Source of the DNA: Methanosarcina sp. KYL-1 | Lineage (GTDB): Archaea; Halobacteriota; Methanosarcinia; Methanosarcinales; Methanosarcinaceae | Direction of reading: 5' to 3' | NCBI RefSeq assembly: GCF_024372725.1 | Contig: NZ_VOUA01000001.1 | Location: forward strand, 62,001-126,000 | DNA length: 64,000 bases | In this document: positions 1 through 64,000 of the stretch, piece by piece | Numbering within the stretch: the stretch's first letter is position 1 | Layout of the letters: each line of letters starts with the position of its first letter | Notes under the pieces: generated by a model | The model's input: only the letters and a program-made list of their open reading frames with translations | Databases searched by the model: none | Told to the model about the DNA's origin: nothing | Translations under genes and position numbers: made by a program

Positions 1-299
1 TTGTGATCGGGCTCTACAACCCTAAGAGCCGCAAGAGAAAATCCAACTTTGCAAGGGCAATCGAAATCATCCGCAAGTATAAGTCCGACTCCGTGCCTGT
101 AGGGCTTGTCAAGAACGCCATGAGAGGTGAGGGCGAGGACCAGATCGTAACAACCCTCGGGGAAGTCATGGAGTACGAGGACTGGGTCGACATGAGCACC
201 GCCATTCTCATAGGCAACGGGGAGTCCAGGATCTGGAAGTCTCCGAAAAAGGATATCATCATCACACCCAGGGGGTATCATAAGAAATATGACTACTGA
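1..299 (+). CDS. cbiH: Cobalt-precorrin-3B C17-methyltransferase, C-terminal part (CbiH/CobJ)
   Basis: The reading frame is already open at the window edge and ends at a TGA at 297-299, so only the C-terminal ~98 residues are present. They match the end of the SAM-dependent C17-methyltransferase that contracts the corrin ring in anaerobic cobalamin synthesis: IGLYNPKSRKR, then SVPVGLVKNAMR and a closing DIIITPRGYHKKY. The class III tetrapyrrole methylase fold is established knowledge; the assignment uses only this C-terminal block. The stop overlaps the start of cbiC by 11 bases, so the two are translationally coupled. Corrinoid synthesis fits a methanogen, which needs cobamides for methyl transfer. 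Confidence 0.85.
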   Translation, partial: VIGLYNPKSRKRKSNFARAIEIIRKYKSDSVPVGLVKNAMRGEGEDQIVTTLGEVMEYEDWVDMSTAILIGNGESRIWKSPKKDIIITPRGYHKKYDY

Positions 300-1020
300 A
301 AAAAGCAGTGAAGGGAAAGCCGTGGCTCTTGAAAACCTTGAGGAGTTTACCGAGCTTACCGTGGATGTTGACCCCGAACTTGTGAGCATCTGCAGGGACT
401 CCGGCGCAAGGACCGAAGAGGCCAAAGCCATCTACATGAAAAGCCGGACAATGATCCAGGAAATCATCGGGAACAACACCCCCGAAGACCGTTTCCGCCA
501 GCGCTGCGTTATTGCCACCGGGGACCTCTCCGTAGCAGACATCATGCGCTTTTCTAATGACCCCATCCCTGCAGGCGTGGAAGCGATCAAAAAAGGCGCC
601 CCTATCTTTGTGGACATCAACATGGTAAAGGCAGGGATCACCCGTGTGGGGCACAAGTCCGAAATCATCTGCGTGCTCGACGAGGACCCTGATTCCGAAA
701 TCGCTAACAAGTACGGGATTACCCGGACTTCTGCAGGTTACCTGGCTGCCAGGGACAGGCTCGAAGGAAGCATTATAGCAATCGGAAATGCTCCTTCTGC
801 CCTCATCATGGTCTGCAAAATGATCGAAAAAGGCTTGAGGCCTGCCCTTATCATCGGGCTTCCCGTGGGTTTCGTAAATGCAGCCGAGTCAAAAGAAATG
901 GTCCGGGACCTTAAAATCCCCATCCCCTCCATAAGCTGTGTCGGGACCAGGGGTGGGACTCCGATGGCTGTTGCCTGCGTAAACGAACTCGTGGCAATCG
1001 CAAGGGAAAGCGAGGAGTAA
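289..1020 (+). CDS. cbiC: Cobalt-precorrin-8 methylmutase (CbiC/CobH)
   Basis: A 243-residue protein that moves the methyl group from C11 to C12 of precorrin-8 to give cobyrinate, a late step of corrin ring synthesis. The family blocks are visible: RCVIATGDLSVADIMRF near residue 65, PIFVDINMVKAGI near 105, the catalytic-His region VGHKSEI, and the C-terminal ALIIGLPVGFVNAAESKE followed by GTRGGTPMAVA. About 35 extra charged residues precede the usual N-terminus, but the ATG at 289 overlaps the end of cbiH, so I kept it. It is the last gene of the cobalamin run; a T-rich spacer follows and the next gene converges from the other strand. Confidence 0.93.
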   Translation: MTTEKSSEGKAVALENLEEFTELTVDVDPELVSICRDSGARTEEAKAIYMKSRTMIQEIIGNNTPEDRFRQRCVIATGDLSVADIMRFSNDPIPAGVEAIKKGAPIFVDINMVKAGITRVGHKSEIICVLDEDPDSEIANKYGITRTSAGYLAARDRLEGSIIAIGNAPSALIMVCKMIEKGLRPALIIGLPVGFVNAAESKEMVRDLKIPIPSISCVGTRGGTPMAVACVNELVAIARESEE

Positions 1021-1165
1021 AATTCTCTGCTTTTCCGTTTTCTTTTTCCATTCCGTTTTTCTCTTTCTTCTTTCTTTCCGTCCTGTTTTTTTCTCTTTTT
1101 GGTCCCTTTTTCTTTCCCTTTTCCGTCCTTTTTTTTCTTTTTACGTCCGCTTTCACTATTTTAAA
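1021..1165. terminator. Pyrimidine-rich convergent terminator region
   Basis: The spacer between convergent cbiC and ccdA consists of repeated T runs of four to eight broken by C and G on the + strand. Archaeal RNA polymerase terminates on such T-rich tracts, so this probably ends the cbi transcript. There is no comparable T tract for the opposite strand. Confidence 0.5.
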
Positions 1166-1169
1166 TGAG

Positions 1170-1823
1170 TCATCTGAAAAGCCCTCTGAACAGGTTCTGG
1201 TAGACCATCCAGAGCCCTACAAGCACGAGGACTATCCCGGCTCCCTTCTTGAAAGCCGCATCATACCGGGAGATCAGCCTGAGTTTTGTTGAGGACAGGT
1301 GCATGGAGTAAGCCAGCAGGAGCATAGGCACGGCAAAGCCCAGGGAGTAGATGAAGAGCATAAAAGCTCCGTATGCCGCATCCCCTTCCACGGCTACCAT
1401 GGTCAGGATTGAAGCCAGCATCGGGCCCACACAGGGGATCCAGAGCACGCCCAGGGAAAGCCCGAGCAGCAGGCCTGCAGTCGCTCCTTCTGCTTTCAGG
1501 TCCACAGGGAGGGGGAGCCTTGCAAAGGCGTTGAATATGTTGAGTTCAAAAAGCATTGCAAGCCCCATTATGATTATGAGAATCCCTGCAGTCAGCTTTA
1601 AATATTCGATATAGGCCCCGAAAACTGCGCCGAAGGCGGAGCTGATTATTCCCATTAAGGTAAAGGTTATGGAAACCCCGAGTACTACCGTAAGGGGCCT
1701 GAGTTTTCCTTTCCCGGCAGAAGTGGCCAGGACTGCAGGCAAAAGGGGGAGGATGCAGGGGGAAAGGACGCTCAGGACACCTGCGCCAAAGGCAGCCAGG
1801 GGAGTTATCGCTTCGTGAAACAT
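1170..1823 (-). CDS. ccdA: CcdA/DsbD-type thiol-disulfide transmembrane transporter
   Basis: A 217-residue membrane protein with about six hydrophobic segments. It shows the two conserved elements of the CcdA family: SPCILPLLPAV in the first helix and GVLWIPCVGPMLA in the fourth, each supplying one cysteine of the redox pair. CcdA carries electrons from cytoplasmic thioredoxin across the membrane to an exported thiol protein. The gene just upstream on the same strand encodes a lipoprotein with a thioredoxin CxxC, the expected partner. The two are probably cotranscribed despite a spacer of about 130 bases filled with short repeats. Confidence 0.9.
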   Translation of the reverse strand: MFHEAITPLAAFGAGVLSVLSPCILPLLPAVLATSAGKGKLRPLTVVLGVSITFTLMGIISSAFGAVFGAYIEYLKLTAGILIIIMGLAMLFELNIFNAFARLPLPVDLKAEGATAGLLLGLSLGVLWIPCVGPMLASILTMVAVEGDAAYGAFMLFIYSLGFAVPMLLLAYSMHLSSTKLRLISRYDAAFKKGAGIVLVLVGLWMVYQNLFRGLFR

Positions 1824-1849
1824 GGTTTTCAGGGTCCGGTTTTGTCTAG

Positions 1850-1950
1850 ATCCGCTTTTTCATTCTGAAGTCCTGTTTTCATTCCCAGCATCCTGGTTTT
1901 CATTCCTGAATTCCTGGTTTTCATTCAGGATTTCCGTTCCTGGGTTCAGT
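1850..1950. repeat. Short tandem repeats between tlpA-like gene and ccdA
   Basis: Three to four imperfect copies of a ~20-base unit containing TCCTGGTTTTCATTC lie between the two redox genes. An open frame across it on the minus strand is just repeat translation. Confidence 0.6.
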
Positions 1951-1953
1951 TTT

Positions 1954-2478
1954 TCATTCGGCAGTTTCATTTTTTTGTTCAGCTTTGTCCTTTTCAACCT
2001 GCTGGAGTGCCAGGTCCAGGCGCTCTTCGTAAGTTTCTTTGTCATGGAGTCCGATCATCCTGGCCCGGTACCTGTCTTCTGTGACGTTTCCGTCCTCCTG
2101 CATGTACCTATATTTCCCGTCCTCAAACCCCACGATTACACAGGAGTCCGGGATATAGCCCACTTTAAAATAGGCTGCAAGTTGAGGGCTTTTATCTATG
2201 TCCGCAGACATGACCGTGGCTCTTCCTTCATAGGTGACCGCCATCTCAGCCAGGATGGGTTTCATTGCCCTGCAGGGGCTGCACCATTCGGCTCCCAGTT
2301 TCAGGAAAACAGGGCCTTCGGCGAGGGCTTCGTTTATTTGCCCAAGTTCGTTTACTTCGACAACGGAGCCCTCTGGTATTTCCGGAGGGCCCGCGGGATT
2401 TTCCGCATTTTCTTCCGTACAGCCGGCCGTGAGGAGCACACCTGCAAGGAGGATTATCAGTAGGCTAATTTTTTTCAT
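1954..2478 (-). CDS. Thioredoxin-like lipoprotein (TlpA/thioredoxin family)
   Basis: A 174-residue exported thiol-disulfide protein. The N-terminus is a lipoprotein signal: MKK, a hydrophobic stretch, then the lipobox LLTAGC with the Cys near residue 20. The thioredoxin domain follows, with active site WCSPC near residues 75-79 and the cis-proline loop VGYIPDS. The C-terminus is a charged helix rich in Lys and Glu. It lies upstream of ccdA on the same strand, so it likely receives electrons through CcdA and works outside the membrane, for example reducing c-type haem apoproteins or secreted proteins. The substrate cannot be told from sequence. Confidence 0.85.
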   Translation of the reverse strand: MKKISLLIILLAGVLLTAGCTEENAENPAGPPEIPEGSVVEVNELGQINEALAEGPVFLKLGAEWCSPCRAMKPILAEMAVTYEGRATVMSADIDKSPQLAAYFKVGYIPDSCVIVGFEDGKYRYMQEDGNVTEDRYRARMIGLHDKETYEERLDLALQQVEKDKAEQKNETAE

Positions 2479-2835
2479 ACTGCCCCCTTCTGCTTATTTC
2501 TTATTTGTTTTTCTGATCTTGTTAATTTTGTATCTTTTGTTCCTTATCCGTTAATCTGTTAATTTCTTATTTCTTCCCTTAAATGGGTATGGGCATTGTT
2601 GGTAGATTCTTTTTAGACAAATAATTTTGTTTCTCCTGCTCCCTGGGGGCGGAATTCGGCAGTTGAGTGGGAAGTTCAAATTTATTAACAAAGAAACACA
2701 GATGCTGAAATGCAAAAACTGAATAAAAATCGAAAAATCCCGGAAAGTAAAAGAACAGAATAAAAAGAAAAAATGCTGAAAAAAAGAAAAGGGAAAAATG
2801 AAAAAGATGTGGAAATGAATAAACCTTAACTGGTT
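2479..2835. other. Spacer with no recognised gene
   Basis: A 357-base AT-rich stretch holding the presumed promoter of the lipoprotein gene and the 3' side of the Mrp gene. An A-rich run at 2690-2820 could end the minus-strand Mrp transcript, because it reads as T-rich on that strand. No ORF with family resemblance was seen. Confidence 0.5.
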
Positions 2836-3675
2836 TTATTCTTCCTTCAGGGTCTTTTGAATTGCATCCACAACTTTTTCAAAGTTTTTCTGCCACTCCG
2901 TGCTGTGGTCGAGGCCCTGGATGACTGTGCCTTTGTCTTCCATTTCGGCAACTTTGGGCTCGATCGGGAGTTTGGCAAGGACGGGGACGTTGAAATCGTT
3001 TGAGGCTTTTTCTACGCCGCCGCTTCCGAAGACTTCTATCAGTTCGCCACAGTGGGGGCAGACAAGGCCGTTCATGTTGTCCACGATCCCGATTACAGGG
3101 ACTTTGAGCTTGTCTGAGAACCTTATTGATTTGCGGACGCTGACCAGGGCTACGTCTTGGGGGGTTGTGACAACCACGGAGCCGTCGCAGTTGGGGATGA
3201 GCTGGGCTACGCTCAGGGGTTCGTCTCCTGTGCCGGGGGGCAGGTCGATGATGAGGAAGTCAAGTTCTCCCCAGTACACCTCTTCTAAGAACTGCTTGAT
3301 TGCCCCCATCTTTACAGGGCCCCTCCAGATAATGGGGGAGTCCTTATCCTCCAGTAAAAAACCGACGGACATTACCGATAGGTTGGAAAAGACCTGTATG
3401 GGAAGGATTCCGTGTTCATCTACCTCGGGCCTTTCGGACTCGAGCCCGAAGATTATGGGGACGGTCGGGCCGTGGATGTCGCAGTCAAGAAGCCCTACCT
3501 GAAACCCGCGCAGGGCCAGCCCGGCTGCAAGGTTTGCAGCAACGGTGCTCTTCCCGACTCCTCCTTTCCCGCTCATGACCATGATCTTACGTTTGATGCG
3601 CCTGAGGTTGACTACTATTTTAGGTTCCTCAGGCTTTTTTGATAAGCTTTCCAGTGGTTGAATCTTATCTGTCAT
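2836..3675 (-). CDS. Mrp/NBP35-family iron-sulfur carrier ATPase
   Basis: A 279-residue P-loop ATPase of the Mrp/ApbC/NBP35 group, which carries and transfers [4Fe-4S] clusters as dimers. Visible motifs are the deviant Walker A VMSGKGGVGKST near residue 35, the switch I region LLDCDIHGPTVP, Walker B FLIIDLPPGTGDEP and a CPHCGE pair near residue 207 that would bind the bridging cluster. It lacks the N-terminal ferredoxin or DUF59 extensions of some relatives, so its length is typical for archaeal Mrp. It lies upstream of, and in the same direction as, nothing else; the DUF134 gene follows 50 bases upstream on the same strand, suggesting a DUF134-mrp transcript. Confidence 0.92.
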   Translation of the reverse strand: MTDKIQPLESLSKKPEEPKIVVNLRRIKRKIMVMSGKGGVGKSTVAANLAAGLALRGFQVGLLDCDIHGPTVPIIFGLESERPEVDEHGILPIQVFSNLSVMSVGFLLEDKDSPIIWRGPVKMGAIKQFLEEVYWGELDFLIIDLPPGTGDEPLSVAQLIPNCDGSVVVTTPQDVALVSVRKSIRFSDKLKVPVIGIVDNMNGLVCPHCGELIEVFGSGGVEKASNDFNVPVLAKLPIEPKVAEMEDKGTVIQGLDHSTEWQKNFEKVVDAIQKTLKEE

Positions 3676-3724
3676 TTTTAATCGCCTGTTGTGAAATCTC
3701 AGAACTTTGAAGTTATCCCCGTTT

Positions 3725-4063
3725 TCACGTGTCAGAATCTTCGTCCGTGTCTGTACTCTTTGCCTGGATATAGTTGCCGCCTTTTATCTCTATCGCTTTT
3801 CCCACACTCAGGGCCAGAGCTACCTTCATCCTGGCGGCTTTAAGGTCTTCCCAGAAAGCCCTCCTTGAAATCCCTACCCTGGCAGCTGCGTCTTCCTGCC
3901 GCAGGTCTTCAAGGTCCACAAGCCTCAGAGCTTCCAGCTCTTCTACGGTAAGGGACACCACTTCAAGTTCTGACAGTGGGACCCCTCTTGGCTTGAAGTA
4001 CGTGACATCGGGCGTTTGTTCCACACGCCTCGGACACTTTGGTCTTCCTCTGCATTTTTTCAT
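3725..4063 (-). CDS. DUF134/UPF0251 helix-turn-helix protein
   Basis: A 112-residue protein of the DUF134 family. It begins with the family signature GRPKCPRR and then has a sigma-70 region 4-like helix-turn-helix: [40 protein letters not shown]134 genes are commonly found beside NifX-like and MinD-ferredoxin genes, as here, and are thought to regulate them. Two copies of a promoter-like element with inverted repeats lie between this gene and the NifX-like gene and are plausible binding sites, including for autoregulation. The C-terminal tail is acidic and Thr/Ser rich. DNA binding is inferred from the fold only. Confidence 0.88.
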
Positions 4064-4070
4064 GGATTAC

Positions 4071-4154
4071 TTATGCACATTGTGGAATAAATATATAATA
4101 TTTTCTCTTTCAACATGAAAAACTATATATATTTATGTACAAAAGTGTGAAATT
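4071..4154 (+). promoter_or_regulatory. Regulatory element, copy 1 (upstream of DUF134 / spacer transcript)
   Basis: An ~84-base block beginning TTATGCACATTGTGGAAT, with TATA-like ATATATA runs in the middle and ending AAAAGTGTGAAATT. The same order of elements recurs in the same orientation 236 bases downstream. It covers the DUF134 promoter on the other strand, so it may serve both directions. Confidence 0.6.
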
Positions 4155-4306
4155 CCTCGCGGTGGCCTGAAAAAGACAAGTGATGAAAAGCAGAATCCTA
4201 AAGCCGCCACTCTTTATGTGTGCGTACTAATCCGGGGAATTACGGCATGGACTGGAATGTTAAACAGTATTCCTTAAAAATTGTCACTTCTGTACTTTTT
4301 TGGTCA

Positions 4307-4391
4307 TTTGTGCACATTGGGGAATATATATATAAAAATTTCTATCGCTGGGTAGAAAGCTATTTATATTTTCACACAAATGTGTGAAATT
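4307..4391 (+). promoter_or_regulatory. Regulatory element, copy 2, with perfect palindrome
   Basis: Second copy of the 4071-4154 block: TTGTGCACATTGGGGAAT, then a TATATATATA box, then a perfect inverted repeat at 4370-4389 (arms TTTCACAC and GTGTGAAA around AAAT). It lies about 115 bases before the first NifX-like gene. The palindrome is a good operator candidate, most simply for the adjacent DUF134 protein. Confidence 0.65.
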
Positions 4392-4429
4392 GGAACTCCT
4401 TTAATCCTGGGAGTTACCCTGGGTTCAGG

Positions 4430-4447
4430 CGGGTGCTCAGGCACCCG
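4430..4447 (+). promoter_or_regulatory. Leader hairpin before NifX-like gene
   Basis: Arms CGGGTGC and GCACCCG with a TCAG loop form a perfect 7-bp hairpin in the presumed 5' leader of the NifX-like gene at 4504. Its role is unknown; no T run follows. Confidence 0.5.
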
Positions 4448-4503
4448 TATCACCTCTCAAAATCATTCCCGAAAGTCAGGATTCTGAAATCGGAGCATAA
4501 AAA

Positions 4504-4875
4504 ATGAAAGTTTGCATAAGTTCAACTGGAAAGGATCTTGAGTCCGAAGTGGATCCCCAGTTCGGGAGATGCGGTTACTTCGTAATCGTTGATCTGGATA
4601 CAGGGTCAGTGACATCCCTCAAAAATCCCGGCCCTGAGGCTTCCGGAGGGTCCGGGATCCGGGCTGCAGAGGCAATTGTAAATTCAAAAGCAGATATCCT
4701 TTTAACGGGCAGCGTGGGCCCCAACTCTTTTTCCATTCTCTCTGAAGTAGGGGTTGAGGTCCGGGTCGGAGTCAAAGGCACGGTAGCTGATGCCCTTAAA
4801 CAGTATGAGGCCGGGGACCTCTGCATTATTGACAGCCCGAATTCTTCTGCTCACAATGGTATGAAAAATAGTTAA
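4504..4875 (+). CDS. NifX/NifB-type dinitrogenase cofactor family protein
   Basis: A 123-residue single-domain protein of the NifX/NafY/NifB-C family that binds Fe-S or Fe-Mo clusters. The fold signature is clear: MKVCISSTGKDLESEVDPQFGRCGYFVIVD, a central RAAEAIVNSKADILLTGSVGPNS, and VEVRVGVKGTVADALKQYEAG. It is followed 84 bases later by a second protein of the same family and by two MinD-ferredoxin ATPases. No nif structural genes are near, so a role in a non-nitrogenase cluster such as the ORP-type complex is more likely than FeMo-cofactor synthesis. The cluster type bound cannot be read from sequence. Confidence 0.9.
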   Translation: MKVCISSTGKDLESEVDPQFGRCGYFVIVDLDTGSVTSLKNPGPEASGGSGIRAAEAIVNSKADILLTGSVGPNSFSILSEVGVEVRVGVKGTVADALKQYEAGDLCIIDSPNSSAHNGMKNS

Positions 4876-4959
4876 ATTAAATTCACAACTGATATTTTTA
4901 TATTTCAAACATTGAGCGAAAATAAACGCGAAGTGAAAATATAATTTGAAGGTGCTTCT

Positions 4960-5325
4960 ATGAAAGTGTGCGTACCCACAAGGGATAATAACGGCATTGA
5001 AGGAATTGTTGAACAGCATTTCGGAAAAGCTCCCACTTACACGATCCTGGACATCGATTCCAGGGAAGTTTCCGTAATCCCGAACAACAGCGAACATATG
5101 GGGGGTGTGGGCCTGCCTCCTGAGTACCTTTTCCGGAACGGAGTGGAGATTATGCTCTGCGCGGGACTTGGGTACAAAGCCCTCCAGATGTTTGAATCAT
5201 ACGGGATCAGGGTTTTCGTGGGAGCCGGTGGCACTGTCCGGGACACGATTGAAGCCTGGGAGTCCGGACTTCTCAAGGATGCTACGTCTGAGAATACCTG
5301 TGTCGAGCACGGGCACCACCATTAA
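4960..5325 (+). CDS. NifX/NifB-type family protein with C-terminal His tail
   Basis: A 121-residue paralogue of the previous gene: MKVCVPTRDNNGIEGIVEQHFGKAPTYTILDID, then PPEYLFRNGVEIMLCAGLGYKALQMFESYGIRVFVGAGGTVRDTIEAWESG. It ends in ENTCVEHGHHH, a Cys/His-rich tail that could bind metal. Paired NifX-like proteins next to MinD-ferredoxin ATPases are a recurring arrangement in anaerobes. The start ATG has GAAGGTG upstream. A 53-base spacer leads to the first ATPase gene, so these genes probably form one operon starting at 4504. Confidence 0.9.
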   Translation: MKVCVPTRDNNGIEGIVEQHFGKAPTYTILDIDSREVSVIPNNSEHMGGVGLPPEYLFRNGVEIMLCAGLGYKALQMFESYGIRVFVGAGGTVRDTIEAWESGLLKDATSENTCVEHGHHH

Positions 5326-5378
5326 CCGAAGCATGACCTTCTTGCTTCCGCTTATTCACGGTTGAGGACGGAACCTTA

Positions 5379-6233
5379 ATGAAAGTTGCAATAGCAAGCG
5401 GGAAAGGCGGTACCGGGAAAACCACGGTTGCGGTAAACCTGGCCCTTTCCCTGGGAGGCGTGCATCTCCTCGACTGCGACGTGGAGGAGCCCAACTGCAA
5501 CCTCTTTCTGGGCCTTGAACTTGAAAAGCTGGAATATGTTACCTGCCAGGTCCCGGAAATCGACCCTGAGAAGTGTACCCTCTGCGGAAAGTGTGCTGAT
5601 TTTTGCCGCTACAATGCCCTGGCTGCACTTCCTTCAAGGGTTCTGGTTTTTCCGGCCCTCTGCCACGGTTGCGGAGGGTGCGGGCTCGTCTGCACGGAAG
5701 GGGCTGTCAGGGAAAAACCAGGGATCCTTGGTATTCTCGAAAGTGCGAGGTCCGACTCTTCCCTTGAATTCTCCCGGGGGGTCCTGAACGTCGGGGAAGC
5801 CGCGGCGACCCCTCTCATCAGGGCCCTTCAGCGGCATATTGATAATAGCAGGCCTGCAATCATCGATTCCCCTCCAGGGGTGGCGTGCCCTGTCCTTGCT
5901 GTGATTGGGGCTGCAGACTACTGTGTGCTTGTTACCGAGTCCACACCATTCGGTTTCCATGACTTCAGGCTTGCCCTGGAAGCAGTAAAGGCCCTGAAGG
6001 TCCCATTCGGGGTTGTCCTGAACCGTGACGGGCTTGGGGATTCCAGGGTGGAAGAGTTCTGCGGGGCAAAAGGCATTCCTATCCTGCTCCGCATCCCGGA
6101 TGACAGGAGGATTGCGCAGCTTTATTCCGAAGGTATCCCCTTCGTTGAGGAAATGCCGGAGTGGAAAGAGAAGTTTGCAGGCATGTTTTCGGCAATAAGG
6201 GCCATTATGGAAAGCGGCGAGGGAACGGAATGA
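5379..6233 (+). CDS. MinD-superfamily P-loop ATPase with inserted ferredoxin domain
   Basis: A 284-residue ATPase. It opens with a deviant Walker [13 protein letters not shown], and DVEEPN. Two [4Fe-4S] motifs are inserted at about residues 64-108 ([15 protein letters not shown] and [15 protein letters not shown]). Walker [12 protein letters not shown] follows. Such ATPase-ferredoxin fusions accompany NifX-like ORP proteins and are thought to load or move Fe-S or mixed metal clusters. The stop overlaps the start of the next, paralogous ATPase (ATGA at 6230-6233), so the two are coupled and likely act as a pair. Confidence 0.9.
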
Positions 6234-7162
6234 AACAGTTAGCCGTAATCAGCGGAAAAGGCGGGTGCGGAAAGACCACCCTTACGGCAGCTTTTGCCTC
6301 CCTTGCAAAGGATGCAGTCCTTGCGGACTGCGATGTGGATGCCGCGGATCTGCCCCTGGTCCTTACTCCCGGGGTGCTGGAAAAAGAAGATAGCTCCGGG
6401 CTTGAGCTTGCCTCAATCGACCCTGAGCGCTGCACTGGCTGCGGGCGCTGCCTGGAAGCCTGCAGGTTCGGTGCAGTCCTTGAAAATTTCACAATAAACC
6501 CGTATAGCTGCGAAGGTTGTGCAGTCTGTACCGTTGCCTGCCCCGAAAATGCGGTGTCTATGGCTCCGAGAGTTTCAGGACAGGCAGTTTCCTCCATAAC
6601 CCGTTTCGGGCCAATGGCCCATGGAGAGCTGGGTATAGGAGAAGAGGCGAGCGGAAAGCTTGTGACCCTTGTCCGGAAAAAGGCAAGGGATCTTGCGGAA
6701 ACCTATGCAAAAGAGCTGGTCATCATTGACGGTCCTCCCGGCACGGGCTGTCCTGTAATGGCAGCAATTACCGGGGCCGACCTTGTCCTCCTTCTCACCG
6801 AACCCACGGTTTCGGGGCTCTACGACCTGAAACGGGCAGTCGAACTTACACAGCATTTCCGAATTCCCGCTGCAGCCTGTATCAACAGGTCCGACCTCAA
6901 CGAAAAGAAGAGCCGGGAAATCGAGTTGTTCTGTGAAGAAGCCGGGGTTCCGGTGCTTGCAAAACTTCCCTACGCAGACGTTCCCACAAGGGCAATGCTC
7001 AGGGAAGAAACTGTAATTGAGTATGCTTCTCTTGTCGGGGACAAAGATGTCGTGGAATTTGCAAACCTTATCCGGGAACTCTGGACCCGGCTTGAGACCA
7101 GGCTTTCTGAGATTTCCTGGAGCAAAGGGAGCCCAAAGGCCCTTGAAATTAAGAAGTTCTGA
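6230..7162 (+). CDS. MinD-superfamily P-loop ATPase with inserted ferredoxin domain, second copy
   Basis: A 310-residue paralogue of the preceding ATPase. The start is the ATG at 6230, inside the upstream stop; an earlier in-frame ATG at 6161 lies within the previous gene and is not needed. Motifs are [21 protein letters not shown], two cluster motifs ([15 protein letters not shown] and [15 protein letters not shown]) and [11 protein letters not shown]. The C-terminus is ~25 residues longer than in its neighbour. The pair plus two NifX-like proteins matches the layout known for orange-protein complexes in sulfate reducers; a similar role here is inference. Confidence 0.9.
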
Positions 7163-7239
7163 AAGATCGAGAAGTTCGAAAGTTAGATAATGTAACAGCC
7201 TGTTAATATTATTTAATAAACAGTCGGTGAGGAAGTAAT

Positions 7240-7938
7240 ATGGATTACGCTGAAATCGCAGAGAAACTGGTCAAGTTCCTTGACCTTAGATACGAACCGG
7301 TGGCAGTGAAGGTAATCAAAAAAGGAGAACTTATCCCCGAAGGGTACGAAGTTCCGGAGAAAAACCTCCGGCACTGCCAGTCCATAATGAAAGCCAGGAA
7401 AGGAGAATCTTTCGTAATCCCGGCCGACAAGCATGCCTGCGTGGTAGGGGCTTCAAGCCTCGGGCTCATCCCTACTCCGGAGAAAGTCGCTTCAGGAGAG
7501 TTCCACCACAACCTCGGGATGTTTGACAGTGTGGAAGCTGCAGCCGAAATGGTCGCAAAGCGTCCTGCCTTTGAGCCTGAGAGCCGGATTGCAACGGTCG
7601 TAGGCCCCTTAAAGGACGCAAAAGTCGAACCTGACGTGGTAATTCTTGTGGACCGGCCCGAAACCGTTTACTGGATCATCCCTGCAAGCACCTATTTCAG
7701 GGGCGGAAGAGTAAACTTTAGCAGCGCAGCCTTCCAGGCGACCTGTGCCGACACCACCATCCTGCCGACACTTTCCGGAGATATAAACGTCTCTCTCGGC
7801 TGCTTCGGCTGCAGGAAAGCCACGGACATCGAGAATGATGAAATGCTTATAGGAATTCCCTTTAACAAAATCGAAGAAATCGTCCAGGCCCTTGAAAAGA
7901 TTTATGAAGGCCCCCTGCCCAAGGCCAGGCAGAAATAA
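7240..7938 (+). CDS. DUF169 family protein
   Basis: A 232-residue protein of the DUF169 family, seen in the N-terminal LRYEPVAVKVIKKGELIPEGYE, the segment CQSIMKARKGESFVIPADKHACVVGASSLGL, the VDRPETVYWIIPA block and FGCRKATDIENDEMLIGIPF near the end. Several conserved Cys residues suggest metal or cofactor binding, but the family has no settled function. A leader of ~75 bases separates it from the ATPase gene and contains GTGAGGAAG before the ATG. It may be the last gene of the same operon or have its own promoter. Confidence 0.85.
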   Translation: MDYAEIAEKLVKFLDLRYEPVAVKVIKKGELIPEGYEVPEKNLRHCQSIMKARKGESFVIPADKHACVVGASSLGLIPTPEKVASGEFHHNLGMFDSVEAAAEMVAKRPAFEPESRIATVVGPLKDAKVEPDVVILVDRPETVYWIIPASTYFRGGRVNFSSAAFQATCADTTILPTLSGDINVSLGCFGCRKATDIENDEMLIGIPFNKIEEIVQALEKIYEGPLPKARQK

Positions 7939-8200
7939 CCTTTTTCAGTCCCAATCTTTTTATTTTTTTCCTTTTTCCTATTTTTCATTTTTGTTTCCCT
8001 TTTATGTTTTTTGGGCCTTTACTCATTTTTCTTACTTATTTGAGGTATTTTCAGTGCTTGAACGCCTCTATGCAAATTTTACCCCATCTCTGCAAATATT
8101 TGTATGGCTTTCATGGAAATATTTATACCCTCAAAGTTTAGTTATGATCTGTAATAGTACCTGATAGTACCTATCCACATTATAACAGCCGGGCGAAAAA

Positions 8201-8734
8201 ATGCAGTGTGCATTGTGCAGGAATAAGGAGTGCCTGAAAGGCAAAAACTGTTCTGTTATCAAGTCGGGGCTTGAGTACAGGGGGGCGGATTTGAAATCTT
8301 TACAGGTCTCTGCCTGGCTTGAATCCGAGCCTGCGAAAAAGACAAAGCTTGAAGAGATTGCAATTTACGCAAAAAAACTGGGGTACGGTAAAATCGGGAT
8401 TGCTTTTTGTATCGAATACGAAAGGGAATCCCGACTTGTCTATGAGATCCTTTCACGCTACTTTGAAGTCTTTTCGGTCTGCTGCAAGGTATGCAGCTTT
8501 GATAAAGCGAAGTTAGGGCTCAGGAAATGTGAGCATTCGGGGTTTGAACCCGCCTGCAACCCTATCGGCCAGGCCCTGCTCTTAAACGACGACAGGACCG
8601 ACCTCAATATAATGCTCGGGCTAAAAACAGGTTATGACATTCTCTTTGCAGCACACTCGGAAGCTCCTTCTATTACTCTTTCGCTAAGGGAACTACCTGC
8701 CTTAAATGATTCCGGAATTGATACTATAGAATGA
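8201..8734 (+). CDS. DUF1847 cysteine-rich protein
   Basis: A 177-residue protein matching DUF1847, predicted metal binding. The N-terminus has MQCALCRNKECLKGKNC. The middle has KKLGYGKIGIAFCIEYERE and FSVCCKVCSFDKAKLGL, with ACNPIGQALLLNDDRTDLNIMLGLKTGYDILFA near the end. The many Cys residues suggest an Fe-S or zinc site. It is followed by a DUF1284 gene, also Cys rich. The function is unknown. A TATA-like AAATATTTATACC at about 8127-8139 would place its promoter 60-70 bases before the start. Confidence 0.82.
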   Translation: MQCALCRNKECLKGKNCSVIKSGLEYRGADLKSLQVSAWLESEPAKKTKLEEIAIYAKKLGYGKIGIAFCIEYERESRLVYEILSRYFEVFSVCCKVCSFDKAKLGLRKCEHSGFEPACNPIGQALLLNDDRTDLNIMLGLKTGYDILFAAHSEAPSITLSLRELPALNDSGIDTIE

Positions 8735-8806
8735 ATTGATGCGATATAATTAATTGATATGATATAATTAATTGATATGATATAACTAATTGATAAGATA
8801 GAATGA
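8735..8806. repeat. 18-bp tandem repeat
   Basis: Four copies of an 18-base AT-rich unit based on ATTGATATGATATAATTA, directly after the DUF1847 stop codon. Confidence 0.8.
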
Positions 8807-8845
8807 TTGGTGGATTTTTAACAAATTTTTATGCCGGAGAAAAAC

Positions 8846-9268
8846 ATGCTTGAAAATTCCGAATCCAAACGCCTCAGGATCAGGGCTCATCACCTTTTTT
8901 GTATTCAAGGTTTCCAGGGCTACGGGTACAGCCTGGCTTTTGTGGCCAATATGAGGGCTGTGATCGCAGATCTGGAGGCTTCTCCTTCCAGGCCTCTTGA
9001 ACTTGTGTCCGAATGTGACGCTATATGTGTCTCGTGCCCCAGCAAAAGGGAATGTTCCGCCCAGGAATCGGTTCTCTCCCGTACAATCAGGCACATGGAC
9101 CTCCTTGTGCTGGATAAACTGGAAATGGAAGAAGGGTCCGTAATCGGGGCAAATGAGGCCTTCAGGCTCATCAACGAGAATCTGAATAACGCTTCAGATA
9201 TCGAAGATGTTTGCGGGAACTGCAAGTGGAGGCAGAAATGCCTCTGGTACATGCAAAGAGAAAAGTAG
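8846..9268 (+). CDS. DUF1284 cysteine-rich protein
   Basis: A 140-residue protein of DUF1284. The family start LRIRAHHLFCIQGFQGYGYS is clear, followed by ECDAICVSCPSKRECS and the C-terminal CGNCKWRQKCLWY, so there are at least eight Cys in CxxC-like spacing, typical of Fe-S or zinc sites. I chose the ATG at 8846 because GGAG lies six bases upstream; an in-frame ATG at 8831 is possible and adds five residues. It has no assigned function. The next gene, hdrB, converges on it. Confidence 0.82.
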   Translation: MLENSESKRLRIRAHHLFCIQGFQGYGYSLAFVANMRAVIADLEASPSRPLELVSECDAICVSCPSKRECSAQESVLSRTIRHMDLLVLDKLEMEEGSVIGANEAFRLINENLNNASDIEDVCGNCKWRQKCLWYMQREK

Positions 9269-9279
9269 AATTAAGAGAA

Positions 9280-9411
9280 AAGTACATTTTTTACTTTTCA
9301 TCTCCTTTTTCCCCGCTTTTTTCCTCAGGTTTTTTCCTATTTTTCCCCTTCAGCTTTTTTCCCCTTCCTTTTTTCCCCTCAGCTTTTTTCCTCGGGTTTT
9401 TACTTCGATTT
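9280..9411. terminator. T/C-rich convergent terminator tract
   Basis: Between the convergent DUF1284 and hdrB genes the + strand is repeated TTTTTCC blocks for over 100 bases, a likely archaeal terminator for the DUF1284 transcript. Confidence 0.5.
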
Positions 9412-10314
9412 TTACCTCAAGCCCGCACTGATTTCATAGACTTTTGCCAGGAACTCGAGATTCTGGACAGAGTTCTGTTCAATTCCGAGCTGGTCCGGGG
9501 AAAAACCGAGTGCAAGACCGAGGAGCTGGGAATAGTGGAGGACGGGGATGGAATAGTCGGTTCCGAACTTTTCATTTACTGCAAGCTGTCCCCTGTCAAA
9601 CTGGAGGTGGCAGAAGGGGCATGCATTGACGATGCAGTCCACACCGGCCCGCTGGATGCATGAGAGCTTGTGCTCGAGCATTTCAAGGGACTCTTCTATA
9701 TGTCCCGAGCGCACCCCGCCGCCTGCCCCGCAGCACATCATCTTGTCGGTGTAGTCCACGCTTTTTGCCCCTGTGGCTTCGACCAATTCGTCAAAGAAAA
9801 TGGGTGCTTCGGATTCGCCAAGTTTCCTTTCCTTTGTGGGCTTTACCAGGTGGCATCCGTAGTGGAGGGCCACTTTCAGGTCGAGGGGGGTTGTAACGCA
9901 ACTTTTGAGCTTTTCAGGCCCCATTTCAGTGTACAGCAGTTCTATGATGTGCCTTACTTCTACTGTTCCCAGGTACTCCATGCCAATACCTTTCAGGCAT
10001 TTGTTTGTCTGGGCTTTCAGTTCTGGGTCTTTTTTCAGCTCGATGTTGGCATCAGCCAGGGAGGCATAGCAGCCGTTACACACGGTCAGCACATCTCTTT
10101 CCATCTTTTCGGAAAGGACAATATTCCGGCTGGCAAGGGAAAGCCAGCTTGCCTTGTCAAACGATTTGAATACCCCGGGGGCAGGACAGCAGGAGGCTCC
10201 GGGCAGGTCCACGGCATCTATGTCCAACTGCTGCAAACAGAGTTTCGTGGCTTTTTCAATTCCAGGGTAGCGGTTGGGAACAATACATCCGAGAAACAGC
10301 GATAACTTTTGCAT
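9412..10314 (-). CDS. hdrB: CoB-CoM heterodisulfide reductase subunit B (HdrB)
   Basis: A 300-residue soluble heterodisulfide reductase subunit that holds the noncubane [4Fe-4S] clusters where CoM-S-S-CoB is reduced. Both CCG domains are present: GASCCPAPGVF near residue 43 and YGCHLVKPTKE with MMCCGAGGGVRSG near residues 155-195, then NACPFCHLQFDRGQ. The start chosen is the ATG at 10314, with GAGGTG seven bases upstream; an in-frame GTG at 10323 adds three residues. It lies 17 bases after hdrC. No hdrA is adjacent, as is known for one of the HdrCB pairs of Methanosarcina, so its electron-bifurcating partner must be encoded elsewhere. Confidence 0.93.
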   Translation of the reverse strand: MQKLSLFLGCIVPNRYPGIEKATKLCLQQLDIDAVDLPGASCCPAPGVFKSFDKASWLSLASRNIVLSEKMERDVLTVCNGCYASLADANIELKKDPELKAQTNKCLKGIGMEYLGTVEVRHIIELLYTEMGPEKLKSCVTTPLDLKVALHYGCHLVKPTKERKLGESEAPIFFDELVEATGAKSVDYTDKMMCCGAGGGVRSGHIEESLEMLEHKLSCIQRAGVDCIVNACPFCHLQFDRGQLAVNEKFGTDYSIPVLHYSQLLGLALGFSPDQLGIEQNSVQNLEFLAKVYEISAGLR

Positions 10315-10331
10315 AATCTCCACCTCTATGT

Positions 10332-10814
10332 TTATTTTTCAGCCACAAGTTCATCGAATTTGCAGGTTTTGAGGAGGGTCTGAATTTGTTTTAAGGCTTC
10401 AGGGTACTTCTGGACAGTTTCAGGTATGGGGTCAAGCCCGAGTTCTTCCCTCTTTTTCTTTGTTTCTTCGTCAAGGGGGACCGCGTGCCCGCATTCCATC
10501 ACCATTTCCGAAACCCGCCTGTGCTCGGGCAGCATGAACCCTTCCCGGACCGCAAGTCTCCTTAGTTCAAGCAGGGCATCCGTAATCGGGATCCCCCTCG
10601 GGCAGCGCTCCTGGCAGGTATAACAGGTGGTGCAGAGCCAGAGGTCTTCATCGGAAAGGACAACCCTGTCCTTGCGCGCATCCCTGAGGATCCGCCGGGT
10701 ATTGAGCCCGGTATGCCGCCCGGAGGGGCAGCTTCCTGTGCACGTGCCGCAGTGCATGCAGGCAAGCACGTCAAGCCCTGCAGCCTTCAACACTTCTAAA
10801 ATTTCTTTACTCAT
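10332..10814 (-). CDS. hdrC: CoB-CoM heterodisulfide reductase subunit C (HdrC)
   Basis: A 160-residue iron-sulfur subunit with two [4Fe-4S] motifs, CMHCGTCTGSCP near residue 19 and CTTCYTCQERCP near residue 61. It passes electrons from the flavin subunit HdrA to HdrB. The helical C-terminal region, with PEHRRVSEMVMECGHAVP, is typical. It precedes hdrB on the same strand, in the usual hdrCB order. The long upstream spacer (10815-11350) holds its promoter. Confidence 0.93.
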   Translation of the reverse strand: MSKEILEVLKAAGLDVLACMHCGTCTGSCPSGRHTGLNTRRILRDARKDRVVLSDEDLWLCTTCYTCQERCPRGIPITDALLELRRLAVREGFMLPEHRRVSEMVMECGHAVPLDEETKKKREELGLDPIPETVQKYPEALKQIQTLLKTCKFDELVAEK

Positions 10815-11350
10815 ACAGGTTCACCGGCTGATTTTTATCTGGATTCGTTCGTTTTAGAAAAACAAAGGCGAGATTAAAAGAAGACGAATCAAAAGGAAGC
10901 GCTGCAAATCAAGGCCTCGCTTCGCATTTCAGGATTAAAATTCTTTTTTCCTGGTTTACAACTTCCTGTATTATTCGTATTACTCTCATGATATTTAACA
11001 TAAACTAAATCTGTTTGGGGTTGGAGTGTCCGGCCGTATCCGGGAAACTATTCTTCTTCCTCCGGGTGTACCTTTTAAAAAGTTTATTCTTTTAAAAATT
11101 TCATTTTTTTAAAAAGTTTATTTGGCCAGGTTTACGCATCCTATTTACATATATTCGTATTCTATTTATATATTATGTCATTTCTAATATAAAAACTAAG
11201 TTATAGGGGCTATATAAAAGAAAAGATAGGATTACCATAAAATAATCAGTGATGGGGTAAAGCCCGGAGCCTCAGGCTTTGGAACCTGGGCCTTTCTTCA
11301 TCGGGTTTTACCCTGATCTTTCCCGTTTTGTCTCCGGGCTTCGTGTCTTA
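10815..11350. other. hdrC upstream spacer
   Basis: A 536-base spacer without a gene. On the minus strand it has TATA-like TATATAAATAG near 11155-11170, followed by a long presumed 5' leader toward hdrC. A short direct repeat of AAAAAGTTTATT occurs at about 11076-11120. The segment 11180-11280 reads on the plus strand like TATATAAAAG followed by an A-rich stretch, but no plus-strand gene follows. Confidence 0.4.
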
Positions 11351-12067
11351 TCAGGAGAAGTTTATGCCCAGGTCTTTCATTCCGTTGAGTTTTGCCAGAT
11401 TGATCAGGAGAGGGGTAAGGGATTCGATTGTATTTGCGTGTTTCAGGGGGCCTCCGTCAAGGGGTTTGAGGCAGCCCATATGCCTGACCAGTTCGAAGAC
11501 AACTTTTTTTGCCTCTTCGTCATCGCTACAGACCACGGAGTCATGCACAGCTTTGCACTGCACTATGTCTTTTAATTTTCCGGCTGCAATATTGTGGAAA
11601 GCTGCAACTACCTTTGTGGACTCCGGGACCCGCTCCTTTATTGCCTGAGCTGCCGAGCCTTCGGCCGGGGGCCTGTATTCAAAGAGAGGGCCTTCTTTTA
11701 CCATGGGGACAACGGGAGTGACAACGATCTTGCCTTCCAGGGCCTCGCGGATTTCCTTAAGCAGGGGTTCGACGTGGGTGAAGCGGATTGTGAGAATGAT
11801 AATGTCGGCTGCTTTTGCAGCTTCAAGGTTGCTGTTCCCGGTAATTGTGGTTCCGGAGGTGTCAAAACCGCAGTTCTCAAGCTCTCTGAGGGCTTCTTTT
11901 GCGGCTTCTTCTGCGGTTTCCGGGGACCTGGACCCGATGATTACCTCGTTTTTAACGCCGCCAGCCATCAGGTTCTGCAGGGCCAGCCTGAGCACCATGC
12001 CTTCTCCGATATTGCCGGTTCCTCCCAGGACCGCTATTTTAAGCTTTTCAGGATTCAATCTTACCAA
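11351..12067 (-). CDS. npdG: F420H2:NADP oxidoreductase (F420-dependent NADP reductase)
   Basis: A 238-residue enzyme that moves hydride between reduced F420 and NADP. The NADP-binding Rossmann motif VLGGTGNIGEGMVLRLA lies near residues 13-29, followed by EVIIGSRS, the loop for the NADP phosphate. AADIIILTIRFTHV, VVAAFHNIAAGKL and VVCSDDEEAKK are typical of the family. The first codon is TTG at 12067, with GGAGG two bases before it; a second TTG nine bases on is better spaced, so the start is uncertain by a few residues. The product supplies NADPH for biosynthesis. Confidence 0.93.
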   Translation of the reverse strand: MVRLNPEKLKIAVLGGTGNIGEGMVLRLALQNLMAGGVKNEVIIGSRSPETAEEAAKEALRELENCGFDTSGTTITGNSNLEAAKAADIIILTIRFTHVEPLLKEIREALEGKIVVTPVVPMVKEGPLFEYRPPAEGSAAQAIKERVPESTKVVAAFHNIAAGKLKDIVQCKAVHDSVVCSDDEEAKKVVFELVRHMGCLKPLDGGPLKHANTIESLTPLLINLAKLNGMKDLGINFS

Positions 12068-12566
12068 GACCTCCAGTTTGCTATGTCACCCCATAACATA
12101 TCTCGGGTGGTTAATATAGCTTCTCTTATTTTTAACATACTAGTATAATATCTGAAGATACACATCTACTATTTTACTTAGTTAAATCGACAACTTCCCT
12201 GAGTACTGGAGCCAGAACGTTTTAATAAATTTTGTTTTTCTCCACATCACCTGTAATTTTTCCTACAATTTCCATAGAAAAGTTTATACTGTACACTGCT
12301 CTATGTTCTTAATAATTTGAGAATTTTGGGGTGTCAAACAGGGTAACTTCGTCGATGTAACTTTGTCGATGTAACTTCGTCCATTTAATCCTTAGCTTAG
12401 TTCGTAATCAGTAACTTCGTTCATGAATGGTGGCCGGGTTCATGTTTCATAACTTTGTTCATGGTTCTGCTCTGTTTGCATCTCAACGTTAACATTTGAG
12501 CATTAACATCTGAGCATAATTGGGGGGTGGGGGTAACTGGGGAGTTACACCCGGAGAGTATCATAT
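12068..12566. repeat. Spacer with ~15-bp GTAACTTCGTCGAT repeats
   Basis: No gene is seen between divergent npdG and the protease gene. At about 12349-12430 there are three close and two to three degraded copies of a unit like GTAACTTCGTCGAT. Near 12250-12300 lies AAAGTTTATACTG, a possible TATA box for the protease gene. Confidence 0.55.
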
Positions 12567-14309
12567 GTGTTTATTATAGCTGTAGCCCTGGCGGGGGTAT
12601 TTTCATCTCCGGCTCTTCAGGGGCTTTCGATAGAGGATGCCGGCAGGTCTGCCGAAGGGGAAGAAGAGGGCATGCAGACGGTATACGTTTACCTTTTCCC
12701 GGATTCCGGCACTCATGTGCTCGACCCTTATGTCTGGGTTACGGAGAGGGATGAAGCCTGTGGCGTTGCCGTGGCCCTGGTGCAGGCTGATTCCCTTGCA
12801 GAACTTGTTTCCCTGGAGAAAGTCCGGGAGGTCCGACAGGTTAACCCTCCTGTCATAAGGCAGGTCCGGCCCCTGGATGGGAAGGCGTTTATCCCCTCTT
12901 TTGAAGGACCCGGGGGACTTAATCGGGCTAAGGGGAAGGGGACCGGGCTCAAGGTCGGGATAATCTCCGACGGGGTCTCAAGCCTTACCGAAGTCCAGGC
13001 TGCCGGAGCCCTTCCCGAGGACGTGCATGTCCTTGCCCCCGGAGTGGGGGACGAAGGCACGGCGATGCTTGAAATCGTGCACGGGATCGCCCCTGAAGCC
13101 GAGTTGTATTTTTACGAGGCCGGGAACAATAAGCTTGGGTTCAACAGGGCGGTCGATGCCCTCCTTGCCGAGGGGTGCAGTATCATCTGCGACGACATCG
13201 GCTGGCCCGACGAACCTTTCTTCGAAGACGGGATCGTTGCCTCCCATGTACGTGAGGCGCTGGAGAGCCGTGACCTCCTTTACGTGAGTGCGGCAGGAAA
13301 CGATGCAAACCGCCACTACCAGGGCATGTTTTTCGATGACGGGTCCGGCTGGCACGATTTCAGCTCAGGGAAATCCGATTCAAAAAACATCTACGTTGAC
13401 ATCCCCCCCGGAGGGGAGGTGGGCATCGTGCTCCAGTGGAACGACCCATGGGACTGTTCCGGGAACAACTACGACCTTTACCTGAAAGACTGCCTGAGCG
13501 GGGAAGTCCTTGCTTCCAGCGAGCATTCCCAGAATGGGAATGGCACTCCCCTTGAGTACCTCAGGTATGAAAACCCGGGAAAAGCCGAAAGAAAAGGGAT
13601 GGTCTGCGTCAAAAAATGTTCAGGGGACATAAAGGTCCTGGAACTTTATATCTATCCGGAATCCGCCTGGGACATCTATCCTGATAACCTGGTTGCGGAG
13701 GACTCGGTTTTCGGGCACCCGGCAGTCCCGGGGGTCATCTGTGTCGGAGCTGTCAATCCTGGGGGGTCGGGAGCCCCTTACATAGAGCCGTACTCCTCCT
13801 GTGGCCCGGTGAGCATCTATTTCCCCGAATATGAGCTCAGGGGAAAATCAGATATCTGTGGACCTGATAACCTTAGAGTGAAATGCCTGGAAGAAAAAGG
13901 CAGCCCCTTTGCAGGCACCAGCGCATCCGCTCCCTATGTTGCCGGGGTCGCTGCCCTTATCTGGAGCTCACACCCTGAAAAGAACGCCAGTGAAATCCGG
14001 GAAATCCTGTATTCCTCTACCGAGGACCTGGGAGATGCCGGATATGATTACGTTTTCGGGTACGGGTTGGTGGGAGTGCCTGCAGGCAGCCCGGTGAACG
14101 GCCTTTTAGACGGTCAGTTAGATGGTCAGTTAGATGGCCAGCTGGAACAGGGTGGCAATCTCTTTCAAGAGGTTGAATCCTCTCGGGAAACCCTTTCAGC
14201 CTCCGCAGAACGGCTGGCAAATCATGTCCCTTCCCATGCTCCGAAACTCAATGAAATCCTTAAAATGTATAATATCCCGGCTGGGATTTCAGGGGCTTTT
14301 GTGCATTAA
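12567..14309 (+). CDS. Secreted subtilisin-like (S8 fold) protein with altered His site
   Basis: A 580-residue exported protein. The GTG start at 12567 begins a hydrophobic signal sequence, FIIAVALAGVFSSPALQ. The S8 domain has the Asp motif GIISDGVSS near residue 135, the Asn region YVSAAGNDANRHYQG, and the Ser motif GTSASAPYVAGVAALIW near residue 450. At the place of the usual HGT histidine motif the sequence reads GDEGTAMLEIVHGIAPEAELYF, so Glu stands where His is expected. Related sequences with DEG in this position exist, so it may be a lineage variant or use a different triad. The C-terminus has three DGQL repeats. No sorting signal was seen. Confidence 0.82.
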   Translation: MFIIAVALAGVFSSPALQGLSIEDAGRSAEGEEEGMQTVYVYLFPDSGTHVLDPYVWVTERDEACGVAVALVQADSLAELVSLEKVREVRQVNPPVIRQVRPLDGKAFIPSFEGPGGLNRAKGKGTGLKVGIISDGVSSLTEVQAAGALPEDVHVLAPGVGDEGTAMLEIVHGIAPEAELYFYEAGNNKLGFNRAVDALLAEGCSIICDDIGWPDEPFFEDGIVASHVREALESRDLLYVSAAGNDANRHYQGMFFDDGSGWHDFSSGKSDSKNIYVDIPPGGEVGIVLQWNDPWDCSGNNYDLYLKDCLSGEVLASSEHSQNGNGTPLEYLRYENPGKAERKGMVCVKKCSGDIKVLELYIYPESAWDIYPDNLVAEDSVFGHPAVPGVICVGAVNPGGSGAPYIEPYSSCGPVSIYFPEYELRGKSDICGPDNLRVKCLEEKGSPFAGTSASAPYVAGVAALIWSSHPEKNASEIREILYSSTEDLGDAGYDYVFGYGLVGVPAGSPVNGLLDGQLDGQLDGQLEQGGNLFQEVESSRETLSASAERLANHVPSHAPKLNEILKMYNIPAGISGAFVH

Positions 14310-14405
14310 CTGCTTCTGTGCATTGACTGCTTCTGTGCATTGACTGCTTCTGTGCATTGACTGCTTCTGTGCATTGACTGCTTCTGTACATTAACTTGCT
14401 TCTGA
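14300..14405. repeat. 17-bp tandem repeat
   Basis: About six copies of a 17-base unit, GCATTGACTGCTTCTGT and variants, start at the end of the protease gene and fill the spacer. Confidence 0.85.
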
Positions 14406-14417
14406 GCAGCAATTTTT

Positions 14418-15038
14418 TCATTCCAGAAGCAGAATCCCCATGCACATTATTTTTTCCGGTTTGCAGAACTCCAGTTTGGCTCCTGCACTTTCCATTACTT
14501 TTTGCAGGTTGATCCCCACGGCTTCCGGGGCAAAGCGCCTTAGATCGGGTTTTATGCACCCTTCCAGGTGACAGGTCTCGCATTCGTTGCAGGAGCCCGG
14601 CCTTAGGAGCTGGGCGAAGATGAGGCCGTCCCTGAAAGCCTCCTGTTCGAGTTCGTACATCTTTTTGAACGAGGCTTTCCTGAGCTCTCCCCAGGCCTTG
14701 AGAACATCCACCCCGGTGGTATCGTGCTCTTCCACAAGGAGGAGCGCATTTTTATATTCCCGCAGGGCTTTTCTGAAATCCTCAACGGATAGGATGTGGG
14801 GCGGGCAGCTCAGCCTCTTCCCGTAACTCCGGCAGCCGTATGCGCATTTCAGGGCTATCCTGTTTTCTACAGGTATGTCCACTGCGTCCAGCAGATATGC
14901 TTTAAGCCCTAGGCTTGAGGCTTTTTCAATCAGGTTGCTGAAATTTTCTGACAATTCAATCCCCCTTACTTCTAAATTTTGGATTCGTGCTTGATATAGT
15001 TTGGTAACTAAGCCCTGATAACTGCTTTTCACTCCCAA
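14418..15038 (-). CDS. DUF2284 putative metal-binding protein
   Basis: A 206-residue protein of DUF2284. It has CAYGCRSYGKRLSCPPH near residue 65 and a Cys-rich C-terminal part, CNECETCHLEGCIKPDLRRFAPEAVGINLQKVM, then CMGILLLE at the end. The family is predicted to bind Fe-S clusters and often occurs with corrinoid or ferredoxin proteins; the function is unknown. It converges with the protease gene. The first ~30 residues lack family similarity, so the true start may be a little downstream. Its upstream side is a run of short tandem repeats that also leads to the divergent M24 peptidase. Confidence 0.8.
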   Translation of the reverse strand: MGVKSSYQGLVTKLYQARIQNLEVRGIELSENFSNLIEKASSLGLKAYLLDAVDIPVENRIALKCAYGCRSYGKRLSCPPHILSVEDFRKALREYKNALLLVEEHDTTGVDVLKAWGELRKASFKKMYELEQEAFRDGLIFAQLLRPGSCNECETCHLEGCIKPDLRRFAPEAVGINLQKVMESAGAKLEFCKPEKIMCMGILLLE

Positions 15039-15039
15039 G

Positions 15040-15126
15040 ATTACATTACCCTGATAACATTACCCTGATAACATTACCCTGATTACATTACCCTGATTAC
15101 ATTACCCTGATTACATTTCCTGGGTT
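15040..15126. repeat. 14-bp tandem repeat
   Basis: About six copies of a 14-base unit, ATTACATTACCCTG or ATAACATTACCCTG, fill the spacer between the divergent DUF2284 and M24 genes, where promoters are expected. Confidence 0.85.
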
Positions 15127-15170
15127 ACACTTCTATAATTGGGAGCAGATAACTTAGTAAAGGGATCCAC

Positions 15171-16409
15171 ATGATTAAGAAAGTACCTTTAACTGAACTG
15201 CAAAACCGTATGAGCCGCTTCAGAACACGGATGGATGCATCAAGTCCAGATTGGGAAATCGCTGTCATCTTCAGCAAAATCAACATTTACTACTTTACCG
15301 GAACGATGCAGGACGGGATGCTAATTATCCCGAGGAACGGAGAAGCAACATTCTGGGTCCGGCGCAGCTATGAAAGGGCTCTGGACGAATCGTTATTTCC
15401 CAGTATAGCACCAATGAACAGCTTCCGGGATGCTGCAGGGGGTATGGGCAAGGCAGGTACGGCGGATAATGCAGGTAAAGCAGGCAATGAAAGCAAGTTT
15501 CAGGATTCGGTCTATCTGGAAACCGAAATTGTACCCCTGGCCCTGTACCAGCGCTTTCAAAAATACTTCCCCTTTAAGGCCGTTAAACCCGTTGACTCCC
15601 AGATTGCTGCCGTTAGAGCCGTAAAAAGTGAATATGAACTGTCCCTTCTGCGGGAATCCGGCAGGATCCACCAGCACGTGCTCGAAGACCTTGTGCCCGG
15701 CATGCTGCGGGAAGGGATGAGTGAAGCGGACCTTTCAACCGAACTGTTTTCAGTGCTGGTAGAGGAAGGACACCACGGAGCCTGCCGTTTTGGCATGTTC
15801 GATACGGAAATGATCCTGGGAAATGTCTGTTTCGGGGAAAGCTCCATTTACCCATGTTATTTCAACGGCCCCGGCGGAAAGCGCGGAATGAGCCCTGCGG
15901 TCCCCCTGCTTGGGAGCCGGGACAGGAAATTAAGGAAAGGCGACCTGGTCTTTGTTGATGTCGGGTGCGGGGTTGAAGGTTACCATACGGATAAAACCAC
16001 AACATACATGTTCGGCTTATCCCTTCCGCAGTATGCCATAGATCTCCACAATAAATGCGTGGCTATCCAGAACGAAGCTGCATCGATGTTGAAACCCGGC
16101 GCTATCCCCTCGGAAATCTATAATGCCATCATGAAAGGGCTTGATGAGGAATTCCTGCAAAATTTCATGGGCTTCGGGAACCGTAAAGTAAAATTTCTGG
16201 GACACGGGGTCGGCTTGCTGATCGATGAAACCCCCGTAATTGCCGGCGGGTTTGATGAGCCCCTGGAGGAAGGAATGGTATTTGCCCTGGAACCCAAAAG
16301 GGGAATTGAAAACATCGGGATGGTGGGAATTGAAAATACCTTCATAGTAACCTCTGATGGCGGAGAGTGCATTACCGGGGATAATCCTGGCTTGATTCCT
16401 GTATTTTGA
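15171..16409 (+). CDS. M24 family metallopeptidase (Xaa-Pro aminopeptidase-like)
   Basis: A 412-residue cytoplasmic protein with the creatinase-like N-terminal domain and the pita-bread catalytic domain. Metal-ligand regions are visible: [23 protein letters not shown] (two Asp), [12 protein letters not shown] (His), FALEPKRGI (Glu) and [11 protein letters not shown] (Glu). It likely cleaves Xaa-Pro bonds. A Gly/Ala/Asn-rich insert near residues 87-105 ([17 protein letters not shown]) in the N-terminal domain looks like expanded low-complexity sequence. No operon partner is evident. Confidence 0.88.
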
Positions 16410-16506
16410 GTGGTGAAATTCAAGAATCCGGCCTGAGTATTGTAGGGATCTTGAACATCATAGAGATCTTGAACACTATAGAAAAATAGTCTGCCTGTCT
16501 CGAGAA

Positions 16507-16585
16507 ACGCTTTCCTAGATCCTGGAAACCATTTTCAATCCAGACGTTTGAAAGTGCCCCCGCCAGCTTGCCTGGCGGCGCCTCC
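16507..16585 (-). repeat. Dispersed ~75-bp repeat, copy 1
   Basis: The reverse complement of this stretch matches 53880-53960 over about 75 bases. The shared core is GCTGGCGGGGGCACTTT, then a GGATTGAAA block and GGTTTCC. Copy 1 lies in a spacer of ~560 bases without a convincing gene. It may be the remnant of an insertion-sequence end. Confidence 0.65.
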
Positions 16586-16744
16586 CATAAAAAATAATAA
16601 ATAGTGGAGTAAAATTACATTTTCCGGCTGTGTTTTCTTATTTTATCTAATCCCTTACCGGTTTTTTCAGGATCTTCACCTTTTTCGGTCTCTTTTACTT
16701 TTTTATTTTTCTTTTTACTCTGCTTTTTCCCTTAATTGTTTATT

Positions 16745-16815
16745 CTGGAAAGGCCGGCCACCTTCGGTGTCCGGGACAAAAACGATGGGAGATGATGAAT
16801 TCTGGTTGTACGGGA
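16745..16815 (+). repeat. Dispersed hairpin element, copy 1
   Basis: Begins CTGGAAAGGCCGGCCACC, includes the TTCG-looped inverted repeat CCACCTTCGGTG, and continues GGGACAAAAACGATGGGAG. It matches 24268-24340 over ~70 bases and 28365-28401 over the hairpin part. The rest of the 16410-16970 spacer holds TATA-like AT-rich sequence before the next small gene. Confidence 0.7.
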
Positions 16816-16970
16816 TAAAAAATCCTTTTTCTATTCAAGGCTTTATTTTTCTGGAAATACTTATCGTTTGATGGTCTTACCAGAACATTTATTATAAATT
16901 GGTTTTAATTAGTTTATAAATTTCAAAAGAAAATTCCTGAGTTTTTTGTGTTCCTGGGGATGAGCTATTA

Positions 16971-17309
16971 ATGAGAAACAGAACAAAATTCTTAATCGCA
17001 ATTTCTTTTGTGATTTTAGCAATGGCTACATTATTTTTTACCCTGATTTATCAGCCTGGAGCAGGCACGTATGTTCGTGCGGATAAACTTCAGGATCCAC
17101 CAGAGAAATACGTGGAATTCAGTTTAGCAGATCTCGAGAAATATCCCTATATCGAAGAAGCAATAAAAAATCCAGGAAAAGACATTAAGCTCCCTTTTGA
17201 TCATGATGGAAATATGACTGAGTTTGCTAACATCATGTGGGGTAACAGGACTGAATATATAAAACTGAATAATGAGTATTATCATATAAGTTATTACTCT
17301 GCTGATTAA
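16971..17309 (+). CDS. Hypothetical protein with N-terminal membrane anchor
   Basis: A 112-residue protein I do not recognise. Residues 8-28 are hydrophobic (IAISFVILAMATLFFTLIY), a signal anchor, followed by an acidic, Tyr-rich domain facing outside. No Cys and no catalytic motif are seen. Codon use is AT-rich, as in the island that follows. A TATA-like stretch at ~16905-16920 and GGGGATGAG before the ATG support expression. It may be a small surface protein like the companion membrane proteins of the downstream cassettes, but similarity is not evident. Confidence 0.55.
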   Translation: MRNRTKFLIAISFVILAMATLFFTLIYQPGAGTYVRADKLQDPPEKYVEFSLADLEKYPYIEEAIKNPGKDIKLPFDHDGNMTEFANIMWGNRTEYIKLNNEYYHISYYSAD

Positions 17310-17370
17310 GATATGGCGACACTTTGGATAATTTTTCATTTTCTTATCAAGCACAGGTGGGGAATTCTAC

Positions 17371-17475
17371 ATGGTGATTATTGACACGCCAAATGGGACC
17401 GTGAAATCCATTGAAAAGGTGGATAAGCTGCCTGAATGGGCTCTGGGGATTGCAGAGTCCGTCGCTGTTGAATAA
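17371..17475 (+). pseudogene. Short ORF, possibly a gene-end fragment
   Basis: An ATG-started frame of 34 codons (MVIIDTPNGTVKSIEKVDKLPEWA and so on) preceded by AGGTGGGG. The Leu-Pro-Glu-Trp and regular codon use look protein-like, but it is too short for family assignment. It may be a real small protein or the end of a decayed gene. Confidence 0.3.
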
Positions 17476-17493
17476 ATTCCTCAAAATCAAAGT

Positions 17494-18219
17494 TCACATA
17501 TTGAGCCATTTTAACAGGTCTGCTTCGAGAGCCGGGTTCACAAAATATTTCCTGGATCTGCCTTCTGTTTCGGAAAGAATGATTCTGTCGTCCCTTAAAC
17601 TCTTTATATGCCAGTATGTGGTGCTTTTGTCCAGATACAGGTCCTCTGAAAGTTCCTTGTTTGTTATTTCGGGCTTTTCCAGGATCTTAAGAAGTATCTG
17701 CTTTCGTGTGCTGCTTTTGAGATGTGCTATTATTATCTTTTCACTGCTTGCGAAAACATCGGAATTTTGAAAGACCCTTGTGAATTTTCCGGCCCACATT
17801 AAGCTTATCTTATTTCCGGCTTTAAGCATTTCAAGGTGGAACCTCACAGCCCCCCGGTTAATTTCCAGGTCTCTTGAGATTTCCGAGACCGTGCACCCCG
17901 GGACCTGCCGTATGTGACGGTATATTTTCTGCCTGTTTTCATTTCCCCGCGGGATTCTTACCTTGCCCAGGATTAAGGGGACCATTTTGAGTATGGAAGC
18001 AAAGGCAGCTAGATATCCTATTATGTAAGCTATCTTGAATGATAACGGAAATTCCCAGAATGAGTACGTTCTGTCCGCCCCGCTCATGTCAACGGCATCG
18101 CCCAGCTTATCGAGTTCTTCCTGAGGCGGGCAGGGGCTAACAGTATATCTTCCAGTGTCTGCACCGGCTGTGCCTACGTTACTCAGGACCAGAATAAAAA
18201 GTAAGCTCATCTTCCACAT
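17494..18219 (-). CDS. Membrane-anchored winged-helix transcription regulator
   Basis: A 241-residue protein: an N-terminal signal-like helix (MSLLFILVLSNVGTAGA), a ~45-residue outside loop with TVSPCPPQEEL, a second hydrophobic segment near residues 58-85 (FKIAYIIGYLAAFASILKMVPLIL), and then two winged-helix DNA-binding domains. The first has TVSEISRDLEINRGAVRFHLEML; the second has ITNKELSEDLYLDKSTTYWHIKSL with a wing EGRSRKYFVNP. Membrane-tethered two-wing regulators of this kind are common in Methanosarcina. It lies 24 bases after the secreted protein gene at 18244 and is probably cotranscribed, so an outside signal may reach it. It is the best local candidate to control the cassettes at 19-28 kb. 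Confidence 0.85.
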   Translation of the reverse strand: MWKMSLLFILVLSNVGTAGADTGRYTVSPCPPQEELDKLGDAVDMSGADRTYSFWEFPLSFKIAYIIGYLAAFASILKMVPLILGKVRIPRGNENRQKIYRHIRQVPGCTVSEISRDLEINRGAVRFHLEMLKAGNKISLMWAGKFTRVFQNSDVFASSEKIIIAHLKSSTRKQILLKILEKPEITNKELSEDLYLDKSTTYWHIKSLRDDRIILSETEGRSRKYFVNPALEADLLKWLNM

Positions 18220-18243
18220 AGCTGGTCCATAATTTCGATTAAT

Positions 18244-18705
18244 TCAGATTGTATAATCTTCTGTCCCGGTTACCCTGTACCCGTATACCTCATACTTCCA
18301 GGTTCCCGTTTCAATTCCGTTTGGATCTTGAATATTCAGGCAAATCCTGCCGTCAATTGTCCCATCTGCATTATCATAATAAGGACCCAGCACCGAGCCG
18401 TCAGGAGTATACACCTTGAGCCGGAGTGAATCCGTCGAATCTCCCCAGTTAAGATCCACAACCAGAACGGTGAGGCCGCTACCTATGTTTTTTCCATGCA
18501 GGTTTGTCTCTCCCTGGCTTATCGTATCATAAACTGTCAGGATGCCGAGATCTTCTTCAGTTGTTTCGATTTCAGTAAAATATGCAGGTGTTACGGTATA
18601 TCTGTTTGCGGATTCTGCTTTTTCCATATTTTCAGCTGTCGCTGTTGCAGTCACAGACACAAAAAATAGAATCATCAATATTAGCAGGATTGTCTTCTTC
18701 AACAT
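18244..18705 (-). CDS. Secreted protein, P-domain-like beta fold
   Basis: A 153-residue exported protein with a clear signal peptide (KKTILLILMILFFVSVTATATA). The mature part is beta-rich: TVYDTISQGETNLHGKNIGSGLTVLVVDLNWGDSTDSLRLKVYTPDGSVLGPYYDNADGTIDGRICLNI. The block DSLRLKVYTPDGSVLGPY with GTWKYEVYGY resembles the P-domain or pre-peptidase C-terminal fold found in secreted archaeal proteins. It shares the TVTP/TVSP motif after its signal with the regulator encoded next (RYTVTPAYF and RYTVSPCPP), suggesting that the two interact or share ancestry. It could be a sensed ligand or co-sensor. Confidence 0.7.
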   Translation of the reverse strand: MLKKTILLILMILFFVSVTATATAENMEKAESANRYTVTPAYFTEIETTEEDLGILTVYDTISQGETNLHGKNIGSGLTVLVVDLNWGDSTDSLRLKVYTPDGSVLGPYYDNADGTIDGRICLNIQDPNGIETGTWKYEVYGYRVTGTEDYTI

Positions 18706-18750
18706 TTTTGATTCCTCTATTACGTCTATATTTGCAACTTATTTAATTTT

Positions 18751-18771
18751 TATGTCCAAATCGTCCAACTG
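18751..18771 (-). promoter_or_regulatory. Operator-like site, regulator side
   Basis: TATGTCCAAATCGTCCAACTG is the near reverse complement of the cassette A site at 18922-18943. It lies ~45 bases upstream of the start of the 18705 gene, next to an AT-rich TATA candidate. The two sites form a long inverted repeat between divergent transcription units. Confidence 0.6.
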
Positions 18772-18921
18772 AAAATTAATTGTCGTATTACAACTTCTCT
18801 GTAAATCAAAGATATTGGGATAGTATAGAACTTTAAATTCACTATCTGTATGTCTTTTTCAAAAAAAATGTTCTCAAAACTCGAATCTTAATTATCTGAA
18901 AATTAGTAGTATTGCCCACTT

Positions 18922-18943
18922 GATAGTTTGATGATTTGGACAT
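18922..18943 (+). promoter_or_regulatory. Operator-like site, cassette A
   Basis: GATAGTTTGATGATTTGGAC followed by AT, then AT-rich sequence. Similar 20-base sequences precede cassettes B (22276) and C (26576). The site lies 58 bases before the conserved leader, 24 more than in B and C, so the exact transcription start of A is less clear. Confidence 0.6.
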
Positions 18944-19000
18944 AAATTATTTATTATGTATGTTCGATAGAAAAGTCTGAACATCTAAGAATATGTTTGA

Positions 19001-19130
19001 TGGAGTTCAAACGAACTTTCCAGAGCCAATTTGAACTCCACATTGCCCGGAGGCAAAGAAATGTTAGCTTTGGGAGTACTTAAGGTTTACCTGATTTGCC
19101 TCTGGAGTAAAGAAAAGAGGCAAAGAAGAA
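19001..19130 (+). promoter_or_regulatory. Structured 5' leader A (candidate RNA switch)
   Basis: Starts with an 11-bp perfect hairpin, TGGAGTTCAAA (19001-19011) pairing with TTTGAACTCCA (19030-19040). Downstream, GAGGCAAA occurs twice, at 19050-19057 and at 19117-19124, where it contains the Shine-Dalgarno GAGG ten bases before the ATG. Both can pair with the single TTTGCCTC at 19095-19102, so the pairings exclude each other. The upstream copy can also close a small hairpin, TTGCC-CGGA-GGCAA (19043-19056). Leaders B and C conserve the arrangement with different Shine-Dalgarno helices. Confidence 0.7.
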
Positions 19131-20195
19131 ATGATTGCAAACAGAAAATTTGGAATCGGTGTGCTGCTGGCGGCAATGCTGCTTGTGAGCACGTCGTTTG
19201 TGCCGGCTGCGAGTGCTCAAATTAACAAAAATTCCAATGAAGTCAATGAAAGTAGTATAAGTTATACGAATGCAGAACTCCAATATCTGTATTGCAGGTA
19301 TAATATCAGTGAAAATGATATTAAGTTTGCAAAAGGCCAACTGCCTAATTTTTTGGATGGGACAATTCTGCACAGTGATACAAGAGTTATAGTTACTGAA
19401 GATGGTAAACCGCTTGAAAGCATGAAAGAAGGTGTAGATTATGATATAATAATAAGCGAATCTGAAATGGTTAACATCATCAAAAAAGCAGAAAAAAATT
19501 ACATTGAAAAATATGGTGTTGATCCATCTAATCCGAAAGTAGATATTGTAAATGGTAAAGCAATTCCAACTGAAAAAATAGAAGAACTTATAGAGAGTGG
19601 TGCCATCAAATTGACTGATATTTCTGTGCCCTCAATTATTGAGGATAGTATACTATCAGTTTCTTCTAATCCTAAAGCTGTAAATGACAAAATATATGTG
19701 CATGTCTACCCAGCGAAAGACAGTATTCATGAACCAAGTCAAAATTACTACCAAGACACAATAGATGGAAGTGAAAGATTCGAGAACTTTGGGATAGATG
19801 TATACAGAGTATGGCACTACGATATTTGGGATGCAAGTGATGAATACCCTTCATATAATGCATCGAATATTCTTGATGACCTCAAAGATGATTGTTCATC
19901 CATCAGGGACAGCGACAATGATATTGTCCTTGGATGGGTTGATCTTCTTGATCATAATGGAATTGCATACAGAGACGGAGCGTACAGTCTTTGTGCAGTT
20001 TCAGCATCTGGAGTAGATTGGCCACATGATAGTATCGTACAGCATGAGATTTCACATAACTTTGGTGCTTTAGATCAAGGGACATACATTTACGAGCACC
20101 CTGAATGTATTATGAACTATAACTGGGCATATCTTGGAACAAATGTCTGGTGTTCAGATTGCGCAAATGATGTACAGTATGGAATTGATCATTAA
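19131..20195 (+). CDS. Secreted HExxHxxGxxD metalloprotease, cassette A
   Basis: A 354-residue exported protein. Residues 1-29 form a signal peptide (FGIGVLLAAMLLVSTSFVPAASA). The catalytic site is near residue 303, HEISHNFGALD, the metzincin-type zinc motif with Asp as third ligand, followed ~20 residues later by CIMNYNW, a Met-turn. Upstream are a ~130-residue propeptide-like region (YTNAELQYLYCRYNISENDIKF) and a linker. It is about 75% similar to the cassette B protein. The ATG at 19131 has GAGG ten bases upstream. Action outside the cell on proteins is likely; the target is unknown. The family of its propeptide is not recognised. Confidence 0.82.
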   Translation: MIANRKFGIGVLLAAMLLVSTSFVPAASAQINKNSNEVNESSISYTNAELQYLYCRYNISENDIKFAKGQLPNFLDGTILHSDTRVIVTEDGKPLESMKEGVDYDIIISESEMVNIIKKAEKNYIEKYGVDPSNPKVDIVNGKAIPTEKIEELIESGAIKLTDISVPSIIEDSILSVSSNPKAVNDKIYVHVYPAKDSIHEPSQNYYQDTIDGSERFENFGIDVYRVWHYDIWDASDEYPSYNASNILDDLKDDCSSIRDSDNDIVLGWVDLLDHNGIAYRDGAYSLCAVSASGVDWPHDSIVQHEISHNFGALDQGTYIYEHPECIMNYNWAYLGTNVWCSDCANDVQYGIDH

Positions 20196-20197
20196 AT

Positions 20198-20217
20198 TAA
20201 TGGATCAATTTCCATTA
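20198..20217 (+). promoter_or_regulatory. Intergenic hairpin A
   Basis: TAATGGA and TCCATTA form a 7-bp stem with a 6-base loop, followed by a T run, two bases after the protease stop codon. Unrelated hairpins occupy the same place in cassettes B and C. It may reduce read-through or define a processed mRNA end. Confidence 0.6.
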
Positions 20218-20235
20218 TTTTTTGGGGGTGATAAA

Positions 20236-20664
20236 TTGAATCTACTTAAAGTAATAATGGCAATTATTCTAATTTTCTTTATTCTGGCAATGCTTCTTAT
20301 AATGGCACCACTGGCGTTTACGACAATCGAACCACTTTATACAATTAAGAATTATGACGAACACCCACATAATGCAACAGTCAAAATCACCGGATACAAT
20401 GGAGAGTATTTTGAAGAAACACATTATCAACTCAATCCGGGACAAACGGTGAGCGTAGGAAAACCAAAAAAGCTTTTGTTAAAATGGTCAAACCCTTTTA
20501 AAGACGGGTATTTGCATTATGCATCTGGAGATTATCATTACTACATTGCATCCGAGAATGCTTCAGCAACTTATTATTCAACTCCGCACCTTACAAACAC
20601 TGTAATCTTCGAGCTGGTAAACGAGAGTGGAGAATTCAACGTATCGGTCATTGAATATACATGA
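20236..20664 (+). CDS. Small membrane-anchored protein, cassette A
   Basis: I chose the TTG at 20236 because GGGGG lies seven bases upstream; an ATG at 20200 sits inside the hairpin. The product (142 residues) has one N-terminal membrane helix (VIMAIILIFFILAMLLIMAPLAF) and an outside beta-rich domain. The segment KNYDEHPHNATVKITGYNGEYFEETHYQLNPGQTVSVGKPKKL matches the cassette B partner (NHDVRTHEISVEILDSDNESVFKESYKLHPNESVSKEKP), so the two are paralogues. Each follows a paralogous protease, suggesting a functional pair, for example protease and inhibitor, anchor or immunity protein. No known family was recognised. Confidence 0.7.
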   Translation: MNLLKVIMAIILIFFILAMLLIMAPLAFTTIEPLYTIKNYDEHPHNATVKITGYNGEYFEETHYQLNPGQTVSVGKPKKLLLKWSNPFKDGYLHYASGDYHYYIASENASATYYSTPHLTNTVIFELVNESGEFNVSVIEYT

Positions 20665-21869
20665 AAATCACAGGAGGGCTGGCTTTGAGAATTTCGGGGT
20701 TGTGTCTGATTATAAAATTTTGTTGTCTGATGACGTTCTTCTTTTTGTTAATCACTGCCGGTACCGGGTCCGCAGACACAATTACGGTAGATGGCAATGG
20801 GGGAGCAGATTATACCTCGATACAGGAAGCTGTCGGTAACGCAATATCAGGCGATACGATTTTTGTCTATCCCGGCACGTATGAGGAAAATGTGAACGTG
20901 AATAAAGGGGTGACGATCAGGTCCTATTCCGGGAATCCTGATGATACGATTATCCGTGCTGCAAACTCGATGAATGACGTTTTCTATGTGACCGGAAATA
21001 ATGTAAGCATCAGCGGATTTCAGATAAGCGGTGCCGATATAGATGAATATGGGGAAGATAAAGCCGGGATATATTTAGAAGGGAGCAACAGGACTGTTAT
21101 AAGCGGCAATAATATTTCCTCAAACAGTTTTGGTATATTTATTCTCGAATCGTCCCACAATAGTGTTTTTGATAACAACGTATCCAAATGCAGAATTGGT
21201 ATTTTTTTATGGAACTCCAGTAACAACAAGTTGAATAATAATATTTTAAACCTGAATAATCATGAGGGCATACTTCTCTATGAATTCTGCAATAACAATG
21301 AATTGAGCAACAATACTGAAAATCGTGCAGGGTCTGGAATCGGGCTGGAGTTTTTCTGCAATAACAATACGCTTGTTAATAATACTGCATCAAATAACCT
21401 TTTAGGTATTCTTCTAAGAAAATCAAACCATAACTCCCTTATTGACAACTCTGCAAACTCAAACGAGGGGAGCGGCATCACTCTCGATGACAGCAGCAAC
21501 AACGTCCTGTTTAACAATACTGCAAATTCCAATACCTACAGTGGTATATTTTTGATAGGTTCTTCTGACAATAAACTGGATAGCAATAACGCTTCTAACA
21601 ACCCGGGTTATGGAATAAACGTCAACAATTCCAGCAGGAACAACGTTTTGGTGAACAACGTCGCAAATTCAAACGGCAAAGAAGACATCATTTTTGCTGA
21701 CCCTGAAAACAACACGATAAAAGGGCCGGTAGAGGATGTTCCGTTTCCGGGTTTTGCGCTGGCAGTTGCTGTGGTTTTGCTTGCATCTTTAATTTTTGGC
21801 AGAAAAATGCGTGGGAAATCAGGCAAAATTACACAAATGCGGAAGTCAAAAAAGCACAAAAAAGAATGA
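20661..21869 (+). CDS. Secreted NosD-like parallel beta-helix protein with PGF-type C-terminal anchor
   Basis: A 402-residue cell-surface protein: a signal peptide (MTFFFLLITAGTGSA), the start of the fold DGNGGADYTSIQEAVGNAISGDTIFVYPGTYEENVNV, and then a long run of right-handed beta-helix repeats of the NosD/pectate-lyase type with Asn ladders (SHNSVFDNNVSKC, SSNNKLNNNIL and so on). The C-terminus is a PGF-CTERM-like sorting signal, PFPGFALAVAVVLLASLIFGRKMR. The ATG at 20661 overlaps the previous stop; a TTG at 20685 with GGAGGG six bases before it is an equally good start. It lies only in cassette A; cassette B keeps just the C-terminal remnant. Confidence 0.85.
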   Translation: MKITGGLALRISGLCLIIKFCCLMTFFFLLITAGTGSADTITVDGNGGADYTSIQEAVGNAISGDTIFVYPGTYEENVNVNKGVTIRSYSGNPDDTIIRAANSMNDVFYVTGNNVSISGFQISGADIDEYGEDKAGIYLEGSNRTVISGNNISSNSFGIFILESSHNSVFDNNVSKCRIGIFLWNSSNNKLNNNILNLNNHEGILLYEFCNNNELSNNTENRAGSGIGLEFFCNNNTLVNNTASNNLLGILLRKSNHNSLIDNSANSNEGSGITLDDSSNNVLFNNTANSNTYSGIFLIGSSDNKLDSNNASNNPGYGINVNNSSRNNVLVNNVANSNGKEDIIFADPENNTIKGPVEDVPFPGFALAVAVVLLASLIFGRKMRGKSGKITQMRKSKKHKKE

Positions 21870-21927
21870 AATAAAGATGAAGCCCAAAGCTTCACCTTTC
21901 AAGTTTCCTGTAATTTTATTCAGGTTT
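21866..21927. repeat. Duplication-border sequence, copy 1
   Basis: AATGAAATAAAGATGAAGCC and the following AAAGCTTCACCTTTCAAGTTT recur at 26179 and 28403, always just 3' of the glutamate-synthase F420 subunit gene or its truncated copies. They mark the repeated unit. Confidence 0.8.
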
Positions 21928-22127
21928 TTATTCCTGTTTCCTTGCCATCTTTTTCTTTGCAAGCTTCTCGATAATGCCGAGGTTAAGCTCGCCGCCGCCT
22001 ACACTCAGCTTCCCGCTGGCAACCGCGCTTTCCAGGAGGTGCTGTCCTACAAGGGTGCGGACGATCAGGGTGGTGTAGCCGTTCGGGCTTCCAACCGCGC
22101 CTGCGGAGATGTCGGCTTTGAAAGTGG
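21928..22127 (-). pseudogene. Truncated 3' end of the glutamate-synthase F420 subunit gene, copy 1
   Basis: The minus strand reads about 66 residues matching the C-terminus of the 28473-29507 product: KADISAGAVGSPNGYTTLIVRTLVGQHLLESAV, then SGKLSVGG and IIEKLAKKKMARKQE, with the same stop position. There is no start codon or upstream part. One extra Gly codon is present in the SVGGGE region, but the frame is intact. It is a scar of tandem duplication, more diverged than the second scar at 26230. Confidence 0.85.
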
Positions 22128-22209
22128 TAAATCCAGTTTCATGATCTTGTTTTTATTTGGAGAATCTGACGACAGTAGTTGTCAGATATATTAAATTTCT
22201 GGTCAAAGT

Positions 22210-22310
22210 ATCAAACTATTTATCATACAAAGTAATACTGCTGGAAAAAATGATCATAAATCTAACCTCTTTCTCGATAGTTTGATGATATGGTCAGAAA
22301 ACTTATAAAG
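22210..22310 (+). promoter_or_regulatory. Promoter and operator-like inverted repeat, cassette B
   Basis: ATCAAACTAT (22210-22219) and ATAGTTTGAT (22277-22286) are perfect inverted repeats 57 bases apart. The second belongs to GATAGTTTGATGATATGG, shared with A and C. A TATA candidate, AAACTTATAAAG, lies at 22299-22310, 25-30 bases before the leader, which places the transcript start at the leader hairpin. Confidence 0.65.
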
Positions 22311-22330
22311 AGTTGATTAAAAGTAGTTTA

Positions 22331-22463
22331 TGGAGTTCAAACGAACTTTCCAGAGCCAATTTGAACCCCACTTTGCCCGGAGGCATGAGTTAGTGTTAGC
22401 TTTGTGAATATTTAAGGCTTGCTTGATCCTGCCTCCTGGGAAATGAACAGGAGTGAGTATGAA
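22331..22463 (+). promoter_or_regulatory. Structured 5' leader B (candidate RNA switch)
   Basis: The first hairpin is as in leader A, with one mismatch (22331-22341 with 22360-22370). GGAGGCA (22379-22385) pairs with TGCCTCC (22430-22436). The overlapping CTCCTG (22433-22438) pairs with CAGGAG (22448-22453), which holds the Shine-Dalgarno, ten bases before the ATG at 22464. The Shine-Dalgarno helix therefore differs from leader A but is again perfect. The linker GTGTTAGCTTTG and TTTAAGG is conserved. Confidence 0.7.
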
Positions 22464-23522
22464 ATGAAGACGAAATTTGGAATAGGAACACTGCTTTTGG
22501 CAATATTTCTGGCAGGAATGGCTTTTGTGCCGGCTACAAATGCTGAGACTGAGAAGAACTCTAATGAAGTTTCAATAGAAAACAGTATAACTTATACTGA
22601 TGCAGAATTGCAAGATTTGTATATCAAATACAATATAAGTGAAAATGATATAAAGTTTGCAAGAGGTGAGCTGCCTAACTTCTTGAACGAAACAATTCTA
22701 AATGGTGATATAAAGGTCATAGTTACTGAAGATGGTAAACCACTCGAGAATATGAAAGAAGGAATAGATTATGATATGATAATAAGTGAATCTGAAATGC
22801 TTAGTATCGTTAAACAGGCAGAAAAGGATTACTTTGATAAATATGGTGTTGATCCGTCAAATCCAAAAATAGATATTGTTGATGGTAAAGCAATTCCAAC
22901 TGAAGAAATAAAAATACTTGTAGAGAACGGTGATATTGAGTTGTCTGACTCATCTATGTCATCAACTGTTACAGACTGCTTAGTACGCTCAGTTTCTTGG
23001 AATCCTAAAGAAGTAAACGACAGAATATACGTGCATATCTATCCAGCAATTGATAGTTTTCATGAACCAAGTCAAAACTACTATCAAGACACAATAGATG
23101 GAAGTGAAAGATTCGAGGACTTTGGAATAGATGTATATCTAGTATGGCATTATGACATTTGGGATGCAAGTGACGAGGTCCCTGCATATAATGCATCAAA
23201 TATTCTTGAGGATCTAATGGATGATTGCTCATATATCAGAGATAGTGACAATGACATTGTTCTTGGATGGGTAGATCTTCTTGATCATAATGGAGTTGCG
23301 TACGGAAACGGACCATACAGTCTTTGTGCAGTTCAAGCATCAGGAGTGGATTGGCCACATGATAGCATCGTGCAGCATGAGATCTCACATAACTTTGGTG
23401 CTTTAGATCAAAATTCTCCACTTCATCCTACTTGCATAATGAATTATGCATACGCATATGGAGGTACCAATATCTGGTGCACTTCCTGTGGGAATACAGT
23501 AAATAATGGCATATACAACTGA
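22464..23522 (+). CDS. Secreted HExxHxxGxxD metalloprotease, cassette B
   Basis: A 352-residue paralogue of the cassette A protease. The start is the ATG at 22464, placed by GGAG ten bases upstream and by alignment with cassette A; longer frames from 22419 run into the leader. It has the signal peptide FGIGTLLLAIFLAGMAFVPATNA, the zinc motif HEISHNFGALD and the Met-turn CIMNYAYAYGGTNIW. Differences from A cluster in the propeptide (residues 30-180) and around the end of the catalytic domain (NSPLHPT in place of GTYIYEHPE), which may change substrate. Both copies look intact, so neither is obviously decaying. Confidence 0.82.
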   Translation: MKTKFGIGTLLLAIFLAGMAFVPATNAETEKNSNEVSIENSITYTDAELQDLYIKYNISENDIKFARGELPNFLNETILNGDIKVIVTEDGKPLENMKEGIDYDMIISESEMLSIVKQAEKDYFDKYGVDPSNPKIDIVDGKAIPTEEIKILVENGDIELSDSSMSSTVTDCLVRSVSWNPKEVNDRIYVHIYPAIDSFHEPSQNYYQDTIDGSERFEDFGIDVYLVWHYDIWDASDEVPAYNASNILEDLMDDCSYIRDSDNDIVLGWVDLLDHNGVAYGNGPYSLCAVQASGVDWPHDSIVQHEISHNFGALDQNSPLHPTCIMNYAYAYGGTNIWCTSCGNTVNNGIYN

Positions 23523-23782
23523 GTCTTCAGTTCTATGTGAGCAAATCCCAAAATTCAATATTCGACTCAAAATATCCACTTCCAAATAATAATTTAAGTT
23601 CCTTATCTTGGAAATGGTTCTGAAATTCTTATTGAGATGGGAACAAAATTGGTTTTGGGATAATCTCTGTATAAAAATGCTGATTGATCGTACTCCAAAA
23701 TTGCCAATCAATAGTATGCGAGAAATCAACAGGAATATATTCGCAGAGTAACAAAAATTATCCACAAAACGAATACTGGCTA

Positions 23783-23808
23783 AGAAGGAGATTTACTAAT
23801 CTCCTTCT
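23783..23808 (+). promoter_or_regulatory. Intergenic hairpin B
   Basis: AGAAGGAGATT and AATCTCCTTCT make a perfect 11-bp stem with a TACT loop, 18 bases before the companion gene, within a 304-base spacer (23523-23826) that otherwise shows no gene. Strong hairpins also precede the companions in cassettes A and C. Confidence 0.65.
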
Positions 23809-23826
23809 GTTATAGAGGGATTTCAA

Positions 23827-24237
23827 ATGCAAAATATCAGAAAAATACTTTTCATCTTGCTGATCATACCTATAATTGCAATTGTGGGTTATTATGCATT
23901 GATATTTCTTCTGGGCGGTCCGGCTTTACCTAATTTTTTTGAATTAACAAATCATGATGTCAGGACCCATGAAATATCTGTTGAAATATTGGATTCTGAT
24001 AATGAATCTGTATTCAAAGAATCATACAAGCTACATCCAAACGAATCAGTATCAAAAGAAAAACCGTCTAATCTGAGAAATTCTTTTGAATCGAAAGAGT
24101 ATACATTTAGAATTATATTAGACAACGGTTTTGCAGAGGAAACAACTTCAGTATCTCTGAATCGCTGGAGCACCGCTATTATACATCTATATTGGGATCA
24201 TGAGACTCCGATAATTATAGGGACAATTGTTGTTTAA
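23827..24237 (+). CDS. Small membrane-anchored protein, cassette B
   Basis: A 136-residue paralogue of the cassette A companion: one N-terminal membrane helix (ILFILLIIPIIAIVGYYALIFLL), then an outside beta-rich domain with LTNHDVRTHEISVEILDSDNESVFKESYKLHPNESVSKEKP and a conserved Thr/Ser-rich end. It lacks Cys and catalytic motifs. GAGGGA precedes the ATG by six bases. Its partnership with the protease upstream is inferred from the repeated gene order. Confidence 0.7.
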   Translation: MQNIRKILFILLIIPIIAIVGYYALIFLLGGPALPNFFELTNHDVRTHEISVEILDSDNESVFKESYKLHPNESVSKEKPSNLRNSFESKEYTFRIILDNGFAEETTSVSLNRWSTAIIHLYWDHETPIIIGTIVV

Positions 24238-24267
24238 ACCCAGGTTAGTACTATTTTTTATTTTTAT

Positions 24268-24340
24268 CTGGAAAGGCCGGAAACCTTCGGCGTCCAGGAC
24301 AAAAACGATGGAAGATGACGAATTCAGGTTGTATGGGGTA
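24268..24340 (+). repeat. Dispersed hairpin element, copy 2
   Basis: CTGGAAAGGCCGGAAACC, then TTCGGCGTCCAGGACAAAAA and CGATGGAAGATGACGAATTC. It matches 16745-16815 almost throughout and leads directly into the PGF-CTERM remnant. Confidence 0.7.
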
Positions 24341-24427
24341 GAACTTCCATTTCCGGGTCCTGCGCTGGCAGTTGCTGTAGTCCTGATAGCATCTTTATTT
24401 TTTGGCAGAAAAATGTATGAGAAATAA
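24326..24427 (+). pseudogene. Remnant of PGF-CTERM protein gene
   Basis: Encodes VELPFPGPALAVAVVLIASL then FFGRKMYEK and a stop, almost the same C-terminus as the beta-helix protein at 20661. The DNA after the stop also matches for ~45 bases (CAGGCAAAACTACACAAATG and on). The body of the gene is missing, so cassette B lost its beta-helix gene by deletion or kept only the anchor. Confidence 0.75.
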
Positions 24428-24596
24428 CAGGCAAAACTACACAAATGCGGAAGTCAAAAAAGCACAAAAAACGCACATGAAATTCTTGGAATAACATGCC
24501 CCAAAAATGAAAGTGCATTTCAACCTACCTTTTTTTACTTATTAATACATCTTCATCTGGGGCAGGAAGGTTGCATTCATTTTGGTTCTTTACTCC

Positions 24597-24769
24597 TTCA
24601 GCTTGTTATAGGAATTATCTAAGTTACAAAATCTCTATATTGAGATCAAGATTTGGAAATTCCAAAGCTGAATGTGTATTGAAGCCGTGAAAAAACTAAC
24701 CAGTGAATTGCCAATCGAAGGCACAAGTGTGACTTTGACCACGGATGCTAAATTGGCCTTCGAGGCAAT
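24597..24769 (+). ncRNA. Candidate bridge RNA of the IS110 element
   Basis: Two long hairpins with large loops in the noncoding left end. Hairpin 1: TTCAGCTT (24597-24604) with AAGCTGAA (24665-24672), then GGAATT (24611-24616) with AATTCC (24658-24663), loop of 41 bases. Hairpin 2: ATTGCC (24707-24712) with GGCAAT (24764-24769), then CGAAGGC (24716-24722) with GCCTTCG (24756-24762), loop of 33 bases. IS110 elements are known to express a bridge RNA with target- and donor-binding loops from this position. Loop matches to target or donor were not established. Confidence 0.55.
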
Positions 24770-24804
24770 CACACTGCCCATATAAAAATATGGAGTAATC
24801 TAAA

Positions 24805-26049
24805 TTGTCAGAAATAGTAAACAAATCTTGCGGTTTAGATATCCACAAAAGTTTTTTCATCGCCACAATTCTTAGCCGATCTGATGAAAAACAACAATTC
24901 CGCCTTAACAGAGATGATGATGGAATTTTAACTCTTAAAAACATAGTTCTCTCCGAAAAATGTGATGTTGTTGCATGTGAATCAACAAACGACTTTTGGG
25001 TTCCAATCCATGATTTACTGACAAAACATGTACGTGTTATAGTCGGAAATGCACGTGATATGAAGGCATTTACACACAGAAAGACGGATAAGATTGACTC
25101 TGAGTTCATTGCAAAACTCGCATTGAATGGGATGATTCAGCCTTCAAGAGTCTTTACAAAAGAGCATAGGGACTTTCGTTCGTTGGTTCGTCGTCGTCAT
25201 AAATTTGTTGGGAAGAGAACTGATATTAAAAATGAAGCTCATTCTATTCTCTCATCTGAAATGATACCTCTTAAAGGTATACTTTCAGACATTTTTGGGA
25301 AAAGCGGAAAAAAGATATTATCAGGAATTACTTCTGGCAAGAACCTTGATGACATTATAGCAGGCTTGCCCGCAAATGTCCGCAAAAAAAGCGATCAGAT
25401 AAGAGAAGTTCTTGACAGAGAAATCTCCCAAAGCGCTATGATAAGACTTCAGTCATGTCTAAATCTAATACAACAATTTGATGATGAAATCAAAAAATTA
25501 GAGACACATATTTTCAATTATGTTTACAGCAAGCATGAACATGAAATGAAAATTTTGATGTCTATGCCAGGTATTGGTGAACTTAGCGCAGCCACTTTAA
25601 TTGCTGAAATCAGCGATTTCAGTGATTTTCCATCGGGAGATAAACTTGCTTCATGGCTTGGAATTGTTCCAAATGTGCATCAATCGGCGGATAAATACTA
25701 CAGTGGAAGAATAACCAAGAGAGGTTCAAAAGTAGCTCGATGGATTCTAACCCAAATTGCTCAGGCAGCGGCAAGGAAAAATGGTAGCAAGTTAAAAGAG
25801 TTCTTTGACCGGAAGAAAAAGTCGATTGGACATTCAAAAGCAATTATTGCCCTGGCAAGAAAAATGGCAACAATAATGTGGCACCTAATCAAAAAAGATG
25901 AAATGTATGAAGATGAAATGGGTTATGCGAAGGGAGAAATTCTAAGGAGAAAGATTGTTGAGAGTGAACCATTTTCAATTAATGAATGCATCTCAATAAT
26001 CAGTGGAATTTCCGCCATTGTGTATAAAAAAGAGGGTGATGGAACTTGA
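24805..26049 (+). CDS. IS110-family DEDD transposase
   Basis: A 414-residue recombinase started by TTG at 24805, with GGAG nine bases upstream. The N-terminal DEDD domain shows GLDIHKSFFIA (first Asp), VVACESTNDFWVP (Glu) and KTDKIDSEFIAKLA (Asp, Asp). The C-terminal Tnp20 domain has MPGIGELSAATLIAEI and LASWLGIVPNVHQSADKYYSGRITKRGSKVARWIL, including the catalytic Ser of KRGS. No stop or frameshift interrupts it, so the element may still be active. The family moves through a noncoding bridge RNA and makes no long target duplication. Confidence 0.95.
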   Translation: MSEIVNKSCGLDIHKSFFIATILSRSDEKQQFRLNRDDDGILTLKNIVLSEKCDVVACESTNDFWVPIHDLLTKHVRVIVGNARDMKAFTHRKTDKIDSEFIAKLALNGMIQPSRVFTKEHRDFRSLVRRRHKFVGKRTDIKNEAHSILSSEMIPLKGILSDIFGKSGKKILSGITSGKNLDDIIAGLPANVRKKSDQIREVLDREISQSAMIRLQSCLNLIQQFDDEIKKLETHIFNYVYSKHEHEMKILMSMPGIGELSAATLIAEISDFSDFPSGDKLASWLGIVPNVHQSADKYYSGRITKRGSKVARWILTQIAQAAARKNGSKLKEFFDRKKKSIGHSKAIIALARKMATIMWHLIKKDEMYEDEMGYAKGEILRRKIVESEPFSINECISIISGISAIVYKKEGDGT

Positions 26050-26229
26050 AGATGTAGCAACATTCCGGACCCTGATCATTCAAATTTATGGGGCAAAAAC
26101 CCCATATAAACTTCTAATATCACCACGAATTCTTAGAGAGGGTCCTGATAGTGAAATGGATGGCACTTTCATGCCAAATGAAATAAAGATGAAGCCCAAA
26201 GCTTCACCTTTCAAGTTTATTCTATAATT

Positions 26230-26441
26230 TTATTCCTGTTTTCTCGCCATCTTCTTCGTGGCAAGCTTCTCGATAATCCCCAGGCTGACCTCGCCGCCTA
26301 CGCTCAGCTTCCCGCTGGCAACTGCGCTTTCCAGAAGGTGCTGTCCGACAAGGGTGCGGACTACAAGGGTGGTGTAGCCGTCGGGGCTTCCCACTGCGCC
26401 TGCGGAGATGTCGGCTTTGAGAGCGGCAAATACAGTTTCAT
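26230..26441 (-). pseudogene. Truncated 3' end of the glutamate-synthase F420 subunit gene, copy 2
   Basis: The minus strand encodes ALKADISAGAVGSPDGYTTL and continues LVVRTLVGQHLLESAVASG, ending IIEKLATKKMARKQE, nearly identical to the end of the 28473-29507 product. Matching stops at about 26441, as in the first scar, and passes into cassette promoter DNA. A methionine-started frame through it extends to 26475 by chance. It is closer to the intact gene than copy 1. Confidence 0.88.
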
Positions 26442-26508
26442 GATCTTGTTTTTTATTTGGTAAATCTGGCGGCAATAGTGGTCAGGTATATAATATTTCT
26501 GTTCAAAC

Positions 26509-26610
26509 TATCAAACTGTTTGTCATATAAAGTAATATTATTGGAAAAAATGATTATAAATATTGCCTCATTCCTGATAGTTTGATGGTTTGGCCCGAAA
26601 ACTTATACAG
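26509..26610 (+). promoter_or_regulatory. Promoter and operator-like repeats, cassette C
   Basis: TATCAAACT near 26509 and GATAGTTTGATGGTTTGG at 26576 form the same inverted pattern as in cassette B. AAAACTTATACA at 26598-26609 is the TATA candidate, again 25-30 bases before the leader. Confidence 0.6.
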
Positions 26611-26630
26611 TTCTGGTTAAAAGTAATTTA

Positions 26631-26760
26631 TGGAGTTCAAACGAACTTTCCAGAGCCAATTTGAACTCCACATTGCCCGGAGGCAAAGAAGTGTTAGCTT
26701 TGAAAGTACTTAAGGTTTGCTTGATTCTGCCTCGGGAACAAATGTACGAGGTAAAAATAA
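26631..26760 (+). promoter_or_regulatory. Structured 5' leader C (candidate RNA switch)
   Basis: First hairpin perfect over 11 bp (26631-26641 with 26660-26670). GAGGCA (26680-26685) pairs with TGCCTC (26728-26733). The overlapping CCTCG (26730-26734) pairs with CGAGG (26747-26751), which holds the Shine-Dalgarno nine bases before the ATG. The conserved linker GTGTTAGCTTTG and ACTTAAGGTTTGC is present. Confidence 0.7.
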
Positions 26761-27723
26761 ATGGTAACAAAAAGTAAATCAGGAATAGGAGCGCTGCTTT
26801 TCTCAATGTTGCTAATTGGTATGATGGTATTTGTGCCGGTGGTGAGCGCCTCTTTTGAAAAAGCAAATGAACAACAGATGCCAGAAAAAGTAAAAGAATG
26901 GATTGAAGAAAATACGGTGGATGAAGCAACAAAAATTTGGAGAGGAGAACAAGCTGAACAATGGATGCAAGATCATACTATATATGTAACATCAACTACA
27001 ACTTACAAATACTGTAATGGGCAACTTGAAATAAAAGAAGTTTATACGAGTAAAGATCCGGAAAATAAAGCTAAAATTAATGATTTTACAAAAACAAGTA
27101 AAATCCCAATAAGCACGAAAGATAAAATCACGACTTTAAATGGTGAGTCCTTCACTCTTGAGGAAGGAAACAAGAAAGTTCTCGTGACTGAAAAAGCAGT
27201 AGTAATAACAAGCCAAACTGATCCATATCCCTGGTGGGATTATGGATATCAATATCCACAATGGACATGGTCAGAAGATAATGGACAATATGCCAGAGAA
27301 GACCCAATAAATCTTGCGTGGGAATGTACAAATCTCAATACTGTAAAGTCTGTGATTTTAGACCATGGATGGAAGGATAACATTTTCGAATATACTTATT
27401 ATGTGTCAGATCCAGTATATGGCTGGATTGAAGATGATGGTGTTGCCACTGACGAGGAACGTTATTTTGGTGGTTATCACACAAGGTTATTTGAATTGAA
27501 TAATGGAGATGTCGTGGGTGGTGCTCATCATGATGATCCATTCCCTCATGAAGCAGATGAATTTGAAACTGCTGAAGATGTTGTTGCTGAGTTCTTTGAC
27601 GGCAATGTGAATAACTGGTGGGTATTATATGACCATCGAGAGCTTGATAATGAAGTAGGAACTCCCAACATAGAACCATGGAATGATGGAAAAGCCACTT
27701 GTATATATAACGTAGGAAGTTAA
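26761..27723 (+). CDS. Secreted protein of unknown family, cassette C
   Basis: A 320-residue exported protein. The signal peptide (SGIGALLFSMLLIGMMVFVPVVSA) resembles those of the cassette A and B proteases, but the mature sequence does not. It has an acidic/Lys-rich helical start (MPEKVKEWIEENTVDEATKI), a middle beta region, and a Trp/Tyr/Asp-rich C-terminal part with YPWWDYGYQYPQWTW and GGAHHDDPFPHEADEFETAED. The His/Asp cluster could bind metal, but no HExxH is present. I do not recognise the family. It occupies the same position as the proteases, under the same leader. Confidence 0.75.
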   Translation: MVTKSKSGIGALLFSMLLIGMMVFVPVVSASFEKANEQQMPEKVKEWIEENTVDEATKIWRGEQAEQWMQDHTIYVTSTTTYKYCNGQLEIKEVYTSKDPENKAKINDFTKTSKIPISTKDKITTLNGESFTLEEGNKKVLVTEKAVVITSQTDPYPWWDYGYQYPQWTWSEDNGQYAREDPINLAWECTNLNTVKSVILDHGWKDNIFEYTYYVSDPVYGWIEDDGVATDEERYFGGYHTRLFELNNGDVVGGAHHDDPFPHEADEFETAEDVVAEFFDGNVNNWWVLYDHRELDNEVGTPNIEPWNDGKATCIYNVGS

Positions 27724-27741
27724 GTAATCAACGTACTACAA

Positions 27742-28245
27742 ATGTATATCAAACGGAAGGTGACGGAAAAATCACCTTCCTTACTTTTAGGGGGTTTAAA
27801 CATTAATTTTAAAAGAAAATTAGTTCAGCCTTTGATAATCTCTTTTATAGTTGTTTTCATTGTAGTTGGTCTTGAAACTGTAGATCTGTATAGGATGTTT
27901 GGAACTTATGGGGAGAGATTTGAGACCGTTGTTAATTTACTTATTTTTCCTGTAACTCCGATTATTTATGGATGGATTGTAAAAGATAAGATCGGGGCAG
28001 TTATAGTTGGAGCAGTCCCAATTTTCATTATTTTGTTTTTTGGAAATTTATTTTTTGGAAATCTGATCTATACCAACGGTCTCAGTATCAGCCGGTTTTT
28101 TACTATTCTTCTCTATGCGGTAAGTTTGGCAACTCTTGGTAGTTTAGCCGGATATTTTGCATCAAAGAAAGAATTTAAGTACCTTGTTATCTCTATTTTT
28201 TTTGGAATAGTGTGGATTTCAGTTTTCTTCAGTGGAATCGATTGA
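27742..28245 (+). CDS. Four-helix membrane protein, cassette C
   Basis: A membrane protein of up to 167 residues with about four hydrophobic segments (LIISFIVVFIVVGLETV, LLIFPVTPIIYGWIV, AVIVGAVPIFIILFFGNLFFG, FFTILLYAVSLATLGSLAGYF) and a closing helix. It is unrelated to the companions in A and B. The only ATG (27742) lies before the hairpin and has no Shine-Dalgarno; GGGGG at 27790-27794 suggests initiation further on, at a non-ATG codon near 27803, by analogy with cassette A. The function is unknown. Its position implies partnership with the cassette C secreted protein. Confidence 0.6.
   Translation: MYIKRKVTEKSPSLLLGGLNINFKRKLVQPLIISFIVVFIVVGLETVDLYRMFGTYGERFETVVNLLIFPVTPIIYGWIVKDKIGAVIVGAVPIFIILFFGNLFFGNLIYTNGLSISRFFTILLYAVSLATLGSLAGYFASKKEFKYLVISIFFGIVWISVFFSGID
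27755..27780 (+). promoter_or_regulatory. Intergenic hairpin C
   Basis: GGAAGGTGA and TCACCTTCC form a perfect 9-bp stem with an 8-base loop, then TTACTTTTAGGGGG. The GGGGG after it resembles the Shine-Dalgarno of the cassette A companion gene. Confidence 0.65.
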
Positions 28246-28364
28246 TCTTAAAGTCAATCTGATTATATAATTTGAAGATTTAGCTAGGAAAACCTCTGAA
28301 GAGCTGATTAAAAGAAGAGCTGATTAAAAGTATCGAAGTTAAAGATAGTTATGGTACTGTACTT

Positions 28365-28448
28365 GCAAGAAGGGCCGTCCACCTTCGGTATCCGGCACAA
28401 GAATGAAATAAAGATGAAGCCCGAAGCTTCACCTTTCAAGTTTTCTGT
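28365..28448 (+). repeat. Dispersed hairpin element copy 3 joined to duplication border
   Basis: GCAAGAAGGGCCGTCCACC with TTCGGTATCCGGCACAAG repeats the hairpin of 16745 and 24268, and passes directly into AATGAAATAAAGATGAAGCC, the border sequence found after cassettes A and B. Confidence 0.7.
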
Positions 28449-28472
28449 AAGTTAATTTCTGTTTTGCAAGTT

Positions 28473-29507
28473 TTATTTCTGCTTCCGCTCGAGCTTCTTT
28501 GTGGCCAGCTTCTCGATAATCCCCAGGCTGACCTCGCCGCCTACGCTCAGCTTCCCGCTGGCAACTGCGCTTTCCAGAAGGTGCTGTCCGACAAGGGTGC
28601 GGACGATCAGGGTGGTGTAGCCGTCAGGGCTTCCAACTGCGCCTGCGGAGATGTCGGCTTTGAGGGCTGTAAAGTCCGTGCAGACGTGGCAGCCGGGGCG
28701 GACGGTGTCCTCAAGCTCGGCAAGTGGGATCACATACTGGGTCCCGTTGTCGAGGGTGATTTCGAGCTTGCCCTTGACGTCGATGCGGCAGACTTTCATG
28801 GGTTCGAGGGCGTACTCGCTTTTCAGCTTGCCTGCAATCAGCTTTTCGTAGTCGAAGCTTTCGGTACAGAAGAGCCCGAGCACGAAGCGGATGGATTTCT
28901 TGTAGGGGCTGACAAGCTGGTGGTCGGACTCAAGCATCTTGCGGACTGCCTGGACGACACAGGGGACTCCCACAACTGCAATGTTCCTGTACTTCCGGGT
29001 CACAACGGCTTCCTTAAGCGCCGAGACCAGGGGGACCCACCAGTTGTAGCGGCTTCCGGCCTGTCCAATGAGGGCTTCGCTCCTGGTGATTACCATGGAG
29101 TGCGGCTTAAGGGTCCAGGGGTCTTCGGTGACCGTGACCACTGCGTCCACAAGGCCGGTGTCCAGGGCGTTTGCAAGGATTGCTGTAACGGCTCCTCCGC
29201 TCTGCTTTCTCGGGATGTCGAATTCTGCCTTTCCGGCAGTGATCTCCAGGTAGTCCCCGAGCAGGCTTGAAGGCTGTTCATCGAGCCTCGGGCAGACCTC
29301 GTAGCAGGCCCCGCAGGGCACGTCATCAACGGCGGCTTTGCAGTAGCCGTTGCTCTTCGGGGTTGCGGAATCGCCGCCGGTTTCGAAGTACAGGGCGTCA
29401 GCAGGGCAGACTGCAATGCAGGCCCCACAGCCTGAGCAGAGGCCGGTGTCCCAGACTTTTGATTTAAGGTCAAGGTAAGTCTTGCTTATTGGTTTCTTTT
29501 CTGCCAT
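28473..29507 (-). CDS. F420-type (FrhB/FpoF-like) subunit linked to glutamate synthase
   Basis: A 344-residue protein of the F420 hydrogenase/dehydrogenase beta-subunit family. The N-terminus has a [4Fe-4S] ferredoxin motif, CSGCGACIAVCPADAL, and a second, incomplete Cys set, CGACYEVCP. The FrhB core follows: KQSGGAVTAILANAL, VGVPCVVQAVRKM, GLFCTESFDYEKL and CTDFTALKADISAGAVG. It binds FAD and oxidises or reduces F420. It is the last of four genes with the split glutamate synthase, 6 bases after the GXGXG subunit, so it probably feeds F420H2 electrons to glutamate synthesis; such enzymes have been proposed for methanogens. Its 3' end is copied twice in the island to the left. Confidence 0.85.
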   Translation of the reverse strand: MAEKKPISKTYLDLKSKVWDTGLCSGCGACIAVCPADALYFETGGDSATPKSNGYCKAAVDDVPCGACYEVCPRLDEQPSSLLGDYLEITAGKAEFDIPRKQSGGAVTAILANALDTGLVDAVVTVTEDPWTLKPHSMVITRSEALIGQAGSRYNWWVPLVSALKEAVVTRKYRNIAVVGVPCVVQAVRKMLESDHQLVSPYKKSIRFVLGLFCTESFDYEKLIAGKLKSEYALEPMKVCRIDVKGKLEITLDNGTQYVIPLAELEDTVRPGCHVCTDFTALKADISAGAVGSPDGYTTLIVRTLVGQHLLESAVASGKLSVGGEVSLGIIEKLATKKLERKQK

Positions 29508-29513
29508 CTCTGA

Positions 29514-30257
29514 TCACTCCCAGACGTATTTGCTTGCAAAAGGCCGGCTGCTTGCAGGTCCGATCCTTGTGTAGTTGGTGTCCAGGAACTCTGCGGGGTC
29601 ATACCCGAACTGCTCGCAGAAGCTCTTTATGGTCGGGGCGATGCGTTCCAGGTCAGCTTCCGTAAACTCGAATTTCTTGGCTCCGACTCCGAGCAGGTAG
29701 TCATCCACTTCCCCGCGTATGATGATTTCTCCGCCGTGGATCCCGCTGCCTATGCCCCTGTCGGTCATGGTTTTTTCCTTTCCGATTCCGAGCACCAGCA
29801 CAAGGCCTCCTGCCATGTACTCCCCAAGGAAAGAGTGGGCTGTCCCGCCTATGACAAGTATGGGCCTGGCTTCCACTTCATACTGCTTCATGTGAATGCC
29901 GCCGCGGTACCCGATGTTATTCTTAATGAAGACCTTTCCTCCCCTCATCCCGTGGGCTACGGCATCTCCTGCACTCCCGTGAATTACGAGCATGCCGCTG
30001 TCCATGGTGTTTCCGGGAGCGTGTTCAGCGTTCCCTTTTATTATGCAGGTGGGCCCGCTCATGAACATCCCCAGGTCTCCTCCGGGGACTCCGTTGATTA
30101 TGATGCGGACATTGCCCCTTAACCCGTCTCCGATAAAGCGCTGCCCGAGCACGTTGTCGAGGACGATCTCCTCGGCTCCTTCCGCAACTGCAGCCCTTAT
30201 CTTCTGGTTTAAGGGGGTGTAGTGCATGCCTTTAGCGTCAATTCTTACCGTCTTCAT
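29514..30257 (-). CDS. Glutamate synthase GXGXG-domain subunit
   Basis: A 247-residue subunit made of the right-handed beta-helix GXGXG domain that forms the C-terminal part of bacterial GltB. Repeats with Gly spacing are visible: DNVLGQRFIGDGLRGNVRIIINGVPGGDLGMFM, GMRGGKVFIKNNIGYRGGIHM and GTAHSFLGEYMAGGLVLVLG. It is structural and helps tie the amidotransferase to the FMN domain. In archaea these domains are separate genes, as here. It begins two bases after the large subunit. Confidence 0.92.
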   Translation of the reverse strand: MKTVRIDAKGMHYTPLNQKIRAAVAEGAEEIVLDNVLGQRFIGDGLRGNVRIIINGVPGGDLGMFMSGPTCIIKGNAEHAPGNTMDSGMLVIHGSAGDAVAHGMRGGKVFIKNNIGYRGGIHMKQYEVEARPILVIGGTAHSFLGEYMAGGLVLVLGIGKEKTMTDRGIGSGIHGGEIIIRGEVDDYLLGVGAKKFEFTEADLERIAPTIKSFCEQFGYDPAEFLDTNYTRIGPASSRPFASKYVWE

Positions 30258-30259
30258 GT

Positions 30260-31771
30260 TCAGGCCCCCGCCGGGAGTACGTCCAGGATTTTAAGCATTC
30301 CTTCGTCCAGCATGTATCCGCGCAGGCGGTCCCTGTTTCCGCGCAGGCTTTCGATACTGTTGATGCCTGCAGCACCCATAAGTTCGCTGAGTTCCAGGGT
30401 CCAGCCGTGTATCAGGTTTGAGACCTGTGCTGCTCCAGCTTCGGGGTCAATCCTGCTCACAAGGTCAGGGCGCTGGGTAGCAATGCCCCAGGGGCAGAGG
30501 TTCCTGTAACAGTTGCCGCAGACCCTGCATCCCAGAGCGACCAGGGCTGCAGTCCCGACATAGACCGCGTCCGCCCCAAGGGCAATGGACTTTGCAAGGT
30601 CGGCGCTGTTCCTGATGCCGCCGCTTGCGATGATTGAGATTTCGTTCCTTACGCCCTGGTCCCTGAGTTTCTGGTCAACGCTTGCGATTGCAGCTTCGAT
30701 GGGGATTCCCACATGGTCCCTGAAGACCTTGGGGGCTGCTCCGGTCCCTCCGCGGAACCCGTCAATGACCACTGCGTCTGCAGAGGAACGGGCAATGCCT
30801 GCGGCGATGGGAGCCACATTGTGCACGGCTGCAATCTTCACAAAGACCGGCTTCTTCCATTCGGTAGCTTCTTTCAGGCTCCTGATTAGCTGGACCAGGT
30901 CTTCGATGCTGTAAATGTCGTGGTGCGGGGCCGGGCTGATTGCGTCACTGCCCAGGGGAATCATACGGGTCTTGGAGACTTCTTCGTTTACCTTTTCTCC
31001 GGGGAGGTGGCCTCCTATGCCCGGCTTTGCTCCCTGTCCGATCTTGATCTCAATAGCAGCGCCTCTTTCCAGGTAGTCGATGTTCACACCGAAGCGGCCT
31101 GAAGCGACCTGGACGATCATGTGGTCCTGGTAGGGGTAAAGCGCCTTGTGCAGCCCTCCTTCCCCGGTTCCCATGAAGGTCCCGGTTTCGGCTACGGCTT
31201 TTGCCATGCTGAGCTGGGAGTTCAGGCTGATGGCTCCGAAACTCATGTGCCCGATCATTATCGGGGTGTCGAGCTTCAGGTTGGGGGCAAGTTTTGTTTC
31301 CAGCTCGACGTCTCCACTCTCGGTTTTCCTGAAATTGAGCTTTGAAGGCTTCTTCCCGATGTAGGTCCTGAGCTCCATGGGTTCTCTCAGGGGGTCGATA
31401 CTGGGGTTTGTGACCTGGCAGGCGTCCAGGAGGAGCCGGTCGTAGATGATTGGAAGGTCTCTGGCGTTTCCCATCCCTGAAAGGATGATCTTTCCGCTGC
31501 GGGCCTGGTTGATGATATCTTCCCTGGCTTCCCGGGTCCAGACGGGGTGGGAACGGTAGTCTACGGGTTTTTCCGTAAGGGTGATTGCGTCCCTCGGGCA
31601 CATTGCAACACAGCGGAGGCAGGCCGTACATTTCCTGGATTCGATCAGGATCTTGTCGCCTTCTCTTCTGTATACGCCGTAGGAACAGTTTTCAATGCAG
31701 CGGCCGCAGTCCATGCACTGGTCGCGGTCGATGCTGACTTTGAATTTTGGGGGTACGCTTCCGAGCGTCAT
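30260..31771 (-). CDS. gltB: Archaeal glutamate synthase large subunit (FMN domain with ferredoxin)
   Basis: A 503-residue subunit. Two [4Fe-4S] motifs come first (CMDCGRCIENCSYGVY near residue 15 and CTACLRCVAMCPRDAI near 47), followed by the FMN-binding TIM barrel of glutamate synthase: PIMIGHMSFGAISLNSQLS, GQGAKPGIGGHLPGEKV, SPAPHHDIYSIEDL, DGFRGGTGAAPKVFRDHVG and IIASGGIRNSADLAKSIALGADAVYVG. The [3Fe-4S] region CRVCGNCYRNLCPWGIAT lies near residue 410. It makes glutamate from 2-oxoglutarate and ammonia delivered by the amidotransferase subunit. The start overlaps the upstream gene by four bases. Confidence 0.95.
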   Translation of the reverse strand: MTLGSVPPKFKVSIDRDQCMDCGRCIENCSYGVYRREGDKILIESRKCTACLRCVAMCPRDAITLTEKPVDYRSHPVWTREAREDIINQARSGKIILSGMGNARDLPIIYDRLLLDACQVTNPSIDPLREPMELRTYIGKKPSKLNFRKTESGDVELETKLAPNLKLDTPIMIGHMSFGAISLNSQLSMAKAVAETGTFMGTGEGGLHKALYPYQDHMIVQVASGRFGVNIDYLERGAAIEIKIGQGAKPGIGGHLPGEKVNEEVSKTRMIPLGSDAISPAPHHDIYSIEDLVQLIRSLKEATEWKKPVFVKIAAVHNVAPIAAGIARSSADAVVIDGFRGGTGAAPKVFRDHVGIPIEAAIASVDQKLRDQGVRNEISIIASGGIRNSADLAKSIALGADAVYVGTAALVALGCRVCGNCYRNLCPWGIATQRPDLVSRIDPEAGAAQVSNLIHGWTLELSELMGAAGINSIESLRGNRDRLRGYMLDEGMLKILDVLPAGA

Positions 31772-32820
31772 TCGATAAACCTCCCGATGATGGGTTCTCC
31801 TGCCCTGGGAGTGTAGATATTCTTGACTTCGGGGTCAAGGGTCCTTATTGCTGCCTCTTCACTGGATATGTAGAGGCGGTCTCCGTTTTCGCCCACCACG
31901 AGGGGGCGCAGCTTGATCCTGTCAGTGAAGCCCACTATTCCGTCTTCAGTTCCGACAACGATTGCAAAGGGCCCGTTCATCAGGGCAGACCCGTAGGTCA
32001 GGCGGACCGCTTTGTTAAGTTCGGATTCTTTTGCAGGCATGCGGTCGATATCGTCCCAGAATGGGGGGGCAAGGGCCTTGACAACCATCTCATGTGACAG
32101 TTCATGCTGCCTTCCGAGCAGGTCAAAAAGGTAAGCTACAACCTCTGTGTCGGTAAGTGCAGTGCATTTGTATCCGTACTCTTCGACATAGCGCTGGTTT
32201 GTGCCGTATGAGGTGATTTCTCCGTTGTGCACCACTGACCAGTTAAGCAGGTTGAAGGGGTGAGCTCCTCCCCACCAGCCCGGAGAGTTTGTGGGGTAGC
32301 GGTTGTGGGCAAGCCAGATGTAGCCTTTGTAGTCCTCGATCCTGTAAAAGTTTGCAACGTCCTCGGGCCAGCCAGAAGCCTTGAAGACTCCCATGTTTTT
32401 CCCTGAAGAAAAGATCGTGGCCCCGTTCACATAGGCATTTACCTGCATGACAATGTGCATGACAACGTCGTTTTCCGAAGCCATTCTTCCTGCCATAAGG
32501 TCCTCGGAGGGCTTGAAAAAGTATCTCCAGGGGATATGGACCTTTTTGATGCCTGGCTGTGGGGTGGTCGGGATTTCTTCCTGGTGGACGATTTCTCCCC
32601 ACTGCTTGAGGATTTCGTCAACCTTTGCTTTTGGTTCTGCCATGTTGTCGAAGAAAACATGAAGAGCATAACAGTCTGCATATTCGGGGTAAATCCCGTA
32701 TGCAGCATAGCCTGCCCCGTCTCCACTGCCTCTTTCGTTCATGAGACTGAGGGCGGCTTTTATGCTCGACCCGTCCATTCTGGACTTTGTTCGATCTATA
32801 AAGCCTATTATTCCACACAT
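31768..32820 (-). CDS. Glutamate synthase amidotransferase subunit (class II GATase)
   Basis: A 350-residue class II glutamine amidotransferase. The initiator Met is followed by Cys2 of MCGIIGFIDRT, the nucleophile after Met removal. LMNERGSGDGAGYAAYG, AHNRYPTNSPGWWGGAHPFNLLNWSVVHNGEITSYG and ALTDTEVVAYLFDLL are typical of the GltB N-terminal domain. It releases ammonia from glutamine for the FMN subunit. It is the first gene of the four-gene operon; a long leader of ~300 bases and an NrpR-like operator lie upstream. Confidence 0.93.
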   Translation of the reverse strand: MCGIIGFIDRTKSRMDGSSIKAALSLMNERGSGDGAGYAAYGIYPEYADCYALHVFFDNMAEPKAKVDEILKQWGEIVHQEEIPTTPQPGIKKVHIPWRYFFKPSEDLMAGRMASENDVVMHIVMQVNAYVNGATIFSSGKNMGVFKASGWPEDVANFYRIEDYKGYIWLAHNRYPTNSPGWWGGAHPFNLLNWSVVHNGEITSYGTNQRYVEEYGYKCTALTDTEVVAYLFDLLGRQHELSHEMVVKALAPPFWDDIDRMPAKESELNKAVRLTYGSALMNGPFAIVVGTEDGIVGFTDRIKLRPLVVGENGDRLYISSEEAAIRTLDPEVKNIYTPRAGEPIIGRFIE

Positions 32821-33683
32821 TTTTGATCACTCTAGAAATGAACGTAATGGATTTTTGTTAACAACTTCTTGAATGATTTCCGCGGCTTATTTTTGAAAAG
32901 TAGTTCAAAAAGCTTGCCTTTTTAAGAAACCGGTCACCGGGGATTCCGGTGGTTTTGAATTTTTGTAAATTCCGAATTTTTGTAAATCGGGGGTTCTGTG
33001 GGATCTCACAGGTAATTATCTTCATCGTTATTATGTTTATAATGTGTATATTTTGCGGCACACTCCCTCCCGTATCTGCTTCTTCTTCCGGGGTTGAGAG
33101 GGTCACCACTAAGGGAAGTAAGTAATTTAGTACCTATTTGACAATATATATATGTTTCTTTTTCCCGGCCGAAGCTGTCCGTGAAGAAGTGCGGTGAAGC
33201 ACGGCTTTTTTCCCCTCCCCATTCTTTTTTTGCAAAAGGTCCTTTAGTATCGAGTGGGGTTCGAGATTCCGTAATTACAGGGGGGACTCTTCCATTTTTT
33301 TCTTCCCCGTGTTTGCTATATGGGGGTTTTAGGTACTTACTGACTGCAAGTCTTTCATCTTCCTGTATTTTCAGCTTCTTGCCGGCTAACCCTTTAAGCC
33401 GAAATCTTTCCCGGTTTTCGTTGGGGGAGAAATAAAAAAGTAATAAGGAAAAAAAATTCCTTTCTAAAAAATTCCTTTCTAATGGAATTTTCACATCTTT
33501 TCCCGGGCTTAAGTGGATAGGAAATTTGCCATTTATGGCTACTTAATGGATCCGTAAATGGGGATGTACCTGCCTTTAAAATATGCGCATCATAGTTTTT
33601 CCGGGGAAAACTCCCCTCCCGGAAATCGGCCGCATCAAGTTTTTCTGGCAGGTACGCAGTGTACTGGGAGGACTGTCCGATGC
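32821..33683. other. Glutamate synthase promoter spacer
   Basis: 863 bases with no convincing gene. A minus-strand frame at 33006-33494 has no family features. The minus-strand promoter of the glutamate synthase operon is at about 33121-33165. Short direct repeats (ATTCCTTTCTAAAAAATTCC near 33460; CCGAATTTTTGTAAAT near 32950-32990) are present. The T-rich 33215-33310 stretch is of unknown role. Confidence 0.5.
33121..33134 (-). promoter_or_regulatory. NrpR-like operator, glutamate synthase operon (imperfect)
   Basis: The minus strand reads GGTA-CTAAAT-TACT, one base short of GGTA-N6-TACC, about ten bases downstream of the TATA-like ATATATATATTG. The geometry is the same as at glnA, where the site is perfect. 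NrpR is the known nitrogen repressor of methanogens. Confidence 0.45.
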
Positions 33684-35027
33684 TTACAGCATGTGGAGGT
33701 AACGTTCAAGTTCCCAGGGGTGGACCATGGCTTTGTATTCGTCCCATTCTGCGGTTTTTGCGCAGAGGTAGTTTTCAAAGACGTGGGATCCGAGCACTTC
33801 CTTTACGAATTCGCTCTTTTTCATCTCATCCACTGCTTCTTTGAGGTTTGCAGGGAGGGAAAGGATACCTTTTTCCAGGCGCTCTTTTTCCGTGAGATGG
33901 AAAATATTTACGTTGGTCGGCTCTGCAGGCTCGATCTTGTTCTTTATCCCGTCAAGGCCGGCTCTCAGCATAAGTGCGAAGGCCAGGTAGGGGTTGCAGG
34001 CCGGGTCCGGGCACCTGAGTTCAACCCTGGTCCCGTTACCGCGGGTTGCAGGAATCCTTATCAGAGAACTCCTGTTGCTGGCGGACCAGGTGATATAAAC
34101 GGGAGCTTCATATCCGGGCACTATTCTCTTATAGGAGTTTACTACCGGGTTTGTAACGGCTGCAAATTCCCTTATGTGCTTCAGCAGCCCTCCTATGTAG
34201 TACATTGCTTCCTGGGATAGCTGGTTCGGGGTGTTGGGGTCGTAAAAGGCATTTTTCCCGTCCTTAAAGAGGGACTGGTTGCTGTGCATTCCCGAGCCGT
34301 TTACGCCGAAGAGGGGTTTTGGCATGAAGGTTGCATAGTAGCCTTTGTGGTAGGCAATGGACTTAACCACATATTTGAAGGTTACCACATTATCGGCAGT
34401 GTTGAGCACGTCGCTGAACCTGAAGTCGATTTCATGCTGGGAGGGGGCGACTTCATGGTGGGAGGCTTCGATCTGGAATCCCATGTGCTCAAGGGCATAG
34501 TCAATGTCCCTGCGCACGTCCTGGGCGCGGTCAAGGGGTGCGAAGTCGAAGTATCCGCCCTGGTCGGTAAGTTCGGTGGTTGGGTTTCCGTTTGCGTCCA
34601 GCTTGAACAGGAAAAATTCAAGTTCCGGCCCGACGTTCATTGAATAACCCATTTTTTCGGCTTCTTTGATTGCGCTTTTCAGGACATATCTGGGGTCTCC
34701 CTGGAAGGGTTTTCCGTTAGGGAGGTAGACATCTCCGAGAATCCTTGCAACTGCTCCGGTTGCAGGCCTCCATGGAAGAATCCTGAAACTGGATGGGTCA
34801 AGCACGAGTTTCATGTCGGACTCTTCGATCCTTGTAAAACCCTGGATGGAAGATCCGTCAAACATGACACCGTTTTCAAAAGCTTCTTCGAGTTGTTCTG
34901 CGGGAATTGCCCAGCTTTTGATGATGCCAAGTGTATCCGTAAACTGTGTCCGGATAAACTTTACGTCTCGTTCTTTAACAGCCTCTAACACATCTTCCTT
35001 TGTAGTACACTTTTTCATCTGCACCAT
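33684..35027 (-). CDS. glnA: Glutamine synthetase type I
   Basis: A 447-residue glutamine synthetase, the length of archaeal/Gram-positive GSI-alpha enzymes. Motifs are FDGSSIQGFTRIEESDM, GPELEFFLFK, SHHEVAPSQHEIDFRF and KPLFGVNGSGMHSNQSL for ATP and metal binding, PGYEAPVYITWSASNRSSLIRIPA, and RCPDPACNPYLAFA. The adenylylation Tyr loop of GSI-beta is not present, so control is likely by PII/GlnK-type proteins and transcription. GAGG lies ten bases before the ATG at 35027. It consumes ammonia taken up by the Amt system encoded ~4 kb away and supplies glutamine to the adjacent glutamate synthase. Confidence 0.97.
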   Translation of the reverse strand: MVQMKKCTTKEDVLEAVKERDVKFIRTQFTDTLGIIKSWAIPAEQLEEAFENGVMFDGSSIQGFTRIEESDMKLVLDPSSFRILPWRPATGAVARILGDVYLPNGKPFQGDPRYVLKSAIKEAEKMGYSMNVGPELEFFLFKLDANGNPTTELTDQGGYFDFAPLDRAQDVRRDIDYALEHMGFQIEASHHEVAPSQHEIDFRFSDVLNTADNVVTFKYVVKSIAYHKGYYATFMPKPLFGVNGSGMHSNQSLFKDGKNAFYDPNTPNQLSQEAMYYIGGLLKHIREFAAVTNPVVNSYKRIVPGYEAPVYITWSASNRSSLIRIPATRGNGTRVELRCPDPACNPYLAFALMLRAGLDGIKNKIEPAEPTNVNIFHLTEKERLEKGILSLPANLKEAVDEMKKSEFVKEVLGSHVFENYLCAKTAEWDEYKAMVHPWELERYLHML

Positions 35028-35050
35028 TTGATTTCATCCTCACTAGGCAT

Positions 35051-35068
35051 TAGGTAACCATTTACCTA
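35051..35068 (-). promoter_or_regulatory. NrpR-type operator upstream of glnA
   Basis: A perfect palindrome, TAGGTAA-CCAT-TTACCTA, which fits GGTA-N6-TACC, lies between the TATA box (CTATATATAA on the minus strand) and the glnA start. A repressor bound here would block transcription when nitrogen is plentiful. NrpR is not encoded in the window. Confidence 0.7.
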
Positions 35069-35401
35069 TCTTATGTTATATATAGTTTTCTATACCTCGT
35101 ATGGAATTAACTATTTTGAAGGTTCTGGCAAAAGCCCAGTGAAACTAGTAGAAACAGTTTATAGGCTTCATCCCCACGTTTATATTTCCAACCTAATGTA
35201 TATATAATTCATTAAGGAAAATTCCCGGTAAAACCCCTCCAATCCCGAATTTCCATTGCCCGGAGCTTCAATGCCGGACGGTGTCTCCTTCCTTAGCCCT
35301 GAAATCCCGGCCGGGATGCAAAAGGCTTTTTCTCATCCCAAGTTTAACTCTCATCCCAAGCTTAATTAACTCCCGGGTACATATTTTTCCTCTGGGGATA
35401 T

Positions 35402-35884
35402 ATGCTTCGGGAAGTAAACAAATTCCGGCTTATTGTTTCGATACTGCTCTGCCAGCTTGCAGGTGCTCTTGGGTCCCTATACACGGCATCATCCCTCGAG
35501 ATCTGGTATGCCGTGCTTGAAAAGCCTGCTTTTAACCCTCCTTCCTGGGTCTTTTTCCCGGTCTGGGTCACACTTTATACGCTTATGGGAATTTCCCTTT
35601 ACCTGGTCTGGGAAAAGGGGCTGCAGCAAAAAGAAGTCAAGGTAGGGATAGTCCTCTTCGGAATCCAGCTGGGCCTCAATACCCTCTGGTCTTTCCTCTT
35701 TTTCGGGCTCAGGTCTCCTTACTATGCCTTTATTGAGATCCTTTTCCTCTGGCTTGCTATCTTCCTGACGATAGTTCAGTTCAGCAGGATTTCAAAAACA
35801 GCTTCTATTTTACTGGTTCCCTATATCCTGTGGGTCAGTTTTGCAGCCCTGCTTAATTATCAGATCTGGGTCCTGAACCCATGA
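35402..35884 (+). CDS. tspO: TspO/MBR family membrane protein
   Basis: A 160-residue protein with five hydrophobic segments and many Trp. Signature parts are SSLEIWYAVLEKPAFNPPSWVFFPVWVTLYTLMGISLYLVW, then LGLNTLWSFLFFGLRSPYYAFIEILFLWL and ILWVSFAALLNYQIWVLN. TspO proteins bind porphyrins and affect tetrapyrrole and stress responses in bacteria; the role in methanogens is unknown. It stands alone between divergent or convergent genes. GGGGAT lies just before the ATG. Confidence 0.93.
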   Translation: MLREVNKFRLIVSILLCQLAGALGSLYTASSLEIWYAVLEKPAFNPPSWVFFPVWVTLYTLMGISLYLVWEKGLQQKEVKVGIVLFGIQLGLNTLWSFLFFGLRSPYYAFIEILFLWLAIFLTIVQFSRISKTASILLVPYILWVSFAALLNYQIWVLNP

Positions 35885-35889
35885 AGTAA

Positions 35890-35955
35890 TCGGATTTTGA
35901 ATTTATGGATTCCGAATTTATGGATTCCGAATTTATGGATTCCGAATTTATATCA
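35890..35955. repeat. 15-bp tandem repeat
   Basis: Three copies of ATGGATTCCGAATTT and partial ends follow the tspO stop codon. Confidence 0.8.
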
Positions 35956-36002
35956 ATTAAATTAAAAAAGAATGTATAGAGCCAAATGCAGGTACAGGCT
36001 CG

Positions 36003-36212
36003 TTAAAGGGCTCCGCAGCCGCAGCTCCGGCCCAGGAGGGTTGATATCCTGTGCTTCAGGTGGTGGATGTCGTCTTCTGACATTTTTTCAAGGTCATCTT
36101 TGTGCTCCTCTTCTATATGGTCGAGCATCTCTTTTTCAACCTTTTCAAGTTCACTGCCGACTGCCATAAAACTGCACTTGAATCCCAGATCGCCGCACTT
36201 GACTATTTTCAT
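36003..36212 (-). CDS. DUF1059 small protein
   Basis: A 69-residue protein with the DUF1059 layout: KIVKCGDLGFKCSFMAVGSE at the start, then a helix with MLDHIEEEHKDDLEKM. It resembles a single zinc-finger-like unit, with Cys in the first part and His pair HIEEEH. The tail adds GRSCGCGAL. It is probably cytoplasmic and metal binding; no function is established. Repeats of a CAATTCT type lie just upstream. Confidence 0.8.
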   Translation of the reverse strand: MKIVKCGDLGFKCSFMAVGSELEKVEKEMLDHIEEEHKDDLEKMSEDDIHHLKHRISTLLGRSCGCGAL

Positions 36213-36401
36213 AAGATCTCTTCTCCAAACACAATACTGACTACAAAATATTGACTATCAATTAATTTATCAATTCTCTGTCAGTTCTTTATCAATTCTC
36301 TTTAAATTCGCTACCAATTCTAACAAAATATAATAAAAATTAATAGGATATAAAATTAAGTTTTTCCGGAGTTTTCTTTCCCGGATGCGGCTCATTTTTC
36401 T

Positions 36402-36710
36402 TTATTCTATGGGGATGGTTCTTGCACACATAAATCCCCCTTTATAGGGGACCTTGATGGTAAGCATCCCATTATTGTTTACTGCAATGGCCCTCTCCGG
36501 GTCCACAGGCCCGTCCAGGAAAAAAGACCCGAGGTATTCCACACTATCGCTGAAGGCCTTCAGGTAAAAACTGTTTTCGTGCATCACAAGGGTTATGTGA
36601 TCGTCTCTCACGTCGGGAAGTTCTAACTCAATAGTCAGGTTTTCATGTTTGTCATCGTGATACATGGCGATGACCGGAGTTTTTATTATCTTGGGTAAAG
36701 GATTTTCCAT
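36402..36710 (-). CDS. Hsp20/alpha-crystallin-like protein
   Basis: A 102-residue protein with the beta-sandwich pattern of small heat-shock proteins: NLTIELELPDVRDDHITLVMHENSFYLKAF, then NNGMLTIKVPYKGG near the end. The classical GVL motif is replaced by GMLTIKVPY. It lacks the N-terminal arm and C-terminal IxI tail, so oligomer formation is doubtful. It is about 45% similar to the next gene upstream, suggesting a tandem duplication of an atypical Hsp20 domain. Confidence 0.75.
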   Translation of the reverse strand: MENPLPKIIKTPVIAMYHDDKHENLTIELELPDVRDDHITLVMHENSFYLKAFSDSVEYLGSFFLDGPVDPERAIAVNNNGMLTIKVPYKGGFMCARTIPIE

Positions 36711-36765
36711 AATTGCCCCCCGAGAAACTAGGTATGCGGATTTGATGTCCTTGCATATTTGATTT

Positions 36766-37065
36766 TTAATCGATTTTCACGTCCACAGCACCTTCAAAAG
36801 GCTGCTGGTAGGGCACCGTAACTTTCAGGATCCCGTTTGAATATGTAGCAACAGCTTTATCGGGATTTACGGGACAGCATGTTGAATAGCTGTCAACGTA
36901 CTCAACTCCTTCTTTGCTTGCTTTCACGTAAAAGCCGTCTTCGGTGATCTTGAAAGATATGTTTTTCTTTTCGATCCCCGGAAGAATTATTTCAATTTTC
37001 AGGTTTTCGTATGCATCGTCCGGATATGCCCAGATAGCCGGTGATAATCTCAAAACGTCCCCCAT
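36766..37065 (-). CDS. Hsp20/alpha-crystallin-like protein
   Basis: A 99-residue paralogue of the previous gene: NLKIEIILPGIEKKNISFKITEDGFYVKAS, then SNGILKVTVPYQQPFEGAVDVKID. The start is the ATG at 37065, with GGGGTG seven bases upstream; an in-frame ATG further up (37092) lacks a Shine-Dalgarno. CC near residue 70 is unusual for this fold. The two genes are separated by 55 bases and are likely one transcript. Spacing and divergence suggest a hetero-pair, but this is inference. Confidence 0.75.
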   Translation of the reverse strand: MGDVLRLSPAIWAYPDDAYENLKIEIILPGIEKKNISFKITEDGFYVKASKEGVEYVDSYSTCCPVNPDKAVATYSNGILKVTVPYQQPFEGAVDVKID

Positions 37066-37365
37066 AATATTCACCCCAAATAACATCATCAACTAACGTA
37101 TTTATAGATATCTTACTCATATCTGATAAATATTCGAGGTATCTTTCTCAGTATTCGGAGTTTTTGGAGCCCGGGTCATATCTGTTCCGGGTATGGTGTG
37201 GGCTGGAATTTTTAATTGGGGACGTGGGCAATAAAAAGTAATAATGAAGTGACAGCCGGGAACTAATTAAAGCTGCAGAAATCTTTTCTTGAAAAATGTA
37301 GAAATAAGAATCTGTAAAAGTGAAAAAAGGTATGAACTGCCGTTTGAAATAGGTGCGGCAGTTTT

Positions 37366-37848
37366 TTAGAGTTTCAGGACGCCCAGGTCAAGGCTTAGGG
37401 ATACGATTATGGCAATCACTGAGAACACCGTGATGACCATGTAGTTTGCGCGTTCCTTTGAGACTGAAATGCTCCATAGTAGATAATAAAGCCCTTCAAG
37501 GTCTTTTTCTGAAAGCTGCTTCCGGCCCCTCACTTTCTCAAGCAGGCCCAGGTCCCTTATGACACTGAACCTCCTCTTCGCTATGTGGTGCCTGTGCATG
37601 AAGAACCAGAGGTATCCTGTGACCCCGAGATACCAGATAGCTTTTGCCCAGAAAGTGCTGTAATGATCTGCTATTATTATGGCCCTCAGCAGGACTGCAG
37701 AGACAAGCCCTACCCAGAAGTAAAGCTTGATCACGGACATATTATATCCCCGGGGGATTTCAAAGGTCGAAGCTTCCGGTTTGAACTCGGTTAATAAGGG
37801 TTCTGACTTGAACTCACTTAATAAGGGTTCTGATTTGAACTCGGTCAT
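37366..37848 (-). CDS. Membrane protein with N-terminal FKSEPLL repeats
   Basis: A ~160-residue protein. The ATG at 37848, with AGGT seven bases upstream, is preferred over the longer frame from 38058, which runs through spacer repeats. The N-terminus has three near copies of SEFKSEPLL, encoded by a ~30-bp tandem repeat. Four hydrophobic segments follow (MSVIKLYFWVGLVSAVLLRAIIIA; FWAKAIWYLGVTGYLWFFMH; and a pair near the C-terminus). No family was recognised with confidence. It lies between the Hsp20-like genes and glnK. Confidence 0.65.
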   Translation of the reverse strand: MTEFKSEPLLSEFKSEPLLTEFKPEASTFEIPRGYNMSVIKLYFWVGLVSAVLLRAIIIADHYSTFWAKAIWYLGVTGYLWFFMHRHHIAKRRFSVIRDLGLLEKVRGRKQLSEKDLEGLYYLLWSISVSKERANYMVITVFSVIAIIVSLSLDLGVLKL

Positions 37849-37872
37849 TATGGATACCTGCTTGGTTTTAGA

Positions 37873-37990
37873 ATCTCTTTTGGTAGTTTGATGATTGGTT
37901 TGATAGGATTGGTTTGATGGGATTGGTTTGATAGGATTGGTTGATAGGATTGGTTTGATAAGGTTGATTTGGTAGGGTTGGTTTAATGGA
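37873..37990. repeat. ~14-bp tandem repeat
   Basis: Seven or more degraded copies of GATTGGTTTGATAG fill the spacer between glnK and the membrane protein gene, continuing the repeat-rich character of the neighbouring 5' coding end. Confidence 0.75.
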
Positions 37991-38047
37991 TAAATGCTAA
38001 TTTGGGACGGAAAGGCCAAAAAGAGAAAGATAAAAATGGAGATGCTG

Positions 38048-39815
<1,768 letters not shown>

Positions 39816-40204
39816 CTGCCTCCTTTGTACTCGGCAACCGGTAAATGACTGTAGATTCAATAATATATAAAGTTAACTCAAAAATCCCGAAAAATGAAAA
39901 TATTCAATTAGTTATAATTTACAGGGTCGAGGGCAAAATCACAATCTTGCAAAACTGTCATTTATTATATTCACAGAACTCCCTCCCTCTCTAACTCCCT
40001 TCTTTTTCTCACTTTTTCTCTTCATTCCGGTTAATCCCGGGAACTTTTCCCTCCCCTTGGGAACTTCCCTCACTGTCCCCGCAAAATACCCCGGAGTTGC
40101 AAACTTCCGTTATCCTGTTTATCTTCACTCTACCTTCACTCTGAAACCACATTTTAGTCCGCTTGAGGGAGCGCAGCGACCGAAACGGACAGCGCACTGC
40201 AGAG

Positions 40205-40266
40205 CCGCAACTCTGCTGGCTCAACTCTGCTGGCTCAACTTTGCTGGCCCAACCCGGCTGGTTTGG
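40205..40266. repeat. 15-bp tandem repeat
   Basis: Three to four copies of CTCTGCTGGCTCAAC and variants, in a spacer that also has GC-rich sequence at 40155-40205 (CTTGAGGGAGCGCAGCGACC). The latter is GC-richer than the surroundings and may be a short inserted element. Confidence 0.7.
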
Positions 40267-40387
40267 CAGGGTTTTCTGCTTTTCCGGCACCAGAAGTTTT
40301 AAATATTTTATTATTTATTTTATTTTTACTAAATACTAAAAATAGTAAATAATGCTAAAATTAGTAACTGGAACTAAATGACCTTTC

Positions 40388-40873
40388 ATGGATGAAATTG
40401 ACAGAGAATTCATTGCCTTCTATCAGAACGTAGGCAAAGCCTATGGGATGGACAGCCTGATGGCAACCATCTTTGCCCGGGTTTATGTTGAGCCCGGGGA
40501 GATGGGCATGAGTGAGCTTGCTGAAGAGACCGGTTACTCCCTTGCTTCGGTGAGCAATAAGATCCGGCAGCTTGAACCTTCGGGCTTAATAACTCGAAAT
40601 ACAAAGCCTGGCACCAGGAAGGTCTATGTTCATTCTGACAAGGATATACTGAGAATTGCTCTTGGGCAGCTGGTCCGGACAAGGGCTAGTGAAACCCAGC
40701 CTGCAGCTATTGAAATTCCTCGTATGATAGAACGCTTTGAAAAGGAAGAGTTGAGTGAAAAGCAGCAGGAGAAGCTTGAGATTCTCAGGCGCTACCATCG
40801 GGATATGCTCAAGCTTGATTCCCTGCTTGAGGAAATGCTTGAAAAACTTGAAAAGCTCAGCCGGCAAGCCTGA
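40388..40873 (+). CDS. GbsR/MarR-like HTH regulator
   Basis: A 161-residue DNA-binding protein. The winged helix is visible in LMATIFARVYVEPGEMGMSELAEETGYSLASVSNKIRQLEPSGLITRNTKPGTRKVYV. A C-terminal helical part (MIERFEKEELSEKQQEKLEILRRYHRDMLKLDSLLEEMLEKLEKL) is a coiled coil for dimerisation. Similar GbsR-like proteins often regulate ABC exporters encoded beside them, as here. It lies ~50 bases before a second HTH gene and ~550 before the exporter ATPase. Confidence 0.85.
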   Translation: MDEIDREFIAFYQNVGKAYGMDSLMATIFARVYVEPGEMGMSELAEETGYSLASVSNKIRQLEPSGLITRNTKPGTRKVYVHSDKDILRIALGQLVRTRASETQPAAIEIPRMIERFEKEELSEKQQEKLEILRRYHRDMLKLDSLLEEMLEKLEKLSRQA

Positions 40874-40918
40874 GTTTTCTGTTGCATGCCGGCTGCTTTA
40901 TGCCTGCGAGGGGTGAAA

Positions 40919-41305
40919 ATGCCAGAACAGAATCCGAACACCAGAGTTGCTTCCTTTGATAATCAGGGAAAATTACTGTTCCTTCCACTTTCCGGTGGTT
41001 CCCGAAAGCTTGCAAGGCTGCTTTCCAACGAAACTTCCCTGAGGGTCCTTGACATGCTCGGCAAAAAAAGCATGTCTGCAGGAGACCTTTCGGAGTCCCT
41101 GGGAATCCGGCTTAATACCCTGAAATACAACCTTGATGCCCTGGAGGAATCGGGCCTTATCAGGGTCCAGCAGATTAAGTGGAGCCGGAAAGGGAGGGAA
41201 ATAAAAATGTATATGGCAGTGGAGCAGCTTATCGTGCTGGTCCCCGGGAAAAGTGCCGACCCTTCTTCGGTCCTCGGAATTTTGAATAGTTATTCTTCAG
41301 CCTGA
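40919..41305 (+). CDS. ArsR-like winged-helix regulator
   Basis: A 128-residue protein; the start is the ATG at 40919, with GAGGGGTG before it, not the in-frame one at 40886. The helix-turn-helix part reads LLSNETSLRVLDMLGKKSMSAGDLSESLGIRLNTLKYNLDALEESGLIRV, followed by a basic wing (WSRKGREIKMY) and VEQLIVLVPG. No metal-binding Cys is present. It probably works with the GbsR-like protein upstream on the ABC exporter genes. This pairing is inference from position. Confidence 0.83.
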   Translation: MPEQNPNTRVASFDNQGKLLFLPLSGGSRKLARLLSNETSLRVLDMLGKKSMSAGDLSESLGIRLNTLKYNLDALEESGLIRVQQIKWSRKGREIKMYMAVEQLIVLVPGKSADPSSVLGILNSYSSA

Positions 41306-41427
41306 CACTTAAAGCATAAAAGCCAGAACAACCCCATATTGTATGGGCTGAACTGGCTGATGGTGCGATCAAAGGTGCATCTTACTATATTACTAAATTC
41401 AACGTGTGAAAAAACAGCGGAGAGGAC

Positions 41428-42327
41428 ATGGAAACTAAAGAATCCGATGCTGAGTTTTCTGAAGCCGGGTTTTTGAATCAGGAGAAGGAAAACGGGATTT
41501 CCGGGCCTGAAAAAAAGGAGCTTTCCCCCAAAAAAAGGGATTCTACCTTAGATGATAGGTCGGATGAAGAATCCTTCGTATGCGAGGTGCCCCGTTACAG
41601 ACGTGGAGCAGACGGAGCTCGGGGCAGGAAAGCCGGAACCCCGGTTATCGAGGTCATCAATGTTAAAAAGAGCTACATGCTGGGAGGCCAGGAGGTCCCC
41701 ATCCTTAGCGACATCAACCTTACAGTCCTGGAAGGGGAGTTTCTTGCCATTATGGGCCCATCGGGTTCGGGGAAGAGTACGCTCATGAACCTCATAGGCT
41801 TCCTTGACAGGCCCACGGAAGGGAAGATAATAATTAAGGGCCTGGACATCAACAAACTTTCCGACAAGGAAGTTGCCCGGCTCAGGGGGCTTGAGATAGG
41901 TTTCATCTTCCAGACCTTCAACCTTATTCCACGTCTTACTGCTCTTGAAAACGTCGAGCTTCCCACCTACGCCAACTCAAGGAGCGGCGTAAATTCCCGT
42001 AAAAGGGCCGAAGAACTCCTTACATTGGTGGGGCTTGAAGACCGCATGCGCCACAAGCCTAGCGAGCTTTCGGGAGGTCAGTCCCAGAGGGTGGCAATCG
42101 CCAGGGCGCTTATAAACGACCCGACGATCCTTCTTGCTGATGAGCCTACAGGGAACCTGGATTCGAAAACCGGGTGTGAAATCCTGAACATGTTTACTAA
42201 ACTTAATGCTGAAGGCAGGACCATCGTGATGATCACACACGACCCCGAAATTGCAAAATATGCGGACAGGGTCGTGCTTGTAAAAGACGGATCAATTCAG
42301 AATAGTTCCGACCAAATCTCAGATTAA
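41428..42327 (+). CDS. ABC transporter ATP-binding protein (MacB/LolD type)
   Basis: A 299-residue ATPase. After an unusual ~75-residue charged N-terminal extension comes VIEVINVKKSYMLGGQEVPILSDINLTVLEGEFLAIMGPSGSGKSTLMN with Walker A, then the Q-loop IFQTFNLIPRLTALEN, the signature LSGGQSQRVAIARAL, Walker B ILLADEPTGNLD and the switch His MITHDPEI. The MacB/LolD type works with FtsX-fold permeases, two of which follow (43795 and 48025). Exported substrates could be peptides or lipoproteins. The N-terminal extension is unusual and has no recognised domain. Confidence 0.93.
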   Translation: METKESDAEFSEAGFLNQEKENGISGPEKKELSPKKRDSTLDDRSDEESFVCEVPRYRRGADGARGRKAGTPVIEVINVKKSYMLGGQEVPILSDINLTVLEGEFLAIMGPSGSGKSTLMNLIGFLDRPTEGKIIIKGLDINKLSDKEVARLRGLEIGFIFQTFNLIPRLTALENVELPTYANSRSGVNSRKRAEELLTLVGLEDRMRHKPSELSGGQSQRVAIARALINDPTILLADEPTGNLDSKTGCEILNMFTKLNAEGRTIVMITHDPEIAKYADRVVLVKDGSIQNSSDQISD

Positions 42328-42397
42328 ATCTCAGATTAAATCTCAGATTAAATCTCAGATTAAATCTCAGATTAAATCTCAGATTAAATCTCAGATT
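42314..42397. repeat. 12-bp tandem repeat
   Basis: Seven exact copies of AAATCTCAGATT begin inside the last codons of the ATPase gene and run into the spacer. The translation of the opposite strand gives a false FNLR repeat ORF. Confidence 0.9.
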
Positions 42398-42451
42398 AAA
42401 TTTCCGAATAATCAAGTCACTAACATTCAGGCTTACCAGGGTGAACTGAGA

Positions 42452-43705
42452 ATGACAAAAATGAAAAACCTGACAATTCCTTTTGTGCTGTCTTTGCTTT
42501 TGATTTCTTCTATTTTTGCGGCTCCTGCTTCTGCAGCTGTTGCGGGTGCAAACCTGAAAGTAACGATTATTGAAATAAACCCCTATCCTGCTCAGATAGG
42601 GCAGTACATGGACCTTACCATACAGGTGGAAAATGTCGGAAGGGACCGGGCGGATGACGTTTCCATAGAAGTTGTCCCGGAGTATCCTTTCTCCCTTGAT
42701 TCCCCTACAAACGCCGTGCAGAATGTAGGGGCTCTTGCTCCCGAGAAGGTTGCATCTAAAGAGTTCCATCTTTTCGTGGACAAAAACGCCCAGAAAGGGG
42801 TTCGCTCGATTGACATCCGGACCCAGGCGGACAGGGACAGCCCCTGGAGTAAGGAAACATTTGACATCAGGGTTGGCACCGAGACCTTTGACAGCAAAGG
42901 CACTGTAGAACTTGCGGAGATTGTCTCGGACCCCGGGGTCTTCATGCCCGGAGACAGGGGGACTGTCACCGTGACCCTCAAAAACACCGCAACGGCACCT
43001 ACGGTTACCATAGACGGAGAGGACTTCGATACCAATGCGAGAATTCAGGCTGCAACCCTGGTGCCTTTAACGGATGGAATAACAGTTACAGGTGTTCCTT
43101 TTAGTGAAATGGGTCTTCTGGGTCCGGGGGACAGTATTGACCTGACATTCAATGTCGAGGTTTCAGAAGAAGTAAGGGACGGGACGTACAACCTCGAACT
43201 TGCACTGGAAGGAAATTCCTTTGACTACAACAGCCGGAAGAACATCCCTCTTGATGTGGACTCTTCGAATGTGAAGGTGATCCCTTCCAAACCCTTAAAA
43301 CTGGTTAACGGCGAGGCAACCCTCGAGTTTGATGTGGCAAACACCCACCCCAACGAATTTAGCTCCGTGAGCATCAGGCCCGAGGCTGAAGGAGTTGAAT
43401 TCTATCCTCTGGAGTACTTTATAGGGCCAATGGACCCGGACGAACTTTTCACTATCGAGTTCGATGCCGTGACTGACGTGCCTGCAGGAGAAAATGGGGA
43501 TGCCTTGGAACCCATAAACCTCACCCTTTCCGCAAGTTACAGTAACGGCATTAACAAGCATGAAAACCTGGTAAGCAACCTTCCGCTCAGGAACGTCGTG
43601 GAGACTCAGGGAAGCAGTTCGACTTCTATAATAGTCGCTGTAATGCTTGTAGTCCTGGTTGCCGCCGGGGTGCTGATCTACAGAAAGAAAAAGCAAAGTA
43701 AGTGA
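42452..43705 (+). CDS. Membrane-anchored extracellular NEW3/CARDB-like protein (S-layer related)
   Basis: A 417-residue exported protein. The signal peptide ends at FAAPASAA near residue 27. Several beta-sandwich domains follow, of the NEW3/CARDB type found in COG1361 S-layer-like proteins: MDLTIQVENVGRDRADDVSIEVVPEYPF, RGTVTVTLKNTATAP, DLTFNVEVSEEVRDGTYNLELALEG and TLEFDVANTHPNEFSSVSIRPEAEG. A single C-terminal helix (TSIIVAVMLVVLVAAGVLIY) and a basic tail anchor it. It lies between the ATPase and the permease of the exporter, so it is probably the extracellular partner of the transporter. Confidence 0.85.
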   Translation: MTKMKNLTIPFVLSLLLISSIFAAPASAAVAGANLKVTIIEINPYPAQIGQYMDLTIQVENVGRDRADDVSIEVVPEYPFSLDSPTNAVQNVGALAPEKVASKEFHLFVDKNAQKGVRSIDIRTQADRDSPWSKETFDIRVGTETFDSKGTVELAEIVSDPGVFMPGDRGTVTVTLKNTATAPTVTIDGEDFDTNARIQAATLVPLTDGITVTGVPFSEMGLLGPGDSIDLTFNVEVSEEVRDGTYNLELALEGNSFDYNSRKNIPLDVDSSNVKVIPSKPLKLVNGEATLEFDVANTHPNEFSSVSIRPEAEGVEFYPLEYFIGPMDPDELFTIEFDAVTDVPAGENGDALEPINLTLSASYSNGINKHENLVSNLPLRNVVETQGSSSTSIIVAVMLVVLVAAGVLIYRKKKQSK

Positions 43706-43794
43706 TTTGCAGAAAGAAAAAGTAAAGCAAAAAATGAAAATGTTCGAAGGCCGGAAATATTCCGGCAGAGCTAATTTTTTCAGGGGTTTGAAAG

Positions 43795-45009
43795 ATGGTC
43801 CAGTTTAAACAGGCCTTCCGGATTGCTGTGGGAAGTATAGGCAGTGCCAAATTGCGCTCTGCCCTTACAACCCTGGGCATTGTAATCGGGATTGCGGCGG
43901 TAATCACCAATGCGTCCCTCGGGGCCAGTTTCAACCAGTTTTTCACTGATGAGGTTTCTTCCGTGGGCTCGAATTTCGTCATTGCGTACAGCAAGCAGCC
44001 CAACCTCTTCTTTGACAACGAGTATGAGCTTGTAAAGAACACTCCGGGAATTACCGGGGTTTCCCCGCGGAAATGGATGAGCGGGGAACTCAGTTACCTT
44101 TCAGAAACAAAAAACGTGGACATTGCCGGGGTCAGTGAAGACTTCCGGGAAATCCAGAACCTTCAGCTTGAGGAGGGAAGTTTTCTCACTGACAAGGACA
44201 GCTATTCCGCAGTGCTCGGGTATGACCTGGCTAATGAGGAGTTTGACCGGAAGATCTCCGACAGGGGCACCGTGGATCTCGCTTTTCGGCTTGAAGACGG
44301 AAGCGTTGTGAGAAAAACCTTTAAGGTAAAGGGAATTCTTGAGAATTCAAAGGAGACGATCATCGGTGGGAACGGTGATACTGATTCTATGGTCTTCATC
44401 CCGGTTTCCACCATGAACGAAATGCTCGGGGAAAAAGACTACGGGGCTTTTTTTGCCATGGCAAGCAGCCCGGAAAGTGTCAGTGAAGTCTCGGATGAGG
44501 TGGATGAGCGGCTCGCCAGAAACTTCGGGATTCCCAGGCGAGACCTTGAAGATGAGGATGCAAAGCCCTACGGGGTTGTCGATCAGGCCGAAATCCTTGA
44601 ACAGACCGGGCAGATGGGAGACGCTCTCGGTTCTTTCCTCCTCGCCGTGGCCCTGATCTCCCTTCTTGTGGGTTCTATCGGGATTATGAACATCATGCTT
44701 GTCACTGTCACGGAACGCACCCGGGAAGTTGGGATCCTGAAATCCCTGGGGTATACCAATTCCGGAGTCCTTTCCCTTTTCCTCCTGGAATCCGTCCTTG
44801 TCAGCCTTTTCGGTGGCATCCTGGGCACAATGCTGGGAGGGCTCGGGGCATATGCCCTGGAAACGGCCCTGAAACTTCCGCCTGTTTTCCCTTTCAGGTT
44901 GATTGAGATAGGATTCCTGGTCTCGGTCCTTGTGGGAGTGGTTGCAGGCGTCTACCCTGCACGGAAAGCGGCAAGAATGAACCCTGTAGACGCTTTAAGG
45001 TACGAATAA
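43795..45009 (+). CDS. ABC transporter permease (MacB/FtsX type)
   Basis: A 404-residue permease. The N-terminal helix is AKLRSALTTLGIVIGIAAVI, then a large outside MacB periplasmic core domain, with three C-terminal helices that contain LVGSIGIMNIMLVTVTERTREVGILKSLGYTNSGVLSLFLLES, LVSLFGGILGTMLGG and GFLVSVLVGVVAGVYPARKAARMNPVDALRYE. It pairs with the ATPase at 41428. It is ~55% identical to the permease at 48025, on the other side of the histidine kinase. The start has AGGGGTTTGAAAG before the ATG. Confidence 0.93.
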   Translation: MVQFKQAFRIAVGSIGSAKLRSALTTLGIVIGIAAVITNASLGASFNQFFTDEVSSVGSNFVIAYSKQPNLFFDNEYELVKNTPGITGVSPRKWMSGELSYLSETKNVDIAGVSEDFREIQNLQLEEGSFLTDKDSYSAVLGYDLANEEFDRKISDRGTVDLAFRLEDGSVVRKTFKVKGILENSKETIIGGNGDTDSMVFIPVSTMNEMLGEKDYGAFFAMASSPESVSEVSDEVDERLARNFGIPRRDLEDEDAKPYGVVDQAEILEQTGQMGDALGSFLLAVALISLLVGSIGIMNIMLVTVTERTREVGILKSLGYTNSGVLSLFLLESVLVSLFGGILGTMLGGLGAYALETALKLPPVFPFRLIEIGFLVSVLVGVVAGVYPARKAARMNPVDALRYE

Positions 45010-45246
45010 ATCCTGCAGGTGTGAATAAGTCATATATAATAACAGGTCAGGCATCAGGGCCTGGCCCCTGGAATGTTGCTCTCCGCCCTTCCTTTTCGTC
45101 CCTTCCTTTTCTTATGAAGGTGAGGATGGGGAGTCCGGTCGGCTGCCCGGGATTCCCGTACTCTTTTTCTGCATATCGGGCCGGGATTCAGGTCCTAATG
45201 GCCGTGAATTCCCTATTCCTTTTTCTTCTTTCCGGAAGGGGGGACC

Positions 45247-47397
45247 TCACGCTTTACGGCCTGGTGCAGGATCTTTTTCTTTCTCCAAATGTGCAAAGTC
45301 CTGCATTTTTTCAGGGATAGTTACGGTAAACGTGCTTCCTTTACCCGGCTCGGAGTCAACCCTGATCTCGCCGCCGTGAAGATCTACAAAATTTTTTACA
45401 ATGTATAACCCAAGGCCCACTCCTTCATATTCTTTCGCAGAGGAGGAGTCTTCCTGTACAAAGGGATGGAATACCTTTTCCTGGTTTTCTCTGGATATTC
45501 CTATTCCGTTGTCAGTAACTACAATCTCAAGCATGCCATCTTTTTTGCACGCACTCACAGTGACAAGTCCCTTTTTGGGAGTGAATTTTATGGCGTTGCT
45601 CAAGAGGTTGTAAAGAATCTGCTTGAATTTTGCCCTGTCGGCCCAAATGCTTCCGGGCGCCGGGTCGAGCCTGGTTTTTATTGCAATTTTTTTGTTGGAC
45701 GCGAAGGGGATAAGGGCCAGCCGTACCTCGTCGACAAGGTCGGCAACGTCCACTTCTTCATAGTTCAGGTAATCCTCTCCGGCTTCGAGCCTGGAGATGT
45801 CCAGAAGGTTGTTGATAATCTCAAGCAGGTGTTTTCCGCTTCTCAGGATGTTGTTTACGTACTGTGATTGTTTTGTGTTCAGCGTTCCGAAAGTCCCTTC
45901 CAGCAGCAGGTCTGAAAAACCTATGACAGAGTTGAGGGGGGTCCGCAGTTCGTGACTCATGTTGGCTATGAACCCATCTTTGATCCTGTTGGCTGCTTCG
46001 GCATCTTTTTTTGCCTTGAGGAGGGTTTTTTCGAATTCCTTCTGTTCATTTATGTCCCAGACAATCCCGAGCAGCACGGAATCTTCTTCCGAAGGCCCTT
46101 TGAGGACGACTTTATTAAATATTACCCTGTGAATTGTGCCGTCAGGGTATCCCATGGAGGCTTCGTACACTTCTTTTCCACGCTTTTTGATCAGTTCCAG
46201 ATCCCTTAAATGGTGCTTCTCATGGATTTCCCGTTGGCCGAATTCGCACATAGTCTTTCCGATAATCTCCTCTTTCTTTTTCCCCATTAGCTTTTCAAAA
46301 GCCAGGTTGCAGCCTATGTACTTCCCTTTCTCGTCCTTGTAATAAACAGGAGTCGGAATGGCATCGACCATGTTTTGCAGGAAATTCATCTTTTCTTGCT
46401 GCAGGGCTTCCATTTTTTTCCTTTCGGAAATGTCCCTGGCAAAGGAAAGTATTGCCTGCTTTCCTTCATATTCTATTATTCGGTTGCTGACTTCACAGGG
46501 GATGACTGTGCCGTCCTTATGGAGACACTCGATAACGAATACCGCATTTCCGGCCTGGCGTATCAGTTCCCTGTGCTCTTTGATTTTTTCCTGGTATTCC
46601 GGGGTTTTTAATTTCCATATGGGCATTTGCATAATTTCTTCGCGGGTGTACCCCAGGGTTCTGCAGGTGATCTCGTTTGCTTCCAGAATGTTGTTTTCCA
46701 GGTCAAAAATGACGATTGCATCGTTGGAATGGTCGAATAAGTTCCTGAACTTTTCTTCCGAACTTTTAAGATTTTCTCCATTCTGTCCGATATATCCCCA
46801 CTTTCCCCTTCTTTTGATTATGGCAGCCTCGCTCCTTTCCATAAGGTCAAGAAGTTCGGAAGCTGAGAGCTTTTCCAGGGCCAGTGTGCAGAGGACAAGG
46901 GGGCTTTTTTCCGAATCTAACTTTTTGAGGGCTTTCCTGCATTTTTCAAGGCCTTGCATCAGGGAGCTTCCGGGCTTTTCACTGGCAGGGCTGCTTTTTT
47001 CAAGCTCAAGATTGGTCCGGAATCCTGTAAACCCGTCGGAAAGGGCTTTTTTATACCCGGTTTCTGCGGTTTCCGCCACTTCTGATGCAAGCAAAGCCGC
47101 ATCTCCGGGGAGGGGCTTTGCAGGCAGAAACTCAAGCTGGGTTGACAGAAGCCCGGGCTCAATATCCACTCCCGAATTTTCGAGTTCTTTTTTTGCTCTG
47201 TCAGCAGGCAGGGTATTGCCTGTAACCCATAAGCAGCGTTCTCCCTTTTCAATACCTTCCTTAAAATAGGCAACAAGTAGTTCGGTCAGCTCTTCGGCCC
47301 CGCTGTAGACGGCAGTTACCTGGGGGCTACGCGAGGTTTTTGAAAAAAGGCCGGTATCAATTTTTATATTTTTTTCCTGAATTTTTTCCCCCTCCAT
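45247..47397 (-). CDS. MEDS-PAS-PAS sensor histidine kinase
   Basis: A ~716-residue sensor. The N-terminal MEDS domain (methanogen/methylotroph DcmR sensory domain) reads TAVYSGAEELTELLVAYFKEGIEKGERCLWVTGNTLPADRAKKELEN and runs to ~residue 180. Two PAS domains follow: EEKFRNLFDHSNDAIVIFDLENNILEANEITCRTLGYTREEIM and NMVDAIPTPVYYKDEKGKYIGCNLAFEKLMGK. HisKA contains FIANMSHELRTPLNSVIGFSDLL with the phospho-His; HATPase has LYNLLSNAIKFT, VVTDNGIGIS and GVGLGLYIVK. No membrane segment was seen, so it is probably cytoplasmic. It lies between two exporter permeases, reading the other way. The start is uncertain (47397 ATG or 47430 TTG). Confidence 0.9.
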   Translation of the reverse strand: MEGEKIQEKNIKIDTGLFSKTSRSPQVTAVYSGAEELTELLVAYFKEGIEKGERCLWVTGNTLPADRAKKELENSGVDIEPGLLSTQLEFLPAKPLPGDAALLASEVAETAETGYKKALSDGFTGFRTNLELEKSSPASEKPGSSLMQGLEKCRKALKKLDSEKSPLVLCTLALEKLSASELLDLMERSEAAIIKRRGKWGYIGQNGENLKSSEEKFRNLFDHSNDAIVIFDLENNILEANEITCRTLGYTREEIMQMPIWKLKTPEYQEKIKEHRELIRQAGNAVFVIECLHKDGTVIPCEVSNRIIEYEGKQAILSFARDISERKKMEALQQEKMNFLQNMVDAIPTPVYYKDEKGKYIGCNLAFEKLMGKKKEEIIGKTMCEFGQREIHEKHHLRDLELIKKRGKEVYEASMGYPDGTIHRVIFNKVVLKGPSEEDSVLLGIVWDINEQKEFEKTLLKAKKDAEAANRIKDGFIANMSHELRTPLNSVIGFSDLLLEGTFGTLNTKQSQYVNNILRSGKHLLEIINNLLDISRLEAGEDYLNYEEVDVADLVDEVRLALIPFASNKKIAIKTRLDPAPGSIWADRAKFKQILYNLLSNAIKFTPKKGLVTVSACKKDGMLEIVVTDNGIGISRENQEKVFHPFVQEDSSSAKEYEGVGLGLYIVKNFVDLHGGEIRVDSEPGKGSTFTVTIPEKMQDFAHLEKEKDPAPGRKA

Positions 47398-47430
47398 ACA
47401 TTTTGCAACCAGTCCTATTTTAATAAACAA

Positions 47431-48024
47431 AAACTGGGTGACAGGGTTAGATTTGGTATAAAGGAAAATCTGGAGTAATTTTGAAGCCTTATTAACTTTC
47501 GATTTATTTTATAATTATCTCTTACATATTTGTATTATTTTCCATACCTTGGTTTTTCTATATACTCCCCAACATATATAAGAAATATTCTAATTTACGA
47601 TGTTTCACTGGGGCCGGAAGCTTCCTGTGGCATAAACTGTCCAGGAATCCCTCCTATTAGGGGTTTCATATTTAGGGTACAAAAGGAACCGATGTCAATA
47701 AATTTCTTTGAGATCTTACTTTTTATATATCTAATACATTATAGTTTTATAGGATCTCAGGGGAATGCAGTTCTGCTGCAGGGGCGAAGAATGAGGGTTT
47801 CAATCAGTATCATATGCTATAACTACTTCCGGAAGCTTTAGGTTTCCTTCTCTCCTTCTTGATAAATCCCTGCTTGAAAAAGCCGGGGTTTCGGTAACAA
47901 GTTCATCTGCAAAAGGTGGGGTTTCGGTAACAAGTTCATCTATAAGGAGGGGCTCCGGCAATAAGTTCATCTGCAAAAGATGGGGCTTCTTGAAAAAAGC
48001 CATCCGGGGGAGGTGGAGGTTCTT
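47431..48024. repeat. Spacer with ~40-bp imperfect repeats
   Basis: A ~590-base spacer. At 47880-47990 three degraded copies of a unit such as GGGGTTTCGGTAACAAGTTC with ATCTGCAAAAGG lie just before the second permease. No gene is seen. AT-rich sequence at 47480-47600 and 47700-47760 may hold divergent promoters. Confidence 0.55.
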
Positions 48025-49239
48025 GTGTTGAGGCTCAGGGAGGCTGTCAAAATCTCTCTCGGGAGCATATGGAGCTCAAAGCTTCGCTCGGGCCTGACAA
48101 CCCTCGGGATCATAATCGGGATTGCAGCTGTAGTTGCAAACGTCTCCCTGGGGGAGAGTTTCAACGTCTATTTTGCGGAGGAGATCAATGCCCAGGGATC
48201 TAATTTCATTATTATTTACAGTCAGGAACCTAACCTCTTTTACACCGATGAGCTTGAACTAATTGATAAAACCCCTGGAGTTAGCGGGGTTTCTCCTATA
48301 AAAGAGCAGTTGGGAGAGGTAACTTACTTTTCACAGACTAAAAACATCAATGTTGTGGGAGTAACCGGGGACTACGAGGATACTGCCAACATCATTATGG
48401 AAGAAGGCAGCTTCATAAGTGACCAGGATACTTTTTCTGCGGCTATCGGGTCCGAGGTGGCAAATGAAAAATTCAACAGGAATATTTCCACCCGCAGCAC
48501 CATAAATGTTTCCTTTCGTCTTGAAGGAGGCAGAATTGTGACCCGGAAGTTCAAGGTAAAAGGTATTATTGAAAGCCCCGGTGTCTCTTTTGTAGGAGGG
48601 GGGATTGACCGGGATGTGAGCATTTTTATCCCGGTTTCCACCATCAACCAGATGCTCGAGGAAGATGATTTCTCGGCTTTCTTTGCAATGTCTGACAGTC
48701 TCGATGACCTTGAAGAAGTCTCGGATGAGGTGGATAAAAGGCTTGCCCGGAACTTCGGGGTCTCGTCCAGAGACCTGGAAGACGAGGACGCAAAACCCTA
48801 CCGGATCTTCAATCAGGCAGATGTCCTTGAGCAGACCAATCAGCTTGCAGATACCCTGCGGAATTTCCTGGTTGCAGTGGCCCTGATCTCCTTGCTTGTG
48901 GGGTCCATCGGGATCATGAACATCATGCTGGTTACTGTTACGGAGCGCACCCGGGAAATAGGGATCATGAAGGCGCTTGGTTATTCAGGTGCCGATATTC
49001 TTTTGCTCTTTCTGATTGAATCCGTTATTCTCAGCCTCTTCGGAGGTCTTCTGGGGGTAGGGGTGGGGATCGGAGGGGCTTATGCCGTCACAAACTTCCT
49101 GAACCTGCCCTTCCTGTTTTCCCCTTACATCTTTGAGGCCGGGTTCCTGGTTGCGATAATCGTGGGTGTTGCCGCAGGGGTTTATCCCGCAAACAAAGCA
49201 GCTAAAATGGCTCCTGTGGATGCTTTGAGGTACGAATGA
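48025..49239 (+). CDS. ABC transporter permease (MacB/FtsX type), second copy
   Basis: A ~404-residue paralogue of the permease at 43795. I place the start at the GTG at 48025 (GGAGGTGGAGG upstream), which aligns with the N-terminus of the paralogue; a longer frame from 47980 enters the repeat region. It has SKLRSGLTTLGIIIGIAAVV, the MacB core, and SLLVGSIGIMNIMLVTVTERTREIGIMKALGYSGADILLLFLIES, then AGVYPANKAAKMAPVDALRYE. No ATPase gene is adjacent, so it may share the ATPase at 41428. The outside domains of the two differ, which may give two substrate specificities or a heterodimer. Confidence 0.92.
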   Translation: MLRLREAVKISLGSIWSSKLRSGLTTLGIIIGIAAVVANVSLGESFNVYFAEEINAQGSNFIIIYSQEPNLFYTDELELIDKTPGVSGVSPIKEQLGEVTYFSQTKNINVVGVTGDYEDTANIIMEEGSFISDQDTFSAAIGSEVANEKFNRNISTRSTINVSFRLEGGRIVTRKFKVKGIIESPGVSFVGGGIDRDVSIFIPVSTINQMLEEDDFSAFFAMSDSLDDLEEVSDEVDKRLARNFGVSSRDLEDEDAKPYRIFNQADVLEQTNQLADTLRNFLVAVALISLLVGSIGIMNIMLVTVTERTREIGIMKALGYSGADILLLFLIESVILSLFGGLLGVGVGIGGAYAVTNFLNLPFLFSPYIFEAGFLVAIIVGVAAGVYPANKAAKMAPVDALRYE

Positions 49240-49571
49240 CTTGCCCCTGACGGTTCAGGCAGGTGGCCGTTCAGGTTTTTTCTTCCCCCCTGCCCTGTTT
49301 TTGCTCTCCTTCTCTTCTTTGCTTCCATATATTTTTCTTCTACAACACTATTTTTATGCCCTGATTATTTGAGGGCATTTATATTCTGCAGAATTATATC
49401 TTAATTTATATATCCTTAAAAACCGGAATACTAATTATGGTCCGGGGGACATACAGGTTATGAGAATAATCTTTCATTGTGTTTCTTCGGCCCATTCGCT
49501 GCCCGGAGATCACAGAACTTCAGGTCAGAATTTTCGTTTATGGAACCTTTAAGGAGGATGAGAGGACGGAC

Positions 49572-50222
49572 GTGACGGACACAACGGGCATAGTTATTAA
49601 AAAAGCCATAGGAGCCAGGAGTTTCCTTTACCCAATGCCCACAACCCTTGTGGGGGCCAATGTGAACGGGAAGCCGAATTACCTGACCATTGCATTTTGC
49701 GGGATCGTGCAGGCAAGCCCTCCCATGATTGCGGTGACCCTTGGGAAAATGCACTACACAAACGAAGGGATCAGGGAAAACCGCTGCTTCAGCGTGAATA
49801 TCCCTTCGCGGCACATGGTGGAACTTACGGATTACTGCGGGATCGTCTCAGGGAAAAAGGTGGACAAAAGCGGGTTTTTCGAAACTTTCTACGGAAAACT
49901 GGAATCCGCCCCGATGATCCGGGAATGCCCTGTAAACCTCGAGTGCAAACTGGTTGATACCCTGGACTTCGGGGGGACAAACGAGGTCTTCATCGGGGAG
50001 ATCGTAGAGAGTTATGCCGAAGAGCACTACCTCTGCAACGGCATCCCTGACATCGAAAAGATCGAGCCTATAGTATTCTCCATGTACGACAACAACTACT
50101 GGGGAGTGGGCGCTCACCTGGGAAAAGCCTGGTGCATAGGTAAAAAACTCGGCGAAACCAGAACCGAAGAAAAGAATGAAAATGATGAACAGAAGGCAAA
50201 AAATCTTCTTTGCAAATGTTAA
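49572..50222 (+). CDS. Flavin reductase-like FMN-binding protein (flavoredoxin family)
   Basis: A ~216-residue flavoprotein: IGARSFLYPMPTTLVGANVNGKPNYLTIAFCGIVQASPPMIAVTLGKMHYTNEGIRENRCFSVNIPSR is the FMN-binding domain, followed by DYCGIVSGKKVDKSGFFETFYG and VFIGEIVESYAEE. Such proteins carry FMN and act as small electron carriers or flavin reductases. The start is uncertain: the GTG at 49572, near GAGGACGG, fits the usual length, while the frame is open from 49479. The C-terminal ~25 residues are charged and end in LLCKC. Confidence 0.85.
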   Translation: MTDTTGIVIKKAIGARSFLYPMPTTLVGANVNGKPNYLTIAFCGIVQASPPMIAVTLGKMHYTNEGIRENRCFSVNIPSRHMVELTDYCGIVSGKKVDKSGFFETFYGKLESAPMIRECPVNLECKLVDTLDFGGTNEVFIGEIVESYAEEHYLCNGIPDIEKIEPIVFSMYDNNYWGVGAHLGKAWCIGKKLGETRTEEKNENDEQKAKNLLCKC

Positions 50223-50238
50223 ATCCTCGTCAGATTTA

Positions 50239-50295
50239 TGTGCAGAAGTAATTCGGATTGGTAGGATGTATGTGCAGAAATAATTCAGATTGGTA
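50239..50295. repeat. Direct repeat, 32-bp period
   Basis: Two copies of a ~25-base unit beginning TGTGCAGAARTAATTC and GGATTGGTA or AGATTGGTA, in the spacer between the two flavoprotein genes. Confidence 0.75.
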
Positions 50296-50389
50296 TGGCC
50301 CGGATGCATTTGGATAAAATTTCTGATATTTCTTGGATGTGTGAGCAAGGGGAGTTGTGTGTTCAGGGAGAGTTTTAAGGGGGAATTTG

Positions 50390-51118
50390 ATGAAGATAAC
50401 TGCTTTTAGTGGGAGCCATAAGGGCAGGGAAGGAAACACCATGCTTATGGTGGAAGAATTTTTAAAAGGGGCAGAAGAAGCCGGGGCAGAGACGGAAAAT
50501 ATCATCCTTACCGAAAAAAACATCAGGTCATGTAAGGGAAAATTTGAATGCTGGCTCAAGACTCCGGGAAAATGTACGATCAGGGACGACATGGACGACC
50601 TGCTCCCCAGGTTCATGGCTTCGGATATTGTTGTGTTTGCATTCCCTGTCTATCTCGAAAATGTGCCGGCGGTCATGAAAACCTTTCTCGAAAGGTTGAT
50701 CCCTGTCCTTTTGCCCCATTTCGAAGAGTTTGAAAAAGGGGAGTACAGGCATGCAAAGCGTTTCGAGAAATACCCGAAAATCGTGGTAATTTCAAACTCC
50801 GGGCTTCCGGGGCAGGCCAATTTTCAGGTGATAAGCCTCTTTTTCAGGCGCCTTGCGAGGCACTTCCACACCGAAGTCATCGCTGAAATTTACAGGGGAG
50901 AAGGGGAAATTTTGGGCGTAAAAAACCTTCTTGCAAAGCCCCTGGTTTCAAAGTACAAAAAGCTCCTCCGCTCTGCTGGTGGGTCGGTTGTGGAAAATCT
51001 GGAAATTTCCGAAGAGCTCCGGGAAAAACTTGAAAAGCCCATCATCCCGCCTTCAATATACATAAAGTATGGGAATGAAGAATTCGACCGCATTCTTGGG
51101 GATCTCGAAGGCGATTAA
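50390..51118 (+). CDS. Flavodoxin-fold NAD(P)H-dependent FMN reductase / iron-sulfur flavoprotein-like
   Basis: A 242-residue protein; the start is the ATG at 50390, with AAGGGGGAA seven bases upstream. The flavodoxin-like fold is shown by MKITAFSGSHKGREGNTMLMVEEFLKGAEEAGAETENIIL for the FMN phosphate loop and MASDIVVFAFPVYLENVPAVMKTFLERL. Cys residues in RSCKGKFECWLKTPGKCTI are spaced like those of iron-sulfur flavoproteins, which would hold a [4Fe-4S] cluster, but the set is CX6CX6C rather than the compact ISF motif. Its substrate is unknown. It follows another flavoprotein gene in the same direction. Confidence 0.82.
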   Translation: MKITAFSGSHKGREGNTMLMVEEFLKGAEEAGAETENIILTEKNIRSCKGKFECWLKTPGKCTIRDDMDDLLPRFMASDIVVFAFPVYLENVPAVMKTFLERLIPVLLPHFEEFEKGEYRHAKRFEKYPKIVVISNSGLPGQANFQVISLFFRRLARHFHTEVIAEIYRGEGEILGVKNLLAKPLVSKYKKLLRSAGGSVVENLEISEELREKLEKPIIPPSIYIKYGNEEFDRILGDLEGD

Positions 51119-51247
51119 AAGCTTGAATGGGGATATTTAGCCTGAGTGGGATATTTATACCGGTAAAACGGGTCCTAAAACCCTTAGGAAAAGGTGATGA
51201 TTGCTTGAATGGGAATAAAAGAAGGGTTTTGCAGTGGGCAAAACCTT

Positions 51248-52972
51248 TCAGTTCCCTTCTACAAGGTCTTCGATGCTGTGCTCCATATAAGGGGCATTGC
51301 TCCGGTTGATCAGTTCCTTGCAGACTTCGGTTGGCTCCCCGTCAATAACAAGGGCACCGTTTTCGATTAGCACTGCCCTGTGGGCGACTTCCCTGACAAA
51401 GTCCATGTGGTGGCTGACGAGGACGATTGTCGTGTTGAATTGTTCATTAATCCTTTTTAATGAGTTGGTAACATCCCTGAGGGTTACCGGGTCAAGGTCT
51501 CCGAATGGCTCGTCCAGCAGGAGGTACTGGGGGGAAGTTGCAAGGCTTAAGGCAATAAATGCCCTGACGTGCTCGCCTCCGCTGATCTGGTAGGGGGTCT
51601 TGTCCAGCACTTCCAGGGATAGGTCCAGGGCTTCAAATACGGGTTTTGCGTAGCTGTCCACGTCCGTTACCGGGATTGAGGGGAAGAGCTCGGAGTAAAT
51701 CGTTTCCGGGAGGTTCATCTCCCTTAAGAAGGTGTCCCTTTCTTCCGATGGCATATCCGGCAGCCTGTATATGCTATCCAGGGTCTCGTCCGAAATGCCG
51801 ATCTCTTTAGCCTTATCTCTTGCGTACTCAATTGCGCCTTTCCTTTTCATGCTCAGCCTGAAGCGGATCTGGTCCCTTACCGTGGAGTTCGGGGACATGG
51901 AGAACTCCTGGTTCATGATGCTCATGATCCTGCGCAGTTCCATGCGCTTCCTGCTGTACTGGGTTACGTCAACCCATTCCTCTCCGCAGAGGTATTCAAC
52001 AGTACCGCTCTTCGGCCTGACCAGCCCTTCCATAAGCTTCATAAGTGTGGTCTTTCCGGCGCCTGAAGAACCTATGAAGGCGAGTATTTCCCCCCTGTGG
52101 ACATCTAAAGAGAAATCCTTGATGTTCAGGACTTCTCCCATCCTGATGATGGAGTAGCGCTTTGAGATGCTCCTTGTCCTGATGCAGACCTCTTTATTTG
52201 CAGGTTCCGGAAGTCCTTCTTTTGGTTTCATGTCCTTCAGGAAGTTCCTCAGGACTTCCGTGGGCTTTCCTTCGGCTGCTATTTTCCCGTTTTCCAGGAA
52301 AATCAGCCTGTCGGCAAGGTACGCGTGGATTTCCGGGAGATGGGAGACCACGATGATCGGGATGTTCAGTTTCCCTCTTAAGCTCTTTATCACGTCAAGG
52401 ACTTCCTGCTTGGTGTCCGGCCCTGTCATGGTTACGGGCTCGTCCAGGAGCAGGATTCTGGGCTTTGCGGCAAGCTGTCTTGCAATTACTACCCTCTGCT
52501 TTTCCCCGCCGCTCAGGAGGTTGGTGGAATGGAGGGCCTTGTGCTCCAGTCCCACGAGCTTCAGGTATTCCATTGCTTCTTCAAATAAATCGTCATAATC
52601 GCTGGTGTCATTGTATGGGAGGGCCTCATGCCCCATCTTCAGGTAATTGAGTTTCCTTATTATATTTTCAATTGCCGGGCCGTTCCAGAGCCCGAAATTC
52701 CGCTGGAGGTGGATTGCGGTCGCATTTTTCAGAAACCTTTCCCCTTCTTTCCCGGAGTCAGGGGCCACAACTTCCCCGTCCACTTCTATGGTCCCTTCCT
52801 GGAAGGGTTCTACCCCTCTGATGATGCGGAGCAGCGTTGATTTCCCGCTTCCGCTCCGGCCCGTGATCCCGAGGATTTCCCCATCTTCCACCGTGAGGTC
52901 GATATGGTCCAGTACTCTTATGTTTTCGGAACGCACCTCATAATCTTTTACCAGATTGGAAATTCTGAGCAT
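51248..52972 (-). CDS. atwA: Methyl-CoM reductase activation component A2 (AtwA)
   Basis: A 574-residue protein with two ABC ATPase domains in one chain. Domain 1: GITGRSGSGKSTLLRII, SGGEKQRVVIARQL, ILLLDEPVTM. Domain 2: AFIGSSGAGKTTLMKL, SGGEHVRAFIALSL, YLLLDEPFGDLD. No membrane parts are present. This arrangement matches component A2, which uses ATP to help activate methyl-coenzyme M reductase by reducing the Ni of F430. The start is the ATG at 52972, seven bases after GAGG. No mcr genes are near. A general double-ABC protein is the alternative call. Confidence 0.85.
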   Translation of the reverse strand: MLRISNLVKDYEVRSENIRVLDHIDLTVEDGEILGITGRSGSGKSTLLRIIRGVEPFQEGTIEVDGEVVAPDSGKEGERFLKNATAIHLQRNFGLWNGPAIENIIRKLNYLKMGHEALPYNDTSDYDDLFEEAMEYLKLVGLEHKALHSTNLLSGGEKQRVVIARQLAAKPRILLLDEPVTMTGPDTKQEVLDVIKSLRGKLNIPIIVVSHLPEIHAYLADRLIFLENGKIAAEGKPTEVLRNFLKDMKPKEGLPEPANKEVCIRTRSISKRYSIIRMGEVLNIKDFSLDVHRGEILAFIGSSGAGKTTLMKLMEGLVRPKSGTVEYLCGEEWVDVTQYSRKRMELRRIMSIMNQEFSMSPNSTVRDQIRFRLSMKRKGAIEYARDKAKEIGISDETLDSIYRLPDMPSEERDTFLREMNLPETIYSELFPSIPVTDVDSYAKPVFEALDLSLEVLDKTPYQISGGEHVRAFIALSLATSPQYLLLDEPFGDLDPVTLRDVTNSLKRINEQFNTTIVLVSHHMDFVREVAHRAVLIENGALVIDGEPTEVCKELINRSNAPYMEHSIEDLVEGN

Positions 52973-53059
52973 AATCATACCTCTTAGTGTTGGTTGTAAG
53001 TTAATGTAGGTTGTAAGTTAACGCTGAGTCCCGGACGAATTCTGCAGGGTTATATATCA

Positions 53060-53125
53060 TTTTGATTGACATTCTTTCAATCGAAGTTCTTTCAATCGAA
53101 GTTCTTTCAATCGAAGCTCTTTTCT
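53060..53125. repeat. 15-bp tandem repeat
   Basis: Three copies of ATTCTTTCAATCGAAG-like units (TTCTTTCAATCGAAG) upstream of atwA. The surrounding spacer (52973-53401) has no convincing gene; an 18-codon ATG frame lies at 53296-53352. Confidence 0.7.
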
Positions 53126-53401
53126 TCCTGACGCATTTGCCTGTTCTGAACAGTCTCATTTTCCGGGTCCGTCCGCGTTAGTAGAATGTGATACTAAAAT
53201 AGGAGTCAAGTATTACCTTTAAAACTATTTATTACAATCGGCTGCCGTAAATTGCTGCCAGTACATGCTTTAATATTTCAGGAGTTTAAGTAAGTATGGA
53301 AATAAGGAGCCTGGACAAAGAAAAGCTGGAAAAAATACTGACTAATAAATAAGATTTGATCTCTTTTAGTTCTCTTTTCCAAAATCAGGACAAGAAAGGG
53401 C

Positions 53402-53641
53402 TTAGAGCCCCGCCCTTTCAACCATTAATTCTGCCACATGTTTTGCATTTTTGAAAGGGAAATCCTTTTCAGTAATCAGGCTTTTCGCCTCTGCTGCGGT
53501 GACTTCAACATCCCCTATCCTGCATGTGGTGTCCAGCCCCTCGGGTAAGGCAGCAATCAACTCCTCAAGCGAATTTATGGGAAACTTTGCATCTTTGAGT
53601 ATTGCAAGGATCTGTTCGTAGACTTCTTCCCTTACGTCCAT
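53402..53641 (-). CDS. MTH865 family protein
   Basis: A 79-residue cytoplasmic protein closely following the MTH865 family, whose founder has a known EF-hand-like structure in a methanogen: EEVYEQILAILKDAKFPINSLEELIAALPEGLDTTCRIGDVEVTAAEAKSLITEKDFPFKNAKHVAELMVERAGL. The length is exactly that of the family. The function is unknown. AGGGGAAAG lies before the ATG. It is not part of an obvious operon. Confidence 0.9.
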   Translation of the reverse strand: MDVREEVYEQILAILKDAKFPINSLEELIAALPEGLDTTCRIGDVEVTAAEAKSLITEKDFPFKNAKHVAELMVERAGL

Positions 53642-53879
53642 TCCATCTTTCCCCTCAGATTTTTCCGGTTTTTACTTTTGCGTTTTCATGCTCTGGAAAC
53701 ATTGTTCCTTAAACTTTATTTGCCGTTCTTCGTTAAGCTCGTTATTTGGGTCCTCGTTGGTTTCATCATTGTTCACTTTATAGGTACCGCACTATACTAA
53801 TTCTATTGTGGAACTGCACAAAAACTTTTAAAGTCATCCTATGTCATCTGGAGAGCGTTTTTTCATTTTTGGGGAAGCA

Positions 53880-53960
53880 CCGTCAGGCAAGCTGGCGGGG
53901 GCACTTTTTAATGTTTGGATTGAAACGCGGTTTCCGTGATCCGGGGAGGTATTTCTCTGC
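53880..53960 (+). repeat. Dispersed ~75-bp repeat, copy 2
   Basis: Matches the reverse complement of 16507-16585 over about 75 bases: CAAGCTGGCGGGGGCACTTT, GGATTGAAA, GGTTTCC and TTTCTC. It lies in a gene-poor spacer of ~620 bases (53642-54263). In both places the shared part ends abruptly. Confidence 0.65.
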
Positions 53961-54263
53961 CCAGGTTGGCAGGATGGCTACAGCTTTACCTGGTGTGGGT
54001 AATAAGGATTATGAATGTTCTACTTTCGGGTATTAGGAAAAATATCACTCGATTAGGTAAGGTGCAGGGCTTAATCTTAAGCTACTTTCCATCGTAATCT
54101 GGAAAAAAGAAGGCATAAGCTCTCGAAAAACAGTAACTAAAAAGTAAATAGGTCTTTTAAATACGGAAATTTAATAAAATTATTTAAAAGAACTGTAGGT
54201 TAAATAAACTCTTTTCTAACTTGAAGAGCAGGCAACACACCCTTAAACTGTCTTCTCAGGTGT

Positions 54264-55007
54264 TCAGCTTTTGATGGCTGATACCAGTTCTGCCACTTTT
54301 GCAGTTACGTCTTTTACTTCTTCAACAACCGTCCCCGTGACGATCATGTCCGCGCCTGCGGCAGCACAGAGTTTTGCGGTTTCCGGGTCCCGGATTCCGC
54401 CGCCTACTATCAGCTTGTTGTCTCCAAGGGCTCTTTTGACAGCTCCGATCATCTGCGGGCTGATCGGTGTATGGGCTCCGGACCCTGCCTCAAGGTAGGT
54501 GTAGTGCATGCCAAGGTACTTGCCTGCAAGGGCATATGCCACAGCAATTTCCGGTTTCTGCCTGGGGATCAGTTTTGCGTCCCCTACCCAGCCCACGGTG
54601 CCCCCTGGTTCGATCACGAGGTAAGCCATGGAAATAGGCTCGATTCCACTCCTGTATACAAGCGGAGCTCCGAGCACCTGGTTTGTGATGACGTACCCTA
54701 TGTCCCTGGAGTTAAGGAGGCTCATGAAAAAGACAGCATCTGCATACTGGCTGAGCCCGGCCGAACTTCCCGGGAAAAGGATGGTAGGGACGTCTACCTT
54801 TTCCTTGATTTTTATGACGGTCTCGTCCAGGAGGGTCCCGGAAGCTCCTGTTGAGCCTCCGATCATGATGGCGTCAGTACCGCCCTTAGCCGCTGCAAGG
54901 GCGATTTCTGCGGCCCGCTCCGGCGCCTGGGACGCCGGGTCGATAAGGGTAAGATGAACTTTTCCGTCTCTTTCAATAATCTTCTGAAGGTGTGCTTCCA
55001 CCTGCAA
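54264..55007 (-). CDS. Geranylgeranylglyceryl phosphate synthase (GGGPS)
   Basis: A 247-residue TIM-barrel enzyme that makes the first ether bond of archaeal lipids from sn-glycerol-1-phosphate and GGPP. LTLIDPASQAPERAAEIALAAAKGGTDAIMIGGSTG is the phosphate-binding N-terminal part. ILFPGSSAGLSQYADAVFFMSLLNS, EPISMAYLVIEPGGTVGWVGDAKLIPR and YLEAGSGAHTPI follow, then IVGGGIRDPETAKLCAAAGADMIVTGTVVEE closes the barrel. It precedes a ribosomal protein gene on the other side of a 6-base gap, and the two are in the same direction. This is one of the clearest archaeal markers in the window. Confidence 0.96.
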   Translation of the reverse strand: MQVEAHLQKIIERDGKVHLTLIDPASQAPERAAEIALAAAKGGTDAIMIGGSTGASGTLLDETVIKIKEKVDVPTILFPGSSAGLSQYADAVFFMSLLNSRDIGYVITNQVLGAPLVYRSGIEPISMAYLVIEPGGTVGWVGDAKLIPRQKPEIAVAYALAGKYLGMHYTYLEAGSGAHTPISPQMIGAVKRALGDNKLIVGGGIRDPETAKLCAAAGADMIVTGTVVEEVKDVTAKVAELVSAIKS

Positions 55008-55013
55008 AAAAGA

Positions 55014-55583
<570 letters not shown>

Positions 55584-56930
55584 GTGGCGATTCATCCTAT
55601 AGAATACCGGTACGGTACACCGGAAATGAAGTATGTATGGAGCCAGGATAACCGGCTTTCAAAGATCCTGCAGACCGAGGCAGCCCTTGCCCGGGCCGAA
55701 GCTGATATGGGGCTGATCCCTGCGGAAGCAGCTGAAATCATATCCGAAAGCATTGCTTCTGTCAAGGCTGAAAGGGTTAACGAAATTGAGGACGAGATCC
55801 ACCATGACATGATGGCGGTGGTCCTTGCGATTTCCGAGCAGTGCAGGGACGATGCAGGGAAGTGGGTACATTTCGGGGCCACTTCAAACGACATCCTTGA
55901 CACTGCAACCGCACTCCAGATCAAGGACGCAATCGGGATCTTTGAAGATAAGCTGAAAAACCTGCTTAAAGTCCTGGTAAACCAGGCGGAGGCCCACAAA
56001 AACACGGTCTGCTGCGGCAGGACCCACGGGCAGATAGGGGTCCCCACAACTTACGGGCTCAGGTTTGCGATCTGGGCGTCCGAGATATCAAGGCACCTTG
56101 AGCGCCTGTACCAGCTGGCTCCCAGGGCCACGGTGGGGCAGATGACCGGGGCTGTCGGTACTCAGGCCGCATTTGGTAAATCCGGGATTCTGGTCCAGAA
56201 ACTTACCATGCAGCACCTGGGAATCGGAGCTGTTGATGTTTCCAACCAGATCATCCAGAGAGACAGGCATGCCGAGTTCGTGATGTGGATGGCAAATACG
56301 GTTACGACACTGGACAAGATCGGAATCGAGATAAGGTCCCTCCAGCGCAGTGAGATTGCGGAAATCGAGGAAAGTTTCGGGAAAAAGCAGGTTGGTTCCT
56401 CCACAATGCCGCACAAGCGAAACCCCATTAAGTCCGAGCAGATCTGCGGGCTTGCAAGGATTGTTAGGGCAATGGTCGAGCCCGAACTTCTTAATAATAC
56501 TCTCTGGGACGAAAGGGATCTGACAAACTCGTCCTGTGAAAGGGTGGTCTTCCCCGAGACCTGCGTGCTCACGGACCACATCCTGAAGCTCGGGATCAGT
56601 GTGCTTGAAAACCTCAGGTTCTACCCGGAAAACATTCGCAGGAACCTGGAACTGCTCCGGGGCCTGAATATGGGAGAAGCTATAATGATTGAGCTTGCAA
56701 AAAGAGGAGTAGGCCGCCAGGAAGCCCATGAACTCGTCCGGGCCTCCGCAATGAAAGCCCATGAAACCGGCCAGCACTTCAAAAACGTGCTCCTTGAGAC
56801 TCCCGAGGTTTCGAGATACCTCAGTGTTGGAGATATTGAAAATCTTGTAAACCCGGACCGGTATATCGGGACTGCCGTGGAACAGGTCGAGGCCCTTGTT
56901 TTGAAGCTTCGGGAAACTTATTCCCTCTGA
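55584..56930 (+). CDS. purB: Adenylosuccinate lyase
   Basis: A 448-residue enzyme of the fumarase/aspartase superfamily, acting twice in purine synthesis (SAICAR to AICAR and adenylosuccinate to AMP). The start is the GTG at 55584, which gives the family start MAIHPIEYRYGTPEMKYVW; earlier TTG and GTG codons add four residues. Conserved blocks are HFGATSNDILDTATALQ (catalytic His), CGRTHGQIGVPTTYGLRF (second His), QRSEIAEIEE and the signature GSSTMPHKRNPIKSEQI. It is followed by the noncoding region with the twin RNA elements. Confidence 0.96.
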   Translation: MAIHPIEYRYGTPEMKYVWSQDNRLSKILQTEAALARAEADMGLIPAEAAEIISESIASVKAERVNEIEDEIHHDMMAVVLAISEQCRDDAGKWVHFGATSNDILDTATALQIKDAIGIFEDKLKNLLKVLVNQAEAHKNTVCCGRTHGQIGVPTTYGLRFAIWASEISRHLERLYQLAPRATVGQMTGAVGTQAAFGKSGILVQKLTMQHLGIGAVDVSNQIIQRDRHAEFVMWMANTVTTLDKIGIEIRSLQRSEIAEIEESFGKKQVGSSTMPHKRNPIKSEQICGLARIVRAMVEPELLNNTLWDERDLTNSSCERVVFPETCVLTDHILKLGISVLENLRFYPENIRRNLELLRGLNMGEAIMIELAKRGVGRQEAHELVRASAMKAHETGQHFKNVLLETPEVSRYLSVGDIENLVNPDRYIGTAVEQVEALVLKLRETYSL

Positions 56931-57280
56931 CCTTTCCTTCTTTTTCTTTTTTTACCGGCCTTTCCGTATCCTGTCCTGAATATATGAAACTTCTCAATCA
57001 AAATATTTGTAACTGACTGTCCTGAAGATATGAGTGTTTCAAAAAAGTATTTCTAATAAAGTGTTTCACACTTTTATGTTCATCAATGTCTAAGTAAATG
57101 TCTCAAATTTTTATGTTCCTCAATGATTTTATTTATTCATAAACGGTTTCATGTCATCATTTTATTTATTCATATACGGTCTATATTATCGATTCATTCT
57201 TTTTATAAAATGTGATAAATATAAATGTTTATATGCAATGAAATCCATTTCTGACAAACTTTCTCAAAATAGGGTGTATC
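56931..57280. other. purB downstream spacer and promoter of first RNA element
   Basis: 350 bases without a gene. T-rich sequence at 56935-56960 probably ends purB. AAATATAAATGTTTATATGC at ~57218-57238 is a strong TATA candidate, ~45 bases before the first repeated RNA element. Two direct repeats of TTTTATGTTC...AATG occur near 57070-57130. Confidence 0.45.
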
Positions 57281-57374
57281 GAGGCATCTAAAAAAAGGCG
57301 TTGCGTAACTTAAAAGGTCTATTTGGGCTATATGTGGTAGATGATTTACGGTGTGAAAGTGGATTAGATGCCTC
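57281..57374 (+). ncRNA. Candidate small RNA, copy 1
   Basis: A 94-base element closed by a 10-bp stem, GAGGCATCTA (57281-57290) with TAGATGCCTC (57365-57374). The inside (GGCGTTGCGTAACTTAAAAG, then GTCTATTTGGGCTATATGTG and GTAGATGATTTACGG) is nearly identical to copy 2. CGTAA/TTACG and TCTA/TAGA may form inner stems. A weak hairpin, AACCCCT-ATGT-AGAGGTT, and GTTTATAAATTTT follow, like a terminator. No ORF spans it. Confidence 0.7.
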
Positions 57375-57860
57375 ATTAACCCCTATGTAGAGGTTGTTTA
57401 TAAATTTTGTGCTTGTCTTTTGCAAGTCATTACAATACAATTCTTTCTCCCCGTGTTCATTTTCTTACTATCGAGCTTCTGGTTTTTTCAGTCTCCTTTT
57501 TCTTTTTACGGAAACCTTTTTCCTTCTCTACTTTTTCTCTAAGTCCAGGTGTCTTCTTCTTATTTTTTCTCCTTTTTCTATGTTATTATTCCTGAATTCT
57601 TTTCTTTTTATTCCCTGGGGTGATGCCCTGACCGTAGAAACTCGATTATTTCCCGCATAAATGAAAAAAAGTTCTTTTTTGTTTATTGGGTCCCCGGTGT
57701 TTTCTGGGAGTTCAATGGGCGTTTTTGTACATAATTGCATCCTGCTGGCAAGGGAATCCTGGGTGTGCCAGTGGACTGCAGTTTTATTTTTTTAAATAAA
57801 TATAAATCTTTATATATGATGATTCTATTTTCAAAAAAGCACTGTTTAGTAAATTGTATT
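57375..57860. other. Spacer between twin RNA elements
   Basis: ~486 bases. The plus strand is strongly T/C-rich at 57470-57620, which produces an open frame with no family features. No similarity to known genes. The second RNA promoter lies at its end. Confidence 0.45.
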
Positions 57861-57953
57861 GAGGCATCTTAAAAAGGCGTTGCGTAACTTAAAAGGTCTA
57901 TTTGGGCTATATGTGGTAGATGATTTAAGGTGTGAAAGTGGACTAGATGCCTC
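57861..57953 (+). ncRNA. Candidate small RNA, copy 2
   Basis: A 93-base near copy of 57281-57374. The closing stem is TTGAGGCATCT (57859-57869) with AGATGCCTCAA (57945-57955), 11 bp, so the outer pair differs from copy 1 but still pairs. A TATA candidate, AAATATAAATCTTTATATAT, lies ~45 bases upstream, at the same distance as in copy 1. The following hairpin, CTTAA-TGA-TTAAG, has unrelated sequence but the same position, then TTGTTTATATAATTTGTG. Confidence 0.72.
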
Positions 57954-58465
57954 AATAATCCTTAATGATTAAGTTGTTTATATAATTTGTGTTCAATATG
58001 TGCACAACCGTCCAAAACTCCTTTTCCGTTCTTATATATTGTCTTAATTGAATAATAATTGTCGATTTTTAATGTTGTTTTTTCTTTTTTCTGGAGCATT
58101 CCTTGCTTCATTTCCATTTAGGAACCGGTTAAGGATGCTTATTTTCAAGAGATTCCGGGCTACGGGCTCTTTTTTCTCTTTTCCTCATCAGAGTTAGGAC
58201 TTGCCGAAATGTTTTTATATATCCTTTGAATTGCCCTGGGCCCGCTTGCTGCCTGGCCCCGAAAACAGGTCCTGCTTTTCATGGGTCGATGAGCTTCCAG
58301 ACGCAGCAATCTGGTTTTATCGCTGCGTCCGGGCCCTTTATGCCGTATGTATTGGAGCGGCTGCCCATATCTTGAGTCATTCCTTCCTTTCCGACTCGGA
58401 GTTCTTCGGGCGGAGGGCTGTTCAAAGATTTCCAGTGTTCAAAGACTTCCGGTTTTCGGATATTT
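57954..58465. other. Spacer between RNA element 2 and ramA 3' end
   Basis: ~510 bases without a convincing gene. A long T-rich stretch (58070-58110 and 58160-58190) follows the RNA element. A short direct repeat is present near 58425-58475 (GTTCAAAGA/GTTCGAAGACTTTC), beside the ramA stop. Confidence 0.4.
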
Positions 58466-60082
58466 TTATTGTTCGAAGACTTTCAGGTTTGCCCAGTTGA
58501 ATTTGTCTGGCGGGCAGGCCCTTATACATTTCTGGCAGTGTGCTCCTTCGCAGAGGTCGGTGCTTATCATAACCATATTGTTCTCGTCAATGCTGATGGC
58601 GTCATTGGGGCAAACTTTTATGCATTTCCGACACTCAGGGCAGTCCTCGACAACCATGCTCATGTAAGTCCCGACCCTTTCGAGCACATGCAGGCCTTCT
58701 TCTCCCAGCACCGGGATATCTCTTTCAACCCTTTTGTCGATTACAGGACTGCTGATCGGGTCGTCAAGGGCCGGCAGCCCTTTCTTTTTGAGATATTTCT
58801 TGAACATTTTGAAGGGCATTCCTTCTTCCCAGTACGCAAGTTCGAGAACATACGCGTCGCGGAATTCGGGGGCAGTTGCAAACATTATGTGAGTGCCTAT
58901 TATTTCATTTGCAATATCCTGGAGTTCCCATAGCCTCTTCTCGGAAAGCAGGATCTCGCGGGCAACGGCAAGGGAGGTGTTTCCCAGCTGGCAAATCCTT
59001 CCTGTTGAATACGGGATAAGCCCGATTTTCTGGGCCTTTGCAGCGTCCATATAGGTTCCTGCGGCCCCTGCCATGTAGGCAGTGTCAATGTCCGAAAGTT
59101 CTATTCCCGCAGTTGAACAGAGCGTTATATGCCCTGCCCTAATCGCCCCTATGGCTTTTCCGGCTTCTTTCAGGTCATGTTCCGAGAAGAGGATGTTGTT
59201 CTGCAGGTGGATGAGCCCGTCAGGGGTTTTGACCTTCGGGAGTTCTACCAGCCCGTGAGCAATTGCTTTTTCTATCAGGGCTATAACTCCGGTACCTGTA
59301 ATTCCTTTGGCTTTGATCTGCCCTTCTTCAAGCACTTCCCCGGTAGCAGGGTCCATAAGGTCTCCGGGGGTGGCTTTCATCTCTTGGCTCAGCACATAGT
59401 TTCGAAGAGCTCCGTCTTCGAATTCAAAGTCAGAGATGGTGTAAGGTGAAGCAAGGTTTCCGTGCTTGATCTGCTGTCCCTCGAGGGCTGGCCCGGCAGC
59501 TGCAGAGCCCGTATAAATAATATCCTTCACTTTAAGTGCCATCTCGGCATTTGTACCGTAGTCCGTTGCAATCGAAATTTCGTCTTTTTCAAGCATTCCG
59601 GATTTTATTATCAGGGCCAGGGCATCGGCTCCTACCTCGTGCTTTATTGCCGGGGGCACCACAACCTCACAGTCGAACTCCTCTAGCCCTGGAATTTCAC
59701 TGCTTGGCACTATCCTTGCATTCCTTTCCTGTTCCTGGATATTGTACTTCTTTTTCTTCCGCTCCCCCGCATATGCCAGGTCCTCAATGGTAATTCCCTG
59801 AAAGATAGATAGCTGTATCGGGTTTCCGCAGATCGCAATCCTCTCAAGTTCCCCGCTTTCTACTCCCAGGGTCTGGAACAGGTTCTTTACGGCATTTACT
59901 GAAAGCCCGTGGGCAAGGTCCTGACCATAGTGGATTGCGAAGTCCATGTGGTCCATTACATTTGCTCCCGGAAGTGGGTTCCTGAGCGTGATCACCGTTC
60001 TTCTGATTTCTTCGGTCTCAAGGTCAATTTTCTGGGCTCTATACCCACTTGTTCCCAGGTCAATTGCAACTCCGTATCTCAT
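58466..60082 (-). CDS. ramA: Corrinoid protein reductive activase (RamA family)
   Basis: A 538-residue iron-sulfur protein of the RamA/DUF4445 family. It reductively activates Co(II) corrinoid proteins of methylamine methyltransferase systems in an ATP-dependent way. An actin-like ATPase fold starts with GVAIDLGTSGYRAQKIDLETEE, and IATDYGTNAEMALKV, TGSAAAGPALEGQQIKHG and AYMAGAAGTYMDAAKAQKIGLIP follow. The C-terminus carries two [4Fe-4S] motifs, CPECRKCIKVCPNDAIS and CEGAHCQKCIRACP. The length equals that reported for RamA. No methyltransferase gene is adjacent, so a paralogue serving another corrinoid protein is possible. Confidence 0.9.
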   Translation of the reverse strand: MRYGVAIDLGTSGYRAQKIDLETEEIRRTVITLRNPLPGANVMDHMDFAIHYGQDLAHGLSVNAVKNLFQTLGVESGELERIAICGNPIQLSIFQGITIEDLAYAGERKKKKYNIQEQERNARIVPSSEIPGLEEFDCEVVVPPAIKHEVGADALALIIKSGMLEKDEISIATDYGTNAEMALKVKDIIYTGSAAAGPALEGQQIKHGNLASPYTISDFEFEDGALRNYVLSQEMKATPGDLMDPATGEVLEEGQIKAKGITGTGVIALIEKAIAHGLVELPKVKTPDGLIHLQNNILFSEHDLKEAGKAIGAIRAGHITLCSTAGIELSDIDTAYMAGAAGTYMDAAKAQKIGLIPYSTGRICQLGNTSLAVAREILLSEKRLWELQDIANEIIGTHIMFATAPEFRDAYVLELAYWEEGMPFKMFKKYLKKKGLPALDDPISSPVIDKRVERDIPVLGEEGLHVLERVGTYMSMVVEDCPECRKCIKVCPNDAISIDENNMVMISTDLCEGAHCQKCIRACPPDKFNWANLKVFEQ

Positions 60083-60470
60083 TCAAACTCCCCTTTCTTG
60101 ATTTCCGGCTTGCCTGGACTCGGCGTCCATTCGGTTTTGTCGGGCCCAGGTAGCTTTCTCAGATCTTTATATTATTTTTTAAGTCCTTGGATTTTTATAT
60201 GATTATACTTTGAAAACCGGCATATAAATAAATAGGGGCATTTATCTGCCTTTTTATATATTTTTATACTACTGCGCGAGCCCTTTTCTGAAAATAAAGA
60301 TTTTAAAGATATTTTTGTTTAATCCAGCTTTTTTTGTATCTATATTTCTTTAAAAATGGCTTTTTATGCTTTTTTTTCCTGCAGTTGGAGGAGGGTGGAA
60401 TCTGTCAGATATATGGAAAAAATAAATATCGGCAGGGATACTTTTATAAATTACTAGTGTGTTGTATAGC
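60083..60470. promoter_or_regulatory. SRP RNA promoter and ramA upstream spacer
   Basis: TATA box CTTTTATAAATT at 60442-60452 lies 20-30 bases before the SRP RNA 5' end. The rest is AT-rich, with TATA-like sequence for ramA near 60180-60240 on the minus strand. Confidence 0.6.
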
Positions 60471-60784
60471 TGATGAGCTAGTCCGGGTAGCCCGGCGTTA
60501 CCTGTAACCCGAAATCGCCGATATGCGGGGGACGAAGCCAATGGAAGGTGCGACAGAGAGGTTCCAGCCTGGGATCTCAACTGAGAAGCCCCGTCCTGCT
60601 TGGATGATGCTGACATGAGGGCTTGCTGGAGAGCAGGTCCTCATCCTTAACTGCGGAAACCGGTCGAGGCCCGGAAGGGAGCAGACTTACCGTGGGCAGT
60701 CGTCGCTTGTGGGGTCGCGGGGTGGAGAAGAGGTGCCAGTCTACTGGGATTTCCGAGATGCATCAACCTGCAGCGTGCTCATCA
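60471..60784 (+). ncRNA. Signal recognition particle (7S) RNA
   Basis: Archaeal SRP RNA of ~314 bases. The conserved helix 8 segment GTCGAGGCCCGGAAGGGAGC is at 60662-60682, with the matching strand downstream, as needed for SRP54 binding. The ends pair through TGATGAGC (60471-60478) and GCTCATCA (60777-60784), a terminal helix 1. The 5' domain has GTCCGGGTAGCCCGGCG followed by TTACCTGTAACCC, the helix 2-4 region. The RNA with SRP19 and SRP54 targets membrane and secreted proteins. The ends are set from the terminal helix and TATA distance and could be off by a few bases. Confidence 0.92.
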
Positions 60785-60921
60785 ATAAACATTTCAGGCC
60801 TGCATCTTTATAAAAATCTCTGGATGTGGGTAAAAGAAGCAGTTAACACAAACCCTTTTCTCCGGAAAAGGTTAAATATGTGAAATGCATTTAAGGGATC
60901 GCGTTTCTAGCATTTCGATGT

Positions 60922-61006
60922 GACGAGATAGCCAAGCCCGGTATGGCGCGGGATTGCTAATCCCGTGATGCCCTGCATCCCGGGGGTTCGAGTCCCCCTC
61001 TCGTCG
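60922..61006 (+). tRNA. tRNA-Ser (anticodon GCU)
   Basis: 85 bases fold as a class II tRNA. The acceptor stem is GACGAGA with TCTCGTC, the discriminator base is G61006, and the anticodon stem-loop GGGATTGCTAATCCC has anticodon GCT. A long variable arm (TGATGCCCTGCATC with flanks) and TTCGAGT in the T loop are present. GCU with a long variable arm is serine. CCA is not encoded. A T run just after the gene would end the transcript. Confidence 0.97.
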
Positions 61007-61453
61007 CTTCTTTTTTTTCAATTTTTCAAGTAGTCTGGCTTACGGTTTGTAGGTTTTCAATTCTTCATTTTTACAAAAATTATTTTTATTTAACTAATTT
61101 TTAGGGGATGTTCGGGGTTCAAGATCGAACTGAGCCCCGGGCTTTTTCCTCTTATATGGTGTCGTTTTTCTCCTATTATCGTGCAGGAGCATCTTCTATT
61201 GCCGGATTTTTTGCATAACAGGACCTTTACGCTCAAATACATAAATCTGATTTCCATAAGTCGGCGGACCTGGCTTATTTTTCTGCCTTCTGAAGCTGCA
61301 TTATAGTATGAGAATGTGCCTCAAATCTGTCTATTTTTAACAATCTCTATTTATTTTTACACATTTCTCAAAAATACTTATATAGATTTTTCTTCATAAT
61401 GTCAATCTGTTCGTTTAGAAATCTAAAATTTCGTTCTGTATGGGGGATGTAAT
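61007..61453. other. Spacer between tRNA and surface-protein gene
   Basis: ~450 bases with a T-rich terminator at 61008-61020 and a promoter-like CTTATATAGATTT near 61377-61390, 60-75 bases before the GTG start of the next gene. No ORF of note. Confidence 0.5.
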
Positions 61454-63451
61454 GTGCAATATAAATATCCAGTTCTTTTTATAGTGGTACTTACCGTAGT
61501 TGCAGCTATGGGATTGTCGGCGGGTGCGGAAAGTGCGGATGAGTCAAATCCCCTGCAGGGTCTTGAGGAAACTTTTTCTGAATCCAATGGGACCTTTGGG
61601 GCCTCAGGAATTGGCGGTTCCAATGGTTCAGCCAGTTCTGCTAGTTCCAATGGTTCAGTCAGTTCTGCTAGTTCCAATGGTTCAGTCAGTTCTGCTGGTT
61701 CCGTAGGTTCCAATGGTTCCTATAATGACGAAGGCTCTATTGGTTCTGATGGTTCAGATAGTTTCTTTGATTCTGGGGGTTCTGAAGGTTCCGGTATTTC
61801 TGAAAGTTCCGATGAGTTTGAAGAAGATCATGGGGGCCAGCAGGGCTCCAGCGGAATGGCTAACTCAGGTGGAAAGGGCGGTTCTTTGTTGAAAGGGGGG
61901 CCCAGGTGGAGTTTCTCAGGCTTGAGCAACGGACCCTGGTGGAAATACTTACAATCTTTCAGTTCGGACCTTTCTTTCGGGGCCGGAAACTCCGGTCAGA
62001 AAGGAGGCCCTGGCAGTAAGGGCGGTTCCGGTGGTTCCGATAGTTCCGGTGGAAGTGATGACTCTGGAAGTTGTAGCGGTTCCGATGGTTCTGATGGTTC
62101 CGATGGTTCTGGCGGAAAAGGTGGAAAAGGAGGAAATGGCGGAAGCGGTGGTTCTGACGGCTCCGGCGGTTGTGGCGGTTCTGAAGAGTCCGAGAGTTCC
62201 GGCGAGGGCGGAGAATCCAGCGAACATGGGAAAGGTGCAACAGCAACCATTTCTGCTTACGATGAAGCCGGAAACCTTATAGATAGCTTCGAGGGTGAAC
62301 CCGCTAACTGGGGAGAATACCAGCAGTTGTTTGCCAGTTCAGGCACTCCTTCTAAAATCAGCTCTGTACGCCTCTCTGCTAATTCTCGTAAGGGGAAAGT
62401 AAGGTATGATGACCTCACGTTCAAGTGTGGTTCCGGGAATACAAAGGAGATTTCCTTCGATGAAGATGAGCTGGTTTCCGGTACTGCTATTAAGGGCCAT
62501 TATAATTGGGTGAACTTCTCAAATGAAGCAAAAGTCTATTCCTCGGAAGGTGCTCGATCGGGCAATAACTTTTTGAGAAACCACCCGAAAGAGGGCCAGG
62601 CTATTGTAATCAATTTTAAAAATACGGTTTCTGAGGTAAGTATCTGGTACACCTTCCAGCAGGGATCGAATAAACCTTCCGGTGAAGGTGGTTCCGGTGG
62701 TCCCGGTGGTCCCGGTGGTGAAGGCGGTTCCGGCGGTGAAGGCGGTTCCGGCGGCGATGAAGGTGGATGCGGTGGTTCTGATGGTGAAGGCGGTTCCGGT
62801 GGTCCCGGCGGTGAAGGTGGTTCCGGTGGTCCCGGCGGTGAAGGCGGTTCCGAAAACTCTTCTCCCGAGCCTATGATCATCCAGCCGGTTTCAGGCAGTT
62901 TGGTCAGTGGTGTTGTTAAGGTAGAGGCAGAAGAAAAGGAGGCTCATGATCTCGAATCTGCTGTTTTTGAATACTCTGCGGACGAAGGGGTCAACTGGGT
63001 GAATATCGGTACGGATACCGATGGATCCGATTTTTGGGGAGTGCAGTGGGATACTTCCTCAGTCTCCAATGGAAACCGTCTGCTGCGTGTGACGATGATA
63101 GATAAATCCGGGAGAGAAGGAACAGCTCAGGTTGAAGTAATGGTAAAAAATGCCTTATCTGGTCCTAATGTCAAGGTCCTAAGTCCGCGCAATGGGGAAA
63201 CTGTTCGCCTTTTAAAGGTTGCCATGGCATCGGCGGACCCGGAGGTTACAAAAGTCATTTTCCAGGGTTCAATTGACGGTGTTACCTGGGTTGACCTGGC
63301 CACGGACTCATATAAAAAAGACGGATGGTGGGCTTCTATTAATTTCAGCAAATTGCCAGATGGGGCATATTACTTCAGAGCTGCGGGGGTGACATCCGAG
63401 GGGGATACAGGTTATTCTCAGACGGTCAGGGTTAATGTGTTAAATAAATGA
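61454..63451 (+). CDS. Large secreted Gly/Ser-rich surface protein with Ig-like C-terminal domains
   Basis: A 665-residue exported protein started by GTG at 61454, with GGGGGA upstream. The signal peptide is YPVLFIVVLTVVAAMGLSAGA. Residues 45-260 are low-complexity Ser/Gly/Asn repeats (SSASSNGSV units) and Gly-rich runs. A folded domain at ~265-405 has AGNLIDSFEGEPANWGEYQQLF and SIWYTFQQGSN. A second Gly/Pro/Glu-rich linker follows (GGSGGPGGEG units), then two ~85-residue Ig-like domains of the kind PVSGSLVSGVVKVEAEEKEAHDLESAVFEYSADEGVNWVNIGTDTDGSDFW. It lacks a membrane anchor at the C-terminus. It may be an adhesin or part of extracellular matrix; I do not recognise a named family. Confidence 0.8.
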   Translation: MQYKYPVLFIVVLTVVAAMGLSAGAESADESNPLQGLEETFSESNGTFGASGIGGSNGSASSASSNGSVSSASSNGSVSSAGSVGSNGSYNDEGSIGSDGSDSFFDSGGSEGSGISESSDEFEEDHGGQQGSSGMANSGGKGGSLLKGGPRWSFSGLSNGPWWKYLQSFSSDLSFGAGNSGQKGGPGSKGGSGGSDSSGGSDDSGSCSGSDGSDGSDGSGGKGGKGGNGGSGGSDGSGGCGGSEESESSGEGGESSEHGKGATATISAYDEAGNLIDSFEGEPANWGEYQQLFASSGTPSKISSVRLSANSRKGKVRYDDLTFKCGSGNTKEISFDEDELVSGTAIKGHYNWVNFSNEAKVYSSEGARSGNNFLRNHPKEGQAIVINFKNTVSEVSIWYTFQQGSNKPSGEGGSGGPGGPGGEGGSGGEGGSGGDEGGCGGSDGEGGSGGPGGEGGSGGPGGEGGSENSSPEPMIIQPVSGSLVSGVVKVEAEEKEAHDLESAVFEYSADEGVNWVNIGTDTDGSDFWGVQWDTSSVSNGNRLLRVTMIDKSGREGTAQVEVMVKNALSGPNVKVLSPRNGETVRLLKVAMASADPEVTKVIFQGSIDGVTWVDLATDSYKKDGWWASINFSKLPDGAYYFRAAGVTSEGDTGYSQTVRVNVLNK

Positions 63452-63956
63452 AATGCGGGTTAAGGCAGCAAAGGCAATTCCCTTTGCTTTTCCTTTTTTG
63501 TCTTTTCTTGTTTCTGATGTTTTTGCAGTTTTTTGATTTTTTGTTCCAGGGGTTTCCTAACCTCTTGCCCATGCTTGAGGTGTTTTTTCATGTTTTTGGG
63601 GATTTTTTTCTTGATCAATCAGGTAAATTTTAGGGTGGAATCTTCCTCTGGATTTTTAAGCGATTTAGGAGGATTTGTGGAATTTCTTCATATCGAGGTA
63701 TTTTTTGAAGTTTGGCATGTAATATTTTATATAAGATTTCACATTATACGTGTATATAAAAATTCGACAGCAACTTTCGTTCTTTAAGAGCGTACATTGC
63801 TCAACTTTTATATACTTCATTTGGATATTATTCTCCTCTCAAAGGGAGATTCTACTGTGAGCGGGCCACATAGTCTTTCTCACTCTTCAGGCGTTATTTA
63901 ATCACATTCGTGGTTTAAAAAATTCAATCTTACAAGGAAAAGGTTGCAGCAGAGAA
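63452..63956. other. Spacer before KaiC-like gene
   Basis: ~505 bases. It is T-rich at 63480-63610, ending the surface-protein transcript, with a promoter-like ACTTTTATATACTTC at 63808-63822. No gene was seen. Confidence 0.5.
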
Positions 63957-64000
63957 ATGGACCGTATCTCATCAGGTATAAACGAACTGGACGAAAGGCT
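63957..64000 (+). CDS. KaiC/RecA-superfamily ATPase, N-terminal fragment
   Basis: Only the first 14-15 codons lie in the window: MDRISSGINELDERL. The pattern SGINELDE matches the first turn of the KaiC-like RecA-superfamily domain (usually S-G-I/x-x-L-D) that sits 15-20 residues before the Walker A. Such proteins in Methanosarcina often combine with signalling domains. The call rests on a very short match and could be another RecA-fold protein. Confidence 0.6.
   Translation, partial: MDRISSGINELDER

Follow-up and report, generated by a model that had tools for sequence, protein, structure and literature searches.

Do three similar 5′ leaders in a Methanosarcina genome hide and free the Shine–Dalgarno sequences of the genes that follow them, and what would throw such a switch? 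We analysed a 64,000-nucleotide stretch of Methanosarcina sp. KYL-1 DNA (the window), in which leaders A, B and C are nearly identical over ~60 bases and similar up to the start codon. Each leader contains three strands that can enter two mutually exclusive pairings: strand 1 with strand 2, which leaves the Shine–Dalgarno free, and strand 2 with strand 3, the Shine–Dalgarno strand, which hides it. The repeats reported by the first-pass annotation were all found where it had placed them; its count of three copies was too low, as a DNA search finds seven in the genome, three in the window and four on another contig. The leaders and their parts are arranged as follows.

18999-19130, plus strand: leader A, a 5′ UTR (match to 19133; 129.8 bits with covariance model R1), followed at ATG 19131 on the same strand by a gene for a secreted M12-type metallopeptidase (Pfam Reprolysin_5)
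19001-19040: SL1 hairpin of A, with arms 19001-19011 and 19030-19040
19050-19057, plus strand: strand 1 of A (anti-anti-Shine–Dalgarno), GAGGCAAA
19066-19087, plus strand: P3 linker hairpin of A, with arms 19066-19072 and 19081-19087
19095-19102, plus strand: strand 2 of A (anti-Shine–Dalgarno), TTTGCCTC
19117-19124, plus strand: strand 3 of A, the Shine–Dalgarno strand, GAGGCAAA
22302-22310, plus strand: TATA-like box of mRNA B, CTTATAAAG, ~25 bases upstream of the leader start
22329-22463, plus strand: leader B (covariance model, 136.4 bits), followed at ATG 22464 on the same strand by a gene for a secreted M12-type metallopeptidase
22379-22385, plus strand: strand 1 of B, GGAGGCA
22398-22419, plus strand: P3 linker hairpin of B; the minus strand holds the antisense TATA-like motif GCCTTAAATATTC
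22430-22438, plus strand: strand 2 of B, TGCCTCCTG
22448-22453, plus strand: strand 3 of B, Shine–Dalgarno CAGGAG
26602-26610, plus strand: TATA-like box of mRNA C, CTTATACAG
26629-26760, plus strand: leader C (covariance model, 136.8 bits), followed at ATG 26761 on the same strand by a gene for a secreted protein with no Pfam family
26679-26685, plus strand: strand 1 of C, GGAGGCA
26696-26717, plus strand: P3 linker hairpin of C, with an antisense promoter motif on the minus strand
26728-26734, plus strand: strand 2 of C, TGCCTCG
26747-26751, plus strand: strand 3 of C, Shine–Dalgarno CGAGG

Across 107 copies, a TATA-like composition recurs at −26 to −21 relative to the leader start.

We compared the pairing of each strand with its own partner and with the corresponding strands of other leaders. 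Among 83 non-redundant Methanosarcina leaders, strand 2 paired far better with its own Shine–Dalgarno strand than with those of other leaders (z −6.7, 0/5000 swaps). The signal for strands 1 and 2 was weaker in this set (z −2.1, 95/5000 swaps) because both strands are nearly invariant there. Leaders from other genera gave z −6.6 for strand 1:2 and z −5.5 for strand 2:Shine–Dalgarno, with 0/5000 swaps each, and confining the swaps within a genus gave z −6.0 and z −6.6, respectively. Support for strand 2:Shine–Dalgarno was weaker in the most distant families (48/5000), and the control pairing of strand 1 with strand 3 gave no signal in the swap tests. SL1, strand 1:2 and P3 were paired in 91% of cells in 80 Methanosarcina leaders, with 26 double-changed cells versus 8.2 ± 2.5 after shuffling. 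The same helices gave 137 double-changed cells versus 49 ± 5 shuffled in 69 distinct leaders from other genera (90% paired) and 57 versus 19.7 ± 3.7 in three further families, in alignments fitted to the covariance model, a procedure biased towards these helices; because the model lacks the strand 2:Shine–Dalgarno helix, the test of that helix is free of this bias. Without guidance, RNAalifold recovered the core of both strand 1:2 and P3 in the Methanosarcina leaders. At the flank of CTCCT/AGGAG, G:C (22) alternates with A:T (10) (0/5000 shuffles), and compensation is visible in CTCCTG/CAGGAG, CTCCTAG/CTAGGAG and CTCCTTG/CAAGGAG, and in CTTTT/AAAAG in other genera. A candidate local TGCC/GGCA hairpin at strand 1 showed no covariation and was rejected. 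The covariation claimed earlier is far above chance, and covariation supports the leader in three independent sets. We conclude that a cis-acting leader predicted to hide or free the Shine–Dalgarno is well supported; this part of the original proposal stands on the covariation, and the ligand, temperature and protein triggers that accompanied it gained no support.

A search with a covariance model, which the first-pass annotation had proposed as a check, indicates that the element is widespread and that covariation persists in more homologues. Relatives were detected by DNA search in 26 of the 31 genomes of the genus, and profile searches returned 133 distinct leader copies, 118 of them near full length. 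The covariance model, built from 80 leader copies, places the element in 69/112 genomes of the family (10/14 genera) and 100/238 genomes of the class, with the matches listed all falling in four families of one order. Counts of model matches are upper bounds, inflated by weaker opposite-strand echoes (three true matches and three echoes in the window), which arise because SL1 is nearly palindromic. Among the loci L253-L265, from more distant families, some leaders retain SL1, P3 and strand 1:2 without a clear Shine–Dalgarno strand, so another output may be possible there.

Which strand carries the conserved RNA can be read from G-U pairs, as a G-U pair persists on one strand only. P3 cells were paired in 93.6% of cases when read as sense versus 69.0% as antisense (92.0% versus 61.5% in other genera), whereas SL1 cells were paired in 88.3% as sense versus 95.5% as antisense (88.7% versus 93.4% in other genera). 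This asymmetry suggests that P3 is maintained for the mRNA and SL1 for an antisense RNA. It was uninformative for the strand 1:2 helix, where the plus strand was favoured in one set and the minus strand in two others. Inside P3 lies an antisense YTTAAN motif (AGCCTTAAATAT, for instance), whose centre is 26-29 bases upstream of the antisense start in 75/80, 64/73 and 28/31 leaders of three sets. The usual place of an archaeal TATA box is ~26-29 bases before the start. Since P3 contains this TATA-like motif, the linker is a hairpin and probably an antisense promoter at once. The earlier suggestion that the conserved linker is a binding site gives way to this account, in which its conserved bases are explained by the covarying P3 hairpin and the promoter-like motif.

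The best explanation for the control of these leaders is an antisense RNA, a reading that draws on position, modelling and the experimental study of one relative. That relative is sRNA162 of M. mazei (RF02792), the only substantial Rfam match around the leaders in a search of 4227 families, and it lies on the minus strand. The predicted antisense genes are as follows.

18865-19054, minus strand: predicted antisense RNA of A, with a putative +1 at 19054 and an uncertain 3′ end
22193-22384, minus strand: sRNA162-like antisense gene of B (RF02792 positions 1-190, 40.1 bits, E 1.6e-4, sub-threshold)
26494-26684, minus strand: sRNA162-like antisense gene of C (RF02792 positions 1-190, 52.3 bits, E 2.7e-7, sub-threshold)

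The antisense 5′ ends of C (26684) and B (22384) fall inside strand 1. Five of the seven genome copies (B, C and three more, with A excluded) match RF02792 over its full length with the 5′ end at strand 1, and the antisense start coincides with strand 1 in every Rfam-matched copy of the genome. The top score among the genome copies was 54.3 bits, and no copy reached the RF02792 gathering score of 78 bits. The antisense RNA of A has a 5′ domain and an upstream motif as in B and C, has a body diverged from sRNA162 and gave no Rfam match. In most copies, SL3 of sRNA162 could not be detected as a long, perfect stem, and a perfect inverted repeat resembling SL3 upstream of every copy was rejected, as it showed no excess over shuffled sequence. 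The sRNA162-like genes run antisense to the 5′ UTR of the downstream gene. Judged by their sequence, leaders A-C are related to sRNA162 loci yet fall short of the formal Rfam threshold. The RNA, put forward earlier as a candidate new switch, is not wholly new, since the M. mazei sRNA162 locus described in 2012 has the same layout (PMC3510493).

The 191-base sRNA162 has its gene between MM2442 and that of an ArsR-type regulator; its overlap with the MM2442 5′ UTR spans 65 bases, and it binds this UTR through nucleotides 1-65 (PMC3510493). A further hallmark of sRNA162 is a single-stranded linker that pairs in trans with the mRNA of the ArsR-type regulator. Its overexpression led to a slight drop in MM2442 mRNA, and its role on MM2442 was termed elusive; its expression and its processing to 55-65-nucleotide 5′ fragments were reported in M. 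mazei only (PMC3510493). The sRNA162/sRNA171 and MM2442 leader system resembles the loci described here in that the antisense starts at strand 1, SL1 lies inside the 65-base overlap, the antisense promoter lies inside the leader, the downstream protein is exported and a homologous ArsR-type operon adjoins leader A. It differs in its known range, as sRNA162 homologues were reported in M. acetivorans and M. barkeri only (PMC3510493), whereas the element here spans four families.

One locus, L125, links the two systems. It is an RF02792-type locus (214.8 bits) that carries AGGCAAG (strand 1), CTTGCCTCTT (strand 2) and AAGAGG/AAGAGGTGG (strand 3) in the same order. Counted by hand from its expected transcript start, L125 has an overlap of 63-65 bases and an in-frame ATG at ~183, which fit the published MM2442 values of 65 for the overlap and 184 for the start codon distance (PMC3510493); L125 is therefore probably the MM2442 locus. 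About 42 bases upstream of the ATG is a TTG preceded by a good Shine–Dalgarno, AAGAGGTGG. No Shine–Dalgarno switch was described, and MM2442 was stated to be without a ribosome-binding site (PMC3510493), a remark that is probably explained by a start annotated too late. The probable MM2442 protein of L125 (649-1425, minus strand) probably begins at the TTG, not at the likely annotated ATG. A folding model predicts that the Shine–Dalgarno of this MM2442-like leader is hidden already without antisense (0.03), and also with it, so the default state may differ among copies.

We modelled the effect of covering parts of the leader on the probability that the Shine–Dalgarno is unpaired. This probability averaged 0.54 in free leaders, 0.21 with strand 1 masked and 0.59 with SL1 alone masked, and a scan with an 8-base mask had its strongest effect at strand 1. 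Masking the antisense-covered part in other genera lowered the value from 0.70 to 0.18. When A, B and C were each folded together with the 5′ domain of the antisense, the value fell from 0.62, 0.43 and 0.71 to 0.00, 0.00 and 0.01, respectively.

We propose that each leader would form one side of an RNA module that is transcribed in both directions. Its mRNA would start ~130 bases upstream of the start codon, and its default fold would comprise SL1 and then a long hairpin, with strand 1:2 beneath P3 and the Shine–Dalgarno largely free. An sRNA162-family antisense RNA would initiate opposite strand 1, from a promoter within P3, and its first ~54 bases would be the full complement of the 5′ part of the mRNA. 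Antisense binding would take strand 1 and free strand 2, which would then pair with the Shine–Dalgarno strand and turn off translation of the exported protein. On sequence and modelling, we give a probability of roughly 0.7 to this reading, an antisense-gated translational attenuator in which the Shine–Dalgarno is hidden upon antisense binding. We infer that binding would flip the Shine–Dalgarno hairpin in cells, with repression as the usual outcome; RNase cleavage of a complete sense–antisense duplex or transcription interference could provide other routes.

What marks an attenuator is found here: the two exclusive structures are both conserved, and the antisense covers the strand that blocks the OFF hairpin, as indicated by sequence, the RF02792 5′ end and the modelled effect. 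The pT181 attenuator likewise has a leader with two exclusive structures and an antisense RNA complementary to its 5′ part; there, the antisense takes the anti-terminator strand, allowing an alternative hairpin with the AGGAG ribosome site (PMC4878617, PMC5435934). pT181 acts mainly through transcription termination and belongs to a bacterial plasmid (PMC4878617, PMC5435934), whereas the leaders here have no U-run after the hairpin, are archaeal and chromosomal, occur in several copies per genome and precede exported proteins; we claim no homology. Translational riboswitches and RNA thermometers also govern Shine–Dalgarno access through anti-Shine–Dalgarno and anti-anti-Shine–Dalgarno strands, but the leaders here showed no aptamer-like conserved unpaired core and have an overlapping antisense gene.

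The three-strand leader might be real and yet respond to a metabolite, a protein or ribosome traffic, with the antisense acting apart through duplex formation and decay. The covariation of P3 and strand 1:2 concerns the sense strand, the linker is well conserved and the MM2442-like leader is predicted to be hidden irrespective of antisense, all of which fit such a trigger. We nevertheless regard it as unlikely: P3 and the antisense TATA-like motif explain the conserved linker bases, strand 1 is the antisense start in all Rfam-matched genome copies and no regulatory RNA of Rfam matches the plus strand over the leaders. A riboswitch in particular was rejected, with no plus-strand match over the leaders among the 4227 Rfam families and no aptamer-like core on inspection of three alignments. 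Control by a leader peptide, in which ribosomes on a leaderless upstream ORF from an ATG or GTG at the transcript start remodel the leader, is quite improbable. Upstream ORFs were proposed for MM2442 in 2012, the predicted 5′ end carries an ATG or GTG in 73/80 leaders, and A, B and C encode similar peptides of 25-27 residues. However, the ORFs range from 4 to 43 codons, their frame is broken by indels, third positions are not the most variable and SL1 pairing also accounts for the RTG.

An RNA thermosensor, with heat melting the Shine–Dalgarno hairpin, would recall the temperature-dependent 5′ UTRs masking ribosome sites that a dRNA-seq study of Methanolobus psychrophilus proposed (PMC5378194). 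Warming from 10 °C to 55 °C raises the predicted accessibility of the leaders only gradually (0.48 to 0.67), without a sharp melting step, and a thermosensor would not need the strand 1:2 covariation, so we think this mechanism very improbable. In favour of recent duplication, B and C share 236 upstream bases (85%) and A and B encode paralogues. That duplication alone explains the likeness, with incidental pairings, has next to no likelihood, as the arrangement and its compensatory changes recur in four families, before 38 dissimilar groups of mature proteins; as a full account it is refuted by the covariation. The antisense-gated attenuator remains our preferred reading.

The genes under this putative control have exported products in common. 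A signal-like N-terminus (positive charge and then a hydrophobic stretch) is present in 134/139 downstream proteins of at least 60 residues, as judged by a plain hydropathy criterion in place of a trained predictor. Just 83 proteins were counted with signal peptides in Methanolobus psychrophilus (PMC5378194), and by this comparison the leader seems to belong to the control of exported proteins. The mature parts of the 139 proteins form 38 groups without detectable mutual similarity, including M12-type and C39-type peptidases. Signal peptides are alike (for example, ...FVPAVSA) across unrelated mature proteins, as if leader and signal peptide formed a mobile cassette.

The surroundings of the leaders contain further genes and repeats, as follows.

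17494-18705, minus strand: two-gene operon beside leader A, encoding an unknown exported protein (18244-18705) and an ArsR-type winged-HTH regulator (17494-18219; Pfam HTH_5)
21929-22131, 26228-26430 and 28471-28673: three copies (72-92%) of a 203-base stretch
24805-26049: IS110-family transposase gene between leaders B and C
28473-29507, minus strand: intact FrhB-like gene, named from sequence only
16739-16829 and 24262-24352, and 21739-21819 and 24345-24425: two repeat pairs (84-85%)

The operon beside A has 54% identity over 93 amino acids and 28% over 227 amino acids to the L125 proteins, and is homologous to the pair beside sRNA162, although in the reverse orientation to that of M. mazei. 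Among the copies of the 203-base stretch, 28471-28673 lies at the 3′ end of the FrhB-like gene, and the other two resemble gene fragments directly upstream of leaders B and C. The transposase may have aided copying of the cassette. A C-terminal FPFPGFALAVAVVLLASL-type tail is encoded by the second repeat pair, suggesting a NosD/beta-helix surface gene remnant at 24262-24425. A plasmid or phage origin was rejected, as no match was found.

sRNA162 was the first archaeal antisense RNA to be characterised, and its cis mechanism was left open in 2012; a testable mechanism is now proposed, along with a likely correction of the MM2442 start codon. What were two M. mazei loci become an RNA family across four families of one order. 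We would put even odds on a broader picture, an order-wide archaeal family of overlapping sense–antisense modules in which the same DNA serves as mRNA hairpin and antisense promoter. In this picture, a genome has up to roughly a dozen or more pairs of paralogues whose 5′ domains are nearly identical within groups, and the antisense RNAs could act across copies as a network that determines which exported proteins are produced. The results point to a single post-transcriptional control for a large set of exported proteins, many of them functionally uncharacterised. If true, archaea would have a natural translation switch that is chromosomal and gated by antisense RNA.
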